A stretch of DNA of 64,000 nt from an uncultured Desulfobacteraceae bacterium (GTDB taxonomy: Bacteria > Desulfobacterota > Desulfobacteria > Desulfobacterales > Desulfatirhabdiaceae): the NCBI GenBank assembly GCA_903953895.1, contig CAJBLH010000217.1:62001-126000 (forward strand), given 5' to 3'. The first letter of the stretch is position 1; every line of letters begins with the position of its first letter. Made by a program: the position numbers and the translations under genes. Shown in pieces: positions 1 to 64,000 of the stretch. Under the pieces are notes generated by a model. It did no database searches. It was given only the letters and a program-made list of their open reading frames with translations, and was not told the DNA's origin.

Positions 1-1
1 C

Positions 2-718
2 CAACGGCCTCTGCCCGATGAAATGCTGGCATATGCTTCTCAAGACGCTGTCTATCTGAATGTGCTATCCAAACAGTTTGAAGGTAAACTGATCGAAACC
101 GGACGGCTGGACTGGTTTCTTGATGAATGCAACCTACAGAGCCTGGTTCGAACATCTGCGGCCAATGGGGAACCGCGTTTTTTTAAATTCAAGGGAGCAG
201 GCCGACTCGGACGAAGGTCGCTGGCGGTTCTGGAAGCGCTTCTGGAATTTCGGGATTCCATCGCCAAAAAAATCGATCGCCCCCTTTATCAGGTGATTCA
301 CAACCATGTGCTGCTGAAACTGGCCATCGAAAAACCCCGGAACTTGCAGCATCTGAAAGGGATCGAGGTGTTCAGCGTCAAACAGCTCCAGCGGTATGGT
401 CAACAGGTGATTGATACCATCGGTATCGCTATGGAGCTGGATTCTTCTCTTCTGCCGACATACCCCCGCAGCCATGAACCGGTTCCGGATGCGCAGATTT
501 CCGCCAGAATCGCGGAGTTGAAAAAATGGCGCGAATCTATGGCGGCCTGTATGGAGATCGAACCGGGTCTTCTGTGCAACAATGCGCTGATTACAGCCAT
601 TTCTATAAAAAATCCCCAAGATATCGAGGCGCTATATGATATTGAGGAGATCAAACCCTGGCAGATCGCGGCGGTGGGAAAGCAAATCGTTGAGGTATTG
701 CAGGAAAGTTCTAAATAA
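2..718 (+). CDS. rnd: Ribonuclease D, C-terminal part (5' end outside window)
   Basis: The reading frame is open from base 2, so the gene begins before the window. The first residues read RPLPDEMLAYASQDAVYL, which is exonuclease motif III of the DEDD family (Y-x3-D, catalytic Asp of YASQD). The remainder is helical and matches the tandem HRDC-type region that follows the exonuclease domain in RNase D (roughly residues 80-155 and 165-230 of what is visible). The family trims 3' ends of tRNA and other small RNAs in the cytoplasm. The stop is at 716-718, about 200 bp before livJ. The exonuclease I and II motifs cannot be checked here. Confidence 0.85.
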   Translation, partial: QRPLPDEMLAYASQDAVYLNVLSKQFEGKLIETGRLDWFLDECNLQSLVRTSAANGEPRFFKFKGAGRLGRRSLAVLEALLEFRDSIAKKIDRPLYQVIHNHVLLKLAIEKPRNLQHLKGIEVFSVKQLQRYGQQVIDTIGIAMELDSSLLPTYPRSHEPVPDAQISARIAELKKWRESMAACMEIEPGLLCNNALITAISIKNPQDIEALYDIEEIKPWQIAAVGKQIVEVLQESSK

Positions 719-818
719 CCCCCCCTGCCTGAAGCAGGCGCAATAAAAGCTGAAAAATGATCATTTTTATATAAAATTCGGTTCAATGAAATAATCCGGA
801 AGGTTGTATATACTCTGC

Positions 819-847
819 TTGACTTTTTCAACTTGAATGGGATATCA
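819..847 (+). promoter_or_regulatory. Possible sigma-70 promoter of the liv operon
   Basis: TTGACT at 819-824 is followed 16-17 bases later by a weak -10 (GATATC/ATATCA at about 841-847), roughly 80 bp upstream of livJ. The -35 is good and the -10 poor, so this is tentative. Confidence 0.3.
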
Positions 848-926
848 AGATTTTTAAGTAGCGTTGTTTGCAAGACGTATGGGGATGTTTGCCAACCGAC
901 TAACTGATTGAAAGGGAGGAAGGAGT

Positions 927-2117
927 ATGACTAAACGTTTTTGGATTGTTTTTTCGTTACTGATCGCTGTAGGAATGGTCTTTATCGGTCCGGCCGCCGC
1001 CGCTGATCAGATCATCAAGATCGCCACCCAGTCACCGCTTTCAGGCGATAACTCGGCCGTAGGTGTTGATATCAAACGCGGTGCGGAGCTTGCCCTCGAG
1101 CAGATGAGCGCACCATTGGCCAAGATGGGATTCAAGGTCGAACTGGCGCCGTTTGATGATCAGGCCAATCCCGACGCCGGCGTTGCCAATGCCAAGCGTA
1201 TCGTCTCCGATCCGGCGATTCTGGCCGTGGTCGGGCACTATAACTCAGGTGTTCAGATCCCGTCATCCGAAGTCTATCACACCTCCGGACTGGCCAACGT
1301 CTCGCCGGCCAATACCAACCCGAAAGTTACCACCCGCGGCTATCTGGAGGTCAACCGGATCGTCGGACGTGATGATGTGCAGGGTGTTGTCGGCGCCGAC
1401 TTTGCTGCCGGAAAAAAAGTCAAAAGTGTTTTTGTCGTTCATGACAAAACTGCTTACGGTCAGGGCATTGCCGAGTTCTTCAAGAAAAGAGCTGAAGAAA
1501 AAGCCATGAAAGTGCTGGGTTTCGAAGGAACGGAAGAGAAGGCGAATTTCGACTCTCTGCTTTCCCCGATTCTTGCAGGAAATCCCGATCTGGTGTACTT
1601 CGGCGGTATGTACGGCCAGGCGGCTGTCCTGTTCAAACAAGCCCGTGAGAAAGGCTATATGGGCATGTTCCTCAGCGATGATGGCTTCGACTCTACCGAT
1701 GCTGTCAAGATCGGCGGCCAGACTCTGCTGGATGGCGCCGGTACCTTTTATTCCACCGTATCCGGCCCGGCTACCATTTATCCGGGTACTGCCAAATTCA
1801 TCACAGACTTTAAAGCCAAATACAATGCCTCACCTCAGCCGTTTGCAGCCCAAGGGTATGATTCCATGGGTATCAGTCTGAAAGCCATCGAGGCGGCCGC
1901 CAAGGCCGGCGGCAACAAGCTTCCCACCCGTGAGGCAGTTTCCAAAGCCATTCGCGCGTTGCAGGACTATGCGGGAATTACCGGCAAGTTCACCTTCAAC
2001 AGTATCGGGGACCCGACTGTCGCCAAATATTTCGTGATTCAAGTCACCTCTCCAGATCCCGCGAAATGGAACGATAACCCGGTTGTTGAAACCCTCGACA
2101 TCGCTCCGCCGAAATAA
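927..2117 (+). CDS. livJ: Branched-chain amino acid ABC transporter, periplasmic substrate-binding protein
   Basis: 396 residues with a clear Sec signal peptide: MTKR, a hydrophobic stretch, and cleavage near AAA-ADQ around residue 26. The mature protein is a type I periplasmic binding protein of the LivJ/LivK family (Peripla_BP_6), with the typical N-terminal IKIATQSPLSG. The ribosome site GGGAGGAAGGAGT lies just before the ATG. It would capture leucine, isoleucine, valine or a related amphipathic amino acid in the periplasm and deliver it to LivHM. It is the first gene of livJHMGF and is separated from livH by a stem-loop. The true substrate cannot be read from sequence; short-chain amides or urea are known alternatives in this family. 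Confidence 0.9.
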   Translation: MTKRFWIVFSLLIAVGMVFIGPAAAADQIIKIATQSPLSGDNSAVGVDIKRGAELALEQMSAPLAKMGFKVELAPFDDQANPDAGVANAKRIVSDPAILAVVGHYNSGVQIPSSEVYHTSGLANVSPANTNPKVTTRGYLEVNRIVGRDDVQGVVGADFAAGKKVKSVFVVHDKTAYGQGIAEFFKKRAEEKAMKVLGFEGTEEKANFDSLLSPILAGNPDLVYFGGMYGQAAVLFKQAREKGYMGMFLSDDGFDSTDAVKIGGQTLLDGAGTFYSTVSGPATIYPGTAKFITDFKAKYNASPQPFAAQGYDSMGISLKAIEAAAKAGGNKLPTREAVSKAIRALQDYAGITGKFTFNSIGDPTVAKYFVIQVTSPDPAKWNDNPVVETLDIAPPK

Positions 2118-2135
2118 TCCTTCCCAGGCTCACCC

Positions 2136-2166
2136 CTCCCGGACTCCTCCATGAAAGGTCCGGGAG
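2136..2166 (+). promoter_or_regulatory. Intercistronic stem-loop between livJ and livH
   Basis: CTCCCGGAC (2136-2144) pairs perfectly with GTCCGGGAG (2158-2166) around a 13-base loop and is followed by ATTTTAA, a weak U-rich tract. Placed between a binding-protein gene and its permease genes, such hairpins usually stabilise the upstream mRNA or attenuate downstream expression, giving excess binding protein. This role is inferred. Confidence 0.55.
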
Positions 2167-2185
2167 ATTTTAATCGGATTCACAT

Positions 2186-3361
2186 ATGAAACGATTTTTG
2201 AAATCAATTAACATCCCTGAGCTGATTCGACCTCTGGGGCAGCTTGTCTTTTTCTCATTGGGAACTACGATCGTTTTGTCTGCCATTGTCCTGGTTTTTG
2301 CCTTGATCCTCGACAGAACCGTGGTCGGGCAGACGCTTTTCGAACGGCTGAACGTGTCGTTGTTTACCTACACCCTGATCAATCTGCCGCAGGTGGCCAT
2401 TGATGGGCTGACAATCGGCTTTGTCTATGCCGCCATCGCTCTGGGCTACACCATGGTGTACGGCGTTCTCGAATTCATCAATTTTGCGCATAGTGAAATC
2501 TTTGCTGTGGGTGCGTTTGTCGGGGTCGAAATCCTGATCGCCCTGGATAGATTCGGAATTCTGGCAGGCGCTTCTCTGGTGATGGCCTATGTGTATCTGA
2601 TTCTGGCCATCGTCGGAGGCATGCTGGCTGCCGGAGGGCTGGCGGTTGCCGTAGAGCGCGTGGCCTATAGGCCTCTGCGTCATGCATCGCGTCTGGTGCC
2701 GCTGATTTCGGCTATCGGTGTGTCGTTTCTGCTCCAGGATGCCATCCGTCTGGTGGAAAGCCTGACAACCGGGCAGTTCAACCGGATATTTCCTACATTC
2801 GGCAATTTCGATCGTCGTGTGATTCTTGGCAAAATGGCCCTGGGCACCACTAACATCACGCTTGGCGTGTCCATCAAATCGATCATTGTCATCGTCTCAG
2901 CGGTGCTGATGCTGGTGGCGCTGAACTATCTGGTCAATGCGACAAAAGTCGGCAAGGCCATCCGCGCCGTTGCCCAGGATCACCCCACAGCCAGCCTCAT
3001 GGGTATCGACGTGAACCGGATCATCTCCCTGACCTTTTTAGTCGGCGGCATGCTGGGCGGGGCTGCCGGGGTGCTGTATGCACTGAAATTCACCCGGATC
3101 GACGCATTCGTCGGGTTTTTCCCCGGCCTGAAAGCTTTTACCGCTGCGGTTCTGGGGGGGATTGGCAACATGACCGGCGCACTTCTGGGCGGCATCGTTC
3201 TTGGGATGCTGGAAACATACGCCGGATCGTATATGGGAGTTTTCACCATGGGTGCGGCCGGCACCGAATACAAGGACATCTTTGCCTTCAGTATTCTGAT
3301 CCTGGTACTCATTTTCCGCCCCCAGGGCCTTATGGGTGCAAACGTGGCCCAGAAAGCCTAA
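2186..3361 (+). CDS. livH: Branched-chain amino acid ABC transporter permease LivH
   Basis: 391-residue integral membrane protein of the LivH family. The conserved start of the permease core, ALGYTMVYGVLEFINFAHSE, lies at about residues 85-105, and AVLGGIGNMTGALLGGIVLG near residue 325 is the typical loop. It has eight or more membrane helices. It is longer than the usual roughly 300 residues because of an N-terminal extension of about 70 residues carrying one extra predicted helix (about residues 15-45). Together with LivM it forms the transmembrane channel. It ends 9 bp before livM, with AGGAGG between them. Confidence 0.9.
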   Translation: MKRFLKSINIPELIRPLGQLVFFSLGTTIVLSAIVLVFALILDRTVVGQTLFERLNVSLFTYTLINLPQVAIDGLTIGFVYAAIALGYTMVYGVLEFINFAHSEIFAVGAFVGVEILIALDRFGILAGASLVMAYVYLILAIVGGMLAAGGLAVAVERVAYRPLRHASRLVPLISAIGVSFLLQDAIRLVESLTTGQFNRIFPTFGNFDRRVILGKMALGTTNITLGVSIKSIIVIVSAVLMLVALNYLVNATKVGKAIRAVAQDHPTASLMGIDVNRIISLTFLVGGMLGGAAGVLYALKFTRIDAFVGFFPGLKAFTAAVLGGIGNMTGALLGGIVLGMLETYAGSYMGVFTMGAAGTEYKDIFAFSILILVLIFRPQGLMGANVAQKA

Positions 3362-3370
3362 GGAGGAGCG

Positions 3371-4720
3371 ATGATCCCACATTTTTTCAAAGACATCATC
3401 ACCAGACTGGAACAGGGAATCTATCCGCATATCATCATCCTGGCCCATATGGTTCTGGGCACCGCCCTTGTCTACACCAGCCCGCGCTCGAATCTGGCAT
3501 TTCTGGTGCTGATCACCTCGTTTTTCACACTGTATTATTTTAAAACGGATCGCCGCTTCAAGCTGATCGTCGGTGCGGTCCTGACCCTGTTCATTTTTCC
3601 GGTCGTGGGTGTCCGCAATATCTTTTATCTGGAAGTCATTTTCCAGATCAGCGTGTTTGCGGCCCTGGCCCTGGGCTTGAATATCGTGGTCGGCTTTGCC
3701 GGTCTGCTCGATCTGGGATATGTGGCCTTCTACGCTGTCGGGGCCTATCTGTGGGCGTTTTTCGGTTCTCAGCAGTTTTATGTGCTTCCCTTTGCGCCCG
3801 GAACCCAGCCCTCGAATCTGCCGTTTCTCCTGCCCGGAGACGCCTTCTATCTGTTCATGTTCATTGCCATTCTGATTGCTGCGATTACCGGAATTCTGCT
3901 CGGCACACCCGTCCTGCGGCTACGGGGGGATTATCTGGCCATCGTGACCCTGGGCTTTGGCGAGGTGATTCGTGTTCTGGCCAACAATCTGGATAAACCG
4001 CTCAATTTCACCAATGGCCCGCAGGGAATCACGCCGATCCAGCGGCCAACCATGCCGCTGGCGGCTGTTGACGGCTTCAATGCGCTGTTCGGCGGATTAG
4101 TCGGGCATGATGTCAGTCCCGCCGATATGTATAACGTCATGTTCTACCTGCTGGCGCTCGGGGTGATCATCGTCATTGTTTTTGTAACTCGCCGCCTCGA
4201 CGACTCGAAAATCGGCCGTGCCTGGACTGCGATCCGCGAAGACGAGACCGCGGCAATTGCGATGGGCGTTCCGCTGGTACGGATGAAGCTGGCCGCCTTC
4301 GCCGTCGGCGCCTCTTTTGCGGGGGTGATGGGCGTTCTGCTGGCGGGAAGCCGGACCTTTATCAGTCCGGAATCTTTTTCGTTCATGCAGTCTATCGGCG
4401 TTTTGTCCATGGTGATCCTGGGAGGATCGGGCAGTATTCCCGGCGTGATTCTGGGAGCGGCCACGGTCACCATTCTGAATTTGCAGGTACTCCAGGGCCT
4501 CTCGTTGTATCTGAGTCAGCTTCGCCAGAGCGATGCGGTGATTCCCATCATCAATTTTGCCTGGGCCAATCTATCCAATCAGTTGGACCCGGCCAAATAC
4601 CAGCGTCTGCTGTTCGGGTTGATTCTGATCCTGATGATGATCTTTCGTCCGGAAGGGCTGATCCCCTCTCAACGCCGCAAGCGTGAGCTTGCCCACGACG
4701 AAGACGACAACGGGAAGTAA
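3371..4720 (+). CDS. livM: Branched-chain amino acid ABC transporter permease LivM
   Basis: 449-residue polytopic membrane protein. The family motifs GFAGLLDLGYVAFYAVGAYL (about residue 110-130), GDYLAIVTLGFGEVIRVL (about 186-203) and the TNGPQGI loop are present, and the C-terminal RPEGLIPSQRRKRE is typical. It is the second channel subunit. The start follows AGGAGCG closely and the gene ends 14 bp before livG, so livHMGF is clearly one transcription unit. Confidence 0.9.
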   Translation: MIPHFFKDIITRLEQGIYPHIIILAHMVLGTALVYTSPRSNLAFLVLITSFFTLYYFKTDRRFKLIVGAVLTLFIFPVVGVRNIFYLEVIFQISVFAALALGLNIVVGFAGLLDLGYVAFYAVGAYLWAFFGSQQFYVLPFAPGTQPSNLPFLLPGDAFYLFMFIAILIAAITGILLGTPVLRLRGDYLAIVTLGFGEVIRVLANNLDKPLNFTNGPQGITPIQRPTMPLAAVDGFNALFGGLVGHDVSPADMYNVMFYLLALGVIIVIVFVTRRLDDSKIGRAWTAIREDETAAIAMGVPLVRMKLAAFAVGASFAGVMGVLLAGSRTFISPESFSFMQSIGVLSMVILGGSGSIPGVILGAATVTILNLQVLQGLSLYLSQLRQSDAVIPIINFAWANLSNQLDPAKYQRLLFGLILILMMIFRPEGLIPSQRRKRELAHDEDDNGK

Positions 4721-4734
4721 GACAAGGAAGCACC

Positions 4735-5529
4735 ATGGCACTGCTTGAAACAACCAATGTCGTAAAGAAGTTCGGCGGCCTGATCGCCGTCAACCGGGTC
4801 AGCTTTCAACTGGATGCGGGCCGGATCATCAGCATCATCGGCCCGAACGGCGCAGGAAAGACCACTTTCTTCAATACCCTGACTGGTATTTATCACCCGG
4901 AGGAAGGTCGGATCATCTTCAACGGAAAATCACTGCACAAGCTGCGGCCCGATCAGATCGCCTCGCGCGGTATTTCACGTACATTTCAGAATATCCGTTT
5001 ATTCGGCAACATGTCGGTGATCGAAAACATCCTGGTGGGCATGCATGTTCATTTGAAGCAATCGCCCATCGACACCCTGTTTCACTTGCCATTTTTCAAA
5101 AAAGAAGAAAAAGAATCCGAACGAAAAGCACTGGAACTGATGACGTATGTGGGCTTGAAGGGGGTCGGCAACGAGCTTGCCAGGAATCTGCCCTATGGTG
5201 GCCAGCGCAGACTCGAGATCGCCCGCGCCCTGGCCGCTGCACCGCTCATGCTGCTCCTCGATGAACCGGCCGCCGGCATGAACCCTCAGGAAACCGAAGA
5301 TATCATCCGTCTGTTTCGGCGGATCCGAGATGAAAAAGGCATCACGATTCTGCTGATCGAACACGACATGCGTGTGGTCATGAATATCTCCGAGTGGATC
5401 TGCGTGATGGATCACGGTGAAAAAATCGCCGAAGGAACGCCGCAAGAGATTCGTTCCGATTCACGGGTCATCGAAGCCTATCTCGGGCGCGGGGCGGTTG
5501 CCGGCCAACATGAGGAGAAAATCGCATGA
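4735..5529 (+). CDS. livG: Branched-chain amino acid ABC transporter ATPase LivG
   Basis: 264-residue ABC ATPase of the LivG type. Walker A is GPNGAGKTT (about residues 38-46), the signature is a variant YGGQRRLEIARAL, and Walker B is LMLLLDEPAAGMNP. The characteristic long insert after Walker A (NIRLFGNMSVIENILVGMH) is present. It energises import through LivHM with LivF. The 3' end overlaps livF by ATGA, indicating translational coupling. Confidence 0.92.
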   Translation: MALLETTNVVKKFGGLIAVNRVSFQLDAGRIISIIGPNGAGKTTFFNTLTGIYHPEEGRIIFNGKSLHKLRPDQIASRGISRTFQNIRLFGNMSVIENILVGMHVHLKQSPIDTLFHLPFFKKEEKESERKALELMTYVGLKGVGNELARNLPYGGQRRLEIARALAAAPLMLLLDEPAAGMNPQETEDIIRLFRRIRDEKGITILLIEHDMRVVMNISEWICVMDHGEKIAEGTPQEIRSDSRVIEAYLGRGAVAGQHEEKIA

Positions 5530-6239
5530 GCCTGCTGTCCCTTCAAGATATCCATAGCTTCTACGGCCATATCCATGCACTGAAAGGCATTTCGGTCGAG
5601 GTCAACGAGGGAGAGATTGTTACCCTCATCGGCTCGAATGGCGCTGGCAAAAGCACCACGCTGCGAACCATTTCCGGAATCATCCATCCCAGGCAGGGGA
5701 AAATTCTTTTGAGTGGCCGGGATATTTCCCAATTGAAACCGCATCTCATTGTTCTGGCCGGCCTCGGCCATGTGCCGGAGGGCCGGGGAATTTTTCCGAA
5801 ACTGACTGTCAAGGAAAACCTCGAAATGGGCGCTTTCACCGTGGATGATCCGGATGAGATCGAGCGTCGGATGCAGTACGGCTTCGAATTGTTCCCGCGC
5901 CTAAAAGAGCGGATCGGCCAGTATGGGGGCACCCTTTCGGGTGGCGAGCAGCAGATGCTTGCGATCGCCCGCGGGCTGATGATGAATCCGCGCCTGCTGA
6001 TGCTCGATGAACCCTCCATGGGCCTGGCGCCGCTGCTGGTCGAGCTGATTTTTGATATCATCAAGGCATTGAACGAAAAAGGTACGACCATCCTGCTGGT
6101 CGAGCAGAATGCACTGATGGCTCTATCCATCGCCCACCGGGGTTATGTGATCCAGAACGGCGAGATTGTCGTCAGCGATACGGCCGCCAACCTGAAACGC
6201 AATGAAATGGTGCAAAAGGCGTATCTTGGCATTGATTGA
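5526..6239 (+). CDS. livF: Branched-chain amino acid ABC transporter ATPase LivF
   Basis: 237-residue ABC ATPase. Walker A is GSNGAGKST, the signature is LSGGEQQMLAIARGL, and Walker B is LLMLDEPSMGLAP, all typical of LivF. The start codon overlaps the livG stop (ATGA at 5526-5529) and GAGGAG precedes it. It is the last gene of the transporter operon. Confidence 0.92.
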   Translation: MSLLSLQDIHSFYGHIHALKGISVEVNEGEIVTLIGSNGAGKSTTLRTISGIIHPRQGKILLSGRDISQLKPHLIVLAGLGHVPEGRGIFPKLTVKENLEMGAFTVDDPDEIERRMQYGFELFPRLKERIGQYGGTLSGGEQQMLAIARGLMMNPRLLMLDEPSMGLAPLLVELIFDIIKALNEKGTTILLVEQNALMALSIAHRGYVIQNGEIVVSDTAANLKRNEMVQKAYLGID

Positions 6240-6300
6240 ACGGGATATCTGTCTGACAAACTTTTAATTCGATATCGTGTCGATGGTTATGAGGTGACAC

Positions 6301-6480
6301 ATGAGCCTATACGAAAAACTATTGCTGATGGACAACCCAAGTTTGAGGCGGCTCATCCCGGAAGCTGTCAATCAGATTTTCGAAGATTCAATTGATTTTG
6401 CAGTTGATGAAACCGGATTGCCTGAATCATCGTTTCCTGAAACCTGCCCATACAGCGTTGAGCAAATCATGGGCGTTTAG
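6301..6480 (+). pseudogene. Remnant resembling the C-terminus of a DUF29 protein
   Basis: A 59-residue frame beginning MSLYEKLLLMDNPSLRRLIP and ending FPETCPYSVEQIMGV. This tail matches my memory of the end of DUF29 proteins (DNPSLRR near a C-terminal helix, then ETGLPE..FPE.CPYS.EQI). Complete DUF29 proteins are about 140-150 residues, so some 90 N-terminal residues are missing. A GAGGTGA precedes the ATG, so a short product could still be made. DUF29 genes are often small, multicopy and horizontally mobile. No function is assigned. Confidence 0.45.
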
Positions 6481-6584
6481 CTTTACCAGTTTGGGGATAG
6501 CTCAGGCGTCATGAACCTGGGTGACAGGGCCGTTTTCCCTGAATCGGTTTTCCTCTATATCAATCCAGTCTTTATTCCACAGAA

Positions 6585-9500
6585 TCACAGCAACCAGACC
6601 CGCAGCAGTTCGCTGACGCCCCAGGCCTGAGCATCGCATCCGCGGGGCGTGTGGGGAAAATTGCCGTCCAGGATTTCCGGAATCTGACCGAGGCATCCGG
6701 TTCGAATCAGATCGAGGCTGCTGTAGAGCAGCGCCCTTGCCGTGGCCTTGCCTTCATCGCCGTAGCGCATCAGCCAGGCTTCGCAGTAAGAGGGAAATTG
6801 CCAAGTCCAGGCTGTGCCGTTGTGGTAGGCGGGTTTTCGGCGAGTGTCTTCGTCTCCGGTATAACGGCCCTGATAGGGGCTGTGGGGATCATTGATAAGC
6901 TGCTCGTTGTGCCGGATCTCCAGCGGGCGTTTGACAGACCGGTCGGCCAGACTGCGGATGGCGCCGGGAACCAGCAGCGACTGGCAGGCGGCCAACATTT
7001 CGCTGCCAATATCTGGATCGTCGATCAACCCCAGGGTGATGGCCAGCAGTTGATTGGGCCGGAGGGCGTCATCTTTTTCCGCCAGGTGGGCCGGGGTTCC
7101 GGGCAGGGCATGCAGGCAGTCCGACAGGTATCCTTCTTCGGGCAGCACAAAAAGTGCCATCACCGAACGCCGTACCTTTTCAGCCAGTTCTCGCCATTTT
7201 CCGGCTTTCTCCGGCAGATCATGATGAGACAGGAAGGTGAGGGCTGCAAACCACAAGGCCTGGATTTCGATGGCATAGCCTTCGCGCGGAGTTCCGGCCG
7301 GGTGATTGGTATCCATCCAGGTATAGTGAGGCGGGCTGAAAACAAGCCCGGAATCCGGATCGATCCGAATGCCGTTGGATGTTCCGGACAGGTAGGATTC
7401 GCCGATGGATACCAGAACTTCCCGGAGAGTCCGGCTGCCGCAGGCATGGTTCAAAAAATGGTCTTTGCCTTCGGCATGGATGAGGTCGTTGCATGCAACA
7501 AAAAACCAGAGTGGCGCATCGGATGTATCGCGGTTGGCGGCATCGTCTCCGCAGATCATGTTTGGAAGGGTTCCGTGGTGTTCGAACTGGCCGAACTGGA
7601 TGAGTACATCCCGTGCTTCGCTTAAGAATCCAGCGGCAATCATGCCCCGGACTGCGATCAGGGCGTCACGGCCCCAGTCGAGAAACCAGGGAAAACCGGC
7701 AATTACGGATTTAAGGTTTCCGCGATTGACGATATACTGACGCAGTGCGTTTTTTAGCCCATCAGCGAAAGAAATCATCTCCGGATGATCGAAGGCCGAT
7801 GCGATTTTTTTGTGAAAACGGGTCTGGGCCGGTGGCGCTGCCTCGGCAACCGTGATGCATGCCGTCAATTCCACCTTTTGCCCGCCGGTCAAAGAAATGG
7901 AAAAATACCCAGGGCTGAACAGGTCTGAATCCGGGTCTAGTCCGCGTTCGGCTTCAAGACTGCGGTGAACCATATACTGCCATTGTGGCTCGGAATGATA
8001 ATTGCCGGCCGGCAGCCTGACTTCGAGGCGGTGAAGCGGGTCTGGATGAAAAATAAATCCGTCGGGAGCAGCGGTGACGCTGGCTGGAAACAAGGCTTCC
8101 GATCCCAGGTAAGCCTTGGTGGTTTCATGAAAATTCCGGTTTTCGATATCCGGCCGAAGAATGAGCTGAACAGGTTTGACATCGGGAAGCGATGATCGAT
8201 TGCCATCGGTCGGATAGCGGTACCAGAGCATGCACATCCGGTTCTCATGCGGATCCAGCCGGATGCCGGCGGTTAAAAGCACATGTTCTCCCTGGCCGGA
8301 AGGCACCCGGAACCGCCAGAGGCCCCAGCCGGAGTCATTCACGGTAAAGGCGTCGAAACAGTCCATGCAAATTTCTGTAGAATACCCCTGATACAGTCCC
8401 CATGCCCGAAAACGGGTCATCATGATCCATCGGTTTTCAGGAACGCCGGGGTTGAGATTTGCCGCCAGGAGGGCGTCGTATCGACTCGTCAATTTACCCC
8501 AGGCAACAGGTGCGCGCAGCATGGCGCCCCTGGAATTGGCGGCCAGAAACAGTGCCGGTGAATCCGCCATATCCGCATGGGAATACAGGCAGGGGAAGGC
8601 GGGATCATCGGGCTGACACAGCGCCAGAAGGGAAGCGTCCAGATGGGTGCAGCGCTCGGTAAAATAGACAGACAGCTTCAGTCCGTAAACCCGGGAACGC
8701 GACGGAACGGGCAGGGGGGTGAAAAGGACAAAATGGTTTCCGCTGGAATCTGTCAGGCTCTGTTCCTGGATCAGGGTATTGTCGCCGTCCGTGATTCTGG
8801 CTCGGAATGCTTTCGGGGTGCGGATCAGCAGAAAATGATCCGGGGGAAGCATCACCAGCCGCTGGCCGTCTTGAGGCCAGTTCCAGAAAACGATGCGGGG
8901 CTCGCTCGTGAATGGATTCATCTTCCGGCAACAGGCAGCCGGGTCAGCGGCCAGAAGGGATGTCGCCTGATTCAAATCGAGGTTATCGATATCCTGAAGT
9001 CCAAATATCGCCTTTCGGATATCGAGAACTTTCGCCTGAAGGCACTGGCGTTCCAGGTGATCCGGAACTGCCGGAGATTGCTCTGACACATGAAGAAGTC
9101 GTTGCAGAACACTCTGATCATCGGTGAGGCAAAGCACCTGGCCGGGGTCGAGACGGCAGCAATGGCTGCCGCCCGATGCGACAAGTGAAACGCAGTTTCC
9201 GGAAAGAAGGTCCCAGAGCGCAAGGGTAGGGTGCTGAGGCGTCCAGGCGGCTGTGACGGATTGCTGATCATCCAGGTTGACCACAATCAGCAGCTTGGTT
9301 TGAGAAGGCTCGTGGCAGCGGAACAATGCCAGATAATTGCCGACGCCGTTTTGAACGAACTGAATACGGGTATTGTCCTGAAACGTCGGATGGGTTCTTA
9401 AAATGATGGATAGCCGACGGATCCAGTTGATCTGGTTGATTTCCGCACCCCAGTTCAGGGACTGGGATTCATGGACAATGATTTTATCGGTAGCCAGCCA

Positions 9501-10862
9501 CTCGACGCCGTTGGTAAATCCGAAGCCGCCCAGATGGGAAAACAGCGCGCATAGCGCGGTCCGCATGCGGGCGTACGTAAAGGAGCGGGCGGCCAGCCGA
9601 TTGTTATCGTGGGTTTCGGCAAAATGTATTAGAAGCCCGTCTTCCCGGGAAATTTCCATAGCTCCGGGCAGGTAGGCTTCGATCTGGCCCCGGTCATAGT
9701 TCTGAAACAGCTCGGAATAGGCCCAGTCGAAACCGGCGGTATTTAAAATATCCCGTGCTACGGAAATTTTTCCACCGAGTCCTTCCAGAAAAAAAATGGT
9801 GTCCGGATACTGCTCCCGCACCACCGCTACGATATACCGCCAGGCAGGAACCGGAATCATATAGCCGGCATCACACCTGAAACCGTCCACCCCTCTGCGG
9901 CACCAGGTGAGAAACACCTCTGCCATGTATTTCCAGAGTTCGGGCTTGGAATAGTCGAGCCGGGTCAGGTCTTCCCACTGAACGCCCCAGGCGCCAGGAA
10001 CCTCAATGCGGCCATCTTGTCCGCGAACCAGCCATTCGGGATGGGTTTCATGCAAGCCGGCGGCCCAACCCGTGTGATTGGGCGCAATGTCGATCAGTAT
10101 CTGCGCCTGATGGGCATGCACGGCATCCACGAGTTCAATGAATTGCTCCAATGGTGTGGCTTTGGGATCGAATTGCGCCAGAGCCGGGTCCACGGCCGTG
10201 AAACTGAGAGCCGCATACGGGCTGCCGAAACGCCCCATGCGTCCATAGGTTGTCGGCGTCGGGTGGATGGGCAGAAGGTGAAGATACCGGCAGCCGAGCT
10301 TTCCGAAGATGAAGTCGAACTCTGCAATCAGATCGCGGAATGTTCCGGACTGTGGGATGACGGTGTACCCGGCCTTGTCGAGCGCGTGGATACAGCGTCG
10401 CTCTTCGGCTTGTGGGTCGGCGTTTCCGGCCTTGTTCGGACCGAACTGCCGCACAAATGCGTTGTAAATGATATTGGCGCAGCAGGTAAAGGCTGAGCCG
10501 ACATTGAGAGCCGTGTTAGGGCCTTCTGGCCATTCAGGGTCCGTTTTACCATCTTCGAGAAAAAAGCATTTGGCCTGGGCATGGCCGGTTTCAGTCAGAG
10601 CAAGGGTAATCTGAAACAGCCGATCATGAACCTGGCGCATGGGAATATCGAACCAGTCCAAACCGAGCGAGGGAATTCCCCGCTCGATGCGGTCGATAAC
10701 TTCCTTGCGGAAGGCCCCGAGATGGCCGATGTTGGTTCGAATCCAGGCCTTTCCCTTGAGGGGAACATCCAGACTGAGCGAAAATGTTTGGACATCCCCG
10801 CAAAACGCCACAATATGATTTCCGGGCGGCGGATTTTGCTTGAGGCGGTTGGATACGGTCAT
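6585..10862 (-). CDS. Glycogen debranching enzyme: GH13-type amylase domain fused to amylo-1,6-glucosidase domain
   Basis: About 1425 residues. The ATG at 10860-10862 is chosen because it overlaps the stop of the upstream CBM48 gene (ATGA); an in-frame ATG farther upstream lies inside that gene. The N-terminal half is an alpha-amylase barrel with all four GH13 signature regions: DIAPNHTGW (about residue 256), GVDGFRCDAGY with the nucleophile Asp (about 325), FFLEGLGG with the acid Glu (about 357) and ETHDNNR (about 415). The C-terminal third is a GDE_C (alpha/alpha-barrel) domain with FLDWGRDALIA (about 1057), NRDTSDAPLWF and HNGTAWTWQF (about 1346). This resembles the eukaryote-like bifunctional debrancher that transfers maltooligosaccharide and hydrolyses the alpha-1,6 branch. 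It would act on cytoplasmic storage glycogen. The two activities are inferred from the domains. Confidence 0.85.
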   Translation of the reverse strand: MTVSNRLKQNPPPGNHIVAFCGDVQTFSLSLDVPLKGKAWIRTNIGHLGAFRKEVIDRIERGIPSLGLDWFDIPMRQVHDRLFQITLALTETGHAQAKCFFLEDGKTDPEWPEGPNTALNVGSAFTCCANIIYNAFVRQFGPNKAGNADPQAEERRCIHALDKAGYTVIPQSGTFRDLIAEFDFIFGKLGCRYLHLLPIHPTPTTYGRMGRFGSPYAALSFTAVDPALAQFDPKATPLEQFIELVDAVHAHQAQILIDIAPNHTGWAAGLHETHPEWLVRGQDGRIEVPGAWGVQWEDLTRLDYSKPELWKYMAEVFLTWCRRGVDGFRCDAGYMIPVPAWRYIVAVVREQYPDTIFFLEGLGGKISVARDILNTAGFDWAYSELFQNYDRGQIEAYLPGAMEISREDGLLIHFAETHDNNRLAARSFTYARMRTALCALFSHLGGFGFTNGVEWLATDKIIVHESQSLNWGAEINQINWIRRLSIILRTHPTFQDNTRIQFVQNGVGNYLALFRCHEPSQTKLLIVVNLDDQQSVTAAWTPQHPTLALWDLLSGNCVSLVASGGSHCCRLDPGQVLCLTDDQSVLQRLLHVSEQSPAVPDHLERQCLQAKVLDIRKAIFGLQDIDNLDLNQATSLLAADPAACCRKMNPFTSEPRIVFWNWPQDGQRLVMLPPDHFLLIRTPKAFRARITDGDNTLIQEQSLTDSSGNHFVLFTPLPVPSRSRVYGLKLSVYFTERCTHLDASLLALCQPDDPAFPCLYSHADMADSPALFLAANSRGAMLRAPVAWGKLTSRYDALLAANLNPGVPENRWIMMTRFRAWGLYQGYSTEICMDCFDAFTVNDSGWGLWRFRVPSGQGEHVLLTAGIRLDPHENRMCMLWYRYPTDGNRSSLPDVKPVQLILRPDIENRNFHETTKAYLGSEALFPASVTAAPDGFIFHPDPLHRLEVRLPAGNYHSEPQWQYMVHRSLEAERGLDPDSDLFSPGYFSISLTGGQKVELTACITVAEAAPPAQTRFHKKIASAFDHPEMISFADGLKNALRQYIVNRGNLKSVIAGFPWFLDWGRDALIAVRGMIAAGFLSEARDVLIQFGQFEHHGTLPNMICGDDAANRDTSDAPLWFFVACNDLIHAEGKDHFLNHACGSRTLREVLVSIGESYLSGTSNGIRIDPDSGLVFSPPHYTWMDTNHPAGTPREGYAIEIQALWFAALTFLSHHDLPEKAGKWRELAEKVRRSVMALFVLPEEGYLSDCLHALPGTPAHLAEKDDALRPNQLLAITLGLIDDPDIGSEMLAACQSLLVPGAIRSLADRSVKRPLEIRHNEQLINDPHSPYQGRYTGDEDTRRKPAYHNGTAWTWQFPSYCEAWLMRYGDEGKATARALLYSSLDLIRTGCLGQIPEILDGNFPHTPRGCDAQAWGVSELLRVWLL

Positions 10863-11152
10863 GGAGCTGTAACCATCAGAACATTGTTGATGGTTCCAAA
10901 ACTGTTCTTGCAGACCTGCCCGTTCTGGGGATCGCTCTGCCAGCGGCCGTCCACGATAAACTTGTATTCGTATCGGCCGATATCCAGCATCAGGCTTTTT
11001 TCCCACACACCGTTTTTGTTTTTTTTCATCGGATGCGATGTTTCACTCCAGTTGTTAAAATCGCCTACCAATGCAACTTCGGCGGCGGTATCCGTGTCGA
11101 GCGAAAAAGTGATTTTCCGTTTTTTGCTTTTTACCTTTGATGATGCCATCAT
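10859..11152 (-). CDS. Small CBM48/AMPK-type glycogen-binding protein
   Basis: 97 residues consisting of one early-set carbohydrate-binding domain. After a lysine-rich leader, ITFSLDTDTAAEVALVGDFN leads into the hallmark VALVGDFNNW, and GRYEYKFIVDGRWQSDP is the second hallmark. These tryptophans and the FNNW loop bind glycogen in AMPK-beta and CBM48 domains. The gene is 5' to the debranching enzyme and overlaps it by 4 bp, so the two are co-translated. The module that is usually fused to branching or debranching enzymes is here a separate polypeptide. A GGAGAT precedes the ATG. Confidence 0.85.
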   Translation of the reverse strand: MMASSKVKSKKRKITFSLDTDTAAEVALVGDFNNWSETSHPMKKNKNGVWEKSLMLDIGRYEYKFIVDGRWQSDPQNGQVCKNSFGTINNVLMVTAP

Positions 11153-11450
11153 TGATCTCCTTATAAAAATAGATTGAAAGCGATATCTGAATTGATAATC
11201 GATACAGGGTCTGTGTGACGTTCCAGATATGAATACAAAACCAATCAGAATAACAGCATCTTCCTAAAATGAAATTGAAAACTTGTCAATGAGAATGATG
11301 TATCCGACAATTGACTTTTAAGGACATCTCATATACACAGATCACAAACTATCGCGCTTCGGGCGTCAGCATAAAAACAAAAAGACCGGATTCCAGGCTG
11401 CGCGCCGCCGGTTCCCGTTCGACACCGCAACGAAGGATATCGCTGCCTTG
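11153..11450. other. Divergent intergenic region
   Basis: 298 bp between the divergent CBM48/debranching operon and the sigma-54 activator gene. It is AT-rich near the CBM48 end. I see no small ORF, hairpin terminator or clear operator. Confidence 0.5.
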
Positions 11451-12935
11451 ATGCTGGAAGAAATCATATCATACGCCCATAACCTCGAGCGGGTTCTCGA
11501 TAATCTCAAGGAAGGAATCATCGCTCACGACACCAACCGACGCATTTTCTATTTCAATCAAGAGGCGGAAAAAATAACCGGATATGCCAAGCAGGACGTT
11601 CTGGGCAAAGACTGTCACCTGGCTTTTGGAAAGCCTTTCTGCGGCAGTTGCTGTCATTTCTGCGGGGATCGCCCGGTCATCGGCGACAAGGAAGAGTGTA
11701 TCACGCATATCCAGACCCGTCAGGGGGAATTTCGACGGATAGAGATGCGGGTGACGGCAATGGCGGACAATCAAGGAGAGATTCTGGGAGTTTTGGCTGC
11801 ATTCCGGGATCTGACGGGTATTTTGAATCTTCAGCTCAAGGCGGAAAAATCCGAAGGGTTTGCCGATATCATCGGTCAGGATGTCAAGATGCTGGAAATA
11901 TTTCAGCAGATTCGAAACATTGCCGCGTATGATTATCCGGTTCATATCTCCGGTGAAACGGGTACGGGAAAAGAGCTGGTAGCCGCCGCGCTTCACAGTG
12001 AAAGCCCGCGAAGCCATGGGCCGTTTGTTCCCATCAACTGCGGGGCTCTGCCCGAAGCCTTGATCGAAAGCGAACTCTTCGGACACGTTAAAGGGGCTTT
12101 CACTGGCGCCATCCGGGATAAAAAAGGCCGATTCGAACTGGCGGACGGCGGCACAGTATTCCTGGATGAAGTGGCGGAACTGAGTAAACCGATTCAGGTG
12201 AAGCTGCTGCGTTTTTTACAGGAAGGCGAATTTGAACGACTCGGCGGAGAAAAAACGATTTCGGTGAATGTCAAGGTCATCAGCGCCACCAATAAAGATC
12301 TGAAAAATGAAGTTCGGTCGAACCGGTTTCGGGACGATCTGTATTACCGCCTCAATGTAATTCCCATTCACCTGCCGCCGCTTCGAGAGAGAAAAAGCGA
12401 CATACCTCTTCTGATCGAGCATTTTTTGAAGGAAGCTGCGAGGCGAAACGGTCAGAAACCCCGCCGGATATCGATCGAGGCTTTGTCTCTGATGACGGCG
12501 TATCGCTGGCCGGGAAATGTTCGGGAACTTCAGAACGCCATTCAGTTTGCGGTCGTGAAATCACAAGGGAACATCATTCGGCCCGAAGATATTCCGATTG
12601 AAATTCAGTCTGATATCCACTCTGTCAAACCCCGCCATTCGGTGGGAAAACTCAATGATTTTATCGTGACATCCGCGCTCGAACGCAGCGGCGACAACAA
12701 AGTCAAGGCAGCCAATCTGCTGGGGGTGGGCAGAGCGACGTTATACCGATATTTGAAAAATAGGGAACAGATGGCAGGGAACAGGAAATGTAGGGGCGAC
12801 CGGCCGGTCGCCCCTATCGTCAATATGGCAATGAATTATGCCGCGGCCTCCATGGCTCGGCGGTCGGCCATATCCATCAGAACACGTTCGCGGGATTTAT
12901 CCAGGCCCAGGGCCTTTCTTTTCTTGTCGATATGA
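11451..12935 (+). CDS. PAS-domain sigma-54-dependent transcriptional activator
   Basis: About 494 residues. An N-terminal PAS domain (about 1-125) carries a cysteine cluster C55, C64, C67, C68, C71 ([19 protein letters not shown]). It is followed by a sigma-54 AAA+ domain with Walker A GETGTGKE, the sigma-contact loop GAFTGA and Walker [15 protein letters not shown] Fis-type HTH ends at about [18 protein letters not shown]. It would activate sigma-54 promoters in response to a cytoplasmic, possibly redox, signal. About 55 residues after the HTH look non-native: they are encoded by a 26-bp palindrome and then by the antisense of cooS, with a 100-bp convergent overlap. A TTG lies directly upstream at 11448; ATG 11451 is chosen. 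Targets are unknown. Confidence 0.88.
12791..12816. repeat. Perfect 26-bp palindrome (REP-like)
   Basis: The palindrome is centred at 12803/12804, with arms TAGGGGCGACCGG and its complement. It lies inside the 3' extension of the sigma-54 activator gene and 20 bp past the cooS stop. It could fold as a 13-bp stem with no flanking U-tract. GC-rich palindromes of this type are often dispersed in Desulfobacterota genomes. It may serve as a bidirectional transcription barrier between the convergent genes. Confidence 0.6.
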
Positions 12936-14809
12936 GCGATCATCATGCGGGCCATTTCATAGGGATCTGCCGTAAATCCCCATTTGCCCATGCCCATTTC
13001 CTCCAGTTCTTCGAATAAATGCTTGTGAAAACGGGTGCCTTCAACGATGGGGAATGTGGCGCCAAAAACGGTGAAAACACCGGATGCCACAAAATACTGA
13101 CCGATGGCAATGGCTTTTTCACTCATCCATTCCGGCGCCGCCCCTGCAACCGGAAGTCCGGCGATGGTGTCTCCCAAGCCGCCTTCCTTGACCATCTGGG
13201 ATGCGGCTACCAGAATGCGGCTGTTGTCCACGCAGGCGCCCAGCCCCAGAACCGGCGGCATACCGACAGTTTCACAGACTTCCCTCAGGCCCGGGCCCGC
13301 CATGACCGCGGCTTCCGGAACCGTAAGACCGGCTTTGGCCAGAGCGATCTGGGAACAGCCGGTCTGTAGCACCAGCACATCGTTTTTGATCAGTTCCTTG
13401 ACCAGTTCCACATGGACCCAGTCCTGTTTGACTCTGGGGTTGGTGCAGCCCACAACACCGGCAACGCCCCGGATACGGCCGTTTATGATGTTGTCGTTCA
13501 AAGGCGTATAGCTGCCCCGGAAGCTGCCGCCCAGCATGTAGGTGATGTATTCATGAGAAAATCCGTGAACCCCGGTGTTGACAATTTTGGGAATTTCAAT
13601 CGGGCAGGTTCTGTTTTTAAAGCGGGTAATGGCCCGGATGACGATCTCGTCGGTGCAGGCTTTGGCGTCGTGGTCATGGAAGGGGATATGGACGGCGCCC
13701 TCGATTTTGCACCGGGAATTGGTGGTGAACATCAATGTGCCGTAACAGGCGGCGACTTTGGCCAGCCCCTGCTTGATGCACTGGACATCGACACCCAGGG
13801 CATCGACGGCGCCGGTAACCAGCACCGCCTCGGTGGACATGAAGTTGCCGGCATGCGGAATGCCGTGGCGAACCAGCATTTCAGCACCCGAGCAGCACAT
13901 CCCGACCAGATTGATGCCGGCGGCTCCGGCGTCTTTGGCCGCCTGGATCAGGGTGGGTTCGCGTACAGATTCCAGAACGGATTCAAACAGGCTCGGCTCG
14001 TGTCCGTGGATGATGATATTGACTTGATTTTCTTTCAAAACGCCCATGTTGACTTCAACACAGACCGGGGAAGGTGTGCCGAACATGATGTCTTCCAGTT
14101 CGGTAGCGACCATGGATCCGCCCCAACCGTCCGAAAGAGCGGTACGGCTGAACTGCTGGGTGATGTTTTCATACTGCTGATCCACACCCATGTGCGTCCG
14201 GTGCATCATCTCCATGATTTCCCGCATGGCGCCACGGGGAACGATATTGTGTTTTCGCCAGTTTTCCAGAGTTTTCGGGGGTACCCTTTTGGTAAAGGGG
14301 ATTTCCCCTTCCAGTTGGGTGTAGGTTTTTTCAAGTTCAGTATAGAGTTCTTTCGCGATTTCCGTGGTGCTTTTACCTTCTGTTTCAATACCGATGGATT
14401 TGGCGACATTCTCCAGCTTGATCGTGTCTTTGATTTTATAGTCGGTGATGGTGCCATTGACCACACCGCGGAACAGATCCAGAATGCCCATGCCGTGATC
14501 CGTATGGGCCGCCGATCCGGAAGCCACCATGCGAGCGAAATTGCGCGCCTGAATCGTGTCGATATCAGCGCCGCAGACGCCGACCTTGGCGTATGGATCT
14601 TTGGCATTGAGCCGGCAAGGCCCCATTGCACAGTGCTTGCAGCAGGCCGAATCCGCACCGATAGGGCAGGCTTTCATGTTGGCGGCGCGGTCAAAGGCCG
14701 TTTCCACACCGTCTCTCTGGGCTTTTCGAAGCATCTGGGCTGTGGCTTCGCAGATGGTGACATCGCTGGGGTTGATCAGCTTGACAGTATCCGTTTTTTT
14801 GGCTTCCAT
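12836..14809 (-). CDS. cooS: Anaerobic nickel carbon-monoxide dehydrogenase catalytic subunit
   Basis: 657 residues, the normal length for the CooS/AcsA family. The N-terminal iron-sulfur cysteines are C48, C56, C57, C60, C65 and C79 (CPIGADSACCKHC..GPC..GVCG), covering the D- and B-clusters. C-cluster region motifs follow: GMCCSGAEML, VVGCTNPRVK, LQTGCSQIAL and GPGLREVCE. It oxidises CO to CO2 or reduces CO2 to CO in the cytoplasm. No acsB, cooC or cooF is adjacent, so it is a stand-alone gene and may act as a monofunctional CODH. It is opposite fhs, with which it shares the C1 (Wood-Ljungdahl) theme. The ribosome site AGGGAGAAC precedes the ATG. Its promoter has a Fur-like site. Confidence 0.92.
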   Translation of the reverse strand: MEAKKTDTVKLINPSDVTICEATAQMLRKAQRDGVETAFDRAANMKACPIGADSACCKHCAMGPCRLNAKDPYAKVGVCGADIDTIQARNFARMVASGSAAHTDHGMGILDLFRGVVNGTITDYKIKDTIKLENVAKSIGIETEGKSTTEIAKELYTELEKTYTQLEGEIPFTKRVPPKTLENWRKHNIVPRGAMREIMEMMHRTHMGVDQQYENITQQFSRTALSDGWGGSMVATELEDIMFGTPSPVCVEVNMGVLKENQVNIIIHGHEPSLFESVLESVREPTLIQAAKDAGAAGINLVGMCCSGAEMLVRHGIPHAGNFMSTEAVLVTGAVDALGVDVQCIKQGLAKVAACYGTLMFTTNSRCKIEGAVHIPFHDHDAKACTDEIVIRAITRFKNRTCPIEIPKIVNTGVHGFSHEYITYMLGGSFRGSYTPLNDNIINGRIRGVAGVVGCTNPRVKQDWVHVELVKELIKNDVLVLQTGCSQIALAKAGLTVPEAAVMAGPGLREVCETVGMPPVLGLGACVDNSRILVAASQMVKEGGLGDTIAGLPVAGAAPEWMSEKAIAIGQYFVASGVFTVFGATFPIVEGTRFHKHLFEELEEMGMGKWGFTADPYEMARMMIAHIDKKRKALGLDKSRERVLMDMADRRAMEAAA

Positions 14810-14879
14810 GTTGTTCTCCCTTCATGAGATTATTGGGGTCGGAGCAGTTGGGTGAAGAATGTTTTGATAGATTTATTAT

Positions 14880-14894
14880 TGAGAACTATTATCA
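14880..14894. promoter_or_regulatory. Fur-box-like operator of cooS
   Basis: TGAGAACTATTATCA matches the 7-1-7 Fur core TGATAAT-N-ATTATCA at 12 of 14 positions. It starts 2 bp downstream of the predicted cooS -10, so repressor binding would block transcription initiation. Fur, Zur and related regulators share such sites, so the metal sensed is not certain. Confidence 0.5.
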
Positions 14895-14896
14895 AT

Positions 14897-14925
14897 ACCA
14901 TAAAACTCCAATTTTATTTTGTCAA
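14897..14925 (-). promoter_or_regulatory. Sigma-70-type promoter of cooS
   Basis: On the minus strand a perfect TTGACA (14920-14925) and TATGGT (14897-14902) are separated by exactly 17 bp. The start of transcription would fall near 14890, giving a leader of about 80 nt before the cooS ATG. Confidence 0.65.
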
Positions 14926-15254
14926 GCAATTCTGTGAGTGCTGCTGAAATTAAAGATTTTTTCCTTGAAAAGAATCAGGATGACACAAATCTCGAAATCG
15001 TCTTTTTTATTGCTTGCCAAAACGTATCTCCCATGATACTGAGACGCGATAATATATGTAAACATCTGCAACATAATCCCCGCGTTGTAATGGCAATATG
15101 CAGTCGCTATTTGACTATAACAATTATCCTGTACGCCTGACATCAGGAAAAGGGGCTCAGCTTCTGATAGTTGTATTGAATCCGCTGGGGAACCCCGAAT
15201 ATTTAATCAGGTTCCTGAATCATTAATCATCCATTTCAGAGGAGGAACGAATCA
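14926..15254. other. Intergenic region between cooS promoter and fhs
   Basis: About 330 bp. Short frames exist on both strands (about 14919-15143) but they mirror one another, lack ribosome sites and have no recognisable protein features. Only the GAGGAGGAAC ribosome site of fhs at the right end is convincing. No riboswitch was recognised. Confidence 0.5.
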
Positions 15255-17018
15255 ATGGCTTACAATGCAGTAGAAATGAAAGACTGGCAGATTTCCGAAG
15301 CCGCCGAAACCCACATGAAAACGCCGGAACAATGGCGGGACGAACTGGGTCTTCAGAAAGATGAAATGCTTCCCATGGGAAGACTGGCCAAACTGGACTT
15401 TCTTAAAATCATCAACCGCCTTCAGAACAGACCCGACGGCAAATACATCGAAGTTACCGCCATCACCCCGACTCCTCTGGGCGAAGGCAAAAGTACGACT
15501 TCCGTGGGTCTGATCGAAGGTCTGGGCAAACGTGGCAAAAATGTCGGCGGCGCGCTGCGTCAACCCTCGGGCGGCCCGACCATGAACGTCAAGGGAACGG
15601 CAGCCGGCGGCGGCAACGCCCTGATCATCCCCATGACCGAGTTTTCGCTGGGCCTTACCGGCGACATCAACGACATCATGAACGCCCACAACCTGGCGAT
15701 GGTCGCTTTGACTGCCAGAATGCAGCATGAACGTAATTACAATGATGAGCAACTGGCCCGTCTCACCAAAATGCGCCGGCTCGATCTGGATCCTACCCGG
15801 ATTGAAATGGGATGGATCATCGATTTCTGTGCACAGTCCCTCCGAAACATCATTATCGGCATCGGCGGCAGAACCGATGGTTTCATGATGCAGTCCAAAT
15901 TCGGTATTGCCGTGGGCTCCGAGTGTATGGCTATTCTGTCCATCATCAAGGACCTGGCCGATCTGAAAACACGCCTCAATAATATTACCGTCGGCTTCGA
16001 CAAGAGCGGAAAACCGGTTACCACCGGCGATCTGGAAGTCGGCAACGCCATGACAGCCTTCATGAGAAACACCATCAATCCCACCCTCATGAGTACTGCC
16101 GAACATCAGCCCTGCATGATTCACGCAGGACCTTTCGCCAATATCGCTGTCGGTCAGTCTTCCATCATCGCCGACCGGATCGGTCTGAAGATGTTCGATT
16201 ATCATGTTACCGAAAGTGGTTTTGCCGCAGATATCGGATTCGAGAAATTCTGGAACGTCAAATGCCGTAACAGCGGACTGAAGCCCCATGTTTCCGTTCT
16301 GACCACCACCATCCGCGCCCTCAAGATGCACGGCGGCGGGCCAAAGGTCGTTGCCGGTATCGCACTTCCCGAAGCGTATGTTAAAGAAAATCTGTCGCTG
16401 GTGGAAAAAGGTGTGGAGAACATGGTTCACCATATCAACACCATTCGAAAAGCCGGCATCAACCCGGTTGTCTGCATCAACTGCTTCCATACCGACACCG
16501 ATGCTGAAGTCGCCATCGTTCGAAAAGCCGCCGAAGCCGCCGGCGCCCGCTGCGCCAAATCGACCCATTGGGCCGATGGTGGAGACGGTGCTCTGGAACT
16601 GGCAGACGCCGTCATCGACGCCTGCAATGAAACCAATGATTTTAAATTCCTGTATCCGCTGGAAACCAAGCTTCGCGACCGCGTCGCCCTGATCGCCAAA
16701 GAAGTTTATGGCGCAGACGGCGTATCCTGGACTCCGGAAGCAGAAGCCAAAGCCAAAATGCTGGAAAATGATCCCAAATATGCGGATTTCGCCACCATGA
16801 TGGTAAAAACCCACCTGAGCCTCACCCATGATCCGACGGTGAAGGGTGTTCCCAAAGGCTGGACCCTGCCGATTCGAGACGTTCTCATTTATTCCGGCGC
16901 CAAATTTCTCTGCCCCTGTGCAGGCGCCATCAGCCTGATGCCCGGAACCAGCTCCAACCCGGCATTCAGAAGAATCGATGTGGATACCGAAACCGGAAAA
17001 GTCAGCGGATTGTTCTAA
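15255..17018 (+). CDS. fhs: Formate-tetrahydrofolate ligase
   Basis: 587 residues. P-loop [12 protein letters not shown] (about 71-82), [19 protein letters not shown] (folate/formyl-phosphate region) and the conserved C-terminal [14 protein letters not shown] are all intact. It makes 10-formyl-THF from formate, THF and ATP, the entry step of the methyl branch of the Wood-Ljungdahl pathway, or runs in reverse during acetyl-CoA oxidation. The ribosome site GAGGAGGAACGA lies 5 bp before the ATG. It is monocistronic: a strong terminator follows. The neighbouring cooS strengthens the C1 assignment. Confidence 0.96.
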
Positions 17019-17097
17019 AAAAAGGGGGCAGTGATCAGGAAAACACCTGGTACTGATATCTGAGACCCTTCTCCGGTAATGGTTGTTATTTTATTGA

Positions 17098-17128
17098 GGG
17101 CCCGAAGCTTTGCTCGGGCCCTTTTTTT
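17098..17128 (+). terminator. Rho-independent terminator of fhs
   Basis: GGGCCCGA (17098-17105) pairs with TCGGGCCC (17114-17121) over an 8-base loop and is followed by seven T's (17122-17128). Confidence 0.9.
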
Positions 17129-17147
17129 GTTTTTAATGGTGAATGTG

Positions 17148-18743
17148 ATGCGATGTTTGCTGATTAATCCATTTTATCCCTTGTCTGAAAATCCTTCGCC
17201 GCCGCTGGGCCTGGCATATTTGGCCGCAGCTCTGGAAAAAGCCGGTGTGGATGTCGAGATTCTGGACTATGTGGTTTTTCCATATAATGAAACTGATTTT
17301 TGGTACAGGCTGACACAATTCAAACCTGACATTGTGGCTGCAACCGCCGTAACCATGACATTTGACGGGGCCATTCAGATCATCCGGGTAGCGAAGCGAT
17401 GGCATTCCGGATGCCTGACAGTCATGGGCGGCCCGCATGTGACCTTTTGCGCCGAAGAGACCCTGTCCGCCTATCCCGAGCTGGATATCGTGGTTCTGGG
17501 GGAAGGCGAGGCGACCCTCGTTGAAATTGCCGATGAAGCCGGCAAGGGAGGTAAGTGGAAAGAAATTCCAGGACTGGTGTACCGTCTGGGCGACAGCCTG
17601 GTTTCAACCGGAAAAAGGCTCCATCCCATCGATGTGAATACGCTGAATGTACCTGCCCGGCATCTTCTGGCGCTTGGCAGATATCGGGCTCTGGGAATGC
17701 CGATTTCCATGACCACGAGCCGCGGCTGTCCGTATGCGTGCATTTTCTGCGTGGGCAGAAAAATGGTGGGGGCTAAGGTTCGGTACCGGAACCCGGTAAA
17801 CGTGGTGGAAGAAATGGAAACACTTGCCGGTTATGGCTTCTGTCAGATCAATATCGCTGATGATCTGTTTACCGCCAACGCCCACCACTGTCTGGCGGTA
17901 TGTGATGAAATCCTCAATAGAAACCTGAAGGTAAAATGGACATCGTTTGCACGGGTGGATACGGTCTCCCGGGTGGTTCTCCAGCGAATGAAAGATGCGG
18001 GATGCCATGCAGTCAGTTTCGGGATTGAATCCGGGAATGCTGATATTCTGAAAACCATTCGAAAGGGAATTACCCTGGATCAGGTGATTGAAGCTGTTAG
18101 CCTCTGCAATCAGGTAGGGCTGATGCCGCATGGCTCGTTTATTCTGGGTCTGCCGGGTGAAACACCAGAAACGCTGAAGGAAACGCTGGCTTTCGGCGAG
18201 AAGTTGAAAAAACAGGGGGTTTCATATGGATTTCACCTGCTTGCTCCGTTTCCGGGAACATGGGTTCGGCAGAAGAGCGCGGAGTTGGGAATCACGATTC
18301 TATCCAACGACTGGTCAGACTACCATGCTAACCGCGCCATTGTGGAAACGCCTTCGGTAACCCGCGGAATGCTGGATGACATTGTCACCGGCTGGGAGAA
18401 CGATTTTAACCGATATCTGGGTCTGATTGCCCAACGCATGGCAGCCGGTGAGGCATCGGAAGAAGAAGCCTGGCCTCTGGTGAATCTGGAACGCACCATA
18501 ACCCTCTATGATCTGATGATGGAAGCCGCTATTGAAAAAAAAGGACGGTGGACCATCGGCACTCCAGCAAGACAAGCTGGAGATTTGTTGCAAGACCTGG
18601 TGGACCATCTGCTGACCGAAGAAGGTGATGCCCGCAGGGGAAAACTGGTATCTGCGCTGTCTCATGCAATTGAAAATGGCTTTTTGCAGTATACCGTGAC
18701 AGCGGACATCATCCAGTGGAAATGGGGTGGGTCACATCACTGA
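17148..18743 (+). CDS. B12-binding-domain radical SAM protein
   Basis: About 531 residues. ATG 17148 (MRCLLINPFYP) is chosen because GGTGA lies five bases upstream and more distal starts would fall in the fhs terminator. The N-terminal part (about 1-135) is a B12-binding-like Rossmann domain (PPLGLAYLAAALEKAGVDVE, then MGGPHVTF, LGEGE). The radical SAM core follows, with TTSRGCPYACIFC (C-x3-C-x2-C binding the 4Fe-4S cluster), then FGIESGNADILKTIRKG and GSFILGLPGET. The C-terminal 150 residues are less conserved. Relatives methylate or rearrange unactivated carbons in lipids, hopanoids or natural products; the substrate here is unknown. It overlaps the convergent response regulator gene by 7 bp. 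Confidence 0.85.
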   Translation: MRCLLINPFYPLSENPSPPLGLAYLAAALEKAGVDVEILDYVVFPYNETDFWYRLTQFKPDIVAATAVTMTFDGAIQIIRVAKRWHSGCLTVMGGPHVTFCAEETLSAYPELDIVVLGEGEATLVEIADEAGKGGKWKEIPGLVYRLGDSLVSTGKRLHPIDVNTLNVPARHLLALGRYRALGMPISMTTSRGCPYACIFCVGRKMVGAKVRYRNPVNVVEEMETLAGYGFCQINIADDLFTANAHHCLAVCDEILNRNLKVKWTSFARVDTVSRVVLQRMKDAGCHAVSFGIESGNADILKTIRKGITLDQVIEAVSLCNQVGLMPHGSFILGLPGETPETLKETLAFGEKLKKQGVSYGFHLLAPFPGTWVRQKSAELGITILSNDWSDYHANRAIVETPSVTRGMLDDIVTGWENDFNRYLGLIAQRMAAGEASEEEAWPLVNLERTITLYDLMMEAAIEKKGRWTIGTPARQAGDLLQDLVDHLLTEEGDARRGKLVSALSHAIENGFLQYTVTADIIQWKWGGSHH

Positions 18744-19693
18744 TAAGACAGGAGCTGTGTTCTGAGATTGGCCTTCTTGCCCTTGATGCCGATTTTCTTT
18801 CGGATATGGCATCTTCGCGAACCCACCGTGCCGTAGGTGCGATCCAGAAGGTCTGCGATCTCACGGGTTCTTTTGCCTTGTTTGACAAGATTGACCACAT
18901 GAATTTCGTTGGGTGTCAAGGTCATGTACCGGGGAGACAGTTTGGGGGAAAATGGTGCGGTAATGTCTCTCAGGTTGGTTTCAACGATATCGATGAAAGT
19001 GGCCTGGGTTTCGGTGAGGCCGGTCTGTTTAATCCTTTCGATGTACGGAAGCACGAATTCCCGGACATTGGCGATGACTTTTTCTTCGAGTTGCAGCCGA
19101 TCTTCTTTTCGCTGCTTCAACAGAACTTTCAGCGCCGCATTGGTTTCTTGAAGGTTCAGGGATTTAAATTCGAGTTCTTTTTCTTTTTCCTCAAGCTGGA
19201 GATTCACCCGATTGCGCTCGGCGATTTCAATACTCAGTTGATGGTTTGTGCGTGTCAATTCCGCCGTGCGTTCCAATATCCGTCTGTCAAGCTCATCGTA
19301 GGCTTTTCGAAGTTTTCGATCCACTTCTTTTTTGTAAATAGCGATCTCTATCGTCGGTTTGATCTGTTCGGCTGAGATCGGTTTGGATAGAAATCCGTAG
19401 GCTCCCGATACCCGGGTCCGATTGATGATTTCTTCCTGAGTATAACCGGATATAAAAACAACCGGAATATCCAGGTCCTGGTCGATTATCTCGGCGGCTT
19501 CAATTCCATCCATTTCTTCACCCGGGAAGCGGATATCCATCAAAAGCAGATCAGGCTTAACCTGCCGTGCGGTATCGATGGCTTCTTTTCCGGATGACGA
19601 TATGGCTGCCACCGTGTAGCCCATGGCAACCAGGAGTTCTTGCAGATGGGTGGCTGGAATTACTTCATCATCCACGATCATTAATTTATGCAT
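18737..19693 (-). CDS. Response regulator with coiled-coil linker and LuxR-type HTH output
   Basis: 318 residues. The receiver domain (1-125) has the acidic pocket D8/D9, phospho-acceptor D53 (LLLMDIRFPGE), S82 and K104. A long helical coiled-coil linker (about 128-205, rich in E, K, R and L) follows, then a LuxR/GerE-type HTH near LTPNEIHVVNLVKQGKRTRE (about 255-310). No histidine kinase is adjacent, so the partner is unknown. It lies 22 bp downstream of speB on the same strand and may be co-transcribed with the polyamine genes. Confidence 0.85.
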   Translation of the reverse strand: MHKLMIVDDEVIPATHLQELLVAMGYTVAAISSSGKEAIDTARQVKPDLLLMDIRFPGEEMDGIEAAEIIDQDLDIPVVFISGYTQEEIINRTRVSGAYGFLSKPISAEQIKPTIEIAIYKKEVDRKLRKAYDELDRRILERTAELTRTNHQLSIEIAERNRVNLQLEEKEKELEFKSLNLQETNAALKVLLKQRKEDRLQLEEKVIANVREFVLPYIERIKQTGLTETQATFIDIVETNLRDITAPFSPKLSPRYMTLTPNEIHVVNLVKQGKRTREIADLLDRTYGTVGSRRCHIRKKIGIKGKKANLRTQLLSYQ

Positions 19694-19715
19694 GGCTGTT
19701 ACTCCTGAAATCCCG

Positions 19716-20588
19716 TCATGCGGAACGGTTCAAACAATATACGAATAATTTTGTAGCCAGTTTGGCCGCAGTAAATTCCGACACCGTGGCACCCTCGATT
19801 TTGGAAAGCTCATTGATATCGGCGGCCACCACTTTTCGGGAGCGCCCTACCGCTTGAATCAGGCCGACAAGCTGGCGGTAGGTCAGTCCTCCAGGTTCCG
19901 GTGTGCCGGTTCCGGGCAGTACCGATGGATCGAGACCATCCAGGTCGATGGTCATATAAACACGCTCCGGCAATCGGTCGATCACTTGTTGCATCCACGA
20001 AGGATCATTTGCTGCAATCTGATGGGCAAAAAAAGGGGATAGGCCGCGAAGCCGAATGAAATCGACCTCTTCAGATGAAAAGGAACGAATACCGACCTGT
20101 ACGGCGGGCAGTCCTATATCATCAATGACCCGCCGCATGACGCAGGCATGATTGTACCGGCTTCCGTTCCAGGTATTTCTGAGATCCAGATGGGCGTCTA
20201 CCTGAAGTACGCCCAGGTCGGGATAAATTTCTGCCGCCGCCATGATCGGTCCAATGGAAATGGCATGGTCCCCCCCAAGAGACAGCAGAAATTGCTGTTT
20301 TTCAAGTACCTTCCTGGCGGCTTGTTTCATTTGACCGACAGCCTGCTCGGGGTTCCCGGAAGGAAAGAGCGGCGGCAGCGTATGAATGCCGAACTTTCCC
20401 CAGTTGGTGAAAGTTTCTTCATCCATCATTTCGAGTTGTACGGAGGCATTCAGGATATGCAGCGGGCCGCTGCCGGTTCCGGTACCATAAGAAACAGCAT
20501 TTTCATAGCAAAGAGGCAATACGACAATCTGTGCATTTTCTGGATCAGGCGATTGAAACTCGGGTTCTCCAAATGTAAGGGGGTTCAT
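19716..20588 (-). CDS. speB: Agmatinase
   Basis: 290 residues of the ureohydrolase family. The Mn-binding motifs are present: LGGDHAIS, QVDAHLDLR and MTIDLDGLDPS (the last two supply the metal-binding Asp and His residues). It hydrolyses agmatine to putrescine and urea in the cytoplasm. It lies 29 bp downstream of the pyruvoyl arginine decarboxylase gene, so the pair forms a complete arginine-agmatine-putrescine route. Arginase or formiminoglutamase are family alternatives, but the context supports agmatinase. Confidence 0.9.
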   Translation of the reverse strand: MNPLTFGEPEFQSPDPENAQIVVLPLCYENAVSYGTGTGSGPLHILNASVQLEMMDEETFTNWGKFGIHTLPPLFPSGNPEQAVGQMKQAARKVLEKQQFLLSLGGDHAISIGPIMAAAEIYPDLGVLQVDAHLDLRNTWNGSRYNHACVMRRVIDDIGLPAVQVGIRSFSSEEVDFIRLRGLSPFFAHQIAANDPSWMQQVIDRLPERVYMTIDLDGLDPSVLPGTGTPEPGGLTYRQLVGLIQAVGRSRKVVAADINELSKIEGATVSEFTAAKLATKLFVYCLNRSA

Positions 20589-20617
20589 TGTATGCTCATG
20601 AATTCACAACAATTTTC

Positions 20618-21163
20618 TTATTTTACGAATATGGCCGCAGCCACGACGGTTGTCCACAGATTGCCTTCAGCGCCGATGGCGCCCTGGCTGGTATGCTGGG
20701 ATTTAACGATTTTGCCAGACATTTTATAGACTTCACGGCGTTCATCATAGTCTTTGTCTGCATCGAATTCGATGCCAAGAGTATTGGCCAGCATGGTCGC
20801 CGCCAGGTCTTCGGCATAATCGCCCGCCTCGATTTCTGTCTGTCCAAATCCATGGTGTTCGGAAAGATAGCCATAACGGCCCCTTTCGGCAGGCAATGCA
20901 AGACCGATGCTGGCGACAATGCGGCGTCCGGGTTCGTTGATCTGTTCTCTGGCCATGACACAGTGCGTTATTTCGCCAGGCTCGAGCCGGTCTATTCCTT
21001 TTTCGATGTCGATGATGTTGCAGTGTGGGGGGAAAATGGATGAAACCGTTACAAGATTGAGGTGAGCGATACGCGCATCACGCAAGGCATTTTCGAAAGA
21101 AGACAATTTTTCTTTGGCAATGCCGACACCTTTGGTGAAAACCATATATCGCGGTACATACAT
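20618..21163 (-). CDS. pdaD: Pyruvoyl-dependent arginine decarboxylase
   Basis: 181 residues from ATG 21161-21163, which has GGGAGGG just upstream; a longer upstream frame is not needed. The self-cleavage site is VSSIFPP (Ser41-Ser42 of the proenzyme), which generates the pyruvoyl group. [15 protein letters not shown] and [20 protein letters not shown] match the archaeal/bacterial PvlArgDC family. It converts arginine to agmatine. It is the first gene of the pdaD-speB unit and is preceded by a good promoter. Confidence 0.9.
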
Positions 21164-21269
21164 GGATTGACCCTCCCATACTGTTAAGATACGCTTGCCG
21201 CCGGAATGCGCACAGAAACCGACAACAACCAATATAGTGATTGCAAAAAACGAGTGAACAAAGCATTAA

Positions 21270-21298
21270 TTTTTAAACTTAACCAGGCATTTTGTCAA
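21270..21298 (-). promoter_or_regulatory. Promoter of pdaD-speB
   Basis: On the minus strand TTGACA (21293-21298) and TAAAAA (21270-21275) are separated by 17 bp. They lie about 110 bp upstream of the pdaD ATG. Confidence 0.5.
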
Positions 21299-21404
21299 TT
21301 AAATAATAACCATTGCAGGCAATCGTCCAATGAGAATTCAACATCCTGTATATCCATGTAAAATTATTTCAATGAATCAGGGTCGATCATATGTTTTGAA
21401 TTAC

Positions 21405-22142
21405 CTAAATTGTAAACCGCCAGGCGCAGTACCAGGTGTCCGGATGATCATCCGGCGGGCATCCGATGCATTCGGTCTTGATGCGGGGGTCGATGGTACG
21501 GGCAAAATACGTGTATTCCACCAACCCACCGGATTTGCAGGGATAGTCTTCTAGACCTTTTCGCTTTCGGGCTGATTGCACCCGGCATTCGTTCATCTGA
21601 AAAATTAGGCTGTTTTCACTTTCTTCGACAAAAGACTGAGTATTGATTCTGGCATAAAGCCGGAAATTGAGGGCTGCCTTCAAGCCGGCAAGGCCGGGCT
21701 GATCGGAAAGATTCAGAAACTGCTTGATGGATCTGGCTTCAAACGGGGAAAAATGCGCCCAGCAACTATCGTTGCAGCGTTTGGCGTCATTCATACCGCT
21801 TTCAAACTCGACGGCCTGAAACCAGACCCCGTCGTTGGCCAGCCAGTTGACCGCCACACTGTCCAGGAGAGCCAAAAGCGCTTTCCGGGGCATGTTCAGA
21901 AGCGGCGCCGGAATATTGTCCTTCATCTCGAAACCCATCACCTTGGACAGCCGGCTCATCTGGATGCCATAGCTACGATCAAAGGCTACTTTCAGCGTGT
22001 CGAGAGCTTTTTCTTCGCCCATCTGGTGGCGGACTTCGGTAAACCACAGGGCGTGGTGAATGACAATCCGGTGAAACAGGTCGATAACCAGTCTGGCTGT
22101 TGATTCTTGATCCAGGTCTTCAATTTGGGTAACTGGGAGCAT
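21405..22142 (-). CDS. Conserved cytosolic protein of unknown function (DUF6125-like)
   Basis: 245 residues, no signal peptide or membrane segment. The N-terminal half is helical (STARLVIDLFHRIVIHHALW). The C-terminal half has a conserved cysteine-rich region: NECRVQSARKRKGLEDYPCK, TECIGCPPDDHPDTWYCAW. Five or so Cys suggest metal binding. From memory this pattern belongs to the DUF6125 group of anaerobic bacteria, which may be related to the L-2-amino-thiazoline-4-carboxylate hydrolase family, but I am not certain. It is encoded downstream of the homocysteine methyltransferase gene on the same strand, with a 98-bp gap. Confidence 0.55.
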   Translation of the reverse strand: MLPVTQIEDLDQESTARLVIDLFHRIVIHHALWFTEVRHQMGEEKALDTLKVAFDRSYGIQMSRLSKVMGFEMKDNIPAPLLNMPRKALLALLDSVAVNWLANDGVWFQAVEFESGMNDAKRCNDSCWAHFSPFEARSIKQFLNLSDQPGLAGLKAALNFRLYARINTQSFVEESENSLIFQMNECRVQSARKRKGLEDYPCKSGGLVEYTYFARTIDPRIKTECIGCPPDDHPDTWYCAWRFTI

Positions 22143-22240
22143 GGGATATCCTTTGCGTAATGGGTTTAAGGTAAAAGGTTCAGAATGCCAAAATCCGTTC
22201 GAGCTTTGTCATCAACATCTAACGAATGACTGGGCAAGGT

Positions 22241-23116
22241 TCAATGTTTGGAAATGCTTTCAGCGATGAGGCGGATATATTCGGGGGTTGTGCCGCAGCA
22301 TCCGCCGACGATTTCGATGCCTTCGGATTTGATGATGCGGATGTTCTTCAGAAAATAATCTGCAGATTCGGGATATACGGTTTCAAGACCTTTGATTTCG
22401 GGAATGCCGGCATTGGGCTGGATGATGACCGGAATATCCACAAAGTCACGGATCTCTCTGGCCAGATCCACCATGGCATCGCTGCCGATGGAGCAGTTGG
22501 CGCCGACGGCAAATGCGCCGGCGTCTCTTAATGATTTGATGCCGACTTCCACCCGGTCGCCCATCATGGTGGCAAAACCGGAAGGAATTCGTTGAAATGT
22601 CAGGGTGGCGATGATCGGCAGGGAACAGACTGATTGTATTCCCTTGATGGCGGCAAGCGCTTCATTCAGGTCGTACATGGTTTCGACGATGATCGCGTCG
22701 GCGCCGGCGTTGGACAGCGCATCCGCCTGCGCTGCAAAAGCTTCCGCGGCCATTTCCACAGATATGGTTCCGGAGGGCGCCAAAAGATCACCCAGTGGCC
22801 CGATGTCGCCGGCCACAAACTTGCCGTCGGTTCCGGCTGCCCGGGCTAACTGAGCCGCCAGCGTGTTGATTCTTTCAGCATGGCTGCCCAGCCCGGATTT
22901 CTGCAGTTTGATGGCGGATGCCCCAAAGGTGTTGGTGGTTACGATATCCGCGCCAGCGTCAAAATAGGCTTTGTGAATGGCCTGAACGATTTCAGGCTTT
23001 TCCAGTATCCAGAATTCCGAGGCTTTTCCGCCGCCCAAACCTTGCTGGATCAGCATCGTCCCCAGTGCACCGTCGAAGATCAGCCCCTGGTTTTGAATTT
23101 TTTCTATTAAAGTCAT
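22241..23116 (-). CDS. Homocysteine S-methyltransferase family protein (MetH N-terminal domain-like)
   Basis: 291 residues forming a single Hcy-binding barrel: FDGALGTMLIQQGL at the start, NTFGAS, GDIGPLGD, and the zinc ligands in GANCSIG and GGCCGTTPE. It matches the first module of cobalamin-dependent methionine synthase or stand-alone methyltransferases that accept a methyl group for homocysteine. No corrinoid-binding or pterin domain is fused, so it would need partner proteins encoded elsewhere. Confidence 0.85.
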   Translation of the reverse strand: MTLIEKIQNQGLIFDGALGTMLIQQGLGGGKASEFWILEKPEIVQAIHKAYFDAGADIVTTNTFGASAIKLQKSGLGSHAERINTLAAQLARAAGTDGKFVAGDIGPLGDLLAPSGTISVEMAAEAFAAQADALSNAGADAIIVETMYDLNEALAAIKGIQSVCSLPIIATLTFQRIPSGFATMMGDRVEVGIKSLRDAGAFAVGANCSIGSDAMVDLAREIRDFVDIPVIIQPNAGIPEIKGLETVYPESADYFLKNIRIIKSEGIEIVGGCCGTTPEYIRLIAESISKH

Positions 23117-23334
23117 GTTGATTTATCCAAATAAACTTCAGGTTGTTGGGGTGGTGCTATAGATGCGGTAAGGGATTTGCGCTCCAAATTTGCAGCCTCG
23201 GCCGAGAGTCAATAAAAACTATTTTTCATATGCCATGTAATCTGGTTAAAAACAACAGAAAACCTCTGATGGTCTTTGAGCGGTGTAAACTGCGTTTTCC
23301 TTTATAGCTCGTATGACTTCTGCACTTGTTACCT

Positions 23335-25278
23335 TCAGCTTTCCGCTGCAAGCGGGGCACAAACACTGAACTTGGCGCCCCCATCGATATTTTTTGCGGT
23401 GATGCGGCCGTTCATGTTGCGCTCGATGATCATTTTCGACATATACAGTCCGATCCCGCTACCTCTTTCCTTTGTAGAAAAATACGGATCAAAAATTCTG
23501 TCCAGTATTTCCTCCGGAACGCCGCCGCCGTTATCGCACACGGATACGCATCCCTGGCCGTCTTGCGCTGTAAGGACAATCTCAACCCTACCTGCATATG
23601 GTTGATTGTGCACCAAAATTGCCTCTTTTGCATTGGTAAGCAGATTGAGCAGTACCTGGGAATATTCATTTGGAAATCCCAGAAGTCTAAGGACGTGCGG
23701 GGCATCGATATGAATGGAAATATTGCTGTTTTGAAAACTTGATTCCACAAGAGCTATCGCTTCTTTGATTTGCGCCAGCATCGAAAAGATTTTCATCTCT
23801 TTATCCGGCCGGAAAAAATTGGCAAAATCGCTGATGGTCGTTGACATTTTCTGAACCATACGGCTGCCGTCCGCAACAGCCTGATCCAGATAAGCAGCAT
23901 CGAGCGTGTTGAACTGATATGCATCCTTGATGTTGAAAAGCAACATGCCAAGCGAATTCAATGGCTGACGCCACTGGTGCGCGATGTTGCCGATCATCTC
24001 CCCCATGGCCGCCATCCGGCTCTGCTGGATCAGCATGTGTTCGTGTTTGAGATTTCTCTCCACCTCCTGCGACACCCGCAGTTCTAAAATTTCGTTGAGG
24101 TGAAGGAGTTCTGTCTCTGTTCGCTTCAATTCGGTGATGTCGCGGCAAAAGTTGAGGACGTGTGGCACAGCATTTAGTTCTATAATTGAAGCAGATATCA
24201 GACCATAAATCTCTTTGTCCTTGGTAAGAAAACAGGCATTATAGTTTCGGACTTCACCATGGGCTTTCAATTCTTCAATTAAGTTTTTCCGATCTGCCGG
24301 GTTTTTCCATAAATTTATTTCTAAAGATGTTTTACCTAGAACATCCTTTTCCGCATAGCCGGACATTTCAGTAAATCCTTTGTTTACTGAAACAAGCATC
24401 CCATCCGATAATCTGGTGATCATAATGGAATCGGGACTGGTCATGAAAGCCATGCGGTATTTTTCTTCGCTCTTTCTCAGTGCAGCCTCGACCTGTTTGC
24501 GCAGTTCAATCTCTTTGCTCAATTCATCCCGTGAAACCGTGATGTTATGCAATTTTTCCGTCATAACATCAAATGCCGTTGATAACTGACCAATCTCGTC
24601 GCGCGTTCTGATATTGGTTTTGTAATCCAGATTCCCCAAGGCAATAACTTCGGTTCCTTTATGAAGCATTGTCAGGGGATGGGCAATATTGCGAATAACA
24701 ATCAACGCAAAAGAGACAATGAATAACGACAGCACTCCAAAAAAGATATTGATGAACAGGTGGGCAAGGTTGTTTTGAATCACTTTTTCTTCATTAGCCA
24801 ATTGCAACACATTCAAGCCTTCACGATACAGGGAATGCGCATTGACCAGCATCTGGCTGACGATCCTTTCTCGTAATGCCTGCACTGTTGCATTATGAAC
24901 GGCGGTGCTTTTATCAAGGTCGACCACCTGTCCCCAATAACTCTCTATATTATTATGAAAACCCGTCATCTTAAATAAAGAGGCTTTTTCTTCCAGCCCG
25001 GTGAATGTCCGGGATATCCTCTCCAGAAGCCCTCCGATATGCTTGTGTAAAAGCAGGAATTGTTCTTTTGAACGGTCTTCCTGGTAGAGAAAATACTCTT
25101 CTCTCAAACGCGACTGATCGAATATGGCCAAGTTCAACTCCATGACCAGATTCTGCCTGGCCAACTGTTTTTCAGCCTGTTTTTGCCATAACAGGCTGAC
25201 GGAAAAAATACAGACCATAAGAAGTACGTTAACTGTGATGATCAGTTGGAGTTTCGTTTTAATCTTCACAAAATACAC
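23335..25278 (-). CDS. Membrane-bound sensor histidine kinase (periplasmic sensor, HAMP, PAS, HisKA, HATPase)
   Basis: 647 residues. TM1 lies at about 12-30 and TM2 at about 175-197, enclosing a periplasmic helical sensor. HAMP is at about 198-250 and PAS at about 265-385. The HisKA phospho-site is in GNIAHQWRQPLNSLGML, the N-box in LLNLLTNAKEAI, and the ATP lid in CDNGGGVPEEILDRIFDPYF. The start is a GTG touching the stop of the upstream binding-lipoprotein gene, so the two are translationally coupled. The kinase probably senses the ligand-loaded lipoprotein. No response regulator gene adjoins it. Confidence 0.9.
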   Translation of the reverse strand: MYFVKIKTKLQLIITVNVLLMVCIFSVSLLWQKQAEKQLARQNLVMELNLAIFDQSRLREEYFLYQEDRSKEQFLLLHKHIGGLLERISRTFTGLEEKASLFKMTGFHNNIESYWGQVVDLDKSTAVHNATVQALRERIVSQMLVNAHSLYREGLNVLQLANEEKVIQNNLAHLFINIFFGVLSLFIVSFALIVIRNIAHPLTMLHKGTEVIALGNLDYKTNIRTRDEIGQLSTAFDVMTEKLHNITVSRDELSKEIELRKQVEAALRKSEEKYRMAFMTSPDSIMITRLSDGMLVSVNKGFTEMSGYAEKDVLGKTSLEINLWKNPADRKNLIEELKAHGEVRNYNACFLTKDKEIYGLISASIIELNAVPHVLNFCRDITELKRTETELLHLNEILELRVSQEVERNLKHEHMLIQQSRMAAMGEMIGNIAHQWRQPLNSLGMLLFNIKDAYQFNTLDAAYLDQAVADGSRMVQKMSTTISDFANFFRPDKEMKIFSMLAQIKEAIALVESSFQNSNISIHIDAPHVLRLLGFPNEYSQVLLNLLTNAKEAILVHNQPYAGRVEIVLTAQDGQGCVSVCDNGGGVPEEILDRIFDPYFSTKERGSGIGLYMSKMIIERNMNGRITAKNIDGGAKFSVCAPLAAES

Positions 25279-26304
25279 CTATATGACAATGGAAACGTCT
25301 TTGGGTTTGACCGCTTTCAATGCATCCAGATAGAAGTAGCCAAGATAATTGGGGACTTTTGTCTTTTCTGTAAACTTGGTTGCAATCGCCCATCGGGCTT
25401 CGTCTTCAAGTATGGTGAACAGTGAATGTTCCAGGGAAAGCTCGAACACAAGATCGTCTTGGCTCGAAACAAGTAAATCTTCTCCCGGCTTTAAGCTATT
25501 GTTGACGATGGCAATAGACTCGTCGCCATTTTGTTCTATGAACAGGATCGCCCTGTCAACGGCTTTCAGAATTTTTTTCAACACATCTGCATGTGCTTTG
25601 GTGTAACTTCTCATGACCGCAAGGTTGAATGTCTGTTTGTAAAGGTTGCTTCTGGGAAGTTTTATTGCCTGATCGGGCAATGACTTCATGGCCATGGATG
25701 CATAGGGCTCGTATATCACGATGGCGTCAACCTTGCCTTCCCCCAATGCTTCGGGTAGCTCCATCGGCGAAAGCGTGACGATTTTTATTGCAGAGGGGTC
25801 AATCCCGTGTTCGGTAAGATAGACATTGAGAAAAAAATGGGTTCCGACTGCATCGGGTGTTCCAATGATCTTACCTTTCAGGTCCTCAGGCTTATCGAAC
25901 CCACTGTCTTTTCGGCCGATCACCTTAATGTTGTCGTTACTACTGGCATACGTGGCAATGACCGAGAAATCGTCACGCATAAAACTTTGCATCACAATCT
26001 GTATGTCTCCTATACACGAGATGTCTATTTCTCCAGCAAACATGGCATCGTTTGACTTTATCGCCGAAGGATAAATCCGAACAGTTGCATCAACGCCAAC
26101 ATCGCGGAAAAAACCTTTCTCTCGGGCAATAATGAATGGTATCGGCAGCCCTCCGGACCCAATTCCGATGGTTACCTTTTCTTTGGGTCCGGTAAATGTC
26201 TCCGTTTTTTGGCATGATGCAGTTAAAACCACGAAGGCCAAAAGAAGAACAATCCACAGATCAATATTCAAATTGAGCTTTCTTTTTGTTCTCATAGATC
26301 TCAT
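25279..26304 (-). CDS. NMT1/THI5-like (SsuA-type) periplasmic substrate-binding lipoprotein
   Basis: About 341 residues from the chosen ATG at 26304 (26295 is an alternative; neither has a strong ribosome site). A hydrophobic signal ends in the lipobox LTASC, so it is probably lipid-anchored. The mature part matches NMT1/SsuA-type solute-binding proteins (KVTIGIGSGGLPIPFIIARE, AMFAGEIDISCIGD, LKGKIIGTPDAVGTHFFLN). No ABC permease or ATPase is nearby, and the next gene is a histidine kinase fused at the stop codon. It is therefore more likely a sensory ligand-binding partner than a transporter component. The ligand is unknown. Confidence 0.8.
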   Translation of the reverse strand: MRSMRTKRKLNLNIDLWIVLLLAFVVLTASCQKTETFTGPKEKVTIGIGSGGLPIPFIIAREKGFFRDVGVDATVRIYPSAIKSNDAMFAGEIDISCIGDIQIVMQSFMRDDFSVIATYASSNDNIKVIGRKDSGFDKPEDLKGKIIGTPDAVGTHFFLNVYLTEHGIDPSAIKIVTLSPMELPEALGEGKVDAIVIYEPYASMAMKSLPDQAIKLPRSNLYKQTFNLAVMRSYTKAHADVLKKILKAVDRAILFIEQNGDESIAIVNNSLKPGEDLLVSSQDDLVFELSLEHSLFTILEDEARWAIATKFTEKTKVPNYLGYFYLDALKAVKPKDVSIVI

Positions 26305-26446
26305 GAAAATAAACGGGATGAAAATCGGCGGGAATTGCAGCAATTAGCTGAGGCGGAGTTGGGAAAGCTTCCCTTTCCGCCCAGACGATCGGCACGCCCA
26401 TAGAACGTGGATTATCTGATAAATATCTATAAATAAGTATATCTGT

Positions 26447-26483
26447 CGGTGTCAGGGTACTCCCGATGGTCGCACCCTGACCG
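26447..26483 (-). terminator. Stem-loop just downstream of the HMG-CoA-lyase-like gene
   Basis: CGGT(GT)CAGGGT at 26447-26458 pairs with ACCCTGACCG at 26474-26483, with two bulged bases and a 15-base loop. It begins 13 bp after the stop of the minus-strand gene ending at 26496. No T-run follows, so it is a weak terminator or an mRNA-stabilising hairpin. Confidence 0.4.
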
Positions 26484-26495
26484 ATGTGCATGTTG

Positions 26496-27662
26496 TTAGA
26501 TAAAACACCTTTTCGGAAGGACTGGAGTCTGCTGCCAGTCTGCCGGCAGCTTCTGATCGGAAGCTTCTCCGAATTTGGCTTTAACTTTTTTCAGTCCGGG
26601 TCTGGCATAATGCATATGGCCTTCTTTCAGGGTACGACCATTGATGACAGCCTCAGAGCGCAGCCTGTGGCCGATGGTTTTTTCCATCTGTTTGCCGAGC
26701 CACAGAATCCTGTTTACATCATAACCATGTTCAATCCCCATTTCATCGATCTGAACCAGAGTGTCTTCCAGGCAAACCAGACCTACATAGCGCGGATCAT
26801 CATAATAATAGTCGCCGGTCCCCTTGGTGGGGCAGTCATCCAGGAAATTGGCAGGTTGACCGCCCAGGCCGCCCAGCGTGGCTTCAAAATGGGTGATGCC
26901 GGCCTGAAGCGACGCCAGAACCGATGCAGACGCCACTCGCTTGGTTTCGTGAAAATGGGCGATGTGCAGCGCAGGATTGGGAATTTCATCCAGAATCATG
27001 GAAAAATAGCGATAGACGTTGGCTGCAGAAGCGCTGCCGTCGTGGTCCGCATGTTCCACATCATGCGCGCCGATCGACAGCCATCGTTTGGTGAACTCGA
27101 CCGCATCCTTCAGTTCCGTGGCGCCGCCGATGGGGCTGCCCCAGATGGTACTGACGGTACCACACATTTTAATACCGGCATCCGTGCATTTCTGGATGCA
27201 TCGTTCGGCTTCTTTCCAGTAATCGGGCAGGGATGTGCCGGAATTGGCAAAATGATGCTCTTCTTCGGTGGATACCATCATGAGAATCCGATCCGGACCG
27301 ACACCTTTCTGTTTAAGGGCAATGGCCCGATCCACAGCACTTTCCCGGATGGTAATGGCGGTCAGGCAGATGTCTTCGTAGTTGATCCCTTTTTTGGCGC
27401 AGCGGCTTTTGAACCGGTCGCTTCTTAAATGCGCCAGGAGCTGCTCGGCATCCCTGAACTGGGGCATTGAAACGGGATTGCCCAGATTGGTGACTTCAAT
27501 GTTGCGGCATCCGGCAAAAATCAATTCTTCCAGATAAAAAATTTTGGCGGGTGTAGAAACAAATTTTTCTTCATGCTGGAAACCGTCTCGAATCGTAATG
27601 TCGCCAATGGTGACTTTTCGGGGCATTCTGGGGAAAATTTTCCAGTAATCATACTCGGTCAT
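26496..27662 (-). CDS. HMG-CoA lyase-like DRE-TIM metallolyase
   Basis: 388 residues. DITIRDGFQHEE matches the DRE-TIM active-site strand (D-x-T-x-R-D-G-x-Q), EVTNLGNP follows, and the metal-binding HIAHFHET gives the H-x-H pair. EATLGGLGGQPAN matches the GLGG loop of hydroxymethylglutaryl-CoA lyases. The family cleaves HMG-CoA, citramalyl-CoA or similar acids. Immediately upstream on the same strand are an enoyl-CoA hydratase and an acyl-CoA dehydrogenase, so a role in branched acyl-CoA degradation is likely. The C-terminus (about 70 residues, ending CFI) extends past the core. The exact substrate is not determined. Confidence 0.7.
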   Translation of the reverse strand: MTEYDYWKIFPRMPRKVTIGDITIRDGFQHEEKFVSTPAKIFYLEELIFAGCRNIEVTNLGNPVSMPQFRDAEQLLAHLRSDRFKSRCAKKGINYEDICLTAITIRESAVDRAIALKQKGVGPDRILMMVSTEEEHHFANSGTSLPDYWKEAERCIQKCTDAGIKMCGTVSTIWGSPIGGATELKDAVEFTKRWLSIGAHDVEHADHDGSASAANVYRYFSMILDEIPNPALHIAHFHETKRVASASVLASLQAGITHFEATLGGLGGQPANFLDDCPTKGTGDYYYDDPRYVGLVCLEDTLVQIDEMGIEHGYDVNRILWLGKQMEKTIGHRLRSEAVINGRTLKEGHMHYARPGLKKVKAKFGEASDQKLPADWQQTPVLPKRCFI

Positions 27663-27693
27663 GGTGGACTGTTCTCCTTAATTCATTGAAAAA

Positions 27694-27721
27694 TTTTACA
27701 TGGATATACAGGATGGACAGG
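27694..27721. repeat. Dispersed short repeat, copy 1
   Basis: 28 bp beginning TTTTACATGGATATACAGG. It matches the sequence at 49895-49922 at 27 of 28 positions. Both copies are intergenic. Confidence 0.7.
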
Positions 27722-27828
27722 ATAAGATAAATCAGAATAGAAAGCATTCTTCTTTATCTTGAATATTTTGTTCCTCCGTGTAAATGAAAAAACACCACGA
27801 TCAGTGAGATTTTTTCATGTGAGTTGAC

Positions 27829-28611
27829 TTATATGCCTTTGTACACGGGTTTGCGTTTTTCGCGGAAGGCGGCCAGGCCCTCGAGTCGGTCCTGGGTTGG
27901 GATGCACACCCAGTAGGCATTGGATTCAATGGCCAGACCGGTGGAAAGATCGGTTTCAAGGCCGTAGTTGATGGCGTATTTGGCCTGTTCGATGGCGATG
28001 GGTCCGGTTTCGCAGATCATGGCCGCCATTTTGAATGCTTCCGTCAGAAGCTGATCAGGTTCACATATCTGGTTGGCGAGTCCGATGGTCAGGGCCTCGT
28101 CTGCGCCAACCCGTTTGCCGGTAAAAATCAGCTCTTTGGCCTTGCCTTTTCCCACAAGCCGGGGGAGCCGCTGGGTGCCGCCGGCGCCGGGAATGATGGC
28201 CAGGCGGGTTTCGGTAAGCCCCATCAAAGCGGTTTTGGAGACGATGCGGATATCGGATGCCAGCGCCAGCTCGGTGCCGCCTCCCAGTGCAATGCCGTTG
28301 ACAGCGGCAATGACAGGCTTGTTCAGGTATTCGATGGCGGTAAACAGATTTCGAATGGTCAAAATATATTCCTTGACCTGGGCGGGGCTCATGCCGACCC
28401 TTTCCTTCAAATCCGCCCCGGAGCAGAATGCTTTATCGCCTGCGCCGGTAATGATGACGACGCGGACTTCCGTCATGAACCGGATTGCCTCCACCTCCTG
28501 CTGCAAGGCGCGAAGCAGATCGAAGCTGAGCGAATTCATCACTCCCGGCCGATTCAACGTCAGGAGGATAACGCCGTCCTTTTCTTCCTTCAGTAAGATA
28601 TTCTCTTCCAT
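27829..28611 (-). CDS. Enoyl-CoA hydratase/isomerase family protein, methylglutaconyl-CoA hydratase-like
   Basis: 260 residues of the crotonase fold. The oxyanion-hole segments are FCSGADLKER (about 60-70) and ALGGGTELALASDIR; GLTETRLAIIPGAGGTQRLP carries the catalytic-loop region. GADLKER with GLxETxLAIIPGxGGTQRLPR is particularly like AUH-type 3-methylglutaconyl-CoA hydratases. It sits between an acyl-CoA dehydrogenase and an HMG-CoA lyase homologue, which fits a leucine/isovalerate-type route, although a biotin carboxylase for the intermediate step is absent here. Confidence 0.85.
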   Translation of the reverse strand: MEENILLKEEKDGVILLTLNRPGVMNSLSFDLLRALQQEVEAIRFMTEVRVVIITGAGDKAFCSGADLKERVGMSPAQVKEYILTIRNLFTAIEYLNKPVIAAVNGIALGGGTELALASDIRIVSKTALMGLTETRLAIIPGAGGTQRLPRLVGKGKAKELIFTGKRVGADEALTIGLANQICEPDQLLTEAFKMAAMICETGPIAIEQAKYAINYGLETDLSTGLAIESNAYWVCIPTQDRLEGLAAFREKRKPVYKGI

Positions 28612-28657
28612 GGTTCTCCGTTAACGATCAGTATGAAAATTATTATTCTATACTTTA

Positions 28658-29806
28658 TCAGCACCCAATGTAGCGAGAGATCACGATTCTCTGGACTTCC
28701 GATGTGCCTTCGCCGATTTCAAGAAGCTTATGGTCCCGATAGAATCTTTCGACGCCGTATTCTTTCATCAGTCCGTAGCCGCCATGAATCTGAACCGCGT
28801 GATTGACGACCCGGCCCATGACTTCGGAGCAGTAAAGCTTGGCCATGGCCGCCTCTTTTTCAAAGGGCCGATGCTGGTTTCTCAGCCAGCAGGCTTTGTA
28901 CATGAGGTTTCGGGCGCATTCGATTTCCATGGCGCAGTCTGCCAGTTTGAATGCAATTGCCTGGAATTTGCAGATCGGTTGACCGAACTGAACCCGTTCT
29001 TTGGCATATTTCAGGCCGGCGTCGTAAGCGCCTTGTGCGCCGCCAAGCCCCATGGCGCCGATGGAAAGCCTGCCGCCGTCCAGCGTTTTCAGCATCTGGT
29101 GAAACCCGTCGCCGCGTTTGCCCAGTATTTGGCTGTCTGACACCCGTACATTGTCGAAATACAGCTCGGCGGTGTTGGATGCGCGCCACATCATTTTTTT
29201 ATGCATGGGAACGGCTTTAAAGCCGGGGGTGCCGCTTTCAACCAGAAAGCAGGTATATTCCGGCCGGCCGTTGGAGCGGGTTCCGGTAATGGCCTGAACC
29301 GTAACACCCATCGTCATTTCACATGCGGCATTGGTGATAAAAATTTTCGAGCCGTTGATGACCCAATCATTGCCATCCTGAACGGCGGTGGTTTTGCTGC
29401 CGCCGGCGTCCGATCCGGCTGTGGGTTCTGTCAGGCCAAAGCCCCAGAGCCCTTTTCCTGAACAAAGTGTCGGAAGATATTTTCTTTTCTGCTCTTCGGA
29501 ACCGAAATAATATAGAGGTCCGATGCCAAGCGAATTGCCGGCTGCAACGGTCGCCGCCTGGGAGCCGTCAACTCTGGCGACCTCCTCCACAGCGATAATA
29601 TAGGACAGATAATCCATGCCCTGACCGGCATAATCTTCCGATACAAACATGCCAAAAAGACCGATATCTCCCATTTTGCGGGTCAGTTCCGGTGAAAATG
29701 TCTCTGATTCATCCAGATCTGAGGCAATGGGGGCGATTTCGCTGAGAGAAAACTTTCGAACTTCCTTGCGGATCATTTCCTGTTCTTTGGTAAGATCAAA
29801 ATCCAA
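28658..29806 (-). CDS. Acyl-CoA dehydrogenase
   Basis: 382 residues from a TTG start at 29804-29806, chosen because AAGGAGGA sits six bases upstream and this gives the usual family length; a frame from 29872 would run through the operator. FAD/substrate motifs include FGLTEPTAGSDAGG, VERFYRDHKLLEIGEGTSE and HGGYGLMKEYG. The EGT glutamate occupies the catalytic base position of short/medium-chain enzymes rather than the isovaleryl-CoA dehydrogenase position. It would pass electrons to ETF. It is the first gene of the three-gene acyl-CoA unit. Confidence 0.9.
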   Translation of the reverse strand: MDFDLTKEQEMIRKEVRKFSLSEIAPIASDLDESETFSPELTRKMGDIGLFGMFVSEDYAGQGMDYLSYIIAVEEVARVDGSQAATVAAGNSLGIGPLYYFGSEEQKRKYLPTLCSGKGLWGFGLTEPTAGSDAGGSKTTAVQDGNDWVINGSKIFITNAACEMTMGVTVQAITGTRSNGRPEYTCFLVESGTPGFKAVPMHKKMMWRASNTAELYFDNVRVSDSQILGKRGDGFHQMLKTLDGGRLSIGAMGLGGAQGAYDAGLKYAKERVQFGQPICKFQAIAFKLADCAMEIECARNLMYKACWLRNQHRPFEKEAAMAKLYCSEVMGRVVNHAVQIHGGYGLMKEYGVERFYRDHKLLEIGEGTSEVQRIVISRYIGC

Positions 29807-29853
29807 CGGATTTCCTCCTTTTTCTGCGACTGTGAAAAAAATGGAACAAAATC

Positions 29854-29871
29854 TGAACGAGCGCTCAGTCA
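29854..29871. promoter_or_regulatory. TetR-family-type operator upstream of the acyl-CoA dehydrogenase
   Basis: TGAACGAGCGCTCAGTCA is an 18-bp palindrome with 7 of 9 half-site pairs matching around AGCGCT. It sits directly downstream of the -10 of the minus-strand promoter. Sites of this form are bound by FadR/PsrA-like TetR repressors released by acyl-CoA. No TetR gene is in the window. Confidence 0.55.
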
Positions 29872-29877
29872 AATAAC

Positions 29878-29905
29878 TTTATCATGCCGTTTTTCATTTT
29901 GTCAA
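29878..29905 (-). promoter_or_regulatory. Promoter of the acyl-CoA dehydrogenase unit
   Basis: A perfect TTGACA (29900-29905, minus strand) and GATAAA (29878-29883) are spaced by 16 bp. The operator-like palindrome starts 6 bp downstream. Confidence 0.6.
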
Positions 29906-29988
29906 GTTTTTATCGCGCAATTGGGAGTTGACTGCTGTCCTTGAGTTGCTCGACTGCTTGGTGTATGCTGATCCGAAAGGAAACTTTA

Positions 29989-31833
29989 TTGGAGTCATCA
30001 TCTCAGGAATATTCGCAGTTGCTGGCCGGCGTATCCGTCGATCCGGGTGTTTATTTGATGAAAGACGCCGCCGGAAAAATCATTTATGTCGGAAAAGCCA
30101 GAAATTTAAAGAAACGTCTGAATTCCTATTTCAACCGGCCGGAGCATGCGGATACAAAAACCGCGGTTCTGGTGAAAAAGATCGCATCCATCGAAACCAT
30201 TATTACGGCAACCGAAAACGAAGCCTTGATTCTGGAATCGACGCTGATCAAAAAGCATCGGCCCCGGTATAATGTCATATTAAAAGACGATAAGCGATAC
30301 CCGTCGCTTCGGATGGACATCAAAAGTGCCTACCCCAGTTTAACGGTCGTGCGAAAAATCAACCGGGATGGGGCCTTGTATTTCGGGCCCTACACGTCGC
30401 CGCCGGCTGTCTATCAAACCCTTAAAGTCATCAACAAAACATTTCGGCTGCGCAAATGCAAGGATCGGATGTTCAAAGTCCGGACCAGGCCTTGTCTGAA
30501 TTATCAGATCGGTTCCTGTCTTGGGCCGTGTTGCCTTACGGTGGACCCGGAACGGTATCAGGAGATGGTGCGGGAAGTCGTTTTGTTTTTAAAAGGCAGA
30601 ACGCCGGATCTGGTGGCGAAGCTAAAACAGGATATGCATGCTGCAGCCGCGGAAAGGCAGTATGAACTGGCCGCCGAAATTCGTGATAAACTCTTTGCCA
30701 TCGAAAAGACTCTGGAAAAGCAGATCGTTGTCATGCCGGATTTTCAGGATCGGGATGTCATCGCTTTTTCCCGTTCACCTGCGGATGTGATTGTGACGAT
30801 TCTCTTTGTCCGGGCCGGGCATCTGGTGGGGTCGAGAAATTATCATTTCTCAGAAACCCTGGCATCCGATGCCGAATTGATCGGATCGTTCATTCAGCAA
30901 TTTTATGAGCAGACCACCCATATTCCGGATGAAATTCTGGTCTCGGCAGCCTTTGATGGCATGGATGTGATTCAGGAATGGTTGACGGACCTGAAGAAAA
31001 CCAAGGTGGAAGTGCTTCTGCCCCAGAAAGGCCCCAAAGTCCACCTGATTCATATGGCCGAGCAGAATGCCGGAAACGAGCTAAGGCAACTTATCGAAGA
31101 CAGGATGAACGATCAGAGCCTGCTACAGCGGCTTCAGAAACAGTTGAATCTGGCCAGGCTTCCGGAGCGCATTGAGTGTTTCGACAATTCCAATATATCC
31201 GGAACCCAGCCGGTTTCCGCGATGGTGGTTTTTGAACAGACCCGGCCGAAAAAATCCGATTATCGAAAATATCACATCAAAACCGTTTCCGAGCCAGACG
31301 ATTACGCAACCATGGCCGAGGTACTCAAACGCCGATATGGAAAAGGGGACGGCTCCGCGCCTTTTCCGGATCTACTGATGGTGGATGGTGGAAAAGGACA
31401 ACTGGGCATCGCCATGTCTGTACTGGAGGAGTTGAATCTATCGGGCCGCTTCGATGTGATCGGCATTGCCAAAAAAGACGATATCAAAGGCGAAACCCAG
31501 GATAAAATCTATAAACCGGGGCGGATGAACCCTGTCAATCTGGACAGGGATGGCAGTCTGCTGCTGTTTCTACAGCGGATACGAGATGAAGCCCACCGCT
31601 TTGTCATTACCTTTCATCGGGCCCGACGGGGGGCAGCGGCGATCCGTTCGGTGCTGGACGCCATTCCCGGAGTCGGACCAAAGCGAAAGCAGGCGCTACT
31701 CAAACATTTCGGAAGCATCAAGGCCATTCGGGCCGCCTCCCTTGATGAATTGTCTCAGGCTCCCGGGATGAATCGAAAAACAGCGGAAATGATCCGGAGC
31801 AGGCTGTCAATTCCATTGACAGAAGATGAATAG
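29989..31833 (+). CDS. uvrC: Excinuclease ABC subunit C
   Basis: About 614 residues. The TTG at 29989 is preferred because AAAGGA lies about seven bases upstream; ATG 29965 is in frame but lacks a ribosome site. The N-terminal GIY-YIG nuclease reads GVYLMKDAAGKIIYVGKARN. A UVR motif lies in the 200-240 region, and ECFDNSNISGTQPVSAMVVF begins the RNase-H-like endonuclease. The C-terminal HhH domain is IPGVGPKRKQALLKHFGS. It makes the 3' and 5' incisions in nucleotide excision repair. Confidence 0.95.
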   Translation: MESSSQEYSQLLAGVSVDPGVYLMKDAAGKIIYVGKARNLKKRLNSYFNRPEHADTKTAVLVKKIASIETIITATENEALILESTLIKKHRPRYNVILKDDKRYPSLRMDIKSAYPSLTVVRKINRDGALYFGPYTSPPAVYQTLKVINKTFRLRKCKDRMFKVRTRPCLNYQIGSCLGPCCLTVDPERYQEMVREVVLFLKGRTPDLVAKLKQDMHAAAAERQYELAAEIRDKLFAIEKTLEKQIVVMPDFQDRDVIAFSRSPADVIVTILFVRAGHLVGSRNYHFSETLASDAELIGSFIQQFYEQTTHIPDEILVSAAFDGMDVIQEWLTDLKKTKVEVLLPQKGPKVHLIHMAEQNAGNELRQLIEDRMNDQSLLQRLQKQLNLARLPERIECFDNSNISGTQPVSAMVVFEQTRPKKSDYRKYHIKTVSEPDDYATMAEVLKRRYGKGDGSAPFPDLLMVDGGKGQLGIAMSVLEELNLSGRFDVIGIAKKDDIKGETQDKIYKPGRMNPVNLDRDGSLLLFLQRIRDEAHRFVITFHRARRGAAAIRSVLDAIPGVGPKRKQALLKHFGSIKAIRAASLDELSQAPGMNRKTAEMIRSRLSIPLTEDE

Positions 31834-31914
31834 AGACGTAAAGGATATCGACTTTACCGTGAACATACTGTTAACAGCGAAATACATGAAAAAAAGATGT
31901 ATAAGGAATTTCTC

Positions 31915-33117
31915 ATGGAACCCACTGTCTCAATTGACAAGGAAGCCCTGGAATCTGAAGAAGCTGCTGAACCTCCGCTCCTGACATGCTTCGGCAGTTC
32001 AAGGTCCAGGGCTTTTCTACAACAGTTTTACCCCGATGTAACGCTTGCCGAATGGAATGACTGGCGCTGGCAGTTGAATAACAGCATAACGGACGTGCAG
32101 GCGCTTTCTCGATTCATCACACTTTCCCCAACCGAGTGCCGTTCGCCGGATATTCACCCCCGGAATCTGCCCCTTCGTATTACCCCTTATTATGCTTCAC
32201 TTCTGGATACAAGCGATCCCGATCATTCACTGCGTCGATCCGTGATCCCCACTTCAGCGGAATATGTTTTTTCTCCCGACGAAAGCAGAGATCCCCTTTG
32301 CGAAGATGATCACAGCCCGGTTCCGGGCCTCGTACACCGCTATCCGGACCGGGTTTTATTCCTGGTGACCGGAGACTGTTCCACCTTCTGCCGGTACTGT
32401 ACCCGATCGCGAATGGTCGGAAAGCGAGACAACGCATCCAACAACCCTTCCCGATGGTCGGCAGCCATCGATTACATACAGGCGCATACCGAAGTCAGGG
32501 ATGTGCTGATATCGGGCGGAGACCCGTTGACCCTTGCCGATGATGTGCTGGAATCGATCATCCAGCGGCTGAGACGAATCCGTCATGTGGAGATGATCCG
32601 CATCGGTACGAAAATACCGGTGACCCTGCCGCAGCGGATCACCGCCTCTCTGGTTTTGATGCTGAAAAAATATCACCCTTTGTGGATGAGCATTCATGTG
32701 ACGCACCCGGAAGAGCTGACGCCGGAGTGCGAAACCGCGTGCGCCAGATTGGCGGATGCCGGCATCCCACTGGGTAGCCAGACGGTGATGCTGAAAGGGG
32801 TTAACGATAACATCGCATCCCTGAAAGCACTCATGCACGGGTTGATCCGATTTCGCATCAAGCCGTATTATCTGTTTCAGTGTGATCCCATTCCGGGCTC
32901 TTCGCATTTTCGAACACCTGTTTCAAAGGGACTCGAGATGATTCAGGGGCTAAGGGGCCATACCAGCGGCTATGCCGTGCCCACGTTTGCAATCGATGCG
33001 CCCGGAGGCGGCGGCAAAATCCCGCTGCTTCCGGAATATGTGATCGGTCGGGATGAAAACGGTTTGATTCTTAGAAATTATGAAGGGAAGATTTTCTGTT
33101 ATCCGGACAAGGGATAA
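31915..33117 (+). CDS. kamA: Lysine 2,3-aminomutase
   Basis: 400 residues from ATG 31915, which follows AAGGA by seven bases. The radical SAM cluster motif is C155-x3-C159-x2-C162 (CSTFCRYC). The PLP lysine is K368 in DAPGGGGK. Asp324 (QCDP) and Asp361 (DAPGGGG) align with the two Asp residues that hold the lysine side-chain amino group in the clostridial enzyme, which argues against the glutamate-specific variant. It interconverts L-lysine and beta-lysine. The acetyltransferase AblB, which makes the osmolyte N-epsilon-acetyl-beta-lysine, is not adjacent. Confidence 0.85.
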   Translation: MEPTVSIDKEALESEEAAEPPLLTCFGSSRSRAFLQQFYPDVTLAEWNDWRWQLNNSITDVQALSRFITLSPTECRSPDIHPRNLPLRITPYYASLLDTSDPDHSLRRSVIPTSAEYVFSPDESRDPLCEDDHSPVPGLVHRYPDRVLFLVTGDCSTFCRYCTRSRMVGKRDNASNNPSRWSAAIDYIQAHTEVRDVLISGGDPLTLADDVLESIIQRLRRIRHVEMIRIGTKIPVTLPQRITASLVLMLKKYHPLWMSIHVTHPEELTPECETACARLADAGIPLGSQTVMLKGVNDNIASLKALMHGLIRFRIKPYYLFQCDPIPGSSHFRTPVSKGLEMIQGLRGHTSGYAVPTFAIDAPGGGGKIPLLPEYVIGRDENGLILRNYEGKIFCYPDKG

Positions 33118-33165
33118 TCGGGCAGGGGGAATTTTTGCCGGATCATGATTTCAATCCATTTTTGT

Positions 33166-33240
33166 TTCACCGCAAAGACGCAAAGGTCGCGAAGATAAAG
33201 CCAGTTTGTCACTAAATTCTCTTTGCGATCTTTGCGTGAA
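33166..33240. repeat. Imperfect inverted repeat of the CGCAAAGACGCAAAG type, copy 1
   Basis: TTCACCGCAAAGACGCAAAGG at 33166-33186 faces CTTTGCGATCTTTGCGTGAA at 33221-33240. A related element lies at 39301-39379. Both are intergenic, and the arms contain internal CGCAAAG direct repeats. This looks like a dispersed REP/MITE-like unit. Confidence 0.65.
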
Positions 33241-33264
33241 TATAATCTATATGTCAATGCACCA

Positions 33265-34665
<1,401 letters not shown>

Positions 34666-35793
34666 TCATGCTGAAAGACCGGCAAGCCACTGGCTTGCCG
34701 ATAACAAGGATATCTTTTGGATCACCTGCTCATGTCGCAAATGGTGTACCAGTTGGATGGCTTCTGCATCGGGCAGTTTTTCCAAAAAATATCGCAGGTT
34801 TTTGGAAATTGTATCGTCTGCGTACTTCACTTCGATCAACTGTAAAATCGTGTTGTCTTTACAAATGGCGAAGTCCACTTCTTTTCCTTCTTTGGTGCGC
34901 AGGTAATGCAGAGAAGCAACCTCTCCTTTTGTATCCTGCAAATAGCCGACATGTTTCAACAGGCTGACAGCAATGGTGTTTTCGAGACGTACGCCGTCAT
35001 CCCCCCGGACAAAACCGGTGTCGTAAAAATAGACTTTGGGCTCTTTCAGCAGGGAACGCGCAATGTTTCGATGAAAAGGCCGGATCAGAAAGATGATGTA
35101 TAAACTCTCCAGAATTTCTACATATTTGCGCACCGTATTGGGAGACAGTTGCAGATCGACGGCAAGAGAAGTATATGAGAGGGGAGAACCGACACGATCC
35201 CGCAGCAATTCCAGAAGCAGCCGGATGGAGCGAATCTCCTGAATACGGCTGAATTCCAGGATATCTTCCCGAACCAGATCTGTATAATATTGATACCTCC
35301 AGCGGGAGGCCTCTGTTTCCGATCCTGTCAGAAACGGTTCCGGAAAACCGCCGAAGCGGTTTAACATATCCAGGGCGTCGTATGGAGCCATTTGATCTTT
35401 CAGCTCCCGGACAGACAACGGATAAAAATGATAGTGGAAATAGCGACCGGCCAGGGATTCTCCGGATTGACGAAAAGTTTCCAACCGCGCACTTCCCGTT
35501 ACCAAAATTGACTGAATGTCGGGGCGAGTGTCGAAGATGCCTTTCAGAGAAGCTTTCCAGCCCTTTATCTTGTGGATTTCATCGAATACGAGAAAATCCG
35601 TATTCAGCGGCCAGGACTGGGACTGAAAAACCTGACGATCCTTGACAGCATCGGTATTGAGATATTGCGGTCTCTGAAATCCCGTTACGAGCTGTTTTGC
35701 CAGAAAAGTTTTGCCGATCTGACGGGGCCCGGTCAGGATGACCATTTTTCGGGTCAGGTCTATTTTGATCGGATCGAAAAGGTATCGTTTCAT
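34666..35793 (-). CDS. AAA ATPase with DUF4143 domain
   Basis: 375 residues. Walker A is GPRQIGKTFLAKQL (about 21-34) and Walker B is DFLVFDEIHK. It then has the characteristic SILVTGSARLETFRQSGESL and the C-terminal DUF4143 nuclease-like domain (LRTKEGKEVDFAICKDNTIL, with the E-V-D-F and ...LIEVKYAD elements). These ATPases are common in bacteria and archaea. Their role is unclear, although links to toxin-antitoxin or mobile loci have been suggested. It is a stand-alone gene here, flanked by an AT-rich region. Confidence 0.85.
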   Translation of the reverse strand: MKRYLFDPIKIDLTRKMVILTGPRQIGKTFLAKQLVTGFQRPQYLNTDAVKDRQVFQSQSWPLNTDFLVFDEIHKIKGWKASLKGIFDTRPDIQSILVTGSARLETFRQSGESLAGRYFHYHFYPLSVRELKDQMAPYDALDMLNRFGGFPEPFLTGSETEASRWRYQYYTDLVREDILEFSRIQEIRSIRLLLELLRDRVGSPLSYTSLAVDLQLSPNTVRKYVEILESLYIIFLIRPFHRNIARSLLKEPKVYFYDTGFVRGDDGVRLENTIAVSLLKHVGYLQDTKGEVASLHYLRTKEGKEVDFAICKDNTILQLIEVKYADDTISKNLRYFLEKLPDAEAIQLVHHLRHEQVIQKISLLSASQWLAGLSA

Positions 35794-35864
35794 GGCGACT
35801 ATAAATCACGGCATTGCATAATCGTCAAGACTATTCCGCAACTCCGTGAGGGTAAGTCGAAACT

Positions 35865-38408
35865 TTATGGCTGGGGTTGCCTGTGTTTTTTGGCACGGTT
35901 TGTGGCTGGCGCCATCAGCGGATCATCCGGCCACGGGTGTTTGGGATAGCGGCCCATCAAATCTTTTTTGACATCATAATAGCCGTACGCCCAGAAACTT
36001 TTCAGATCACGGGTTATCTGGACCGGTCGCCCGGCAGGAGACAGCAGATGAATCAGAAGGGGCAGCTTTCCGCAGGCGATGGTCGGTGTTTCGGTGGCGC
36101 CGAACATTTCCTGAAGTCTTACAGCCAGTACGGGCATATCGTTGTCAGCATAGTCGATGGGAATGCGGGAGCCGCTGGGGACTGTCAGATGGGTGGGGGC
36201 CAGTGCGTCCATATCCTGCCGATGTTTCCAGGAAAGGGCGGCGAGGAGTGCGCCGGATAAATCAATACGCCGCAGATGCTCGGCTGTTGTGATGCCGGCA
36301 AGATAAGGCGGCAACCAGCTTTCAAGTGTGTCTGTCAGGGCTTGATCCGATACATCCGGCCAGGATATGCCTGCGGCATTCAGGCGGCGAAGCAGTATCA
36401 CCCGGGCCTGCCATGTTCGCAGATCCGGGGTCCACGGCAGAATGTGAATGCCTTCCTGGCGGATGCCGTCACACAAGGCTCTGGCGATCTGGGTCGGGTC
36501 GGGGTTCAGCAGCGGAAAGTCTTTCAGCACGGCTTTTCCAAAAAGCACTTGCCGGCGGGCTTTGACCGACCGGCTTCGATGATCCCATACAATTTGCGAT
36601 CGTTCGGTGATGTGTTCGGGAAAATGTGCGACCAGGGAGTCATAAGACACGGGGGCTGCCAGAAATATTTTTGCCTCCTGCTGTTGCCCGTCCAGAGATG
36701 CCGCCACCAGAAGGCTTTCCGCCGACAGCGGTTCGGTGTTCGCAAAATAAGCCCCCCGGCCGTTGGATAACCGATAGCGAAGGGTATCACCCGGGCGCCT
36801 GGAAGCAATCCGGTCCGGATAGGCAAAGGCCAGCAGCAGGCCGCATGCATCAAGCGGTGCGTTGGTCCCCCGGCAATTCAGTCGTGATTTCAATGTATCA
36901 GCGGTTTGTCGTACCCGCCGGCATGTCGAGCCATCCACAGGCAAATTGGCAGAAACACCGTCTGATACCGATTGCCTCGAGCGGGTTCTCAGGGATCGAA
37001 GAACGGACACCCGCAGCCGCAGATCAGCATCCCGCTGATCCGGCGGTAAAATCAACATGTCCTTTTCTTCGAGCAATGAGGCCAGTTCACAGGCAAGGTC
37101 TTCCAGATCAAGCGTTTTTGCCATGCAGATCATGTGTCCGAGGCGCGGATGAAGCCCCATGGCGGAAAGTTGCCTGCCGTGCCTGGTGATCCGCCACTGG
37201 TCATCCAGCGCTCCCAGCCGAATCAACAGCATGATGGCCTGGTTGAATCCCGCTGTTGGCGGTGGATCGAGCCAGGACAGCCGGGACGGATCGGATATGC
37301 CCCAGGCGGCCAGCTCGAGCGCCAGCGGTGTCAAATCCGTGTTCAGGATTTCCGGGCTGCCGTGTGCCGCCAGCATCCGGTGATGGTCTTCCGACCACAG
37401 GCGGTAACAGATGCCCGGTTCCAGTCGCCCGGCGCGTCCTCGCCGCTGATCGGCCGTGTCCTGGTTGACGGGGATGGTGATCAATTTGGCCATACCGCTG
37501 CCGACATCGAATCGGGGAACGCGCATCAGCCCGGAATCGATGACGATCCGAATCCCTTCGATTGTTAAACTGGTTTCGGCAATCGATGTTGCCAGCACAA
37601 TTTTCCGCTTGCCCACGGGTGCTGGTTCAATTGCCAGATCCTGGGATTTTCCGGGCAAGCCCCCATAAAGCGGTGCGATCATCACCGAAGCATCCTGTTG
37701 TGATCGGCTCAGCCGCTCGCTGACCTGCCTGATTTCACGGATGCCCGGCAAAAAAACGAGAAGGCTGCCTGTTTCTTCCCGCAGCGCCCGGAAAACGGCA
37801 TCGGTTACGGATGCAACCGGGTTTGCGGTGGAAGGTCCAGAATAGTAACGGGTTTCCACGGGAAATTGTCTGGCCTGAACTTGAACGATGGGGGCGTTTC
37901 CCAGAATGGCGGAGACAGCCTGGATATCGATGGTGGCCGACATGACCAGAAGCCGCAGGTCGGGCCGGAGCCCGTCCTGGCTGTCCAGACAGAGCGCCAG
38001 GCCCGTGTCGGCATGGATGCTGCGTTCATGAAATTCATCGAAAATGACAAGCCCGATTCCGGAAAGAGCGGGGTCGTCTTGAATGATGCGGGTCAACACA
38101 CCTTCAGTGACCACTTCGATCCGCGTGACTGCACTTATTTGGCGCTCCAGGCGCATCCGGTACCCCACGGTTTGGCCAACCGGCTCATCGATCATGCATG
38201 CCATCCGTCTGGCAGCGGCCCGGGCTGCCAGACGGCGGGGCTCGAGCAGGATGATTTTCTGGCCAGACAGCCATTCTTCGGAATAAAGCGCCAGCGGAAC
38301 CCGGGTTGTTTTGCCGGCTCCCGGCGGCGCTGTCAGGACAGCATTCCGGTTCTCGTGCAAGGCTTGTTTAATTTCCGGAATCTGCGATTCAATGGGAAGT
38401 GTTGTCAT
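35865..38408 (-). CDS. hrpB: ATP-dependent RNA helicase HrpB
   Basis: About 847 residues from ATG 38406-38408 (MTTLPIESQIPEIKQAL). DExH helicase motifs: Walker A APPGAGKTTRVPLAL, DEFHERS, SATID, and motif VI DQRRGRAGR. The HrpB-specific C-terminal region ends with PTHLTVPSGSRIPIDYAD and LRPVQITRDL-like sequence (GRPVQITRDLKSFW). The length is typical. The precise physiological role in bacteria is not established. Confidence 0.92.
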   Translation of the reverse strand: MTTLPIESQIPEIKQALHENRNAVLTAPPGAGKTTRVPLALYSEEWLSGQKIILLEPRRLAARAAARRMACMIDEPVGQTVGYRMRLERQISAVTRIEVVTEGVLTRIIQDDPALSGIGLVIFDEFHERSIHADTGLALCLDSQDGLRPDLRLLVMSATIDIQAVSAILGNAPIVQVQARQFPVETRYYSGPSTANPVASVTDAVFRALREETGSLLVFLPGIREIRQVSERLSRSQQDASVMIAPLYGGLPGKSQDLAIEPAPVGKRKIVLATSIAETSLTIEGIRIVIDSGLMRVPRFDVGSGMAKLITIPVNQDTADQRRGRAGRLEPGICYRLWSEDHHRMLAAHGSPEILNTDLTPLALELAAWGISDPSRLSWLDPPPTAGFNQAIMLLIRLGALDDQWRITRHGRQLSAMGLHPRLGHMICMAKTLDLEDLACELASLLEEKDMLILPPDQRDADLRLRVSVLRSLRTRSRQSVSDGVSANLPVDGSTCRRVRQTADTLKSRLNCRGTNAPLDACGLLLAFAYPDRIASRRPGDTLRYRLSNGRGAYFANTEPLSAESLLVAASLDGQQQEAKIFLAAPVSYDSLVAHFPEHITERSQIVWDHRSRSVKARRQVLFGKAVLKDFPLLNPDPTQIARALCDGIRQEGIHILPWTPDLRTWQARVILLRRLNAAGISWPDVSDQALTDTLESWLPPYLAGITTAEHLRRIDLSGALLAALSWKHRQDMDALAPTHLTVPSGSRIPIDYADNDMPVLAVRLQEMFGATETPTIACGKLPLLIHLLSPAGRPVQITRDLKSFWAYGYYDVKKDLMGRYPKHPWPDDPLMAPATNRAKKHRQPQP

Positions 38409-38453
38409 GACCCCCGCCCGGTCTCTCCCCCGCAAGGGAGATGAGAGCTGTTT

Positions 38454-39224
38454 TCACGGCAATGTCCGGATTAAAAAGTCGTTGATCGCCTGATTCACTT
38501 CAAGCGGTTTCTCAAGGGGAGAAAAGTGACCCGCATCCTGGATGGTGATCAGTTCGGCATGGTTGATGCTGTTCGCCAAAAAGGCGCCGTATTTTACTGG
38601 CGTTAAGTTATCGTCGGATGCAGCCATCACCAGAACCGGGATTTCAATCGATCCAAGTGCATCCGAGACATTGAAACCATTGCATGCCCGGAAATCGCCC
38701 GATGCCACGGCAGGTCGGCATATCGTACTGGCTTCGATTTCTGTTCGAAGCTTTCCTGAGCTGTTTTTTGGGGAGATGGCAAAGGAAAAAAGCATATTTA
38801 CAAAATCCCCATAGTTTTTTTCGATGGTATCAAAAATACTTGGAAGCACTTTCAATCTGGCGCCGGTGTTGATCAGAATGCCTGCTGTAAAACGCTGGTG
38901 ATGGCTGACCAACAGTTGCTGCGTAATGGCGCCGCCCATGCTCAACCCGCAGGGGATGGGCCGGGGGGCTCGGATCAGATCGATAAAATTCAAAACCGCA
39001 TCGGCATATTCGGAAACTTTTTCCCTGCCCGGACCCGGACTGGCGCCATGACCGGGCAGATCCACCGCAACCGCATTGACGATTTCCGAAAAATACGTAA
39101 CCTGATGGTTCCAGAAAGCATTGTTTGAAGCCGCCCCATGAATAAAAATCAGCGTCGGCTTTTCCGGATCGAGAGGCCAATGGCCGCAAGTAAATCCGAT
39201 TCCTCCCATTTCCTGATTTTCCAC
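38454..39224 (-). CDS. Alpha/beta-hydrolase fold protein
   Basis: 256 residues starting at GTG 39222-39224, which has AAGGAGG six bases upstream. The oxyanion turn is FIHGAASNNAFW, the nucleophile Ser lies in CGLSMGG, the acid in AASDDNLTP and the His in DAGHFSPLEKP. It is a soluble serine hydrolase or esterase with unknown substrate. It is 45 bp upstream of hrpB on the same strand and could be co-transcribed. Confidence 0.82.
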   Translation of the reverse strand: MENQEMGGIGFTCGHWPLDPEKPTLIFIHGAASNNAFWNHQVTYFSEIVNAVAVDLPGHGASPGPGREKVSEYADAVLNFIDLIRAPRPIPCGLSMGGAITQQLLVSHHQRFTAGILINTGARLKVLPSIFDTIEKNYGDFVNMLFSFAISPKNSSGKLRTEIEASTICRPAVASGDFRACNGFNVSDALGSIEIPVLVMAASDDNLTPVKYGAFLANSINHAELITIQDAGHFSPLEKPLEVNQAINDFLIRTLP

Positions 39225-39300
39225 GATAATCCTCCTTAATAAAAATTTTGGCATGGATCGCCAATTCGCCTAAAACCTGTAATTCATAAAATCGATATCG

Positions 39301-39379
39301 CCGCAAAGATAGCAAAGATCGCAAAGAAAACCGAGAAAAAAAACAGGCTGTTGCGTTGTGTCATTTGCGTCTTTGCGGT
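39301..39379. repeat. CGCAAAG-type inverted repeat, copy 2
   Basis: CCGCAAAGATAGCAAAG... at 39301-39326 faces TTTGCGTCTTTGCGGT at 39364-39379. It is related to the element at 33166-33240, so the genome probably carries a family. Confidence 0.6.
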
Positions 39380-39456
39380 AAATTCAGTGCTGATCATCTG
39401 GCAGAAACGATGATCAAGGCCAATATCTATTTTCTGCCGATTATCGAGTGGGAAGC

Positions 39457-40094
39457 TTACATGCCCACCACAATTCTGGTTAAATCATCAGGGTATTGGG
39501 TTGAGGAATGAGCGAGGTATTCATCAATACTCGGCCAAGCAGCCGATGTCGCGACCTCTCTGCCTTCGGCATCAGGCGGAATTCTTAACTCATCAGGCAG
39601 CCACTCGTAGTTTGTAGGAGGCTATTTGGTCCCATGTGGCCGCAGAGGAAACCAAGACAGCATCGTAGTCATAGATTTTTTTGTTTTCAAAGAGCGTCAG
39701 TATATTCAGTTCAGTATAGAGATCAAAGGAGTATCCAAGGTATTCCAGATCATCAATGACAGAGTCCTGAAACCAGGTTGTAGTGATTAAAGCAATACGT
39801 GGTCCACCTTCTTCCGGTGATGGGGGCATTGGCCATTCGTCCTGCCAAGGGATCTGAGAGCTCCTGAACGGCCCGTTTGCTGTGCATCGAAAAGCACTAC
39901 GGCTTCCCGCCCCTTGCTGGTGTGGCCAATTCCAGCAGAAAAAATAATCTGGTGTCCGGCCTTGAAGATGTGATTGACCTCGAAGTTGAAGACATATTCC
40001 CTGGGAGTTCCCGACATATCCCAGTCGCATGCGGCGCCTTTAGGACGGCCACAGGAAAACAATCAAGTAGTTCATTATTACCGTTTTTATCCAT
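39457..40094 (-). pseudogene. Frameshifted pseudogene of unknown family
   Basis: Protein-like sequence runs on the minus strand in three successive frames. MSGTPREYVFNFEVNHIFKA and following lies at about 40020-39860. DSVIDDLEYLGYSFDLYTEL and following lies at about 39860-39600. NYEWLPDELRIPPDAEGREV to the stop TAA lies at 39602-39457. At least two frameshifts (near 39860 and 39600) are required to join them. An in-frame ATG at 40092-40094 reads MDKNGNNELLDCF, but whether it belongs to the ancestral gene is uncertain. I do not recognise the family; part of it resembles the beta-sandwich tails of secreted hydrolases. Probably a decaying gene. Confidence 0.55.
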
Positions 40095-40302
40095 TTACTT
40101 CTTGATTTATTTTAGAGATTGGATTCCGTTTTATCGAATTGACTGATTGATGTTTTCATTATAGATCATTATAGTCTTTTTTAATTTTTTATCCATAAGG
40201 CGCATGAGAATTGGATGCAGAAAAGCTGAGCTTCTTTCATTGTTCGAGACGGACATCTGATACTGCAAGGCGGATTTAACATAAACACAGGAGGAATAAT
40301 AA

Positions 40303-40815
40303 ATGGTCGAGTATAAAACAGTCAAGCCAGAAGAAATGAATGACAATGTCTTTAAACTGATAGGTTCAGATTGGATGCTTGTAACCGCTGGAAAGAAAGA
40401 TGATTTTAATACGATGACGGCATCCTGGGGTGGACTTGGTGTTTTATGGAACAAGAATGTCAGCTTCATATTTATCAGACCAGTCCGATACACGTATCAA
40501 TTTATCGAAAAGTCAGATACCTATACGCTGTCTTTCTTTGAGCAGAGATATAAACATGTACTGAATCTGTGCGGAACCAAATCCGGTCGTGACTGCAATA
40601 AAATCGAGGAAGCCGGGATATCACCGGCAGAAACAGCAAGCGGATCGATATACTTTACGGAAGCCAGACTGGTTATCGAATGCAGGAAAATATATTACCA
40701 GGATTTGAATCCCGATAATTTTCTTGATCCGGCGATTGCGCCAAATTATCCGGAAAAAGATTACCATCGGATGTATGTGGGCGAGGTTATTTCCGGACAC
40801 TGTAAACCCTCATGA
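40303..40815 (+). CDS. Flavin reductase family protein
   Basis: 170 residues. The FMN-binding split-barrel pattern is visible: NVFKLIGSDWMLVTAGKKDD, TMTASWGGLGVLWNKNVSFI, FIRPVRYTYQFIEKSDTYTL. The ribosome site AGGAGGAAT precedes the ATG. The family reduces or binds flavin for partner oxidoreductases, and in anaerobes it often has unknown electron-transfer functions. It is a single gene with no obvious partner. Confidence 0.8.
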   Translation: MVEYKTVKPEEMNDNVFKLIGSDWMLVTAGKKDDFNTMTASWGGLGVLWNKNVSFIFIRPVRYTYQFIEKSDTYTLSFFEQRYKHVLNLCGTKSGRDCNKIEEAGISPAETASGSIYFTEARLVIECRKIYYQDLNPDNFLDPAIAPNYPEKDYHRMYVGEVISGHCKPS

Positions 40816-40914
40816 ATCTTGCCGGGCTTCACCCCCGGGCATAAAAATTTCATGATACATTTTTTTCGTATAATTCGTGGTTAACTGTATTTTCACGGTA
40901 AAGGACAAGAAAAT

Positions 40915-42411
40915 ATGGAATTCTTACGAACACGCATATTATTGCAACGATTGCTCTTTACGTTTGCTTGTATAGCTTTAATTTTGCTGTTTTCAGGCAG
41001 CACGCCTCTCTTTTGGGCAGCGGACAAACTCCCAAACGCTCTGCATAAGCCGCCAATTCCCCGTTTAGGTGCCTATCTGGGAGCCATACTCTTGGAAGGC
41101 CAGCCACCAATGTATCAGTTCAATAGGGATTGCGGTTTTCATCACGCATTATTTATGGAATTTTTAAAATTTCCTGATGTGTTGAACGGCCAGGGGGGCG
41201 ACCACACAAAGATCATCAGCTTCGTCAATTTGTGCAAGGCCAGTGGCGCCATGCCTGTCCTGACCCTGGAAACCTCCGCCGGGCTGAATTCCTATACTTC
41301 AGAGCAAATCAGCCAATTCGCCGTTTGGCTCAAAGAGTTTGATGTTCCGATATTCTTGCGCTGGAACCACGAGATGAACGGCAGTTGGTATCCTTGGGGG
41401 CAGCAGCCAACACTTTATATCTCAAAATATGTGGAATTTGCAGAGACTATCCATGCGGAAGCAAATAATGTCGTCATGGTGTGGACCCCGAATCAGGGTT
41501 GGGGATATCCCTGGGTGAGTGGGCAGTACGCCATCAAACCTGACTCGCCGGACTTTCCGCTCCTTGATACAAACAAAGATGGTAGGCTCACCGAAGAAGA
41601 TGATCCTTACGGGCCGTACTATCCTGGTGATAATGCAGTGGACTGGGTCGGTTTCAGCTTTTACCACTGGGGTAACTCGGGGAACGGATACAACGAAATT
41701 CCCTTTGACGGGAAATGGGGATTGATCAATGGCATCGACAATCCCATCCCGAATTTTCATGATATCTTCGCTAAGGGTCATAACAAACCCATGATGATAG
41801 CTGAAACTTCTGCTCTCTACGACCCAAACAACGTTAAGGGAGGAGGCGCATCAGAGGCTGACATCAAGATAGAGTGGATCAAGCAGGTTTACAATCTATC
41901 CGACCCAGGTTCAGCCTCCATCATGGTTGATTTTCCAATGATCAAGGCCATATGCTGGTTCAGCCAGTTGAAATACGAGCAGGAAGTCAACGGCCAAGTG
42001 GACTGGCGGATCAATTCTATCCAAGAAGTGAGCAGCTATTACGCTACAATTACAGCAACTCATCTATTTCACAAGGCCATCTTCAGGGCCGACTCTCTGA
42101 CCATTCTTTCAGCTCCCACGACGGTCCAACCGGGCCAGCAATATGTTGTCAAAATAAAATATTCCGCAACTACGAAGAGAGATATCATTTTGAATTTACT
42201 GGATTCTACAAGTTACGGATGGCATGGCGGCGGGCAAGTCACGGTCGAGGCAGGTAGTGGTATGGTATCTCTGAACATTACGGTCTTGCCCGACACGCCT
42301 GGAGGTGCGGAGTATTTTTGGGATGTATTGATCGTTCCTGATGGAGGAGACTGGACGAATGCGCTTGATAGGGAACAAATGAACGTTTCCGTAATTTCTG
42401 ACGCAAGTTAA
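40915..42411 (+). CDS. Secreted glycoside hydrolase, family 26-like, with a calcium-loop and C-terminal beta-sandwich
   Basis: 498 residues with an N-terminal signal (hydrophobic about 8-30). The barrel carries acid/base Glu153 in LRWNHEMNGSWYPWG and nucleophile Glu297 in MMIAETSA, the GH26 pattern of beta-mannanases and related enzymes. A near-perfect EF-hand/dockerin-type loop (D218-x-N220-x-D222-G-x-L-x3-D229) is inserted in the barrel at 218-229. The C-terminal about 100 residues (from TILSAPTTVQPGQQY) look like an Ig-type or carbohydrate-binding beta-sandwich. It would act outside the cytoplasm on a glucan or mannan. Substrate uncertain. Confidence 0.75.
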   Translation: MEFLRTRILLQRLLFTFACIALILLFSGSTPLFWAADKLPNALHKPPIPRLGAYLGAILLEGQPPMYQFNRDCGFHHALFMEFLKFPDVLNGQGGDHTKIISFVNLCKASGAMPVLTLETSAGLNSYTSEQISQFAVWLKEFDVPIFLRWNHEMNGSWYPWGQQPTLYISKYVEFAETIHAEANNVVMVWTPNQGWGYPWVSGQYAIKPDSPDFPLLDTNKDGRLTEEDDPYGPYYPGDNAVDWVGFSFYHWGNSGNGYNEIPFDGKWGLINGIDNPIPNFHDIFAKGHNKPMMIAETSALYDPNNVKGGGASEADIKIEWIKQVYNLSDPGSASIMVDFPMIKAICWFSQLKYEQEVNGQVDWRINSIQEVSSYYATITATHLFHKAIFRADSLTILSAPTTVQPGQQYVVKIKYSATTKRDIILNLLDSTSYGWHGGGQVTVEAGSGMVSLNITVLPDTPGGAEYFWDVLIVPDGGDWTNALDREQMNVSVISDAS

Positions 42412-42475
42412 AAGAGTCAATACCATCCATTATTCTTGACAGTAAGCGTCTTATTCCATACAGAGGTGATGAATC

Positions 42476-42586
42476 ATGAACATTGCAGAGAACATCCAAG
42501 AGGGTTTCCATGAAAAACTTTCGAAACAATTCACTGTTGTGGATGGGGCTTATGGGTTCGCTGATTTTTGGAACGACTTTTTTTGA
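42476..42586 (+). CDS. Possible short ORF overlapping the membrane-protein gene
   Basis: 36 residues (MNIAENIQEGFHEK...FWNDFF). Its ATG has AGAGGTG seven bases upstream, a better ribosome site than that of the overlapping gene at 42510 in another frame. It could be a leader peptide or noise. No family is recognised. Confidence 0.25.
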   Translation: MNIAENIQEGFHEKLSKQFTVVDGAYGFADFWNDFF

Positions 42587-42926
42587 CAATGTTTACCAGG
42601 CGTTCCGGGGAGATCAGACAATTTGGTGGACCCCTCAGGCCATGAGGTTGCCGATTGAAGAAACAAAAGACAATTTCGATCTTTACATCGGAGGCGTATC
42701 TTTACAAAAGCATCTTTCTGACAAAACGCTTTTTTCTGTGGACAGAAATGGAAAGCAGTATCCTGTCGTTTCCAAGGATGTCACGGTGCGTCTGAACAAT
42801 TGGGATAAGACCCAATCCTCCATTCTAACAATTACAACAATGAGCGGCTTCACTTTGGGGGTTTCAATCGCTTTGCTGGTGATAGGCGTAATTCAGGCTT
42901 TTCATCAGGGGAAAAAGCCCGACTGA
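42510..42926 (+). CDS. Small two-helix membrane protein of unknown function
   Basis: 138 residues. ATG 42510 is chosen, with GAGGG six bases upstream. One membrane helix lies near the N-terminus (LLWMGLMGSLIFGTTFF) and one near the C-terminus (GFTLGVSIALLVIGVIQAF). They flank an extracytoplasmic segment of about 80 residues containing NFDLYIGGVSLQKHLSDKTL. It lies between the GH26 gene and an EamA exporter. I do not recognise it. Confidence 0.6.
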   Translation: MKNFRNNSLLWMGLMGSLIFGTTFFDNVYQAFRGDQTIWWTPQAMRLPIEETKDNFDLYIGGVSLQKHLSDKTLFSVDRNGKQYPVVSKDVTVRLNNWDKTQSSILTITTMSGFTLGVSIALLVIGVIQAFHQGKKPD

Positions 42927-43022
42927 CGCAGTTGGCGCCCGATTGCCTAAAAAGCTGGTTCCGGATGAACCGCTGTTTTTCATATTTGACAACAGTGCAA
43001 CACTTTCTGTGGCAATTAAGCG

Positions 43023-43889
43023 ATGATTCAATTACATTTTGCTGTACTTCTTTTTGGATTGTCCGGACTGTTCGGAAAGCTGCTGAGCATTCCCGCAACA
43101 GCCATCGTCCTTGGCCGGACATCGGTGGCTGCTTTGGCGCTTGTGGGGGTGTTGACCGCACGCCGCAGTCATTCCCATATAAGCCTCCGGCTGGGGTTAA
43201 CACTTTTTCCATCCGGTGCGCTGCTGGCGCTTCATTGGTTTACGTTTTTTTCCTCGATTCAAATTTCTTCCGTTTCGACAGGCTTGTTGTCTTTTGCAAC
43301 ATTTCCGGTTTTTGTGGCTTTTCTCGATCCGTTATTCAGTAAACAAAATATCCGACGTCTCGACATGCTGTTTGCCTTTATTGTTTTCTGCGGGCTCATT
43401 CTGATCGTTCCGTCATTTGAATTCAGCGATCGCTTCTTTCAAGGTGTACTCTGGGGGCTGGCATCTGCTGCGACATTTGCCTTGCTGACTTTGTTCAATC
43501 GTCGATTTGTCGCCGAAACAGACGCCGCTGTCGTAGGGTTGTTTCAGAATTTCTGGGCTGCGGTATGTCTCAGTGCGTTTTGGCCGCAATTGGGCGGCAT
43601 CGGTTCATCCGAATTTTTTCTCATTGTTTTTCTGGGAGTGTTCTGTACGGCTTTGGCGCATACGCTTTTCATCGCTGCCTTGAAAACAGTCCGCCCTCAA
43701 CTGGCAAGTGTAACGGCCTGTCTGGAACCGGTGTATGGAATTCTCATGGCGCTTGTTTTGTTGGGAGAATATCCCAGAATGCGAGAGCTGATCGGCGGCT
43801 TATTGATCATTGCAGTTGTTGTGGCAAGCTCCCGGCAGGACAGTGTTGTTTCCGAACCGCCAACTATCGAAGAGCCAACGCATGGTTAA
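43023..43889 (+). CDS. EamA/DMT-family transporter
   Basis: 288 residues with about ten hydrophobic helices arranged as two EamA repeats (first about 1-135, second about 145-280). The conserved start HFAVLLFGLSGLFGKLL and the second-repeat CTALAHTLFIAALKTVRPQL and LEPVYGILMALVLLGEYP are typical. Members export amino acids or metabolites in the inner membrane. The gene ends 18 bp before mntH, so co-transcription is likely. Confidence 0.85.
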   Translation: MIQLHFAVLLFGLSGLFGKLLSIPATAIVLGRTSVAALALVGVLTARRSHSHISLRLGLTLFPSGALLALHWFTFFSSIQISSVSTGLLSFATFPVFVAFLDPLFSKQNIRRLDMLFAFIVFCGLILIVPSFEFSDRFFQGVLWGLASAATFALLTLFNRRFVAETDAAVVGLFQNFWAAVCLSAFWPQLGGIGSSEFFLIVFLGVFCTALAHTLFIAALKTVRPQLASVTACLEPVYGILMALVLLGEYPRMRELIGGLLIIAVVVASSRQDSVVSEPPTIEEPTHG

Positions 43890-43907
43890 GAAACGGATAA
43901 TGAACGT

Positions 43908-45200
43908 ATGAACGACAATCGAAATCCATCTGAATCCCGGACAGTCGCCGCAGCTTTGGATGTTCTGGACAGCCCTGAGAAAAAAAACTTTTTGACGCGG
44001 CTGCTCCCTTTTCTGGGACCGGCGTTTATTGCCAGCGTGGCGTATATCGATCCGGGAAATTTTGCCACAAACATCGCTGCCGGCGCACAGTTTGGTTATC
44101 TTCTGATCTGGGTGATTGTAGCCAGCAATCTCATGGCCATGCTCATTCAAACACTTTCGGCCAAACTCGGCATCGTAACAGGCATGAATCTGGCGGAACA
44201 CTGCCGGCAGACGTTTCCAAAGCCGGTGGTGATCGGCATGTGGGTTTTGATGGAGATGGTGGCGATGGCAACGGATCTGGCGGAATTTCTGGGCGCGGCC
44301 CTGGGGTTCAATCTCCTGTTGGGGGTGCCGCTTTTTGTCGGGGCAGTGCTGACGGCGTTTTCCACATTTTTGATTCTCGGGCTCGAGCGCTATGGGTTTC
44401 GTCCGCTCGAAGCCGTGATATCCGGCATGGTGGGTGTGGTAACACTTTGTTATGTCATCGAAACCCTTATCATCAAGCCGGATTGGAGCCAAGTGCTGTA
44501 CTTTGTCGTTGTGCCGCATCTTCAGGGATCAGAAAGCGTTGTTCTGGCATCCGGAATTCTGGGTGCTACGGTCATGCCCCATGCCATTTTCCTGCATTCC
44601 GCACTGACGCAGGGGCGCATTGTGGTCAAGGACAGCGGTCAGTTAAAACGCCTGTATCATTTCGAGATTGTGGATGTGGTCATCGCTCTGGGCGGCGCCA
44701 GTTTTGTCAATGCCGCCATGCTGATCATGGCTGCGACAACCTTTCACCAGACAGGGCTGACCCACATCGCCACCATCGAAGAGGCCTACCGCACCCTGGA
44801 GCCGCTGTTGGGAAAAGCCGCCCGCTGGTTCTTCGGTCTGTCGCTTCTAGTGGCCGGACTGTCATCATCAACTGTTGGAACCAGCGCCGGCCAAGTCATC
44901 ATGCAGGGATTTATGAAACGGCATATTCCGGTATGGGTGCGCCGGCTGGTGACCATGGGGCCTTCGTTGATCGTCATCGGGATGGGGCTGGATCCGACCC
45001 ATACGCTGGTCATGAGCCAGGTGGTACTCAGTTTCGGGCTTCCGTTTGCCGTCGTTCCACTGGTGATGTTCACCGCTCGCAGAGATATCATGGGGGATCT
45101 GGTGAATCAGCCTCAGACTACTTTTCTGGCTGGTCTGGTGGCTGGGATCATTATCATACTGAACGTCTATCTACTTTTTCAAACTTTCACTGCGGGGTAA
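43908..45200 (+). CDS. mntH: Nramp-type divalent metal (Mn/Fe) transporter
   Basis: 430 residues with about 11 membrane helices. The metal-site residues are D48-P-G-N51 in helix 1 (AYIDPGNFATN) and M223-P-H225 in helix 6 (VMPHAIFLH), the signature of proton-coupled Mn2+/Fe2+ uptake. The N-terminal cytoplasmic segment of about 30 residues is acidic and unusual. It is followed after 4 bp by a universal stress protein gene, a pairing that suggests stress- or metal-linked regulation. No Fur or MntR box was seen directly upstream. Confidence 0.92.
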   Translation: MNDNRNPSESRTVAAALDVLDSPEKKNFLTRLLPFLGPAFIASVAYIDPGNFATNIAAGAQFGYLLIWVIVASNLMAMLIQTLSAKLGIVTGMNLAEHCRQTFPKPVVIGMWVLMEMVAMATDLAEFLGAALGFNLLLGVPLFVGAVLTAFSTFLILGLERYGFRPLEAVISGMVGVVTLCYVIETLIIKPDWSQVLYFVVVPHLQGSESVVLASGILGATVMPHAIFLHSALTQGRIVVKDSGQLKRLYHFEIVDVVIALGGASFVNAAMLIMAATTFHQTGLTHIATIEEAYRTLEPLLGKAARWFFGLSLLVAGLSSSTVGTSAGQVIMQGFMKRHIPVWVRRLVTMGPSLIVIGMGLDPTHTLVMSQVVLSFGLPFAVVPLVMFTARRDIMGDLVNQPQTTFLAGLVAGIIIILNVYLLFQTFTAG

Positions 45201-45204
45201 TGTC

Positions 45205-46125
45205 ATGTTCAAAAACATCCTTGTGCCCCTGGATGGATCGCTTCTGGCTGAGGTTGCGCTTCCGGCAGCCGCTTTTCTGTCTGAAAAATTTCAGGCAAGC
45301 ATCACCCTGGTGCATATCATCGAGAAAAACGCCCCGCGCGAAATCCATGGGCAATCTCACCTGACGGATGCCGCACAAGCAGCAGCCTATCTGAAAATCA
45401 TATCCGATCAACGGTTTGCCAAAGACCTGCACATAGATTGTCATGTGCATACCACCGAAGTGGACAATGTAGCGGAAAGCATCGTCCAGCATACCGGAGA
45501 ATTCGATCATGACCTGATCGTGATGTGCTCGCACGGCCGGGGCAGAGCCCTGCATCTGATGCTGGGAAACATGGCTCAGAAAGTGATTTCGATGGGAGCG
45601 ATTCCCGTGCTGATTGTTCGGCCGGGTGATGCCGAAGACATTCGCGCATTTTCATGCAGCACCGTACTAGTGCCGCTCGATGGCGTTCCGGATCATGAAC
45701 AGGCGCTGCCGGTTGCAAAAGAGCTGGCCCGAGCCTGTCCGGCCGCCATTCGCCTGGCGATGGTTGTTCCGCGGTTTGGAAGCCTTTCAGGTCAGATGAC
45801 GATCACCAGCCGATTTCTGCCTGGAACTATTTCCAGAATGCTGGATTTGACGGTTCGGAATGCCGAAGTCTATCTCAAGTCATTGGCTGAAAAGCTGATC
45901 AGTGAAGGATTCACAGCCGGCGCCTCTGTCCGGCGGGGTGATCCGGCAGATAATATTTTTGCCATAGCTGTAGAGTTACATGCAGATGTAATTGTTTTGG
46001 CAACTCACGGCAAATCCGGAATGGATGCGTTCTGGGCTGGAAGTGTAGCGCATAAGGTATGCAGCCGGTGCAGCATACCGATTCTGCTGATCCCTGTGGA
46101 GAGGGTCAACACTATCCAGGCATAG
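45205..46125 (+). CDS. Tandem-domain universal stress protein
   Basis: 306 residues made of two UspA domains (about 1-145 and 150-300). Each begins with a nucleotide-binding-type strand (ILVPLDGSLLAE; VLVPLDGVPDHE) and ends with the G-x2-G-x9-G-S/N region (HGRGRALHLMLGNMAQKV; HGKSGMDAFWAGSVAHKV), consistent with ATP-binding UspA types. It starts 4 bp after mntH and would be co-expressed with the transporter. Confidence 0.9.
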   Translation: MFKNILVPLDGSLLAEVALPAAAFLSEKFQASITLVHIIEKNAPREIHGQSHLTDAAQAAAYLKIISDQRFAKDLHIDCHVHTTEVDNVAESIVQHTGEFDHDLIVMCSHGRGRALHLMLGNMAQKVISMGAIPVLIVRPGDAEDIRAFSCSTVLVPLDGVPDHEQALPVAKELARACPAAIRLAMVVPRFGSLSGQMTITSRFLPGTISRMLDLTVRNAEVYLKSLAEKLISEGFTAGASVRRGDPADNIFAIAVELHADVIVLATHGKSGMDAFWAGSVAHKVCSRCSIPILLIPVERVNTIQA

Positions 46126-46166
46126 ACCGTTTTTGTTTTTTTTCTGTCATGAACAGATGGACGATC

Positions 46167-46229
46167 GCTGAAAATCAATCCGCCAACGATGCCGGGTCAT
46201 CGGAATCATTAATGATTTTCAGCTTTTTT
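46167..46229 (+). terminator. Terminator of mntH-usp
   Basis: GCTGAAAATCA (46167-46177) pairs perfectly with TGATTTTCAGC (46213-46223), followed by six T's. The enclosed 35 bases contain a second hairpin, CGATG (46187-46191) with CATCG (46198-46202). It overlaps the 3' end of the convergent gene at 46175. Confidence 0.55.
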
Positions 46230-46705
46230 CGAAGCGGATCAAAGTAAAAAGCATCCTTGATCTCTTGTGTTTTACTGTGTATCTTGATTTTGTGCTTCGT
46301 GTTATCTTTTTCCATAGGCCATTGATATACCCACCAGTCACCATCCAGATTGATCTCGTACGGTGCTATTCCGGATTTCGTATAAACCTCGCTTTCCATG
46401 TATTTTCGGTTATCTTCATGACTCTCATCTGTGCTTTTGATATTCATCATCCGTGCGTATAGTCGGTTTTCTATAAACACATAAGAAATCACCGGATTGA
46501 TGCGATAATTCTTTGCTATCGAACATGGGCCGGTGTAGTTGTAGTAAGAAATGCTATCTTTTTCCATATGCTTGACAAAATACCCCTCTTTGTTCAGATC
46601 CTCGATGTGGGCGCCAAAATCCGGTTTGTTGCAGTCAAAACCATATGTCAAAAGCGGGGGCGACAGAATAGAACAAATCATGAAAATAAATATTTTTTTC
46701 AGCAT
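46175..46705 (-). CDS. Secreted protein of unknown function
   Basis: 176 residues with a Sec signal peptide (MLKKIFIFMICSILSPPLL, cleavage near TYG-FDC). The mature protein has two cysteines (C25, C61) that may form a disulfide, and aromatic-rich beta-type sequence (GDWWVYQWPMEKDN). No family is recognised. Its GC content looks lower than that of neighbours. It lies 17 bp downstream of a short gene on the same strand. Confidence 0.6.
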   Translation of the reverse strand: MLKKIFIFMICSILSPPLLTYGFDCNKPDFGAHIEDLNKEGYFVKHMEKDSISYYNYTGPCSIAKNYRINPVISYVFIENRLYARMMNIKSTDESHEDNRKYMESEVYTKSGIAPYEINLDGDWWVYQWPMEKDNTKHKIKIHSKTQEIKDAFYFDPLRKKLKIINDSDDPASLAD

Positions 46706-46722
46706 CTTTATTCCTTTCCAGC

Positions 46723-47013
46723 TTAATTTTCTATCACGCCAGGTGGAATCTCTTCACAGAAAGGTTGCACATATTTCTGGTCCATTGCTACCTTCAGAAG
46801 ATTACTAAAGGTGGAAAAATTGACATCGAGATTTGTGGACGATTTGCTGCCGCCCGGAATTACAAGCTGCATTGATGCAGGTGGCGTCTCAATGGTCAGC
46901 GGCGTCAGATTACGCAGTTGGTCGAAGGTTTGTGCGGTATAGAATACGCGAACAAGATGCTCTTTTGTTTTTGCTGCCTGTCGCAGTTCAAAAACGAGAG
47001 CTCCGTAAGACAT
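46723..47013 (-). CDS. Short ORF, possibly the C-terminal fragment of a histidine-type phosphatase
   Basis: 96 residues without signal peptide. SYGALVFELRQAAKTKEHLV and RVFYTAQTFDQLRNLTPLT resemble the final beta-strand region of histidine acid phosphatases (PYGS-x-FEL ... VRV-Y). The phosphatase catalytic RHG and HD motifs are absent, so this would be a truncated product. The assignment is weak. It begins just downstream of a terminator, suggesting a remnant. Confidence 0.4.
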   Translation of the reverse strand: MSYGALVFELRQAAKTKEHLVRVFYTAQTFDQLRNLTPLTIETPPASMQLVIPGGSKSSTNLDVNFSTFSNLLKVAMDQKYVQPFCEEIPPGVIEN

Positions 47014-47110
47014 AAGGAATATAACTGTTCATTTTTTTTGGGTGGTTGTGGCGGTAACCCAACATGCGATACTACATTCTCATGAATCCATCATATACCA
47101 TATATGCCAT

Positions 47111-47158
47111 AAAATAAAAACCCCCCTGACACCGATTTTTACCATCGGATCAGAGGGG
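47111..47158 (-). terminator. Terminator for the minus-strand hisC-like operon
   Basis: An imperfect hairpin of about 14 bp (CCCCTGACACCGAT region 47122-47136 against ATCGGATCAGAGGGG 47144-47158, with a bulge) is followed on the minus strand by TTTTTATTTT. Confidence 0.6.
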
Positions 47159-47188
47159 CATAACTTTATGCAAAATATCATTAATCTG

Positions 47189-47370
47189 TCATTTGCTTAT
47201 TCCTTTGGTGTAAAATAGCGGCGCCGTAATCATGGCGTCCGTGCTGCTTTTTACATTCAGGATCAGAATGTTGGCTGAATCGACCACAAATTCATAAGTC
47301 ATGGGCGCACCGGCGGAAAAACGTTCGGTAAGCTCCGGACCACCTATGGTCGTCCCATGACTGTAGAGTT
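47189..47370 (-). pseudogene. Possible gene remnant downstream of the hisC-like gene
   Basis: A protein-like frame on the minus strand runs out of the hisC-like 3' end and stops at TGA 47189-47191. It reads KLYSHGTTIGGPELTERFSA, then AGAPMTYEFVVDSANILILN, and ends APLFYTKGISK. It has no credible start codon of its own, so it is probably the 3' end of a gene lost by rearrangement, or a frameshifted extension. It is not recognised. Confidence 0.35.
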
Positions 47371-48510
47371 TCAGAGGGGCTGCATCCCCGGATTCCGAAA
47401 CTTCAGAATGTTTTCCAGACCTGCCATGAATGCATCCATGGCATCCGGCATGGCCAGGGTCAGCCGGATCCAGTTTGGAAATCGGAATCCAGTCATGGTC
47501 CGGATCATGACTCCCTGCATCATGAGCCTGCGGTAAGCCAGGCTGTCGCTCATGGGAAGCCGGATCATGACAAAATTGCCCTCACCGCTCAGATACGTCA
47601 GACCCAGGCTGTCCAGGTGTTCGGTGATCACCTGTTTCTGCCGACGCACCAGGTCCCGCGTCTGCTGCACATGTTCGCCACTGTCGTTCAGCACCGCCAG
47701 TGCTGCGGCCTGGGCCAGCGCGTTGACCGAATACACTACGCAGGTGCGACGGACGATATTCACAACTTCCCGTGACCCTGCCAGATAACCGATCCGCAGC
47801 CCGGCCAGGGCATGCATCTTGGAAAAGGTGCGAAACACCACCAGGTTCGGATATTCGGAGATCAACGCCATGCCGTCCGGAAAATCGGGTTTTTCGACAA
47901 ACTCGCAGTAGGCTTCATCCACCACGACGATCTGTCTGCCGTCGATACGGTCCAGAAACGATCTCAGCGTGGCATCGTTCCAGTAAGTACCGGTCGGATT
48001 GTTGGGGTTGCAGACAAAGAGGATCTTCGTGCGGTCATCGATGCAACGGATCATTGCATCATCATCGAACGCATGATCTTTCAGCGGGGCCATGCGGGCC
48101 TCGAAACCCGAAAATTCGGCCACCCATTCATACACCGCAAACGTCTTTTCCGCGGTGATGATGTTGTCTCCCTGCCGACAGAACGCCTTGATGACAAACG
48201 CAATCACTTCATTGGCGCCGTTGCCGAACAAAAATTGATCGGGCTCCATGTTGTAGCGTTCCGCCAGTTTCCTCCGAAGATGCCAGCAGTCGCCGCTCGG
48301 GTAAACGGCTGCTCGGCAAGGCGCGAAGTTGCGGATCACCCGGGCCGCCGATGGACAGGGCCCCAGTGGATTTTCGTTGTTGTTCAGCCGGAACAGATGG
48401 GTACAGCCGAAGCGCTTTTTCAGCTCATCGTCAGGATTACTGGGGATATAAGCCTGAAAACGCTGAATATACTCGGGCGCCAGATGCTGGAATGAAAGCG
48501 TATGACTCAT
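47371..48510 (-). CDS. HisC-like PLP-dependent aminotransferase
   Basis: About 379 residues from ATG 48508-48510, overlapping the upstream gene's stop (ATGA). Fold-type I class II aminotransferase: LNNNENPLGPCPSA, VCNPNNPTGTY, VVVDEAYCEFV, and the PLP lysine in FRTFSKMHALAGLRIGY. It is close to histidinol-phosphate aminotransferase, but no his genes are near, so it may instead act on another phosphorylated or amino-acid substrate. It is co-translated with an unusual HATPase/GNAT-like protein. Confidence 0.75.
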   Translation of the reverse strand: MSHTLSFQHLAPEYIQRFQAYIPSNPDDELKKRFGCTHLFRLNNNENPLGPCPSAARVIRNFAPCRAAVYPSGDCWHLRRKLAERYNMEPDQFLFGNGANEVIAFVIKAFCRQGDNIITAEKTFAVYEWVAEFSGFEARMAPLKDHAFDDDAMIRCIDDRTKILFVCNPNNPTGTYWNDATLRSFLDRIDGRQIVVVDEAYCEFVEKPDFPDGMALISEYPNLVVFRTFSKMHALAGLRIGYLAGSREVVNIVRRTCVVYSVNALAQAAALAVLNDSGEHVQQTRDLVRRQKQVITEHLDSLGLTYLSGEGNFVMIRLPMSDSLAYRRLMMQGVMIRTMTGFRFPNWIRLTLAMPDAMDAFMAGLENILKFRNPGMQPL

Positions 48511-49835
48511 GATGGGTGATGAAGCAATTGAAATACAATGATATCGCCAGTTCCTGCGTATGGCAGAATCAGAATCGGCTGAAACCCGTTTTTCAAAAGA
48601 CAGGGCATTATCTCGGATTTCCACGCAATGCCGGCGTCGATCTCAAAAATAATATTTCGAATCCCCTCTTTTTGAAATAGATCGAGATGCCGCATGAGAT
48701 TATCTTCGATATCCTCGCCCGGCCAAAGAATATCCAGTGTTACCTGGCGCCGAAGGCGGTCTATCTGGGTGGAAAACACCGAGTAGGCATTCCGAGACTC
48801 ACCCTGATCGGCGACATGACGGATTTCACGGGCAAGAAACAGTCGCCGGTAAGCATGCTGCAGAAAATCGTCCATTTCCGGGGTTGTCCATACCACGCTG
48901 CCCATGTCTTCATGCATCAGGCGAAACCATAACGATCTCTGACGCAGCGCACCGGTAATCGCATAGCAGTTCATCCGACCCAAAAATTCAAAATATTCAG
49001 TATATTGACCGGATTCAGGCGGATAGCAGATCATTACGACAGCCGATGTTCTTCCTGCACGGCTGATGCAGGCTTCGATCAGAGAAACGCAAACCGTTCT
49101 TGATCTGTCATCATCCACCATTACAAACGGACCGAATACCTCGACCGTGTTATCGGTGAGCAAACGCCAGACAAGCCCCCCGCCGATTTCGCCGGCCGGA
49201 CCGCGTGCGGTGATGGCATGATATCCGCCACTATCAATCATATCGACCAGCATACCCGGGTATTGAAAAAACACCGGTATATCGTCTTGATCATAAAATC
49301 TGGCCGTCAATAACGCGAAATATTTCAGTTCGTCCGGCAAGGGAGATTGGATGGCAAAATCCCGGCAGGTAATCGGATGCGGGTTTTCCAGCTTCGCAAC
49401 AGCCTTGGGATATTTTTTCTCTTTGATCAGAGAAATGATGCGCTGATTCTCTTTTCGCCGGATATTCAGGTGATCTACAGACCGGGATGCCAGTATCATC
49501 CGCATATCGTCCAGATCATCGGTTCCCGAAGACCGAGGCAATGCGGTCAGATTGAACGCATGCATATTGATTCGGGTTTCGGGAAACGAGAAATCACTCT
49601 GAACGATGTGTCCTTTGCAGGAGCATCGGACTTCAATCATTCCCTGTTTTGGAATGACCACCCGGCAAAGATGCAGAAAAAGCTCTTCCGACGCCAGCAT
49701 CATTTTGAGGGCTTCGGGTTTTCCCAATCCGAATGCCAGAGAGGAATGCTCTACAAATGCCGTGACGACCGGCAGAAAAATGTCCGCGGCGACAACGCAG
49801 ATGGATGTCTGCCGCAAAGAAACGGGTTTGCTCAT
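48507..49835 (-). CDS. Two-module protein: degenerate anti-sigma-type HATPase-like domain plus GNAT-like domain
   Basis: 442 residues, soluble. The N-terminal about 100 residues (PVVTAFVEHSSLAFGLGKPE, LASEELFLHLCR) resemble the HATPase_c_2 module of RsbW-like kinases. The N-box Asn that binds Mg appears to be His (EELFLHL), and I see no DxGxG box, so ATPase/kinase activity is doubtful. The middle and C-terminal region (HAITARGPAGEIGGGLVWRL, VSLIEACISRAGRTSAVVMI) looks like one or two acetyltransferase-type folds. It is translationally coupled to the aminotransferase. Function unknown. Confidence 0.5.
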   Translation of the reverse strand: MSKPVSLRQTSICVVAADIFLPVVTAFVEHSSLAFGLGKPEALKMMLASEELFLHLCRVVIPKQGMIEVRCSCKGHIVQSDFSFPETRINMHAFNLTALPRSSGTDDLDDMRMILASRSVDHLNIRRKENQRIISLIKEKKYPKAVAKLENPHPITCRDFAIQSPLPDELKYFALLTARFYDQDDIPVFFQYPGMLVDMIDSGGYHAITARGPAGEIGGGLVWRLLTDNTVEVFGPFVMVDDDRSRTVCVSLIEACISRAGRTSAVVMICYPPESGQYTEYFEFLGRMNCYAITGALRQRSLWFRLMHEDMGSVVWTTPEMDDFLQHAYRRLFLAREIRHVADQGESRNAYSVFSTQIDRLRRQVTLDILWPGEDIEDNLMRHLDLFQKEGIRNIIFEIDAGIAWKSEIMPCLLKNGFQPILILPYAGTGDIIVFQLLHHPS

Positions 49836-49894
49836 AAGGATTCTCGGTGGGAGTGATAAGTTGACTCAAAACATATCATCTACCAATAAATGCT

Positions 49895-49922
49895 TTTTAC
49901 ATGGATATACAGGATGAACAGG
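49895..49922. repeat. Dispersed short repeat, copy 2
   Basis: It matches 27694-27721 at 27 of 28 positions. It lies in the gap between the subtilase and the two-module protein genes. Confidence 0.7.
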
Positions 49923-49957
49923 GTGTAATTTTCATATTGTGACTGCACAAAGTGTTA

Positions 49958-52117
49958 TTATTCCGAAATGGCCGATAATGCTCCTGAGACATCCAGCTTC
50001 CCATATCCCCAGTCATCGTTACTGTCTTCGACAGATAGAGGGTCCAATCCCGTAAATTCATCGTGACGGCTGCCGGCTTTGATGTAAGTTTTGATGTCGG
50101 TTGGTGTTGGAGACAGCCCAAGTTGTTTGGCCTTTTCAAGAAGCAGTGCGACAACACCGGTGGTATGGGGACATGCCATGCTGGTTCCCTGAAGTGTGGT
50201 GTGATTGCCTCCGAATTCAACCCGGTTCGTTTGTCGAAAATAGGTTTCATTGGGATTGTTCAGGGGGCTTGCAGAAAACGACGCAACGATTCCGACACCC
50301 GGGGCGGTGATAAACGGCTGTGTTCGTCCGTCGCGGCTGGGTCCCCGACTGGAAAAATATGCCAGATCCAACAAATAAAAAGGATTGTAGTAATCTATCG
50401 GCGCCACACCATAGGCCTGCCAGATCAGGCTATAGGGCGATTCCGGGGAAGTCCAGTCCGCGTACAGCCTGCCGGGCCAGATGTTTTTGGTTTGGTAAGC
50501 TCCCGTTGAAATTGCCTCTAACGCAGTCGCCGGGGAGCCGATGGTCATCTGATTGGTGGATAAGGTGGGATCCGATGGATCTCCCCATGTATGGGATACC
50601 GAACCACTGTTATACCAGAAGTAAGTATGGGATAGACCGGTACTGAAACCATGCCAGGCCTGGTAATCGCCATTTCCCTTGAGCGGGAGCACATCGATCA
50701 CCCACTTGCCACCCGCCGGATCGGTCTGCTGCGCATCCGATATCTCGATATACAGATTATTGTCACCGTTATCGCTATTCCAGAGATTGCTTGCACCCCT
50801 GGTATTTGCGACGCAAAGCGTGCCTTCCGGTGTTTTTAAACAGCGCGCCATTGCACCCGTCACCCACAGATTGCGATAACGTCCCCCAAAATGAGACGGA
50901 TATTTTTTCCCGCTTGGGGTGGTGATCTGAACCCGGCAGACGTCCTGTCCGGAATACCAGATATCAAAAAATAGATAGTCTGCAGGACTATCCGGGGGAT
51001 TGGGAACATAATCCGAACCGGTTTGTAGAACGATATCGCGGTCTACATTAAAATTGCCGCTGCCATGAATGGGGCCACCATGCTGTTCAAATGCTGGCCC
51101 CGCATAGGCGGAACCGGCATTTCCAGCCGCAATACAGACAATTCGGTTTGGCCCGACCAGATCATCAATTCCCTTTTCTTCCGGCGTGCTGCCGTCATGC
51201 GGTCCATAATTCCCGCCCAGGCTCATATTGATCACGCAGGGCATATTCTGCTTTGCGGCTTGTTGAAAAATCCAGTTGATCCCATCCAGAATCATGGTAT
51301 CTGAATTTCGATTTTTGATATTTTCAAAATCGAATTTAACGACCAAGATGTTTGCTTCCGGAGCAATCCCGGTATAGGGGCCTGCATAGGCGGCTGCCCG
51401 CCCGTTTCCGGCCGAGGTTCCCGCCACATGGGTGCCATGACCGTCTTCATCACGATGCAGACACATCCCGTATCCCTGCTGGATGATTTCCCGGCCCCAC
51501 TCCGTGCCATAGGAAAACCCGTCTGGACTGTCTGCAATCCCCCTCACATCTTCGGCATCCAGAGTATGGTCCCAAATTGATAATATGCGGGTCTGCTTCT
51601 GGCTGTCGATGAAATCGGGATGCTCAATATCGATACCAGTATCGATAATTCCGATGATAACGCCTTTTCCCGTATTGTCGGTTCGCGGATACGCGGTTTG
51701 AGGCAGGTTGACGCCGCTTACCCCTGTGCTGATATCCATCATTTTATTGACGGTACGACCGACTTCGATCCGGTGGACCCCATCCAGATCCATGATTTCG
51801 GTCAGCCTGGCAATCGGGGCTTGCGCCGTAATGATCCCTCGCGACGTAACCGAAAAAATCTGACATCCCCGGGAACGGATAGCAGGCAACGAGGATACAT
51901 CCGCCTCGATGAACACATGGGCGAATTTTTCCATTTTACCATCAATCCAGCGGTCAAAGGTTCGTCCAAACCGATCGCCCGCATAAGAGGCGCCGTTGGT
52001 TTCAACCAGACGACGGATATGAGGCCCCAGTACACCAGCTTCAACCGGCGCCCACCCCTGCCAAACCATCAACAGCGAAACCAATGCAACAATGCAGCCG
52101 ATTCTCAGATATTTCAT
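49958..52117 (-). CDS. Secreted subtilisin-like serine protease (S8)
   Basis: 719 residues with a signal peptide (LRIGCIVALVSLLMVWQGWA, cleavage near VEA-GV). A propeptide-like region spans about 30-140. The catalytic triad is intact: Asp159 (GIIDTGIDIEH), His227 (DGHGTHVAG) and Ser646 (GTSMACPH). A long insert of about 150 residues between the His and Ser regions probably forms a PA-like or beta-rich domain. It would degrade extracellular protein. The ribosome site AGGAGA lies upstream of the ATG. Confidence 0.92.
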   Translation of the reverse strand: MKYLRIGCIVALVSLLMVWQGWAPVEAGVLGPHIRRLVETNGASYAGDRFGRTFDRWIDGKMEKFAHVFIEADVSSLPAIRSRGCQIFSVTSRGIITAQAPIARLTEIMDLDGVHRIEVGRTVNKMMDISTGVSGVNLPQTAYPRTDNTGKGVIIGIIDTGIDIEHPDFIDSQKQTRILSIWDHTLDAEDVRGIADSPDGFSYGTEWGREIIQQGYGMCLHRDEDGHGTHVAGTSAGNGRAAAYAGPYTGIAPEANILVVKFDFENIKNRNSDTMILDGINWIFQQAAKQNMPCVINMSLGGNYGPHDGSTPEEKGIDDLVGPNRIVCIAAGNAGSAYAGPAFEQHGGPIHGSGNFNVDRDIVLQTGSDYVPNPPDSPADYLFFDIWYSGQDVCRVQITTPSGKKYPSHFGGRYRNLWVTGAMARCLKTPEGTLCVANTRGASNLWNSDNGDNNLYIEISDAQQTDPAGGKWVIDVLPLKGNGDYQAWHGFSTGLSHTYFWYNSGSVSHTWGDPSDPTLSTNQMTIGSPATALEAISTGAYQTKNIWPGRLYADWTSPESPYSLIWQAYGVAPIDYYNPFYLLDLAYFSSRGPSRDGRTQPFITAPGVGIVASFSASPLNNPNETYFRQTNRVEFGGNHTTLQGTSMACPHTTGVVALLLEKAKQLGLSPTPTDIKTYIKAGSRHDEFTGLDPLSVEDSNDDWGYGKLDVSGALSAISE

Positions 52118-52628
52118 AGCATTTCTCCTTTTATAGTTAAAATAATCAACTTAACAGAATAATGCATTATTCTGATGTTTTTATACCCGTATTCTGAGCC
52201 AGTTTTATGTATTTTTCATTGTTTGTCAACCAGTCATACCGCTTCTGCTTTAAGTGGAGTCCTGGATATTTTTATCTGATTGATAAAAATGACTTTTTAG
52301 ATTAAATCTTGGAGATGATCGATCCGCAAAATCCATCCACAGACATCTTTTCTCAGGTGCGGGATCTCACCAGAAACCTATCAGAGGGGCGAAGTGGCGG
52401 TCCATGCCCTGCGCGGATTTTTACCGGAGAGTGCAGTCAGTTCAAGAAAAACATATTACAATCAATGATACTCTCGTAAAAAAACGGTTTTTGTGTAATA
52501 TTGATAAAATCATAAAAAAAATTCCGTTTATCATCGCTCCGCTAAGAGCCGGAGTTCATTTAAAGGGAATCGCAGTTTATGACCGATCGAAGCATATCGA
52601 CAACCAACAAAAAAAGGAGAGCAACGCC
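52118..52628. other. Intergenic region before the chemosensory locus
   Basis: About 510 bp between divergent genes. An in-frame extension of the Cache gene reaches back to about 52404 but is compositionally unlike a signal-peptide protein and lacks a ribosome site. No convincing promoter, riboswitch or repeat was found. The right end carries AAAGGAGAG for the Cache gene. Confidence 0.45.
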
Positions 52629-53096
52629 ATGAAAAAAATGCTGTTTATCGCAGGGATCGCAATCTGTTTGTCTGTGGGATGTCCAACCGGATATACCGGT
52701 GCAGGAGATCAAGGCGCCAAGGAAGAAGCCGTGGCAATGGTTAAAAAAGCCATCGAATACATCAAAGCCAACGGCAATGAAAAAGCTTTTGAAGAGTTCA
52801 GCGATCTCAAGGGCAAATTCATCGACCGGGATCTGTATGTGGTAGTCTACGACATGAACGCAAAATGCCTGGCCCATGGGCAAAAGAAGAGCATGGTTGG
52901 CAAAGAATTGATCGATTTGAAAGACACGGACGGCAAGGAATACATGAAAGAGCGCGTGGAACTGATGAAGAAGCAGAATTCCGCCTGGCAGGACTATAAA
53001 TTCATGAATCCTGTTTCCAAACAGATTGAACCCAAGTCCATGTACTTGGAGCGTCACGGTGATCTGATTGTCGGCTGCGGAATTTACAAAAAATAA
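52629..53096 (+). CDS. Periplasmic Cache-domain protein
   Basis: 155 residues from ATG 52629, with AAGGAGAG just upstream. The signal peptide MKKMLFIAGIAICLSVGCPTG could contain a lipobox (LSVGC). The mature part is a single-Cache sensor fold: DLKGKFIDRDLYVVVYDMNA, CLAHGQKKSMVGKELIDLKD, and ERHGDLIVGCGIYKK. Such free Cache proteins bind small metabolites. Being next to MCP genes on the same strand, it may present a ligand to a receptor. Confidence 0.82.
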   Translation: MKKMLFIAGIAICLSVGCPTGYTGAGDQGAKEEAVAMVKKAIEYIKANGNEKAFEEFSDLKGKFIDRDLYVVVYDMNAKCLAHGQKKSMVGKELIDLKDTDGKEYMKERVELMKKQNSAWQDYKFMNPVSKQIEPKSMYLERHGDLIVGCGIYKK

Positions 53097-53141
53097 TCTG
53101 AATATACTTTAAGCAGCTACAATCTGCGCTTTCCATCTGCT

Positions 53142-53162
53142 CTCTCCCCCAACAGGGGAGAG
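53142..53162. repeat. Short hairpin CTCTCCCC/GGGGAGAG
   Basis: CTCTCCCC (53142-53149) pairs with GGGGAGAG (53155-53162) with a 5-base loop and no T-run. A similar CTCTCCCCCGCAAGGGAG is seen near 38421, suggesting a small dispersed hairpin. Here it separates the Cache gene from the first MCP. Confidence 0.5.
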
Positions 53163-53222
53163 TCATGGGGGAACGCATATCGTCGTAACATTACATTGAT
53201 TTCATTAGATAAAGGACCATTT

Positions 53223-55157
53223 ATGAAACTCAGCACAAAAATTTTTATAGGATTCGGGATTGTTCTATTGGTTGCCACGATACTGATGGGAGGAGTCCTC
53301 TTCATTATGAAAGGTGTAGCTGAGCAAACCAGAACTTTATCCAATCAGTACATGCCTGAAACGCAGGTCGCCAGCAGTATCGAGCGTGCTGCATCCAGTG
53401 CTGTTTCCGCTATGTACGGTTATGATGCCGCTTACGATGTCTCCTTTCTGACCGATTCCCGTGAACACTTGAAGCAAGTCAAACAATATCTTCTGGCTGC
53501 AGAGCAGTTGACGACCCGATTCCCAGATATGAAAGTTCTTAAAGAAAATGTCGCCACCGCCTCATCACAGCTTTCAGAATACGAAACGCTGGTAAACCAT
53601 ACGGAAAATACGGGGAATGAAATCCAGGTTATCCGGAAAAAACTCGAATCTGCAGCGCAGGAGTTTATGAAGAGCTGCCTGGAATTCGTAGAGAATCAAA
53701 CGGATGAGATGACATCCGAAATCAAGGGAACAGCAGTTAAATATGCACTATTAAAAGAGCAGATTGAAAATATCAGCGAAATGAATGAAGTGGTGCAACT
53801 CGTTTATGTTATTCAGATAGATACATTGAAAGGCCAGTTGATCAGAGATCCTCGAATTATTGACGAATCGGCGAAAAAATTTGAAGAAATGGAAAACATA
53901 TTGAGGGCGATTCAGAAAAAGACTACCAGCGACACGGTCGTAGCATTACTGGAAGATATTCGGATCAGCGCCTCCAGTTATAAAACGAACATGAAAAAAC
54001 TTGCCGCAAAATATACAACCCTAACCGGTCTTGGCAATAAACGCAGCACAACCGCAACGGCGCTTTCAGCATCGGCAGAATCCACCGCTGTTGCAGGAAT
54101 CGATGAAACCGTAAAGAGTGCGGCCAATGTGGATCGCATTCTGAGCCGATCCGGCACCATACTGATTATCAGCGGGATCATCGGCATTTTCATCAGCGCA
54201 GTCCTGATTTTCATTATCACCCGTGGCATTACCCGTCCGATTGGGCGAATCATCTATGGGCTCTATAACGGCGCAGATCAGGTGGCATCGGCGTCCGGCG
54301 AGGTATCTTCCTCCAGCCAGTCCCTGGCCGAAGGCACATCGGAGCAGGCGGCCTCCATTGAAGAGACGTCATCCTCTCTGGAGCTGATGTCTTCCAGAAC
54401 CAAAACGAATGCGGACAATGCCGTTCAGGCCAACAGCATCGTGAAGAACGCCAATAACGTGGTTGCCGCAGCCAACGCCTCCATGACGGAACTGTCGGCA
54501 TCCATGAGAGAAATCGCCAAAGCCAGCGAAGAAACGTCCAAAATCATCAAGACCATCGATGAAATTGCATTTCAGACCAATCTTCTGGCCTTGAATGCCG
54601 CAGTTGAGGCTGCCCGGGCAGGTGAAGCCGGCGCCGGATTCGCGGTGGTGGCGGACGAAGTCCGAAATTTGGCATTGCGGGCATCCGAAGCCGCCAAGCA
54701 CACCTCTGCCCTGATCGCGGAAACAGGCAATCGGGTAAAGGATGGATCTTTGCTGGTGGCCAAAACCGATGAGGCATTTTCAGCGGTTGCCAACAGTACG
54801 ACCATTGTTGGAGAACTGGTGTCGGAGATAGCCATTGCTTCTTCCGAGCAGGCGAAGGGGATTGACCAGATCAGCAAGGCGGTTGCGGAAATGGACAAAG
54901 TGGTACTGCAGAATGCGGCCGGCGCGGAAGAATCTTCTTCCACCGCCGAAGAAATGAGTGCGCAGGCAATCGAGATGAAAGCCATGGTACATGAATTGCT
55001 TACGATCGTGGAGGGAACGTCCGCAAAAACAGGCGGTTCCGGTCTCGGCGATTATGCGCCTGCAAAAAAATTCGCAAGAAAGAAACTGCTTCTTTCCAGC
55101 GGACGGGAAGTGAGCCCGAATCGGGTGATTTCGCTGAACGAAACGGTTATCGACTGA
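53223..55157 (+). CDS. Methyl-accepting chemotaxis protein
   Basis: 644 residues from ATG 53223 (AAAGGA upstream). TM1 is at about 5-30, a helical periplasmic sensor follows to about 315, TM2 is at about 318-340, then a short or absent HAMP ([20 protein letters not shown]). The cytoplasmic signalling hairpin is canonical: [18 protein letters not shown], then [20 protein letters not shown]. The C-terminal tail ends [19 protein letters not shown]. It would couple ligand binding to CheA/CheW. It is one of two tandem paralogues. Confidence 0.92.
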
Positions 55158-55268
55158 GCTATAAAATAGGTTCATGATATGATCTATCCGAAATCACGGG
55201 TTGCAGACAGAAAAAGACTTTATTGCGAACCGGCATTGGAATATATATAATAAAGGAGAGATTTTAAG

Positions 55269-56888
55269 ATGACAAACATGAAGTTAAGCACCAAATTGAT
55301 CGGTGGATTTTTGATCGTGGCGGTTATCTCTGGCCTCATCGGCGGTGTGGGATTTTGGTCCATTAATGTGGCGACCACCGCCCAGCATCAAGCTGCTGAA
55401 ATATTTCTGCCGAGTATTTATGGATTGGGAATTATCAACGAAGGCCAGACAGCCATCGCACTGGCGGAAAGAACCCTTTGTTTTGAACATGACCCTGAAA
55501 TTGTCAAACGCCAATATGTCAACCTGGATGCCGCATGGAAACGCATTAATGAAGGCTGGAAGATGTATGAACCACTGCCCCAGTCTCCAAACGAAGCGAT
55601 TGTATGGAAAAAACTTGTTCAGGAATGGGACGGATGGAAAAAATCGCATCAGGAAATTCTTTCGCTGGTTCAAAAAGGTGACATGGAGGCTGCCAGAGCT
55701 TTAAATTTTGGAAAAACCCGAGACCTTTTTCAGAAAAACGCCAAGCTGATCGACGACATCATCGACATCAACACCAAAAACTCCAAAGAAACTGATGAGA
55801 CTTTCATCAAAACCGCAGGAAATATCAAACTGGCTTTTGGACTTTTGATCGTCATCGGCGTTGCTGTTTCGGTTTTTCTGGGAATCTATCTTTCGCTTTC
55901 GATCACCCGTTCACTGAATCGTGTCATCGGCGGACTGACAGAAGCCTCTGAACAGGTATCGTCGGCAGCCGCAGAGGTTTCCTCTGCATCCCAGTCCCTG
56001 GCCGAAGGCGCATCAGAGCAGGCGGCATCCGTGGAAGAGACGTCGTCCTCTCTGGAAGAGATGTCCTCCATGACCCGACAGAACGCCAGCAACGCCGGTC
56101 AGGCGGACGTCCTCATGAAACAGGCCAACCAGGTGGTCAACAAAGCCAATGCATCCATGGTGCAACTGACCGCATCCATGCAGGAAATCACAAAAGCCAG
56201 CGAGGAAACATCTAAAATCATCCGTACCATCGATGAAATCGCGTTTCAGACCAATCTTCTGGCCCTGAATGCGGCCGTGGAAGCTGCCAGAGCCGGGGAA
56301 GCCGGCGCCGGATTTGCGGTTGTGGCCGACGAGGTCCGAAATCTGGCCATGCGCGCCGCTGATGCCGCCAAAAACACGGCGGCATTGATTGAAGGAACTG
56401 TTACAAAAATTTCGGATGGTACCATACTGGTCAAATCCACCAACGCCGCCTTTACGGAAGTGGCCGGTAACGTCGGCAAAGTGGGCGAGCTGATCGGAGA
56501 GATCGCGGCAGCTTCCCAGGAGCAGGCCCAGGGGATCGAGCAGGTAAACATTGCGGTAACGGAAATGGATAAGGTCACTCAGCAGAATGCCGCCACAGCC
56601 GAACAATCGGCCGCTTCCTCCGAAGAGATGAACGCCCAAGCCGAAGAGTTGAAAAGTTTTGTCGCCGATCTGGCGGGCATTGTGGGCGGAACCGCCGCCG
56701 TGTCGGCCGGCAGGCTTCGATCCCCCAACCCGATGAGACCTGCCGGACAGACCCGACAGGCGCCCCGGAAAGCACTGGCCGTCGTCAGGAAACCCGCCAA
56801 GGGGAAAACCCTGACGCGCCACCGGTCTAAAGAGGTCAATCCCAACGACATTATTCCCATGGATGAGGATGACTTCAAAGATTTTTAA
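55269..56888 (+). CDS. Methyl-accepting chemotaxis protein with 4HB-type sensor
   Basis: 539 residues (AAAGGAGAG upstream of the ATG). TM1 is at about 8-32, the periplasmic four-helix-bundle sensor at about 33-185, and TM2 at about 188-210. The signalling domain carries the canonical [18 protein letters not shown], then [20 protein letters not shown]. The tail [17 protein letters not shown] is similar to that of the preceding MCP. It is followed after about 25 bp by the soluble receptor-like gene. Confidence 0.92.
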
Positions 56889-56913
56889 CCTGAAACGCCA
56901 ATACCGAACGAAG

Positions 56914-59031
56914 ATGGGATATTCATCGACCATGATCATTTCCGCTCTTAAAAACTGGAATAACCGCACCAACGCCGCTTCTTCGCCGTCATGGCGGGAC
57001 CGACTGCTGGGCGCCAACCAAATTTTGCACGAAATGGCCGCAAGCACGGAAGGTGAATTTATCCAGCTCGGGGAGAAACTTCAGGAATTTTATTTTCGTA
57101 CTAAAGGACTGTCCGAACTCTCTTCCCAGGTGGCTAAATGTTTGTCCGGCGAAGAATTGAAGCAGAATATGGACGGGCTCCAGACCGTATTCGATCAGGT
57201 TCAGGAGCAAGATGAGCTGTCCGGAAAAGGCATCGCCGTTCTTACTTCCCTGCTAAGCCGCTTTGAAACCATCATCGGCCGGCTAAGCCGGTTCGATCAT
57301 ACCATCCGCAATCTGAATGTGCTGTGCAATTTCATCAAAATCGAAAGCGCCCGGTTGGGAAGCCGGGATACGGGCTTTAACGCCCTCGGAGAGCAGGTCC
57401 GAAAGCTTGCCGGCGATATCACCACAAAATCAGCCGAACTGCTGCATCACTCGCAGAATATAGCGGAGATGATCCGTCAGGGGCTGCAACGAATGTCGGA
57501 TTTTGGAGAAAAACAACAGGGTCAGGCCCGTTTGATCCTGGATCAGGCGGTTCAAAACCTGGCGGACATGACCCGGCACCACCAGAGTTCATCTGTAACG
57601 CTGGCCGAGATCGCCACCCGCTGGAAGCGTATTTCACAAAGCATCGGTGAAGTGGTGGCGTCCATGCAGTTTCATGATATCACCCGCCAGCGTCTGGAAC
57701 ATGTCCGCGATGCGCTGCGGGATGTGGGAGAAAAAATCGGTCCGGCTGATTTGGCTGAAACCGCTGAAAACACTATTAAACTCCGGCTTCTTTTTCAAAA
57801 GCGTATCGAGAGCAATCCCCAGACCCTTTCCAGACTGGCCGAAGCCATCGTTCCCTGCCAGGTGCAATCCGTTCAATTGAAGGATGCGAACACGGATATG
57901 TTTTCCGCTGTGGGCCGGATCATCGACAACCTGAAACGGATTGCTTCCGAAGTAACCGTTATGGCCGGAGAAATGAAAATGCTGGCCGGCGGTGGCGGCC
58001 AGAAGGAAGAATCGTTTCTATCGGAACTCGAAAAAAAATTGTCTTCGCTGGCCGATGCTCTTACCAGTTATGGAGAGATCAACCGGCAGTGGTCTGCTTC
58101 CATGGAAGTGATCACCGCCAAAGCCGGGAATATGACCGTCTTTATCCATGAGATTGACAAGATCGGGATTCAGATGCGGATGGTCTCGCTAAACGCCAGT
58201 ATCCATGCGGCCCATCTCGGACAGGAGGGTGCTGCACTGGGCATTCTGGCCGAATCGATCAGCCGGTTATCAAACGAAACTTCTCGGGAAATCGACGCCA
58301 TTTCCGATGGCCTCAGAGCTGTCATGGCGGAAGCCGGAGCCTTTGACTTCCACCGAACAGCACTGCCTGAAGAAATCTCGTCAACCGATCGCGCCCACCG
58401 AGCCCGACAGAGTCAAGAAATCGAATTGTCGGCGCAGATCGAAAAAATGATCGCCCCGCTTCAGCAAATGGATCAAAATGTTTCCGACCTTCTGAATCGC
58501 ATCGACCATGATGCCCAAGCCCTGACCCAAAGCATCGATACAACAATCCAGGGCATTACCGTACATAAAAAAATAAGCGCGGAAATTCATAAAGTCATCA
58601 CCGAGCTGGAATCCATGGTCGCAAAAATGCACGCCCTGTGCCCTGCCCCCGCCGGGCACAGCACAGGAAAAGAGTTGGCGGACATGGCCGATCGGTATAC
58701 GATGGAAAGGGAACGCGAGATTCATCATGCCATTGCCGGAACCGCCGCTGTCCTCACCGCAGCAGCCGCTGTTCCGGAAATGACGGCCCTGGATCAGGCA
58801 CCGGAAACCTCGACAGACAATATCGAATTTTTTGATGATTTTCTGTTTGCCGATACGGCAGCGCCGGAAACCGCACAGACCGATGGCAAGACTTCCCCGC
58901 CTGAACCGGAAGCTCAGGAAATCCTGACTGAAACGACATCGCTGGAAGCCCATGCGGAGGCTGAACCCACGGAAACTCAGCCGGAAGCACAAGCCGACGA
59001 AGATCTCGGAGATAACGTAGAGTTATTTTAA
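56914..59031 (+). CDS. Soluble receptor-like chemotaxis protein with CheZ-like motif
   Basis: About 705 residues with no membrane segment. ATG 56914 is preferred over an upstream ATG inside the previous gene; 56932 is possible. It is coiled-coil rich throughout. Around residue 250-262, SMQFHDITRQRLEHV resembles the CheZ catalytic FQDLTGQ motif (Asp and Gln retained). Around 415-455, IGIQMRMVSLNASIHAAHLG, then QEGAALGILAESISRLS, aligns with an MCP hairpin tip, but the conserved Glu and Arg of NAAVEAAR are both His. The C-terminal about 100 residues are acidic and Pro/Glu/Thr-rich. Probably a divergent signalling scaffold or phosphatase for this chemosensory pathway. Confidence 0.65.
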   Translation: MGYSSTMIISALKNWNNRTNAASSPSWRDRLLGANQILHEMAASTEGEFIQLGEKLQEFYFRTKGLSELSSQVAKCLSGEELKQNMDGLQTVFDQVQEQDELSGKGIAVLTSLLSRFETIIGRLSRFDHTIRNLNVLCNFIKIESARLGSRDTGFNALGEQVRKLAGDITTKSAELLHHSQNIAEMIRQGLQRMSDFGEKQQGQARLILDQAVQNLADMTRHHQSSSVTLAEIATRWKRISQSIGEVVASMQFHDITRQRLEHVRDALRDVGEKIGPADLAETAENTIKLRLLFQKRIESNPQTLSRLAEAIVPCQVQSVQLKDANTDMFSAVGRIIDNLKRIASEVTVMAGEMKMLAGGGGQKEESFLSELEKKLSSLADALTSYGEINRQWSASMEVITAKAGNMTVFIHEIDKIGIQMRMVSLNASIHAAHLGQEGAALGILAESISRLSNETSREIDAISDGLRAVMAEAGAFDFHRTALPEEISSTDRAHRARQSQEIELSAQIEKMIAPLQQMDQNVSDLLNRIDHDAQALTQSIDTTIQGITVHKKISAEIHKVITELESMVAKMHALCPAPAGHSTGKELADMADRYTMEREREIHHAIAGTAAVLTAAAAVPEMTALDQAPETSTDNIEFFDDFLFADTAAPETAQTDGKTSPPEPEAQEILTETTSLEAHAEAEPTETQPEAQADEDLGDNVELF

Positions 59032-59038
59032 AAGAGGT

Positions 59039-59395
59039 ATGAATATGAATCCATTTGAAATTATAGAATCACCCGATCAAATCCACCTGCAGGTCAGCGG
59101 CGACATCTCCGTTCAGAACGCTCAGGCCTGTCTGGAAATCCTGCGGGTTTTCCAGCGCAGCGAAAAACCTCTGCTGCTCGATCTGAACGGTGTCACCTCC
59201 GCAGATATATCCTTTCTGCAGTTGATCTGCTCGCTTCACCGCACCTGCCTGAAGGCCGGCCAGAACCTGACGATATCGGGAAACATGCCGGATACCCTCA
59301 AAACAATTCTGGAAACAGCCGGCTATAGAAGGCCGAAAGCCTGCTCACAGGGTGGAGATAACCCCTGCCTGTGGTCATGGAGGGATGAATCATGA
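59039..59395 (+). CDS. STAS-domain protein
   Basis: 118 residues (59045 is an alternative ATG). Anti-sigma-factor-antagonist fold: QIHLQVSGDISVQNAQACLE, LLLDLNGVTSADISFLQLIC, AGQNLTISGNM. The Ser of ADISFL is at the phosphorylated position of SpoIIAA-type proteins. Its stop overlaps the cheY start (ATGA). In this operon it may be a phospho-regulated adaptor for the CheA pathway. Confidence 0.8.
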   Translation: MNMNPFEIIESPDQIHLQVSGDISVQNAQACLEILRVFQRSEKPLLLDLNGVTSADISFLQLICSLHRTCLKAGQNLTISGNMPDTLKTILETAGYRRPKACSQGGDNPCLWSWRDES

Positions 59396-59757
59396 GCAAA
59401 GTGATCATGACCGTTGATGATTCCGCCAGCGTCCGCCAGATGGTCAGTTTCACCTTAAAGGATGCGGGCTATGATGTTGTCGAAGCCGTGGACGGCCAGG
59501 ATGCTTTAAGCAAAGTCAACGGCCAGGCCCTGAACATGGTCATCACCGACCTGAACATGCCGAATATGGACGGTATCGGACTGATCAAGGCGCTGCGGGC
59601 CCTGCCCGAGTGCAAATTCATCCCCATCGTCATGCTGACAACGGAATCGCAGGCGGAAAAAAAGATGGAAGGAAAAGAGGCGGGCGCCACTGGCTGGATC
59701 GTCAAACCCTTTAAACCGGAACAACTCATTGCGGTTGTAAAGAAGGTACTCGGATGA
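59392..59757 (+). CDS. cheY: Chemotaxis response regulator CheY
   Basis: 121 residues, a single receiver domain. Acidic pocket D9/D10, phospho-acceptor D53 (ITDLNMPNMDG), T83 (MLTTES) and K105 (VKPFKP) are all present. The start overlaps the STAS stop, and the stop overlaps the cheA start, so translation is tightly coupled. It would accept phosphate from CheA and act on the flagellar motor or another target. Confidence 0.93.
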   Translation: MSKVIMTVDDSASVRQMVSFTLKDAGYDVVEAVDGQDALSKVNGQALNMVITDLNMPNMDGIGLIKALRALPECKFIPIVMLTTESQAEKKMEGKEAGATGWIVKPFKPEQLIAVVKKVLG

Positions 59758-61880
59758 TGGATAACCACAGGGAAGCTTTCAAGGAAGAAGCGCACGAGCT
59801 GCTCACCGAGCTGGAAACCGCGCTGCTGGAACTGGAAAGAACGCCTGACGATGATGAAATTATCGGGCGGGTGTTCCGTGCCATGCATACCATCAAAGGC
59901 TCCGGCGCGATGTTCGGATTCGACAGGGTTGCTGCCTTCACCCATGATGTGGAAACGGTTTACGATCGGGTCCGCACGGGAAAAATTTCCGTTACCAAGC
60001 CTCTGATCGACCTGACGCTGTCTGCCTGTGATGAAATTCTGAAAATGATCGATGACACGGGGGAGGGCGAAGCCGAAGACGCCGTCATCACGGAGGCGAT
60101 CACCAAATCCTTCCGGAACATGCTGACAGCTCCCGAAATTTCTTCCGACACCGACATCGATACCGCACCATCCGCCATGGCGACGTCCAACGAACCGCCG
60201 GTGAACCGGAACGAAATCACCTACCGCATCCGGTTTCGTCCGGAACCCGCCATTTTCGCTACCGGAACCAATCCCACCCTGCTGCTCAACGAACTTCGGG
60301 ACCTGGGCCCCTGCGATATCCTGGCCAATACAGACAGCATCCCTTTTCTGAGCGATGTAGACCCCGAACTCTGTTATACGGGCTGGGATATCATTTTAAC
60401 CACGACCCGCGATGAAAACGCCATTCGGGATGTGTTCATTTTTGTGGAAGATTCCTGCGACCTGCATATCGATGTGATCGATGAAGGCCGCATGATCGAT
60501 TCAGAGTCGGATTACAAAAAACTGGGTGAAATCCTGGTCGAGCGGGGCGATCTGGATGCCGACAAGCTGAAAGCGGTGCTGGACGGGCAGAAACGGATCG
60601 GGTCCCTGCTGGTGGACTCCGGCATCGTCAGCGATGATCAGGTGCAGGCGGCACTGGCCGAACAGCAGCATATCCGGGAAAAACGCCAGAAGCGCCAGAT
60701 TCTTGAAACCACTGCCAGTATCCGCGTGCCTGCGGAAAGACTCGATAATCTGGTCAATATGGTCGGAGAACTGGTGACCGTGCAATCGCGCCTCAGCCAG
60801 CTTTCCGCCCGGTTCAACGACCTGTCGCTGATTCAGGTGGCGGAAGAAGTGGAACGCCTGACCGCAGAACTTCGCGACAATACGATGAGTATCCGGATGC
60901 TTCCCATCGGCGCCACGTTCAGCCGGTTCGAGCGCCTGGTCCGGGATCTTTCGATGGATCTGGGCAAAGAGATCACCCTGATTACCGAGGGCGCTGAAAC
61001 CGAACTCGACAAAACCGTGATCGAAAAATTGAATGATCCGCTCATCCACCTGATCCGAAACAGCATCGACCACGGCATTGAAAAACCGGAGGTCAGAATG
61101 GCGGCCGGCAAACCGGCGCAGGGGACGGTGAATCTGTCGGCAGAGCATTCCGGCGCCAGTGTGTTTATCCGCATCAGCGATGACGGGGCCGGACTCGATC
61201 CCGAGGTCATCCGCGCCAAGGCTGTGGAAAAAGGGCTGATTGCATCCGATGCCATGCTGACCGAAAAAGAAATTTATTCCCTGACCTTGATGCCGGGATT
61301 TTCTACGGCAACAACCATTACCAATGTTTCGGGCCGCGGTGTGGGGATGGATGTGGTAAAAAAGAGCATCGACGCCCTGCAGGGTTCCATCGAAATGGTC
61401 AGTAAAAAAGGTGTGGGAACAACGATCACCCTGAAACTGCCCTTGACCATGGCCATTATCGACGGCCTGCTGGTTCAGATCGAAGACGTTCTCTACATCA
61501 TGCCCCTGGCCGCCATTGAGGAATGTGTGGAACTGACCCGTGAGGATGTCGCCCACGCTCACGGAAAACATATGGCCAGCATCCGGGGGGAAATCGTGCC
61601 CTACATCCGGCTTCGGGAAATGTTCGCCCACGGCGGCGCCACACCGGAAATCGAGCAAATCGTCACCGCCAGAATCGACGGCAACCGGGTGGGGTTTGTG
61701 GTGGATCAGGTGGTCGGCCAGCATCAGACTGTGATCAAATCGATGAGCCGGATGTACCGGGATATCGAGCATATATCCGGCGCTACAATTCTGGGAGACG
61801 GCAATGTGGCACTGATCCTTGATCTATGCAAACTGGCCCAACAAGCTGAAATTTTAGAAAAACAGGCAAATCAGGAGTAG
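59754..61880 (+). CDS. cheA: Chemotaxis histidine kinase CheA with tandem MshEN-like repeat
   Basis: 708 residues. The Hpt domain has His45 (AMHTIKGSGAMFGFD). A P2-like region follows at about 155-250. Then two adjacent 24-residue repeats at 256-279 and 281-304 (KLGEILVERG..., RIGSLLVDSG..., each ending L-x2-Q) resemble the MshEN c-di-GMP motif. Dimerisation P3 (RVPAERLDNLVNMVGELVTV), N-box NDPLIHLIRNSIDHG, G1 DDGAGLD and G2 GRGVGMDVV are intact, and a P5 CheW-like domain closes the protein. It autophosphorylates under receptor control. Overlaps cheY by 4 bp. Confidence 0.93.
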   Translation: MMDNHREAFKEEAHELLTELETALLELERTPDDDEIIGRVFRAMHTIKGSGAMFGFDRVAAFTHDVETVYDRVRTGKISVTKPLIDLTLSACDEILKMIDDTGEGEAEDAVITEAITKSFRNMLTAPEISSDTDIDTAPSAMATSNEPPVNRNEITYRIRFRPEPAIFATGTNPTLLLNELRDLGPCDILANTDSIPFLSDVDPELCYTGWDIILTTTRDENAIRDVFIFVEDSCDLHIDVIDEGRMIDSESDYKKLGEILVERGDLDADKLKAVLDGQKRIGSLLVDSGIVSDDQVQAALAEQQHIREKRQKRQILETTASIRVPAERLDNLVNMVGELVTVQSRLSQLSARFNDLSLIQVAEEVERLTAELRDNTMSIRMLPIGATFSRFERLVRDLSMDLGKEITLITEGAETELDKTVIEKLNDPLIHLIRNSIDHGIEKPEVRMAAGKPAQGTVNLSAEHSGASVFIRISDDGAGLDPEVIRAKAVEKGLIASDAMLTEKEIYSLTLMPGFSTATTITNVSGRGVGMDVVKKSIDALQGSIEMVSKKGVGTTITLKLPLTMAIIDGLLVQIEDVLYIMPLAAIEECVELTREDVAHAHGKHMASIRGEIVPYIRLREMFAHGGATPEIEQIVTARIDGNRVGFVVDQVVGQHQTVIKSMSRMYRDIEHISGATILGDGNVALILDLCKLAQQAEILEKQANQE

Positions 61881-61893
61881 GAATACCGAGCAG

Positions 61894-62502
61894 ATGAGAA
61901 TCACTCCGATTGTAGGGAAGAACAGAGTTTACAGTTCCAATGTGTATATGGTGATGGGGGAATGGAAACGCATCGAAGACATGAATACGCTGGTGGATGT
62001 GGGTAATGACCCGTCAATCATCGACATCATTGCAAAAATGCATGCCGGCGTCGGAAAAAACAAGGTTGAGCAAGTTGTTATCACTCACGATCATTCCGAT
62101 CATTCGGGGATTCTTCCGTTGATCAAGGCGGCGTTTCACCCCAAAGTCTATGCCTTTTCCCCGTTCATGGAATGCGTGGATCACATCCTGCAAGACGGCG
62201 ATACCCTCCGCATGGGCGACCGGGATTTCGAAGTGCTTCACACCCCCGGTCACTCCAGCGATTCCATCTGCCTGTATAACGAGGATCACGGAGACTTGTT
62301 CGTCGGCGATACGCCGGTCATTATCCGTTCTGTGGACGGTGCATACGAGGAAGCATTTTATCAGGCCATGCTCAGAATTTGCAGAAGACAGATCAAAACC
62401 ATTTATTTTGGCCACGGAGAGCCCCAGTTTCACCGTGCGCAGGAAACGCTTCTGCATTCACTGCAGAACGTTCGCAACAGCATCAGACATAAAAAGGACT
62501 AG
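61894..62502 (+). CDS. Metallo-beta-lactamase-fold protein in the chemosensory operon
   Basis: 202 residues. Canonical dinuclear metal ligands: H65, H67, D69 and H70 (THDHSDHSG), His116/His120 (LHTPGHSS), D139 (VGDTP) and H174 (FGHGEP). It is a minimal MBL domain without extra modules. It lies 13 bp downstream of cheA and 2 bp before the CheR-like gene, so it is co-transcribed. MBL-fold oxygen/iron sensors coupled to chemotaxis are known in spirochaetes, but the H-x-H-x-D-H motif here is the common hydrolase type. Substrate or ligand unknown. Confidence 0.8.
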   Translation: MRITPIVGKNRVYSSNVYMVMGEWKRIEDMNTLVDVGNDPSIIDIIAKMHAGVGKNKVEQVVITHDHSDHSGILPLIKAAFHPKVYAFSPFMECVDHILQDGDTLRMGDRDFEVLHTPGHSSDSICLYNEDHGDLFVGDTPVIIRSVDGAYEEAFYQAMLRICRRQIKTIYFGHGEPQFHRAQETLLHSLQNVRNSIRHKKD

Positions 62503-62504
62503 CC

Positions 62505-63107
62505 ATGGCGTTTACATTTTTTTTCAGAGACCTTCCGGTTATCGAGCATGCCGTGGAGCATGCGGTTCATTTTGGCAGCGGCAGAATGCGCTTCAAGGTA
62601 TGGGATGCCGGATCGGCCATGGGACAGGAAACCTACACCATCGCCATTGTTCTGGCCGAAAAGATGGGAAAATTCGCATTCAAAAATCTTCGGCTGAATG
62701 CTACGGATTACGACAGCGCCAATAATTTCGGCGATATCGTCAAAAATGCCGTTTACCATTACGACGAACTCAAACGCATGCCGCCGGAGTTTTTTGCCAA
62801 ATATTTCGAACCCGCAGACAAACCCGATCACTTCCGGGTGGCGGAAATCCTGAGAAATCAGGTGACGTTTGAATATCACGATCTGCTTTCGTACAAACCC
62901 ATCGGCATGGATTACTGCCTGATTGTCTGCAAAAATGTGCTGCTGCATTTTCAGCATGACCAGCGGGTCGAAGTAATCAAGATGTTTCACAAGGCCCTGC
63001 TGCCCGGCGGATTTTTAACCACCGAGCATACGCAGAAACTGCCGTCCGAAGTCAGCCACCTTTTCGAACAGGTGGTTCCCAACTCACAGTTGTTCAGAAA
63101 GTTATAA
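62505..63107 (+). CDS. CheR-type methyltransferase, catalytic domain only
   Basis: 200 residues. FTFFFRDLPVIEHAVEHAV corresponds to the CheR TxFFRD segment, KVWDAGSAMGQETYTIA to the SAM-binding motif (WSAGCSTGEEPYS in standard CheR), and NVLLHFQHDQRVEVIKMFHK to the later conserved region. The N-terminal helical domain that normally docks on receptors is missing, so the protein is about 75 residues shorter than usual CheR. It would methylate receptor glutamates; substrate recognition must differ. Confidence 0.8.
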   Translation: MAFTFFFRDLPVIEHAVEHAVHFGSGRMRFKVWDAGSAMGQETYTIAIVLAEKMGKFAFKNLRLNATDYDSANNFGDIVKNAVYHYDELKRMPPEFFAKYFEPADKPDHFRVAEILRNQVTFEYHDLLSYKPIGMDYCLIVCKNVLLHFQHDQRVEVIKMFHKALLPGGFLTTEHTQKLPSEVSHLFEQVVPNSQLFRKL

Positions 63108-63144
63108 TTATTGCTATCTTATCAACCCAAAGGAGGAAAAGAGT

Positions 63145-64000
63145 ATGTTTACACACATGAAGCTTGCAACAAAAGCGCTTTCCGGTTTTATCCTGATCGC
63201 TCTCATTGCCTGCGTGATCGGCGGCGTAGGCATCGTCAAAATCAAGCAGATCGATGATGCGGACACGATGCTGTATGAAAAAGTAACCGTACCACTTGGG
63301 GAATTGTCGGATATTTCCGCTTCTTTTCAGAGAATCCGGGTCAATTCCCGAGATTTGGTCGCCGCCAAAACCAAAGAAGAGCGTGCGGGATTCGAAACAA
63401 GAATCAAGGAACTCAGAGCGCAGACCGCAGAACTATCCAAAAAATTTGAAAAAACCATTTTAACGGATGAAGGGCGAAGAGTTTTTGAAGAATTTAAAAA
63501 AGCAAGGGAAAACTATGGCGCTCAACTGGATAAAATCATCTTGCTGGCCAATCAGGATAAAAACGAGGAGGCGACGGCTGTTCTGAAAGGTGATGCCAAC
63601 AAAGCATCCCGTGATGAACAGAACCTTATCGACAAGTTGATGGACCTTAAACTCGAACAGGCGAAAAAGACATCGGAAAATAATACCGCAATCGCCAATT
63701 CGGCGACATATTTAATGATGACATTTATGGCTGTCGGTTTTCTGCTGGCCATCATCATCGGTGTGATGATTTCCCAGATCATCAAAAAAATCATCACCAC
63801 CATGCTGGCGGAAATCAAGAATCTGGTGGATGCCGCAGTCGGCGGCAAGCTGGCAACGCGTGCCGATGCGGATAAGATCAACTTTGAATTCAGGGGTATC
63901 GCCATCGGCATGAACGAAACACTCGATGCCGTCATCGGCCCCTTGAACGTGGCCGCCGAATATGTGGACCGGATTTCTAAAGGAGACATCCCGCCCAAAA
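63145..64000 (+). CDS. Methyl-accepting chemotaxis protein (3' end outside window)
   Basis: The frame is open to the window end (285 codons visible). AGGAGGAAAAGAGT precedes the ATG. TM1 is at about 10-32 and the periplasmic four-helix-bundle sensor runs to about 190. TM2 (MMTFMAVGFLLAIIIGVMIS) is at about 191-210, and HAMP-type sequence follows (EYVDRISKGDIPPK). The signalling domain lies beyond 64000. It probably belongs to the same chemosensory locus. Confidence 0.85.
   Translation, partial: MFTHMKLATKALSGFILIALIACVIGGVGIVKIKQIDDADTMLYEKVTVPLGELSDISASFQRIRVNSRDLVAAKTKEERAGFETRIKELRAQTAELSKKFEKTILTDEGRRVFEEFKKARENYGAQLDKIILLANQDKNEEATAVLKGDANKASRDEQNLIDKLMDLKLEQAKKTSENNTAIANSATYLMMTFMAVGFLLAIIIGVMISQIIKKIITTMLAEIKNLVDAAVGGKLATRADADKINFEFRGIAIGMNETLDAVIGPLNVAAEYVDRISKGDIPPK

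What the first reader, a model, noticed from the sequence alone, without database searches (positions are those of the whole stretch)
60519..60665. Tandem MshEN-like repeat inside CheA, between P2 and P3
Residues 256-279 and 281-304 each fit the 24-residue pattern R/K-L/I-G-x2-L-V-x2-G-x2-x4-L/V-x3-L-x2-Q that defines the c-di-GMP-binding MshEN half-motif of type II secretion and MshE ATPases. Here the two copies are joined by a single residue instead of the usual five. If functional, this CheA could be gated directly by c-di-GMP or a related ligand. If not, it is a helical linker that mimics the pattern. I cannot tell which from sequence alone.
Basis: partly seen in the sequence, partly recalled or inferred. 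Interest (0 to 1): 0.6.

Follow-up and report, generated by a model that had tools for sequence, protein, structure and literature searches.

The report
c-di-GMP-receptor-like module inside CheA kinase
The chemotaxis kinase CheA of this bacterium carries, just before its dimerisation domain, a compact version of a known c-di-GMP-binding module that many related CheA kinases also carry, which hints that a biofilm and motility second messenger may act directly on the kinase, although binding has not been shown.

Summary
They are not a chance helical linker: a profile of 42 such CheA linkers has PilF, PilB and MshE chains as its first 14 PDB hits (E 1.4e-24 to 1.7e-4), and hhalign against 12 ATPase MshEN tandems gives 98.5%. 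The tandem occurs in 121 of 171 CheA proteins gathered here by similarity, 83 of them with a one-residue spacer; the 14 non-CheA tandems seen have 5 or 6. By residue class, the published c-di-GMP contact positions are filled in both halves of the window protein. The Pfam MshEN model does not match it. Wang et al. 2016 already say in one phrase that MshEN occurs with CheA; the 2023 CheA domain survey, in the parts I read, does not list it. The predicted fold has the four expected helices, but Foldseek did not return MshEN. So: a real MshEN_N-type module in a compact form common in CheA; c-di-GMP gating is plausible, near even odds, and untested.

The parts
59754..61880 (+). CheA histidine kinase, 708 aa, P1-P2-tandem module-P3-P4-P5
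   Evidence: ORF; Pfam Hpt, H-kinase_dim, HATPase_c, CheW
59772..60047 (+). P1 (Hpt), residues 7-98, with His45 in HTIKGSG, the likely phospho-acceptor
   Evidence: Pfam; position
60210..60482 (+). P2-like ferredoxin-type domain, residues about 153-243
   Evidence: AlphaFold model; VIA (1u0s CheA P2 Z 7.1, but other ferredoxin-like chains score alike)
60519..60590 (+). MshEN half-motif I, residues 256-279; predicted helices 257-264 and 269-278
60591..60593 (+). one-residue spacer, Lys280 (K in 71 of 83 spacer-1 CheA)
60594..60665 (+). MshEN half-motif II, residues 281-304; predicted helix 282-288 and start of helix 294-321
60666..60716 (+). predicted continuation of the fourth helix (residues 305-321) that joins the module to P3
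60714..60893 (+). P3 dimerisation domain, residues 321-380
   Evidence: Pfam; VIA 1b3q
61035..61448 (+). P4 ATP-binding domain, residues 428-565
   Evidence: Pfam
61464..61847 (+). P5 CheW-like domain, residues 571-698
   Evidence: Pfam
59392..59757 (+). CheY-type single receiver protein directly upstream
   Evidence: Pfam Response_reg
59039..59395 (+). STAS-domain protein upstream
   Evidence: Pfam

Best explanation
Residues 256-304, with the long helix that follows, form a compact MshEN_N-type (GSPII N-subdomain) four-helix module where other CheA proteins have a P2-P3 linker. By analogy with MshEN the module keeps the paired pocket: K256/L257/G258 with V297/L301/Q304, and R281/I282/G283 with L272/L276/Q279. 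It most likely binds one c-di-GMP. Binding would stiffen or re-angle the module's last helix, which runs to the P3 dimerisation helices, and so change how P1-P2 reaches the P4 kinase domain, giving c-di-GMP a direct input to chemotaxis signalling. Shown here: homology, position, conservation, predicted helix layout and c-di-GMP signalling domains in the genome. Inferred: binding itself, the pocket geometry with a one-residue spacer, and the effect on the kinase.
For: Homology to MshEN domains: phmmer PilF 8.4e-9 (several stretches summed) and MshE 1e-3; profile 1.4e-24 to 1.7e-4 for the 14 best PDB hits, all PilF/PilB/MshE; hhalign 98.5%. In 83 spacer-1 CheA proteins the published ligand-contact positions are among the best kept: Gly3 100% in both halves, Gln24 99% in half II and 73% in half I, where its neighbours 22 and 23 are nearly free, and Lys/Arg at position 1 in 81% and 73%. 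All contact classes filled in both halves: 42 of 83 spacer-1 CheA with R/K/L at position 1, 56 of 83 if P is allowed; over all spacers 78 of 121, against 0 of 24200 within-motif shuffles (this control tests order, not selection). The window protein passes without P. Lys at position 1 is compatible with tight binding: PilF GSPII-B has K and L there and binds at 6 nM, and GSPII-C, with P in motif II, binds at about 500 nM (PMC11731258, passages). MshEN_N alone, without the C-terminal subdomain, binds at 0.35 uM (PMC5013675, section 12). The genome has 12 GGDEF and 5 PilZ matches. Two AlphaFold runs on overlapping alignments give the same four helices.
Against: The spacer is 1, not 5; I know of no solved MshEN with a spacer of 1. 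Foldseek and VIA did not return MshEN for the model (pTM 0.49). Half-motif I has Asp at position 11 where MshEN has a hydrophobic residue (64% D in the spacer-1 family); the non-binding XpsE has a charged residue at the same position, I19R, among its listed changes. Gln at the end of half I is replaced in 27% of spacer-1 relatives and is lost with its neighbours in three Magnetococcales CheA (spacer -2). Loss of Gln and of Lys/Arg could not be tied to each other on the tree. No binding data exist here.
Confidence: 0.45

Rival explanations
1. The module descends from MshEN_N but no longer binds a nucleotide; it is a structured helical hinge or docking surface that sets the distance and angle between P1-P2 and P3-P4, or binds a protein partner. 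Members of the family that do not bind c-di-GMP are known (XpsE, PilF GSPII-A).
For: Spacer lengths in CheA range from -2 to 16, which fits a scaffold at least as well as a fixed pocket. The first Gln is variable. D11 and R9 in half I and E23 in half II are common in CheA and are not MshEN contacts. One relative, L204, has three motifs at one-residue spacing, like a helical repeat. Foldseek did not return MshEN. Non-binding members: PMC5013675 section 12, PMC12002112 abstract and passages.
Against: Gln24 of half II at 99% and Gly3 at 100% are hard to explain by packing alone, and 78 of 121 proteins keep all contact classes in both halves. XpsE has lost several of these very residues, among them the glycines and the second Gln.
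Confidence: 0.44
2. The module binds another cyclic dinucleotide, for example 3',3'-cGAMP, which some Desulfobacterota make with Hypr GGDEF enzymes (recalled, not from a call).
For: MshEN binds cGAMP, several hundredfold more weakly than c-di-GMP (KD 3.3e-4 M, PMC5013675 passage).
Against: Nothing in the sequence points away from guanine at both sites; Hypr enzymes were not looked for here.
Confidence: 0.07
3. The pattern is a chance resemblance of an amphipathic helical linker.
For: Pfam PF05157 does not match, and Foldseek found no MshEN.
Against: Shuffles do not reach the score; the significant profile hits are all MshEN-type proteins; present in 121 of 171 CheA gathered.
Confidence: 0.03

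Closest known systems
MshEN / GSPII N-terminal subdomain of MshE (5htl), PilF GSPII-B and -C, PilB
   Same: Two 24-residue motifs in tandem with the same contact classes; four helices predicted.
   Different: Spacer 1 instead of 5 (5 in MshE; 7 between the first two motifs of PilF GSPII-C, read from the alignment); no MshEN_C subdomain follows; Asp at position 11 of motif I; joined to CheA P3 by a long helix.
MshEN-CheA associations mentioned by Wang et al. 2016 (PMC5013675, section 12 read)
   Same: MshEN found together with CheA; the paper suggests c-di-GMP involvement.
   Different: The paper gives one phrase; which CheA and which spacers are in a supplement I could not read. CheA with spacers 4-12 seen here may be what they found.
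DUF4388 (PF14332)
   Same: Weak profile similarity: 34 of 42 linkers at E up to 1, best 3.7e-4; window linker aligned to positions 34-76 of 122.
   Different: Window linker is below the curated cut-off (17.6 bits against 25).
Canonical five-domain CheA (E. coli, T. maritima)
   Same: P1, P2-like, P3, P4, P5 in order.
   Different: In those the P2-P3 link has no such module (recalled; Berry et al. 2023 speak of long linker regions, passage).

Membership tests
MshEN N-subdomain (c-di-GMP receptor) | two copies of the 24-residue motif in tandem | tested here: met
   contact classes filled in both halves; four conservative-to-moderate departures from the strict consensus
MshEN N-subdomain (c-di-GMP receptor) | significant profile similarity to known MshEN domains | tested here: met
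   PDB profile search; hhalign
MshEN N-subdomain (c-di-GMP receptor) | five-residue spacer between motifs | tested here: not met
   one residue, K280. PilF GSPII-C, a binder, has 7 between its first two motifs (alignment), so five is not strictly required, but 1 is outside the range I saw in known binders
MshEN N-subdomain (c-di-GMP receptor) | four-helix bundle fold | tested here: inconclusive
   four helices at the expected places; pTM 0.49; MshEN not returned by Foldseek or VIA
MshEN N-subdomain (c-di-GMP receptor) | binds c-di-GMP | not testable with these tools
   needs purified protein
Pfam MshEN PF05157 (whole domain) | score above the curated cut-off | tested here: not met
   not reported for the CheA or the linker at max E 10 (HMMER filters drop most weak matches); not among the 25 of 35 families shown for 42 linkers
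Pfam MshEN PF05157 (whole domain) | MshEN_C subdomain after the helices | tested here: not met
   in the model the module runs by one helix to P3, with no strands between
CheA | P1, P3, P4, P5 core domains | tested here: met
   Pfam

The most novel reading that the evidence does not exclude
A large part of the CheA kinases of this phylum, and relatives in several other phyla, are direct c-di-GMP receptors through a compact MshEN module that Pfam does not see, built into the P2-P3 linker, so that the second messenger tunes the chemotaxis kinase itself rather than the motor or an adaptor.
Probability: 0.4. Interest if true: 0.8.

Novelty: new variant of a known kind. Interest (0 to 1): 0.52.

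Why it matters
Links between c-di-GMP and chemotaxis that I know of act on the motor, on CheY-like proteins or on adaptors of the methyltransferase (recalled; a reference to such an adaptor was seen). A receptor module inside CheA would put the messenger on the kinase itself, in bacteria whose chemotaxis is little studied. The module is common in this phylum: 118 of 296 genomes have a listed match of 63 bits or more to the linker-plus-P3 profile (my count of the listed handles), and 40 of 40 lower-scoring matches that I picked from that list are tandem CheA. Yet Pfam misses it, and it is absent from the parts I read of the 2023 CheA domain survey. It offers a fragment of about 80 residues for a simple binding test, and it asks how far the spacer of a c-di-GMP pocket can shrink.

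Tried and rejected
Pfam PF05157 on the CheA and on the linker: not reported; not among the 25 of 35 families shown for the 42 linkers. Five CheA proteins with the canonical spacer are missed too, so I do not count this against homology. The best Pfam matches to the window linker (DUF4388, FumaraseC_C, MltA) are below cut-off.

Foldseek on the 83-residue model returned 6 weak chains, none MshEN; VIA on 8 chains gave Z at most 3.0. I treat the fold comparison as inconclusive. For the longer model VIA showed P3 and ferredoxin-like P2 matches but nothing for the module.

Co-occurrence with c-di-GMP synthesis: GGDEF in 80 of 80 tandem-CheA genomes tried (80 of the 118) against 11 of 20 genomes without an A3 match (20 of the 25). 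But 19 of those 20 have no PF02895 (CheA dimerisation) match (that model is not fully sensitive), so the contrast probably reflects the absence of chemotaxis. Rejected as evidence.

Correlated loss of contact residues: Gln24 of half I against Arg/Lys of half II gives Fisher p 0.001 over 80 related rows, but on the tree at most 2 of 6 independent pairs go the same way (sign test not significant); against Arg/Lys of half I, p 0.36. Not used. That tree is a FastTree of 167 of the 171 cores with 56 of 164 inner branches poorly supported; it needs 9 changes for tandem against none and 6 for spacer 1 against other tandems.

Bias to state: the 171 CheA proteins were gathered by similarity to this CheA (the best 80 of 441 confirmed candidates), to its linker or to profile A3, which contains the module, so 121 of 171 is not a prevalence. 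The cut-off of 20 points lets in at least one doubtful row (L036, 16 points). Of the 14 non-CheA tandems, 11 come from loci fetched with PF05157, which favours the canonical spacer. The 40 loci were picked by me from the listed matches, not at random. Two of the 29 loci counted (L152, L157) are the same genes as L092 and L093.

Rows dropped: of 54 tandem CheA rows, A1 used 42, with the window in place of its own copy L088 (left out: 3 with spacer -2, 8 with other spacers, and L116, nearly a copy of L117); A2 used 39, A3 40. A4 used 12 of 14 (the two with spacer 6 left out).

Odds: on rereading, the XpsE change at the position where CheA has Asp made me lower the c-di-GMP reading from 0.47 to 0.45 and the novel case from 0.42 to 0.40, and raise the hinge rival from 0.42 to 0.44.

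Papers: 27 hold the words MshEN and CheA (20 listed, several of them chance matches). Passages of eight were read; in those only Wang et al. 2016 pairs MshEN with CheA. Four others of the listings (PMC7288161, PMC9061725, PMC8316039, PMC5544727) were not opened. Further searches. Only open-licence PMC papers are held; supplements were not available.

Full report
What is there. The ORF at 59754-61880 (+) is a complete CheA of 708 residues with Hpt, dimerisation, ATPase and CheW domains. Upstream lie two receptors (53196 and 55269), a 722-residue protein with a lower-scoring receptor-signalling match (44 bits, cut-off 34.6), a STAS protein and a CheY; downstream a metallo-beta-lactamase-fold protein, a CheR and another receptor cut by the window end. 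The finding's coordinates are exact: 60519-60665 encode residues 256-304, two 24-residue units joined by Lys280. Scored against the published motif both units are complete, and shuffles do not reach the pair score (0 of 2000, 0 of 500, 0 of 5000).

Homology. A single-sequence search against the PDB finds PilF (E 8.4e-9, summed over several stretches) and MshE (1e-3). A profile of 42 CheA linkers has 14 MshEN-type chains first, from 1.4e-24 (PilF, four stretches) to 1.7e-4; the next hit is at 0.095. hhalign to 12 ATPase MshEN tandems gives 98.5% probability with a four-residue gap at the spacer. Pfam PF05157 is not reported, nor for five CheA proteins with the canonical spacer. CheA has only the N-terminal part of that domain, since in the model the last helix leads on to P3.

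How common, and how variable. Of 106 distinct CheA ORFs in the first set, 54 score 21 or more on the pair scale and 52 score 17 or less. Over all loci fetched, 121 of 171 distinct CheA proteins carry the tandem at a cut-off of 20: spacer 1 in 83, -2 in 3, and 2 to 16 in 35. By record title the spacer-1 form occurs in Deltaproteobacteria/Desulfobacteraceae-type MAGs, Seleniivibrio and a Deferribacteraceae MAG, Spirochaeta and Brucepastera, a KSB1 MAG and Idiomarina; other spacers occur in Nitrospira, a Planctomycetota MAG, Magnetococcales and Gammaproteobacteria (spacers). Among 296 genomes of the phylum, 118 have a listed match of 63 bits or more to the linker-plus-P3 profile; weaker matches were not listed (handles transcribed and counted). 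I picked 40 matches from the lower part of that list (about 63 to 108 bits): 40 of 40 are CheA with the tandem, with spacers 1 (14), 7 (6), 5 (5), 4 (5), 6 (3), 2 (3), 3 (2), 9 (1) and 11 (1). The 29 best matches from other genomes that became loci read by eye as spacer 1. The 14 non-CheA tandems in the loci have 5 (12) or 6 (2). So one residue is the commonest CheA form in this sample but not the only one, and it is not peculiar to this protein.

Which residues are kept. In the 83 spacer-1 CheA proteins the positions that touch c-di-GMP in MshEN are among the best conserved: Gly3 (100% and 100%), Gln24 of half II (99%, the highest of all positions in bits), Leu21 (96% and 82%), Gln24 of half I (73%, otherwise mostly K, R, H), Lys/Arg at position 1 (81% and 73%, otherwise mostly Pro). 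Core positions 5, 6 and 10 of half I are as well kept (90%, 99%, 89%), so conservation alone does not separate ligand from fold. Positions 22 and 23 of half I, next to Gln24, are nearly free (0.8 bits each against 3.3); in half II position 23 is itself conserved (Glu 76%). Work on PilF, seen in passages, shows that Lys or Leu at position 1 gives tighter binding than Arg, that GSPII-C with Pro in motif II binds at about 500 nM, and that a truncated GSPII-A regains binding when both Gln residues and the Arg at the start of motif II are put in (PMC11731258; PMC12002112). By that extended rule the window protein qualifies in both halves. So do 42 of 83 spacer-1 CheA, or 56 of 83 with Pro allowed, and 78 of 121 over all spacers with Pro allowed, against 0 of 24200 within-motif shuffles. 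The second tandem CheA of this genome (G000:C13) does not qualify in half I, where His replaces Gln. Features common in CheA but not MshEN contacts are Arg9 (76%) and Asp11 (64%) in half I and Glu23 in half II. Asp11 departs from the MshEN consensus, and the non-binding XpsE has a charged residue at the same position (I19R).

Structure. Two AlphaFold runs, on the linker alone and on P2-linker-P3 with overlapping alignments, give the same helices at 257-263/264, 269-278, 282-288 and 294-321. This is the order of MshEN_N with a tight turn at Gln279-Lys280-Arg281. The fourth helix goes on for some 17 residues past the motif. Confidence is moderate (pLDDT 80 and 73; pTM 0.49 and 0.42), and neither Foldseek nor VIA returned MshEN. 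Whether the bundle closes as in MshEN is open. In MshEN one guanine is held by residues at the end of helix 2 and the start of helix 3 (Leu25, Leu29, Leu39), the two elements that the spacer joins, which makes a short spacer conceivable (inference).

How it may work. CheA autophosphorylation needs P1 to reach P4 (established knowledge). Here the arm that carries P1 and P2 hangs on a structured module whose last helix leads to the dimer core. A ligand that locks this module could change that reach, so c-di-GMP would raise or lower kinase output; the direction cannot be guessed. The genome has 12 GGDEF and 5 PilZ matches. This is the best-supported mechanism with a ligand; the version without a ligand, a hinge or docking module, is almost as likely.

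What is known and what is not. Wang et al. 2016 state in one phrase that MshEN is found with CheA and suggest c-di-GMP involvement (section 12 read; supplement not available). The broad CheA survey of Berry et al. 2023 treats P2, CheY-like and CheC/CheX as auxiliary domains (section 11 read), and term searches for MshE and T2SSE in its main text find nothing. In the searches, and the passages opened, I saw no paper that describes the compact form or tests c-di-GMP binding by a CheA; subscription papers are not in that library, and some listed papers were not opened. I therefore call it a new variant of a known kind.

Noticed in passing
L204 (G240:C277:36400-38000): A CheA with three consecutive 24-residue motifs, each separated by one residue, before P3: a 25-residue helical repeat.
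   Followed up: partly
L017, L018, L019 (Magnetococcales): CheA in which the end of half-motif I, including its Gln, and the spacer are missing (pair spacing -2), while half II keeps its Gln.
   Followed up: partly
G000:C13:77595-77864 (L150): A second tandem-motif CheA in the same genome, with a degenerate first half (His for Gln).
   Followed up: partly
G000:C217:53884-53958 (L151), about 8 kb before the window's first base: A 491-residue ORF with a canonical five-residue-spacer MshEN pair.
   Followed up: no
window 56863-59031: 722-residue protein with a receptor-signalling match of 44 bits between the receptors and the STAS-CheY-CheA genes; its role is unclear.
   Followed up: no
window 59039-59395: STAS protein directly before CheY and CheA; no separate CheW gene was found among the ten neighbours scanned.
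   Followed up: no
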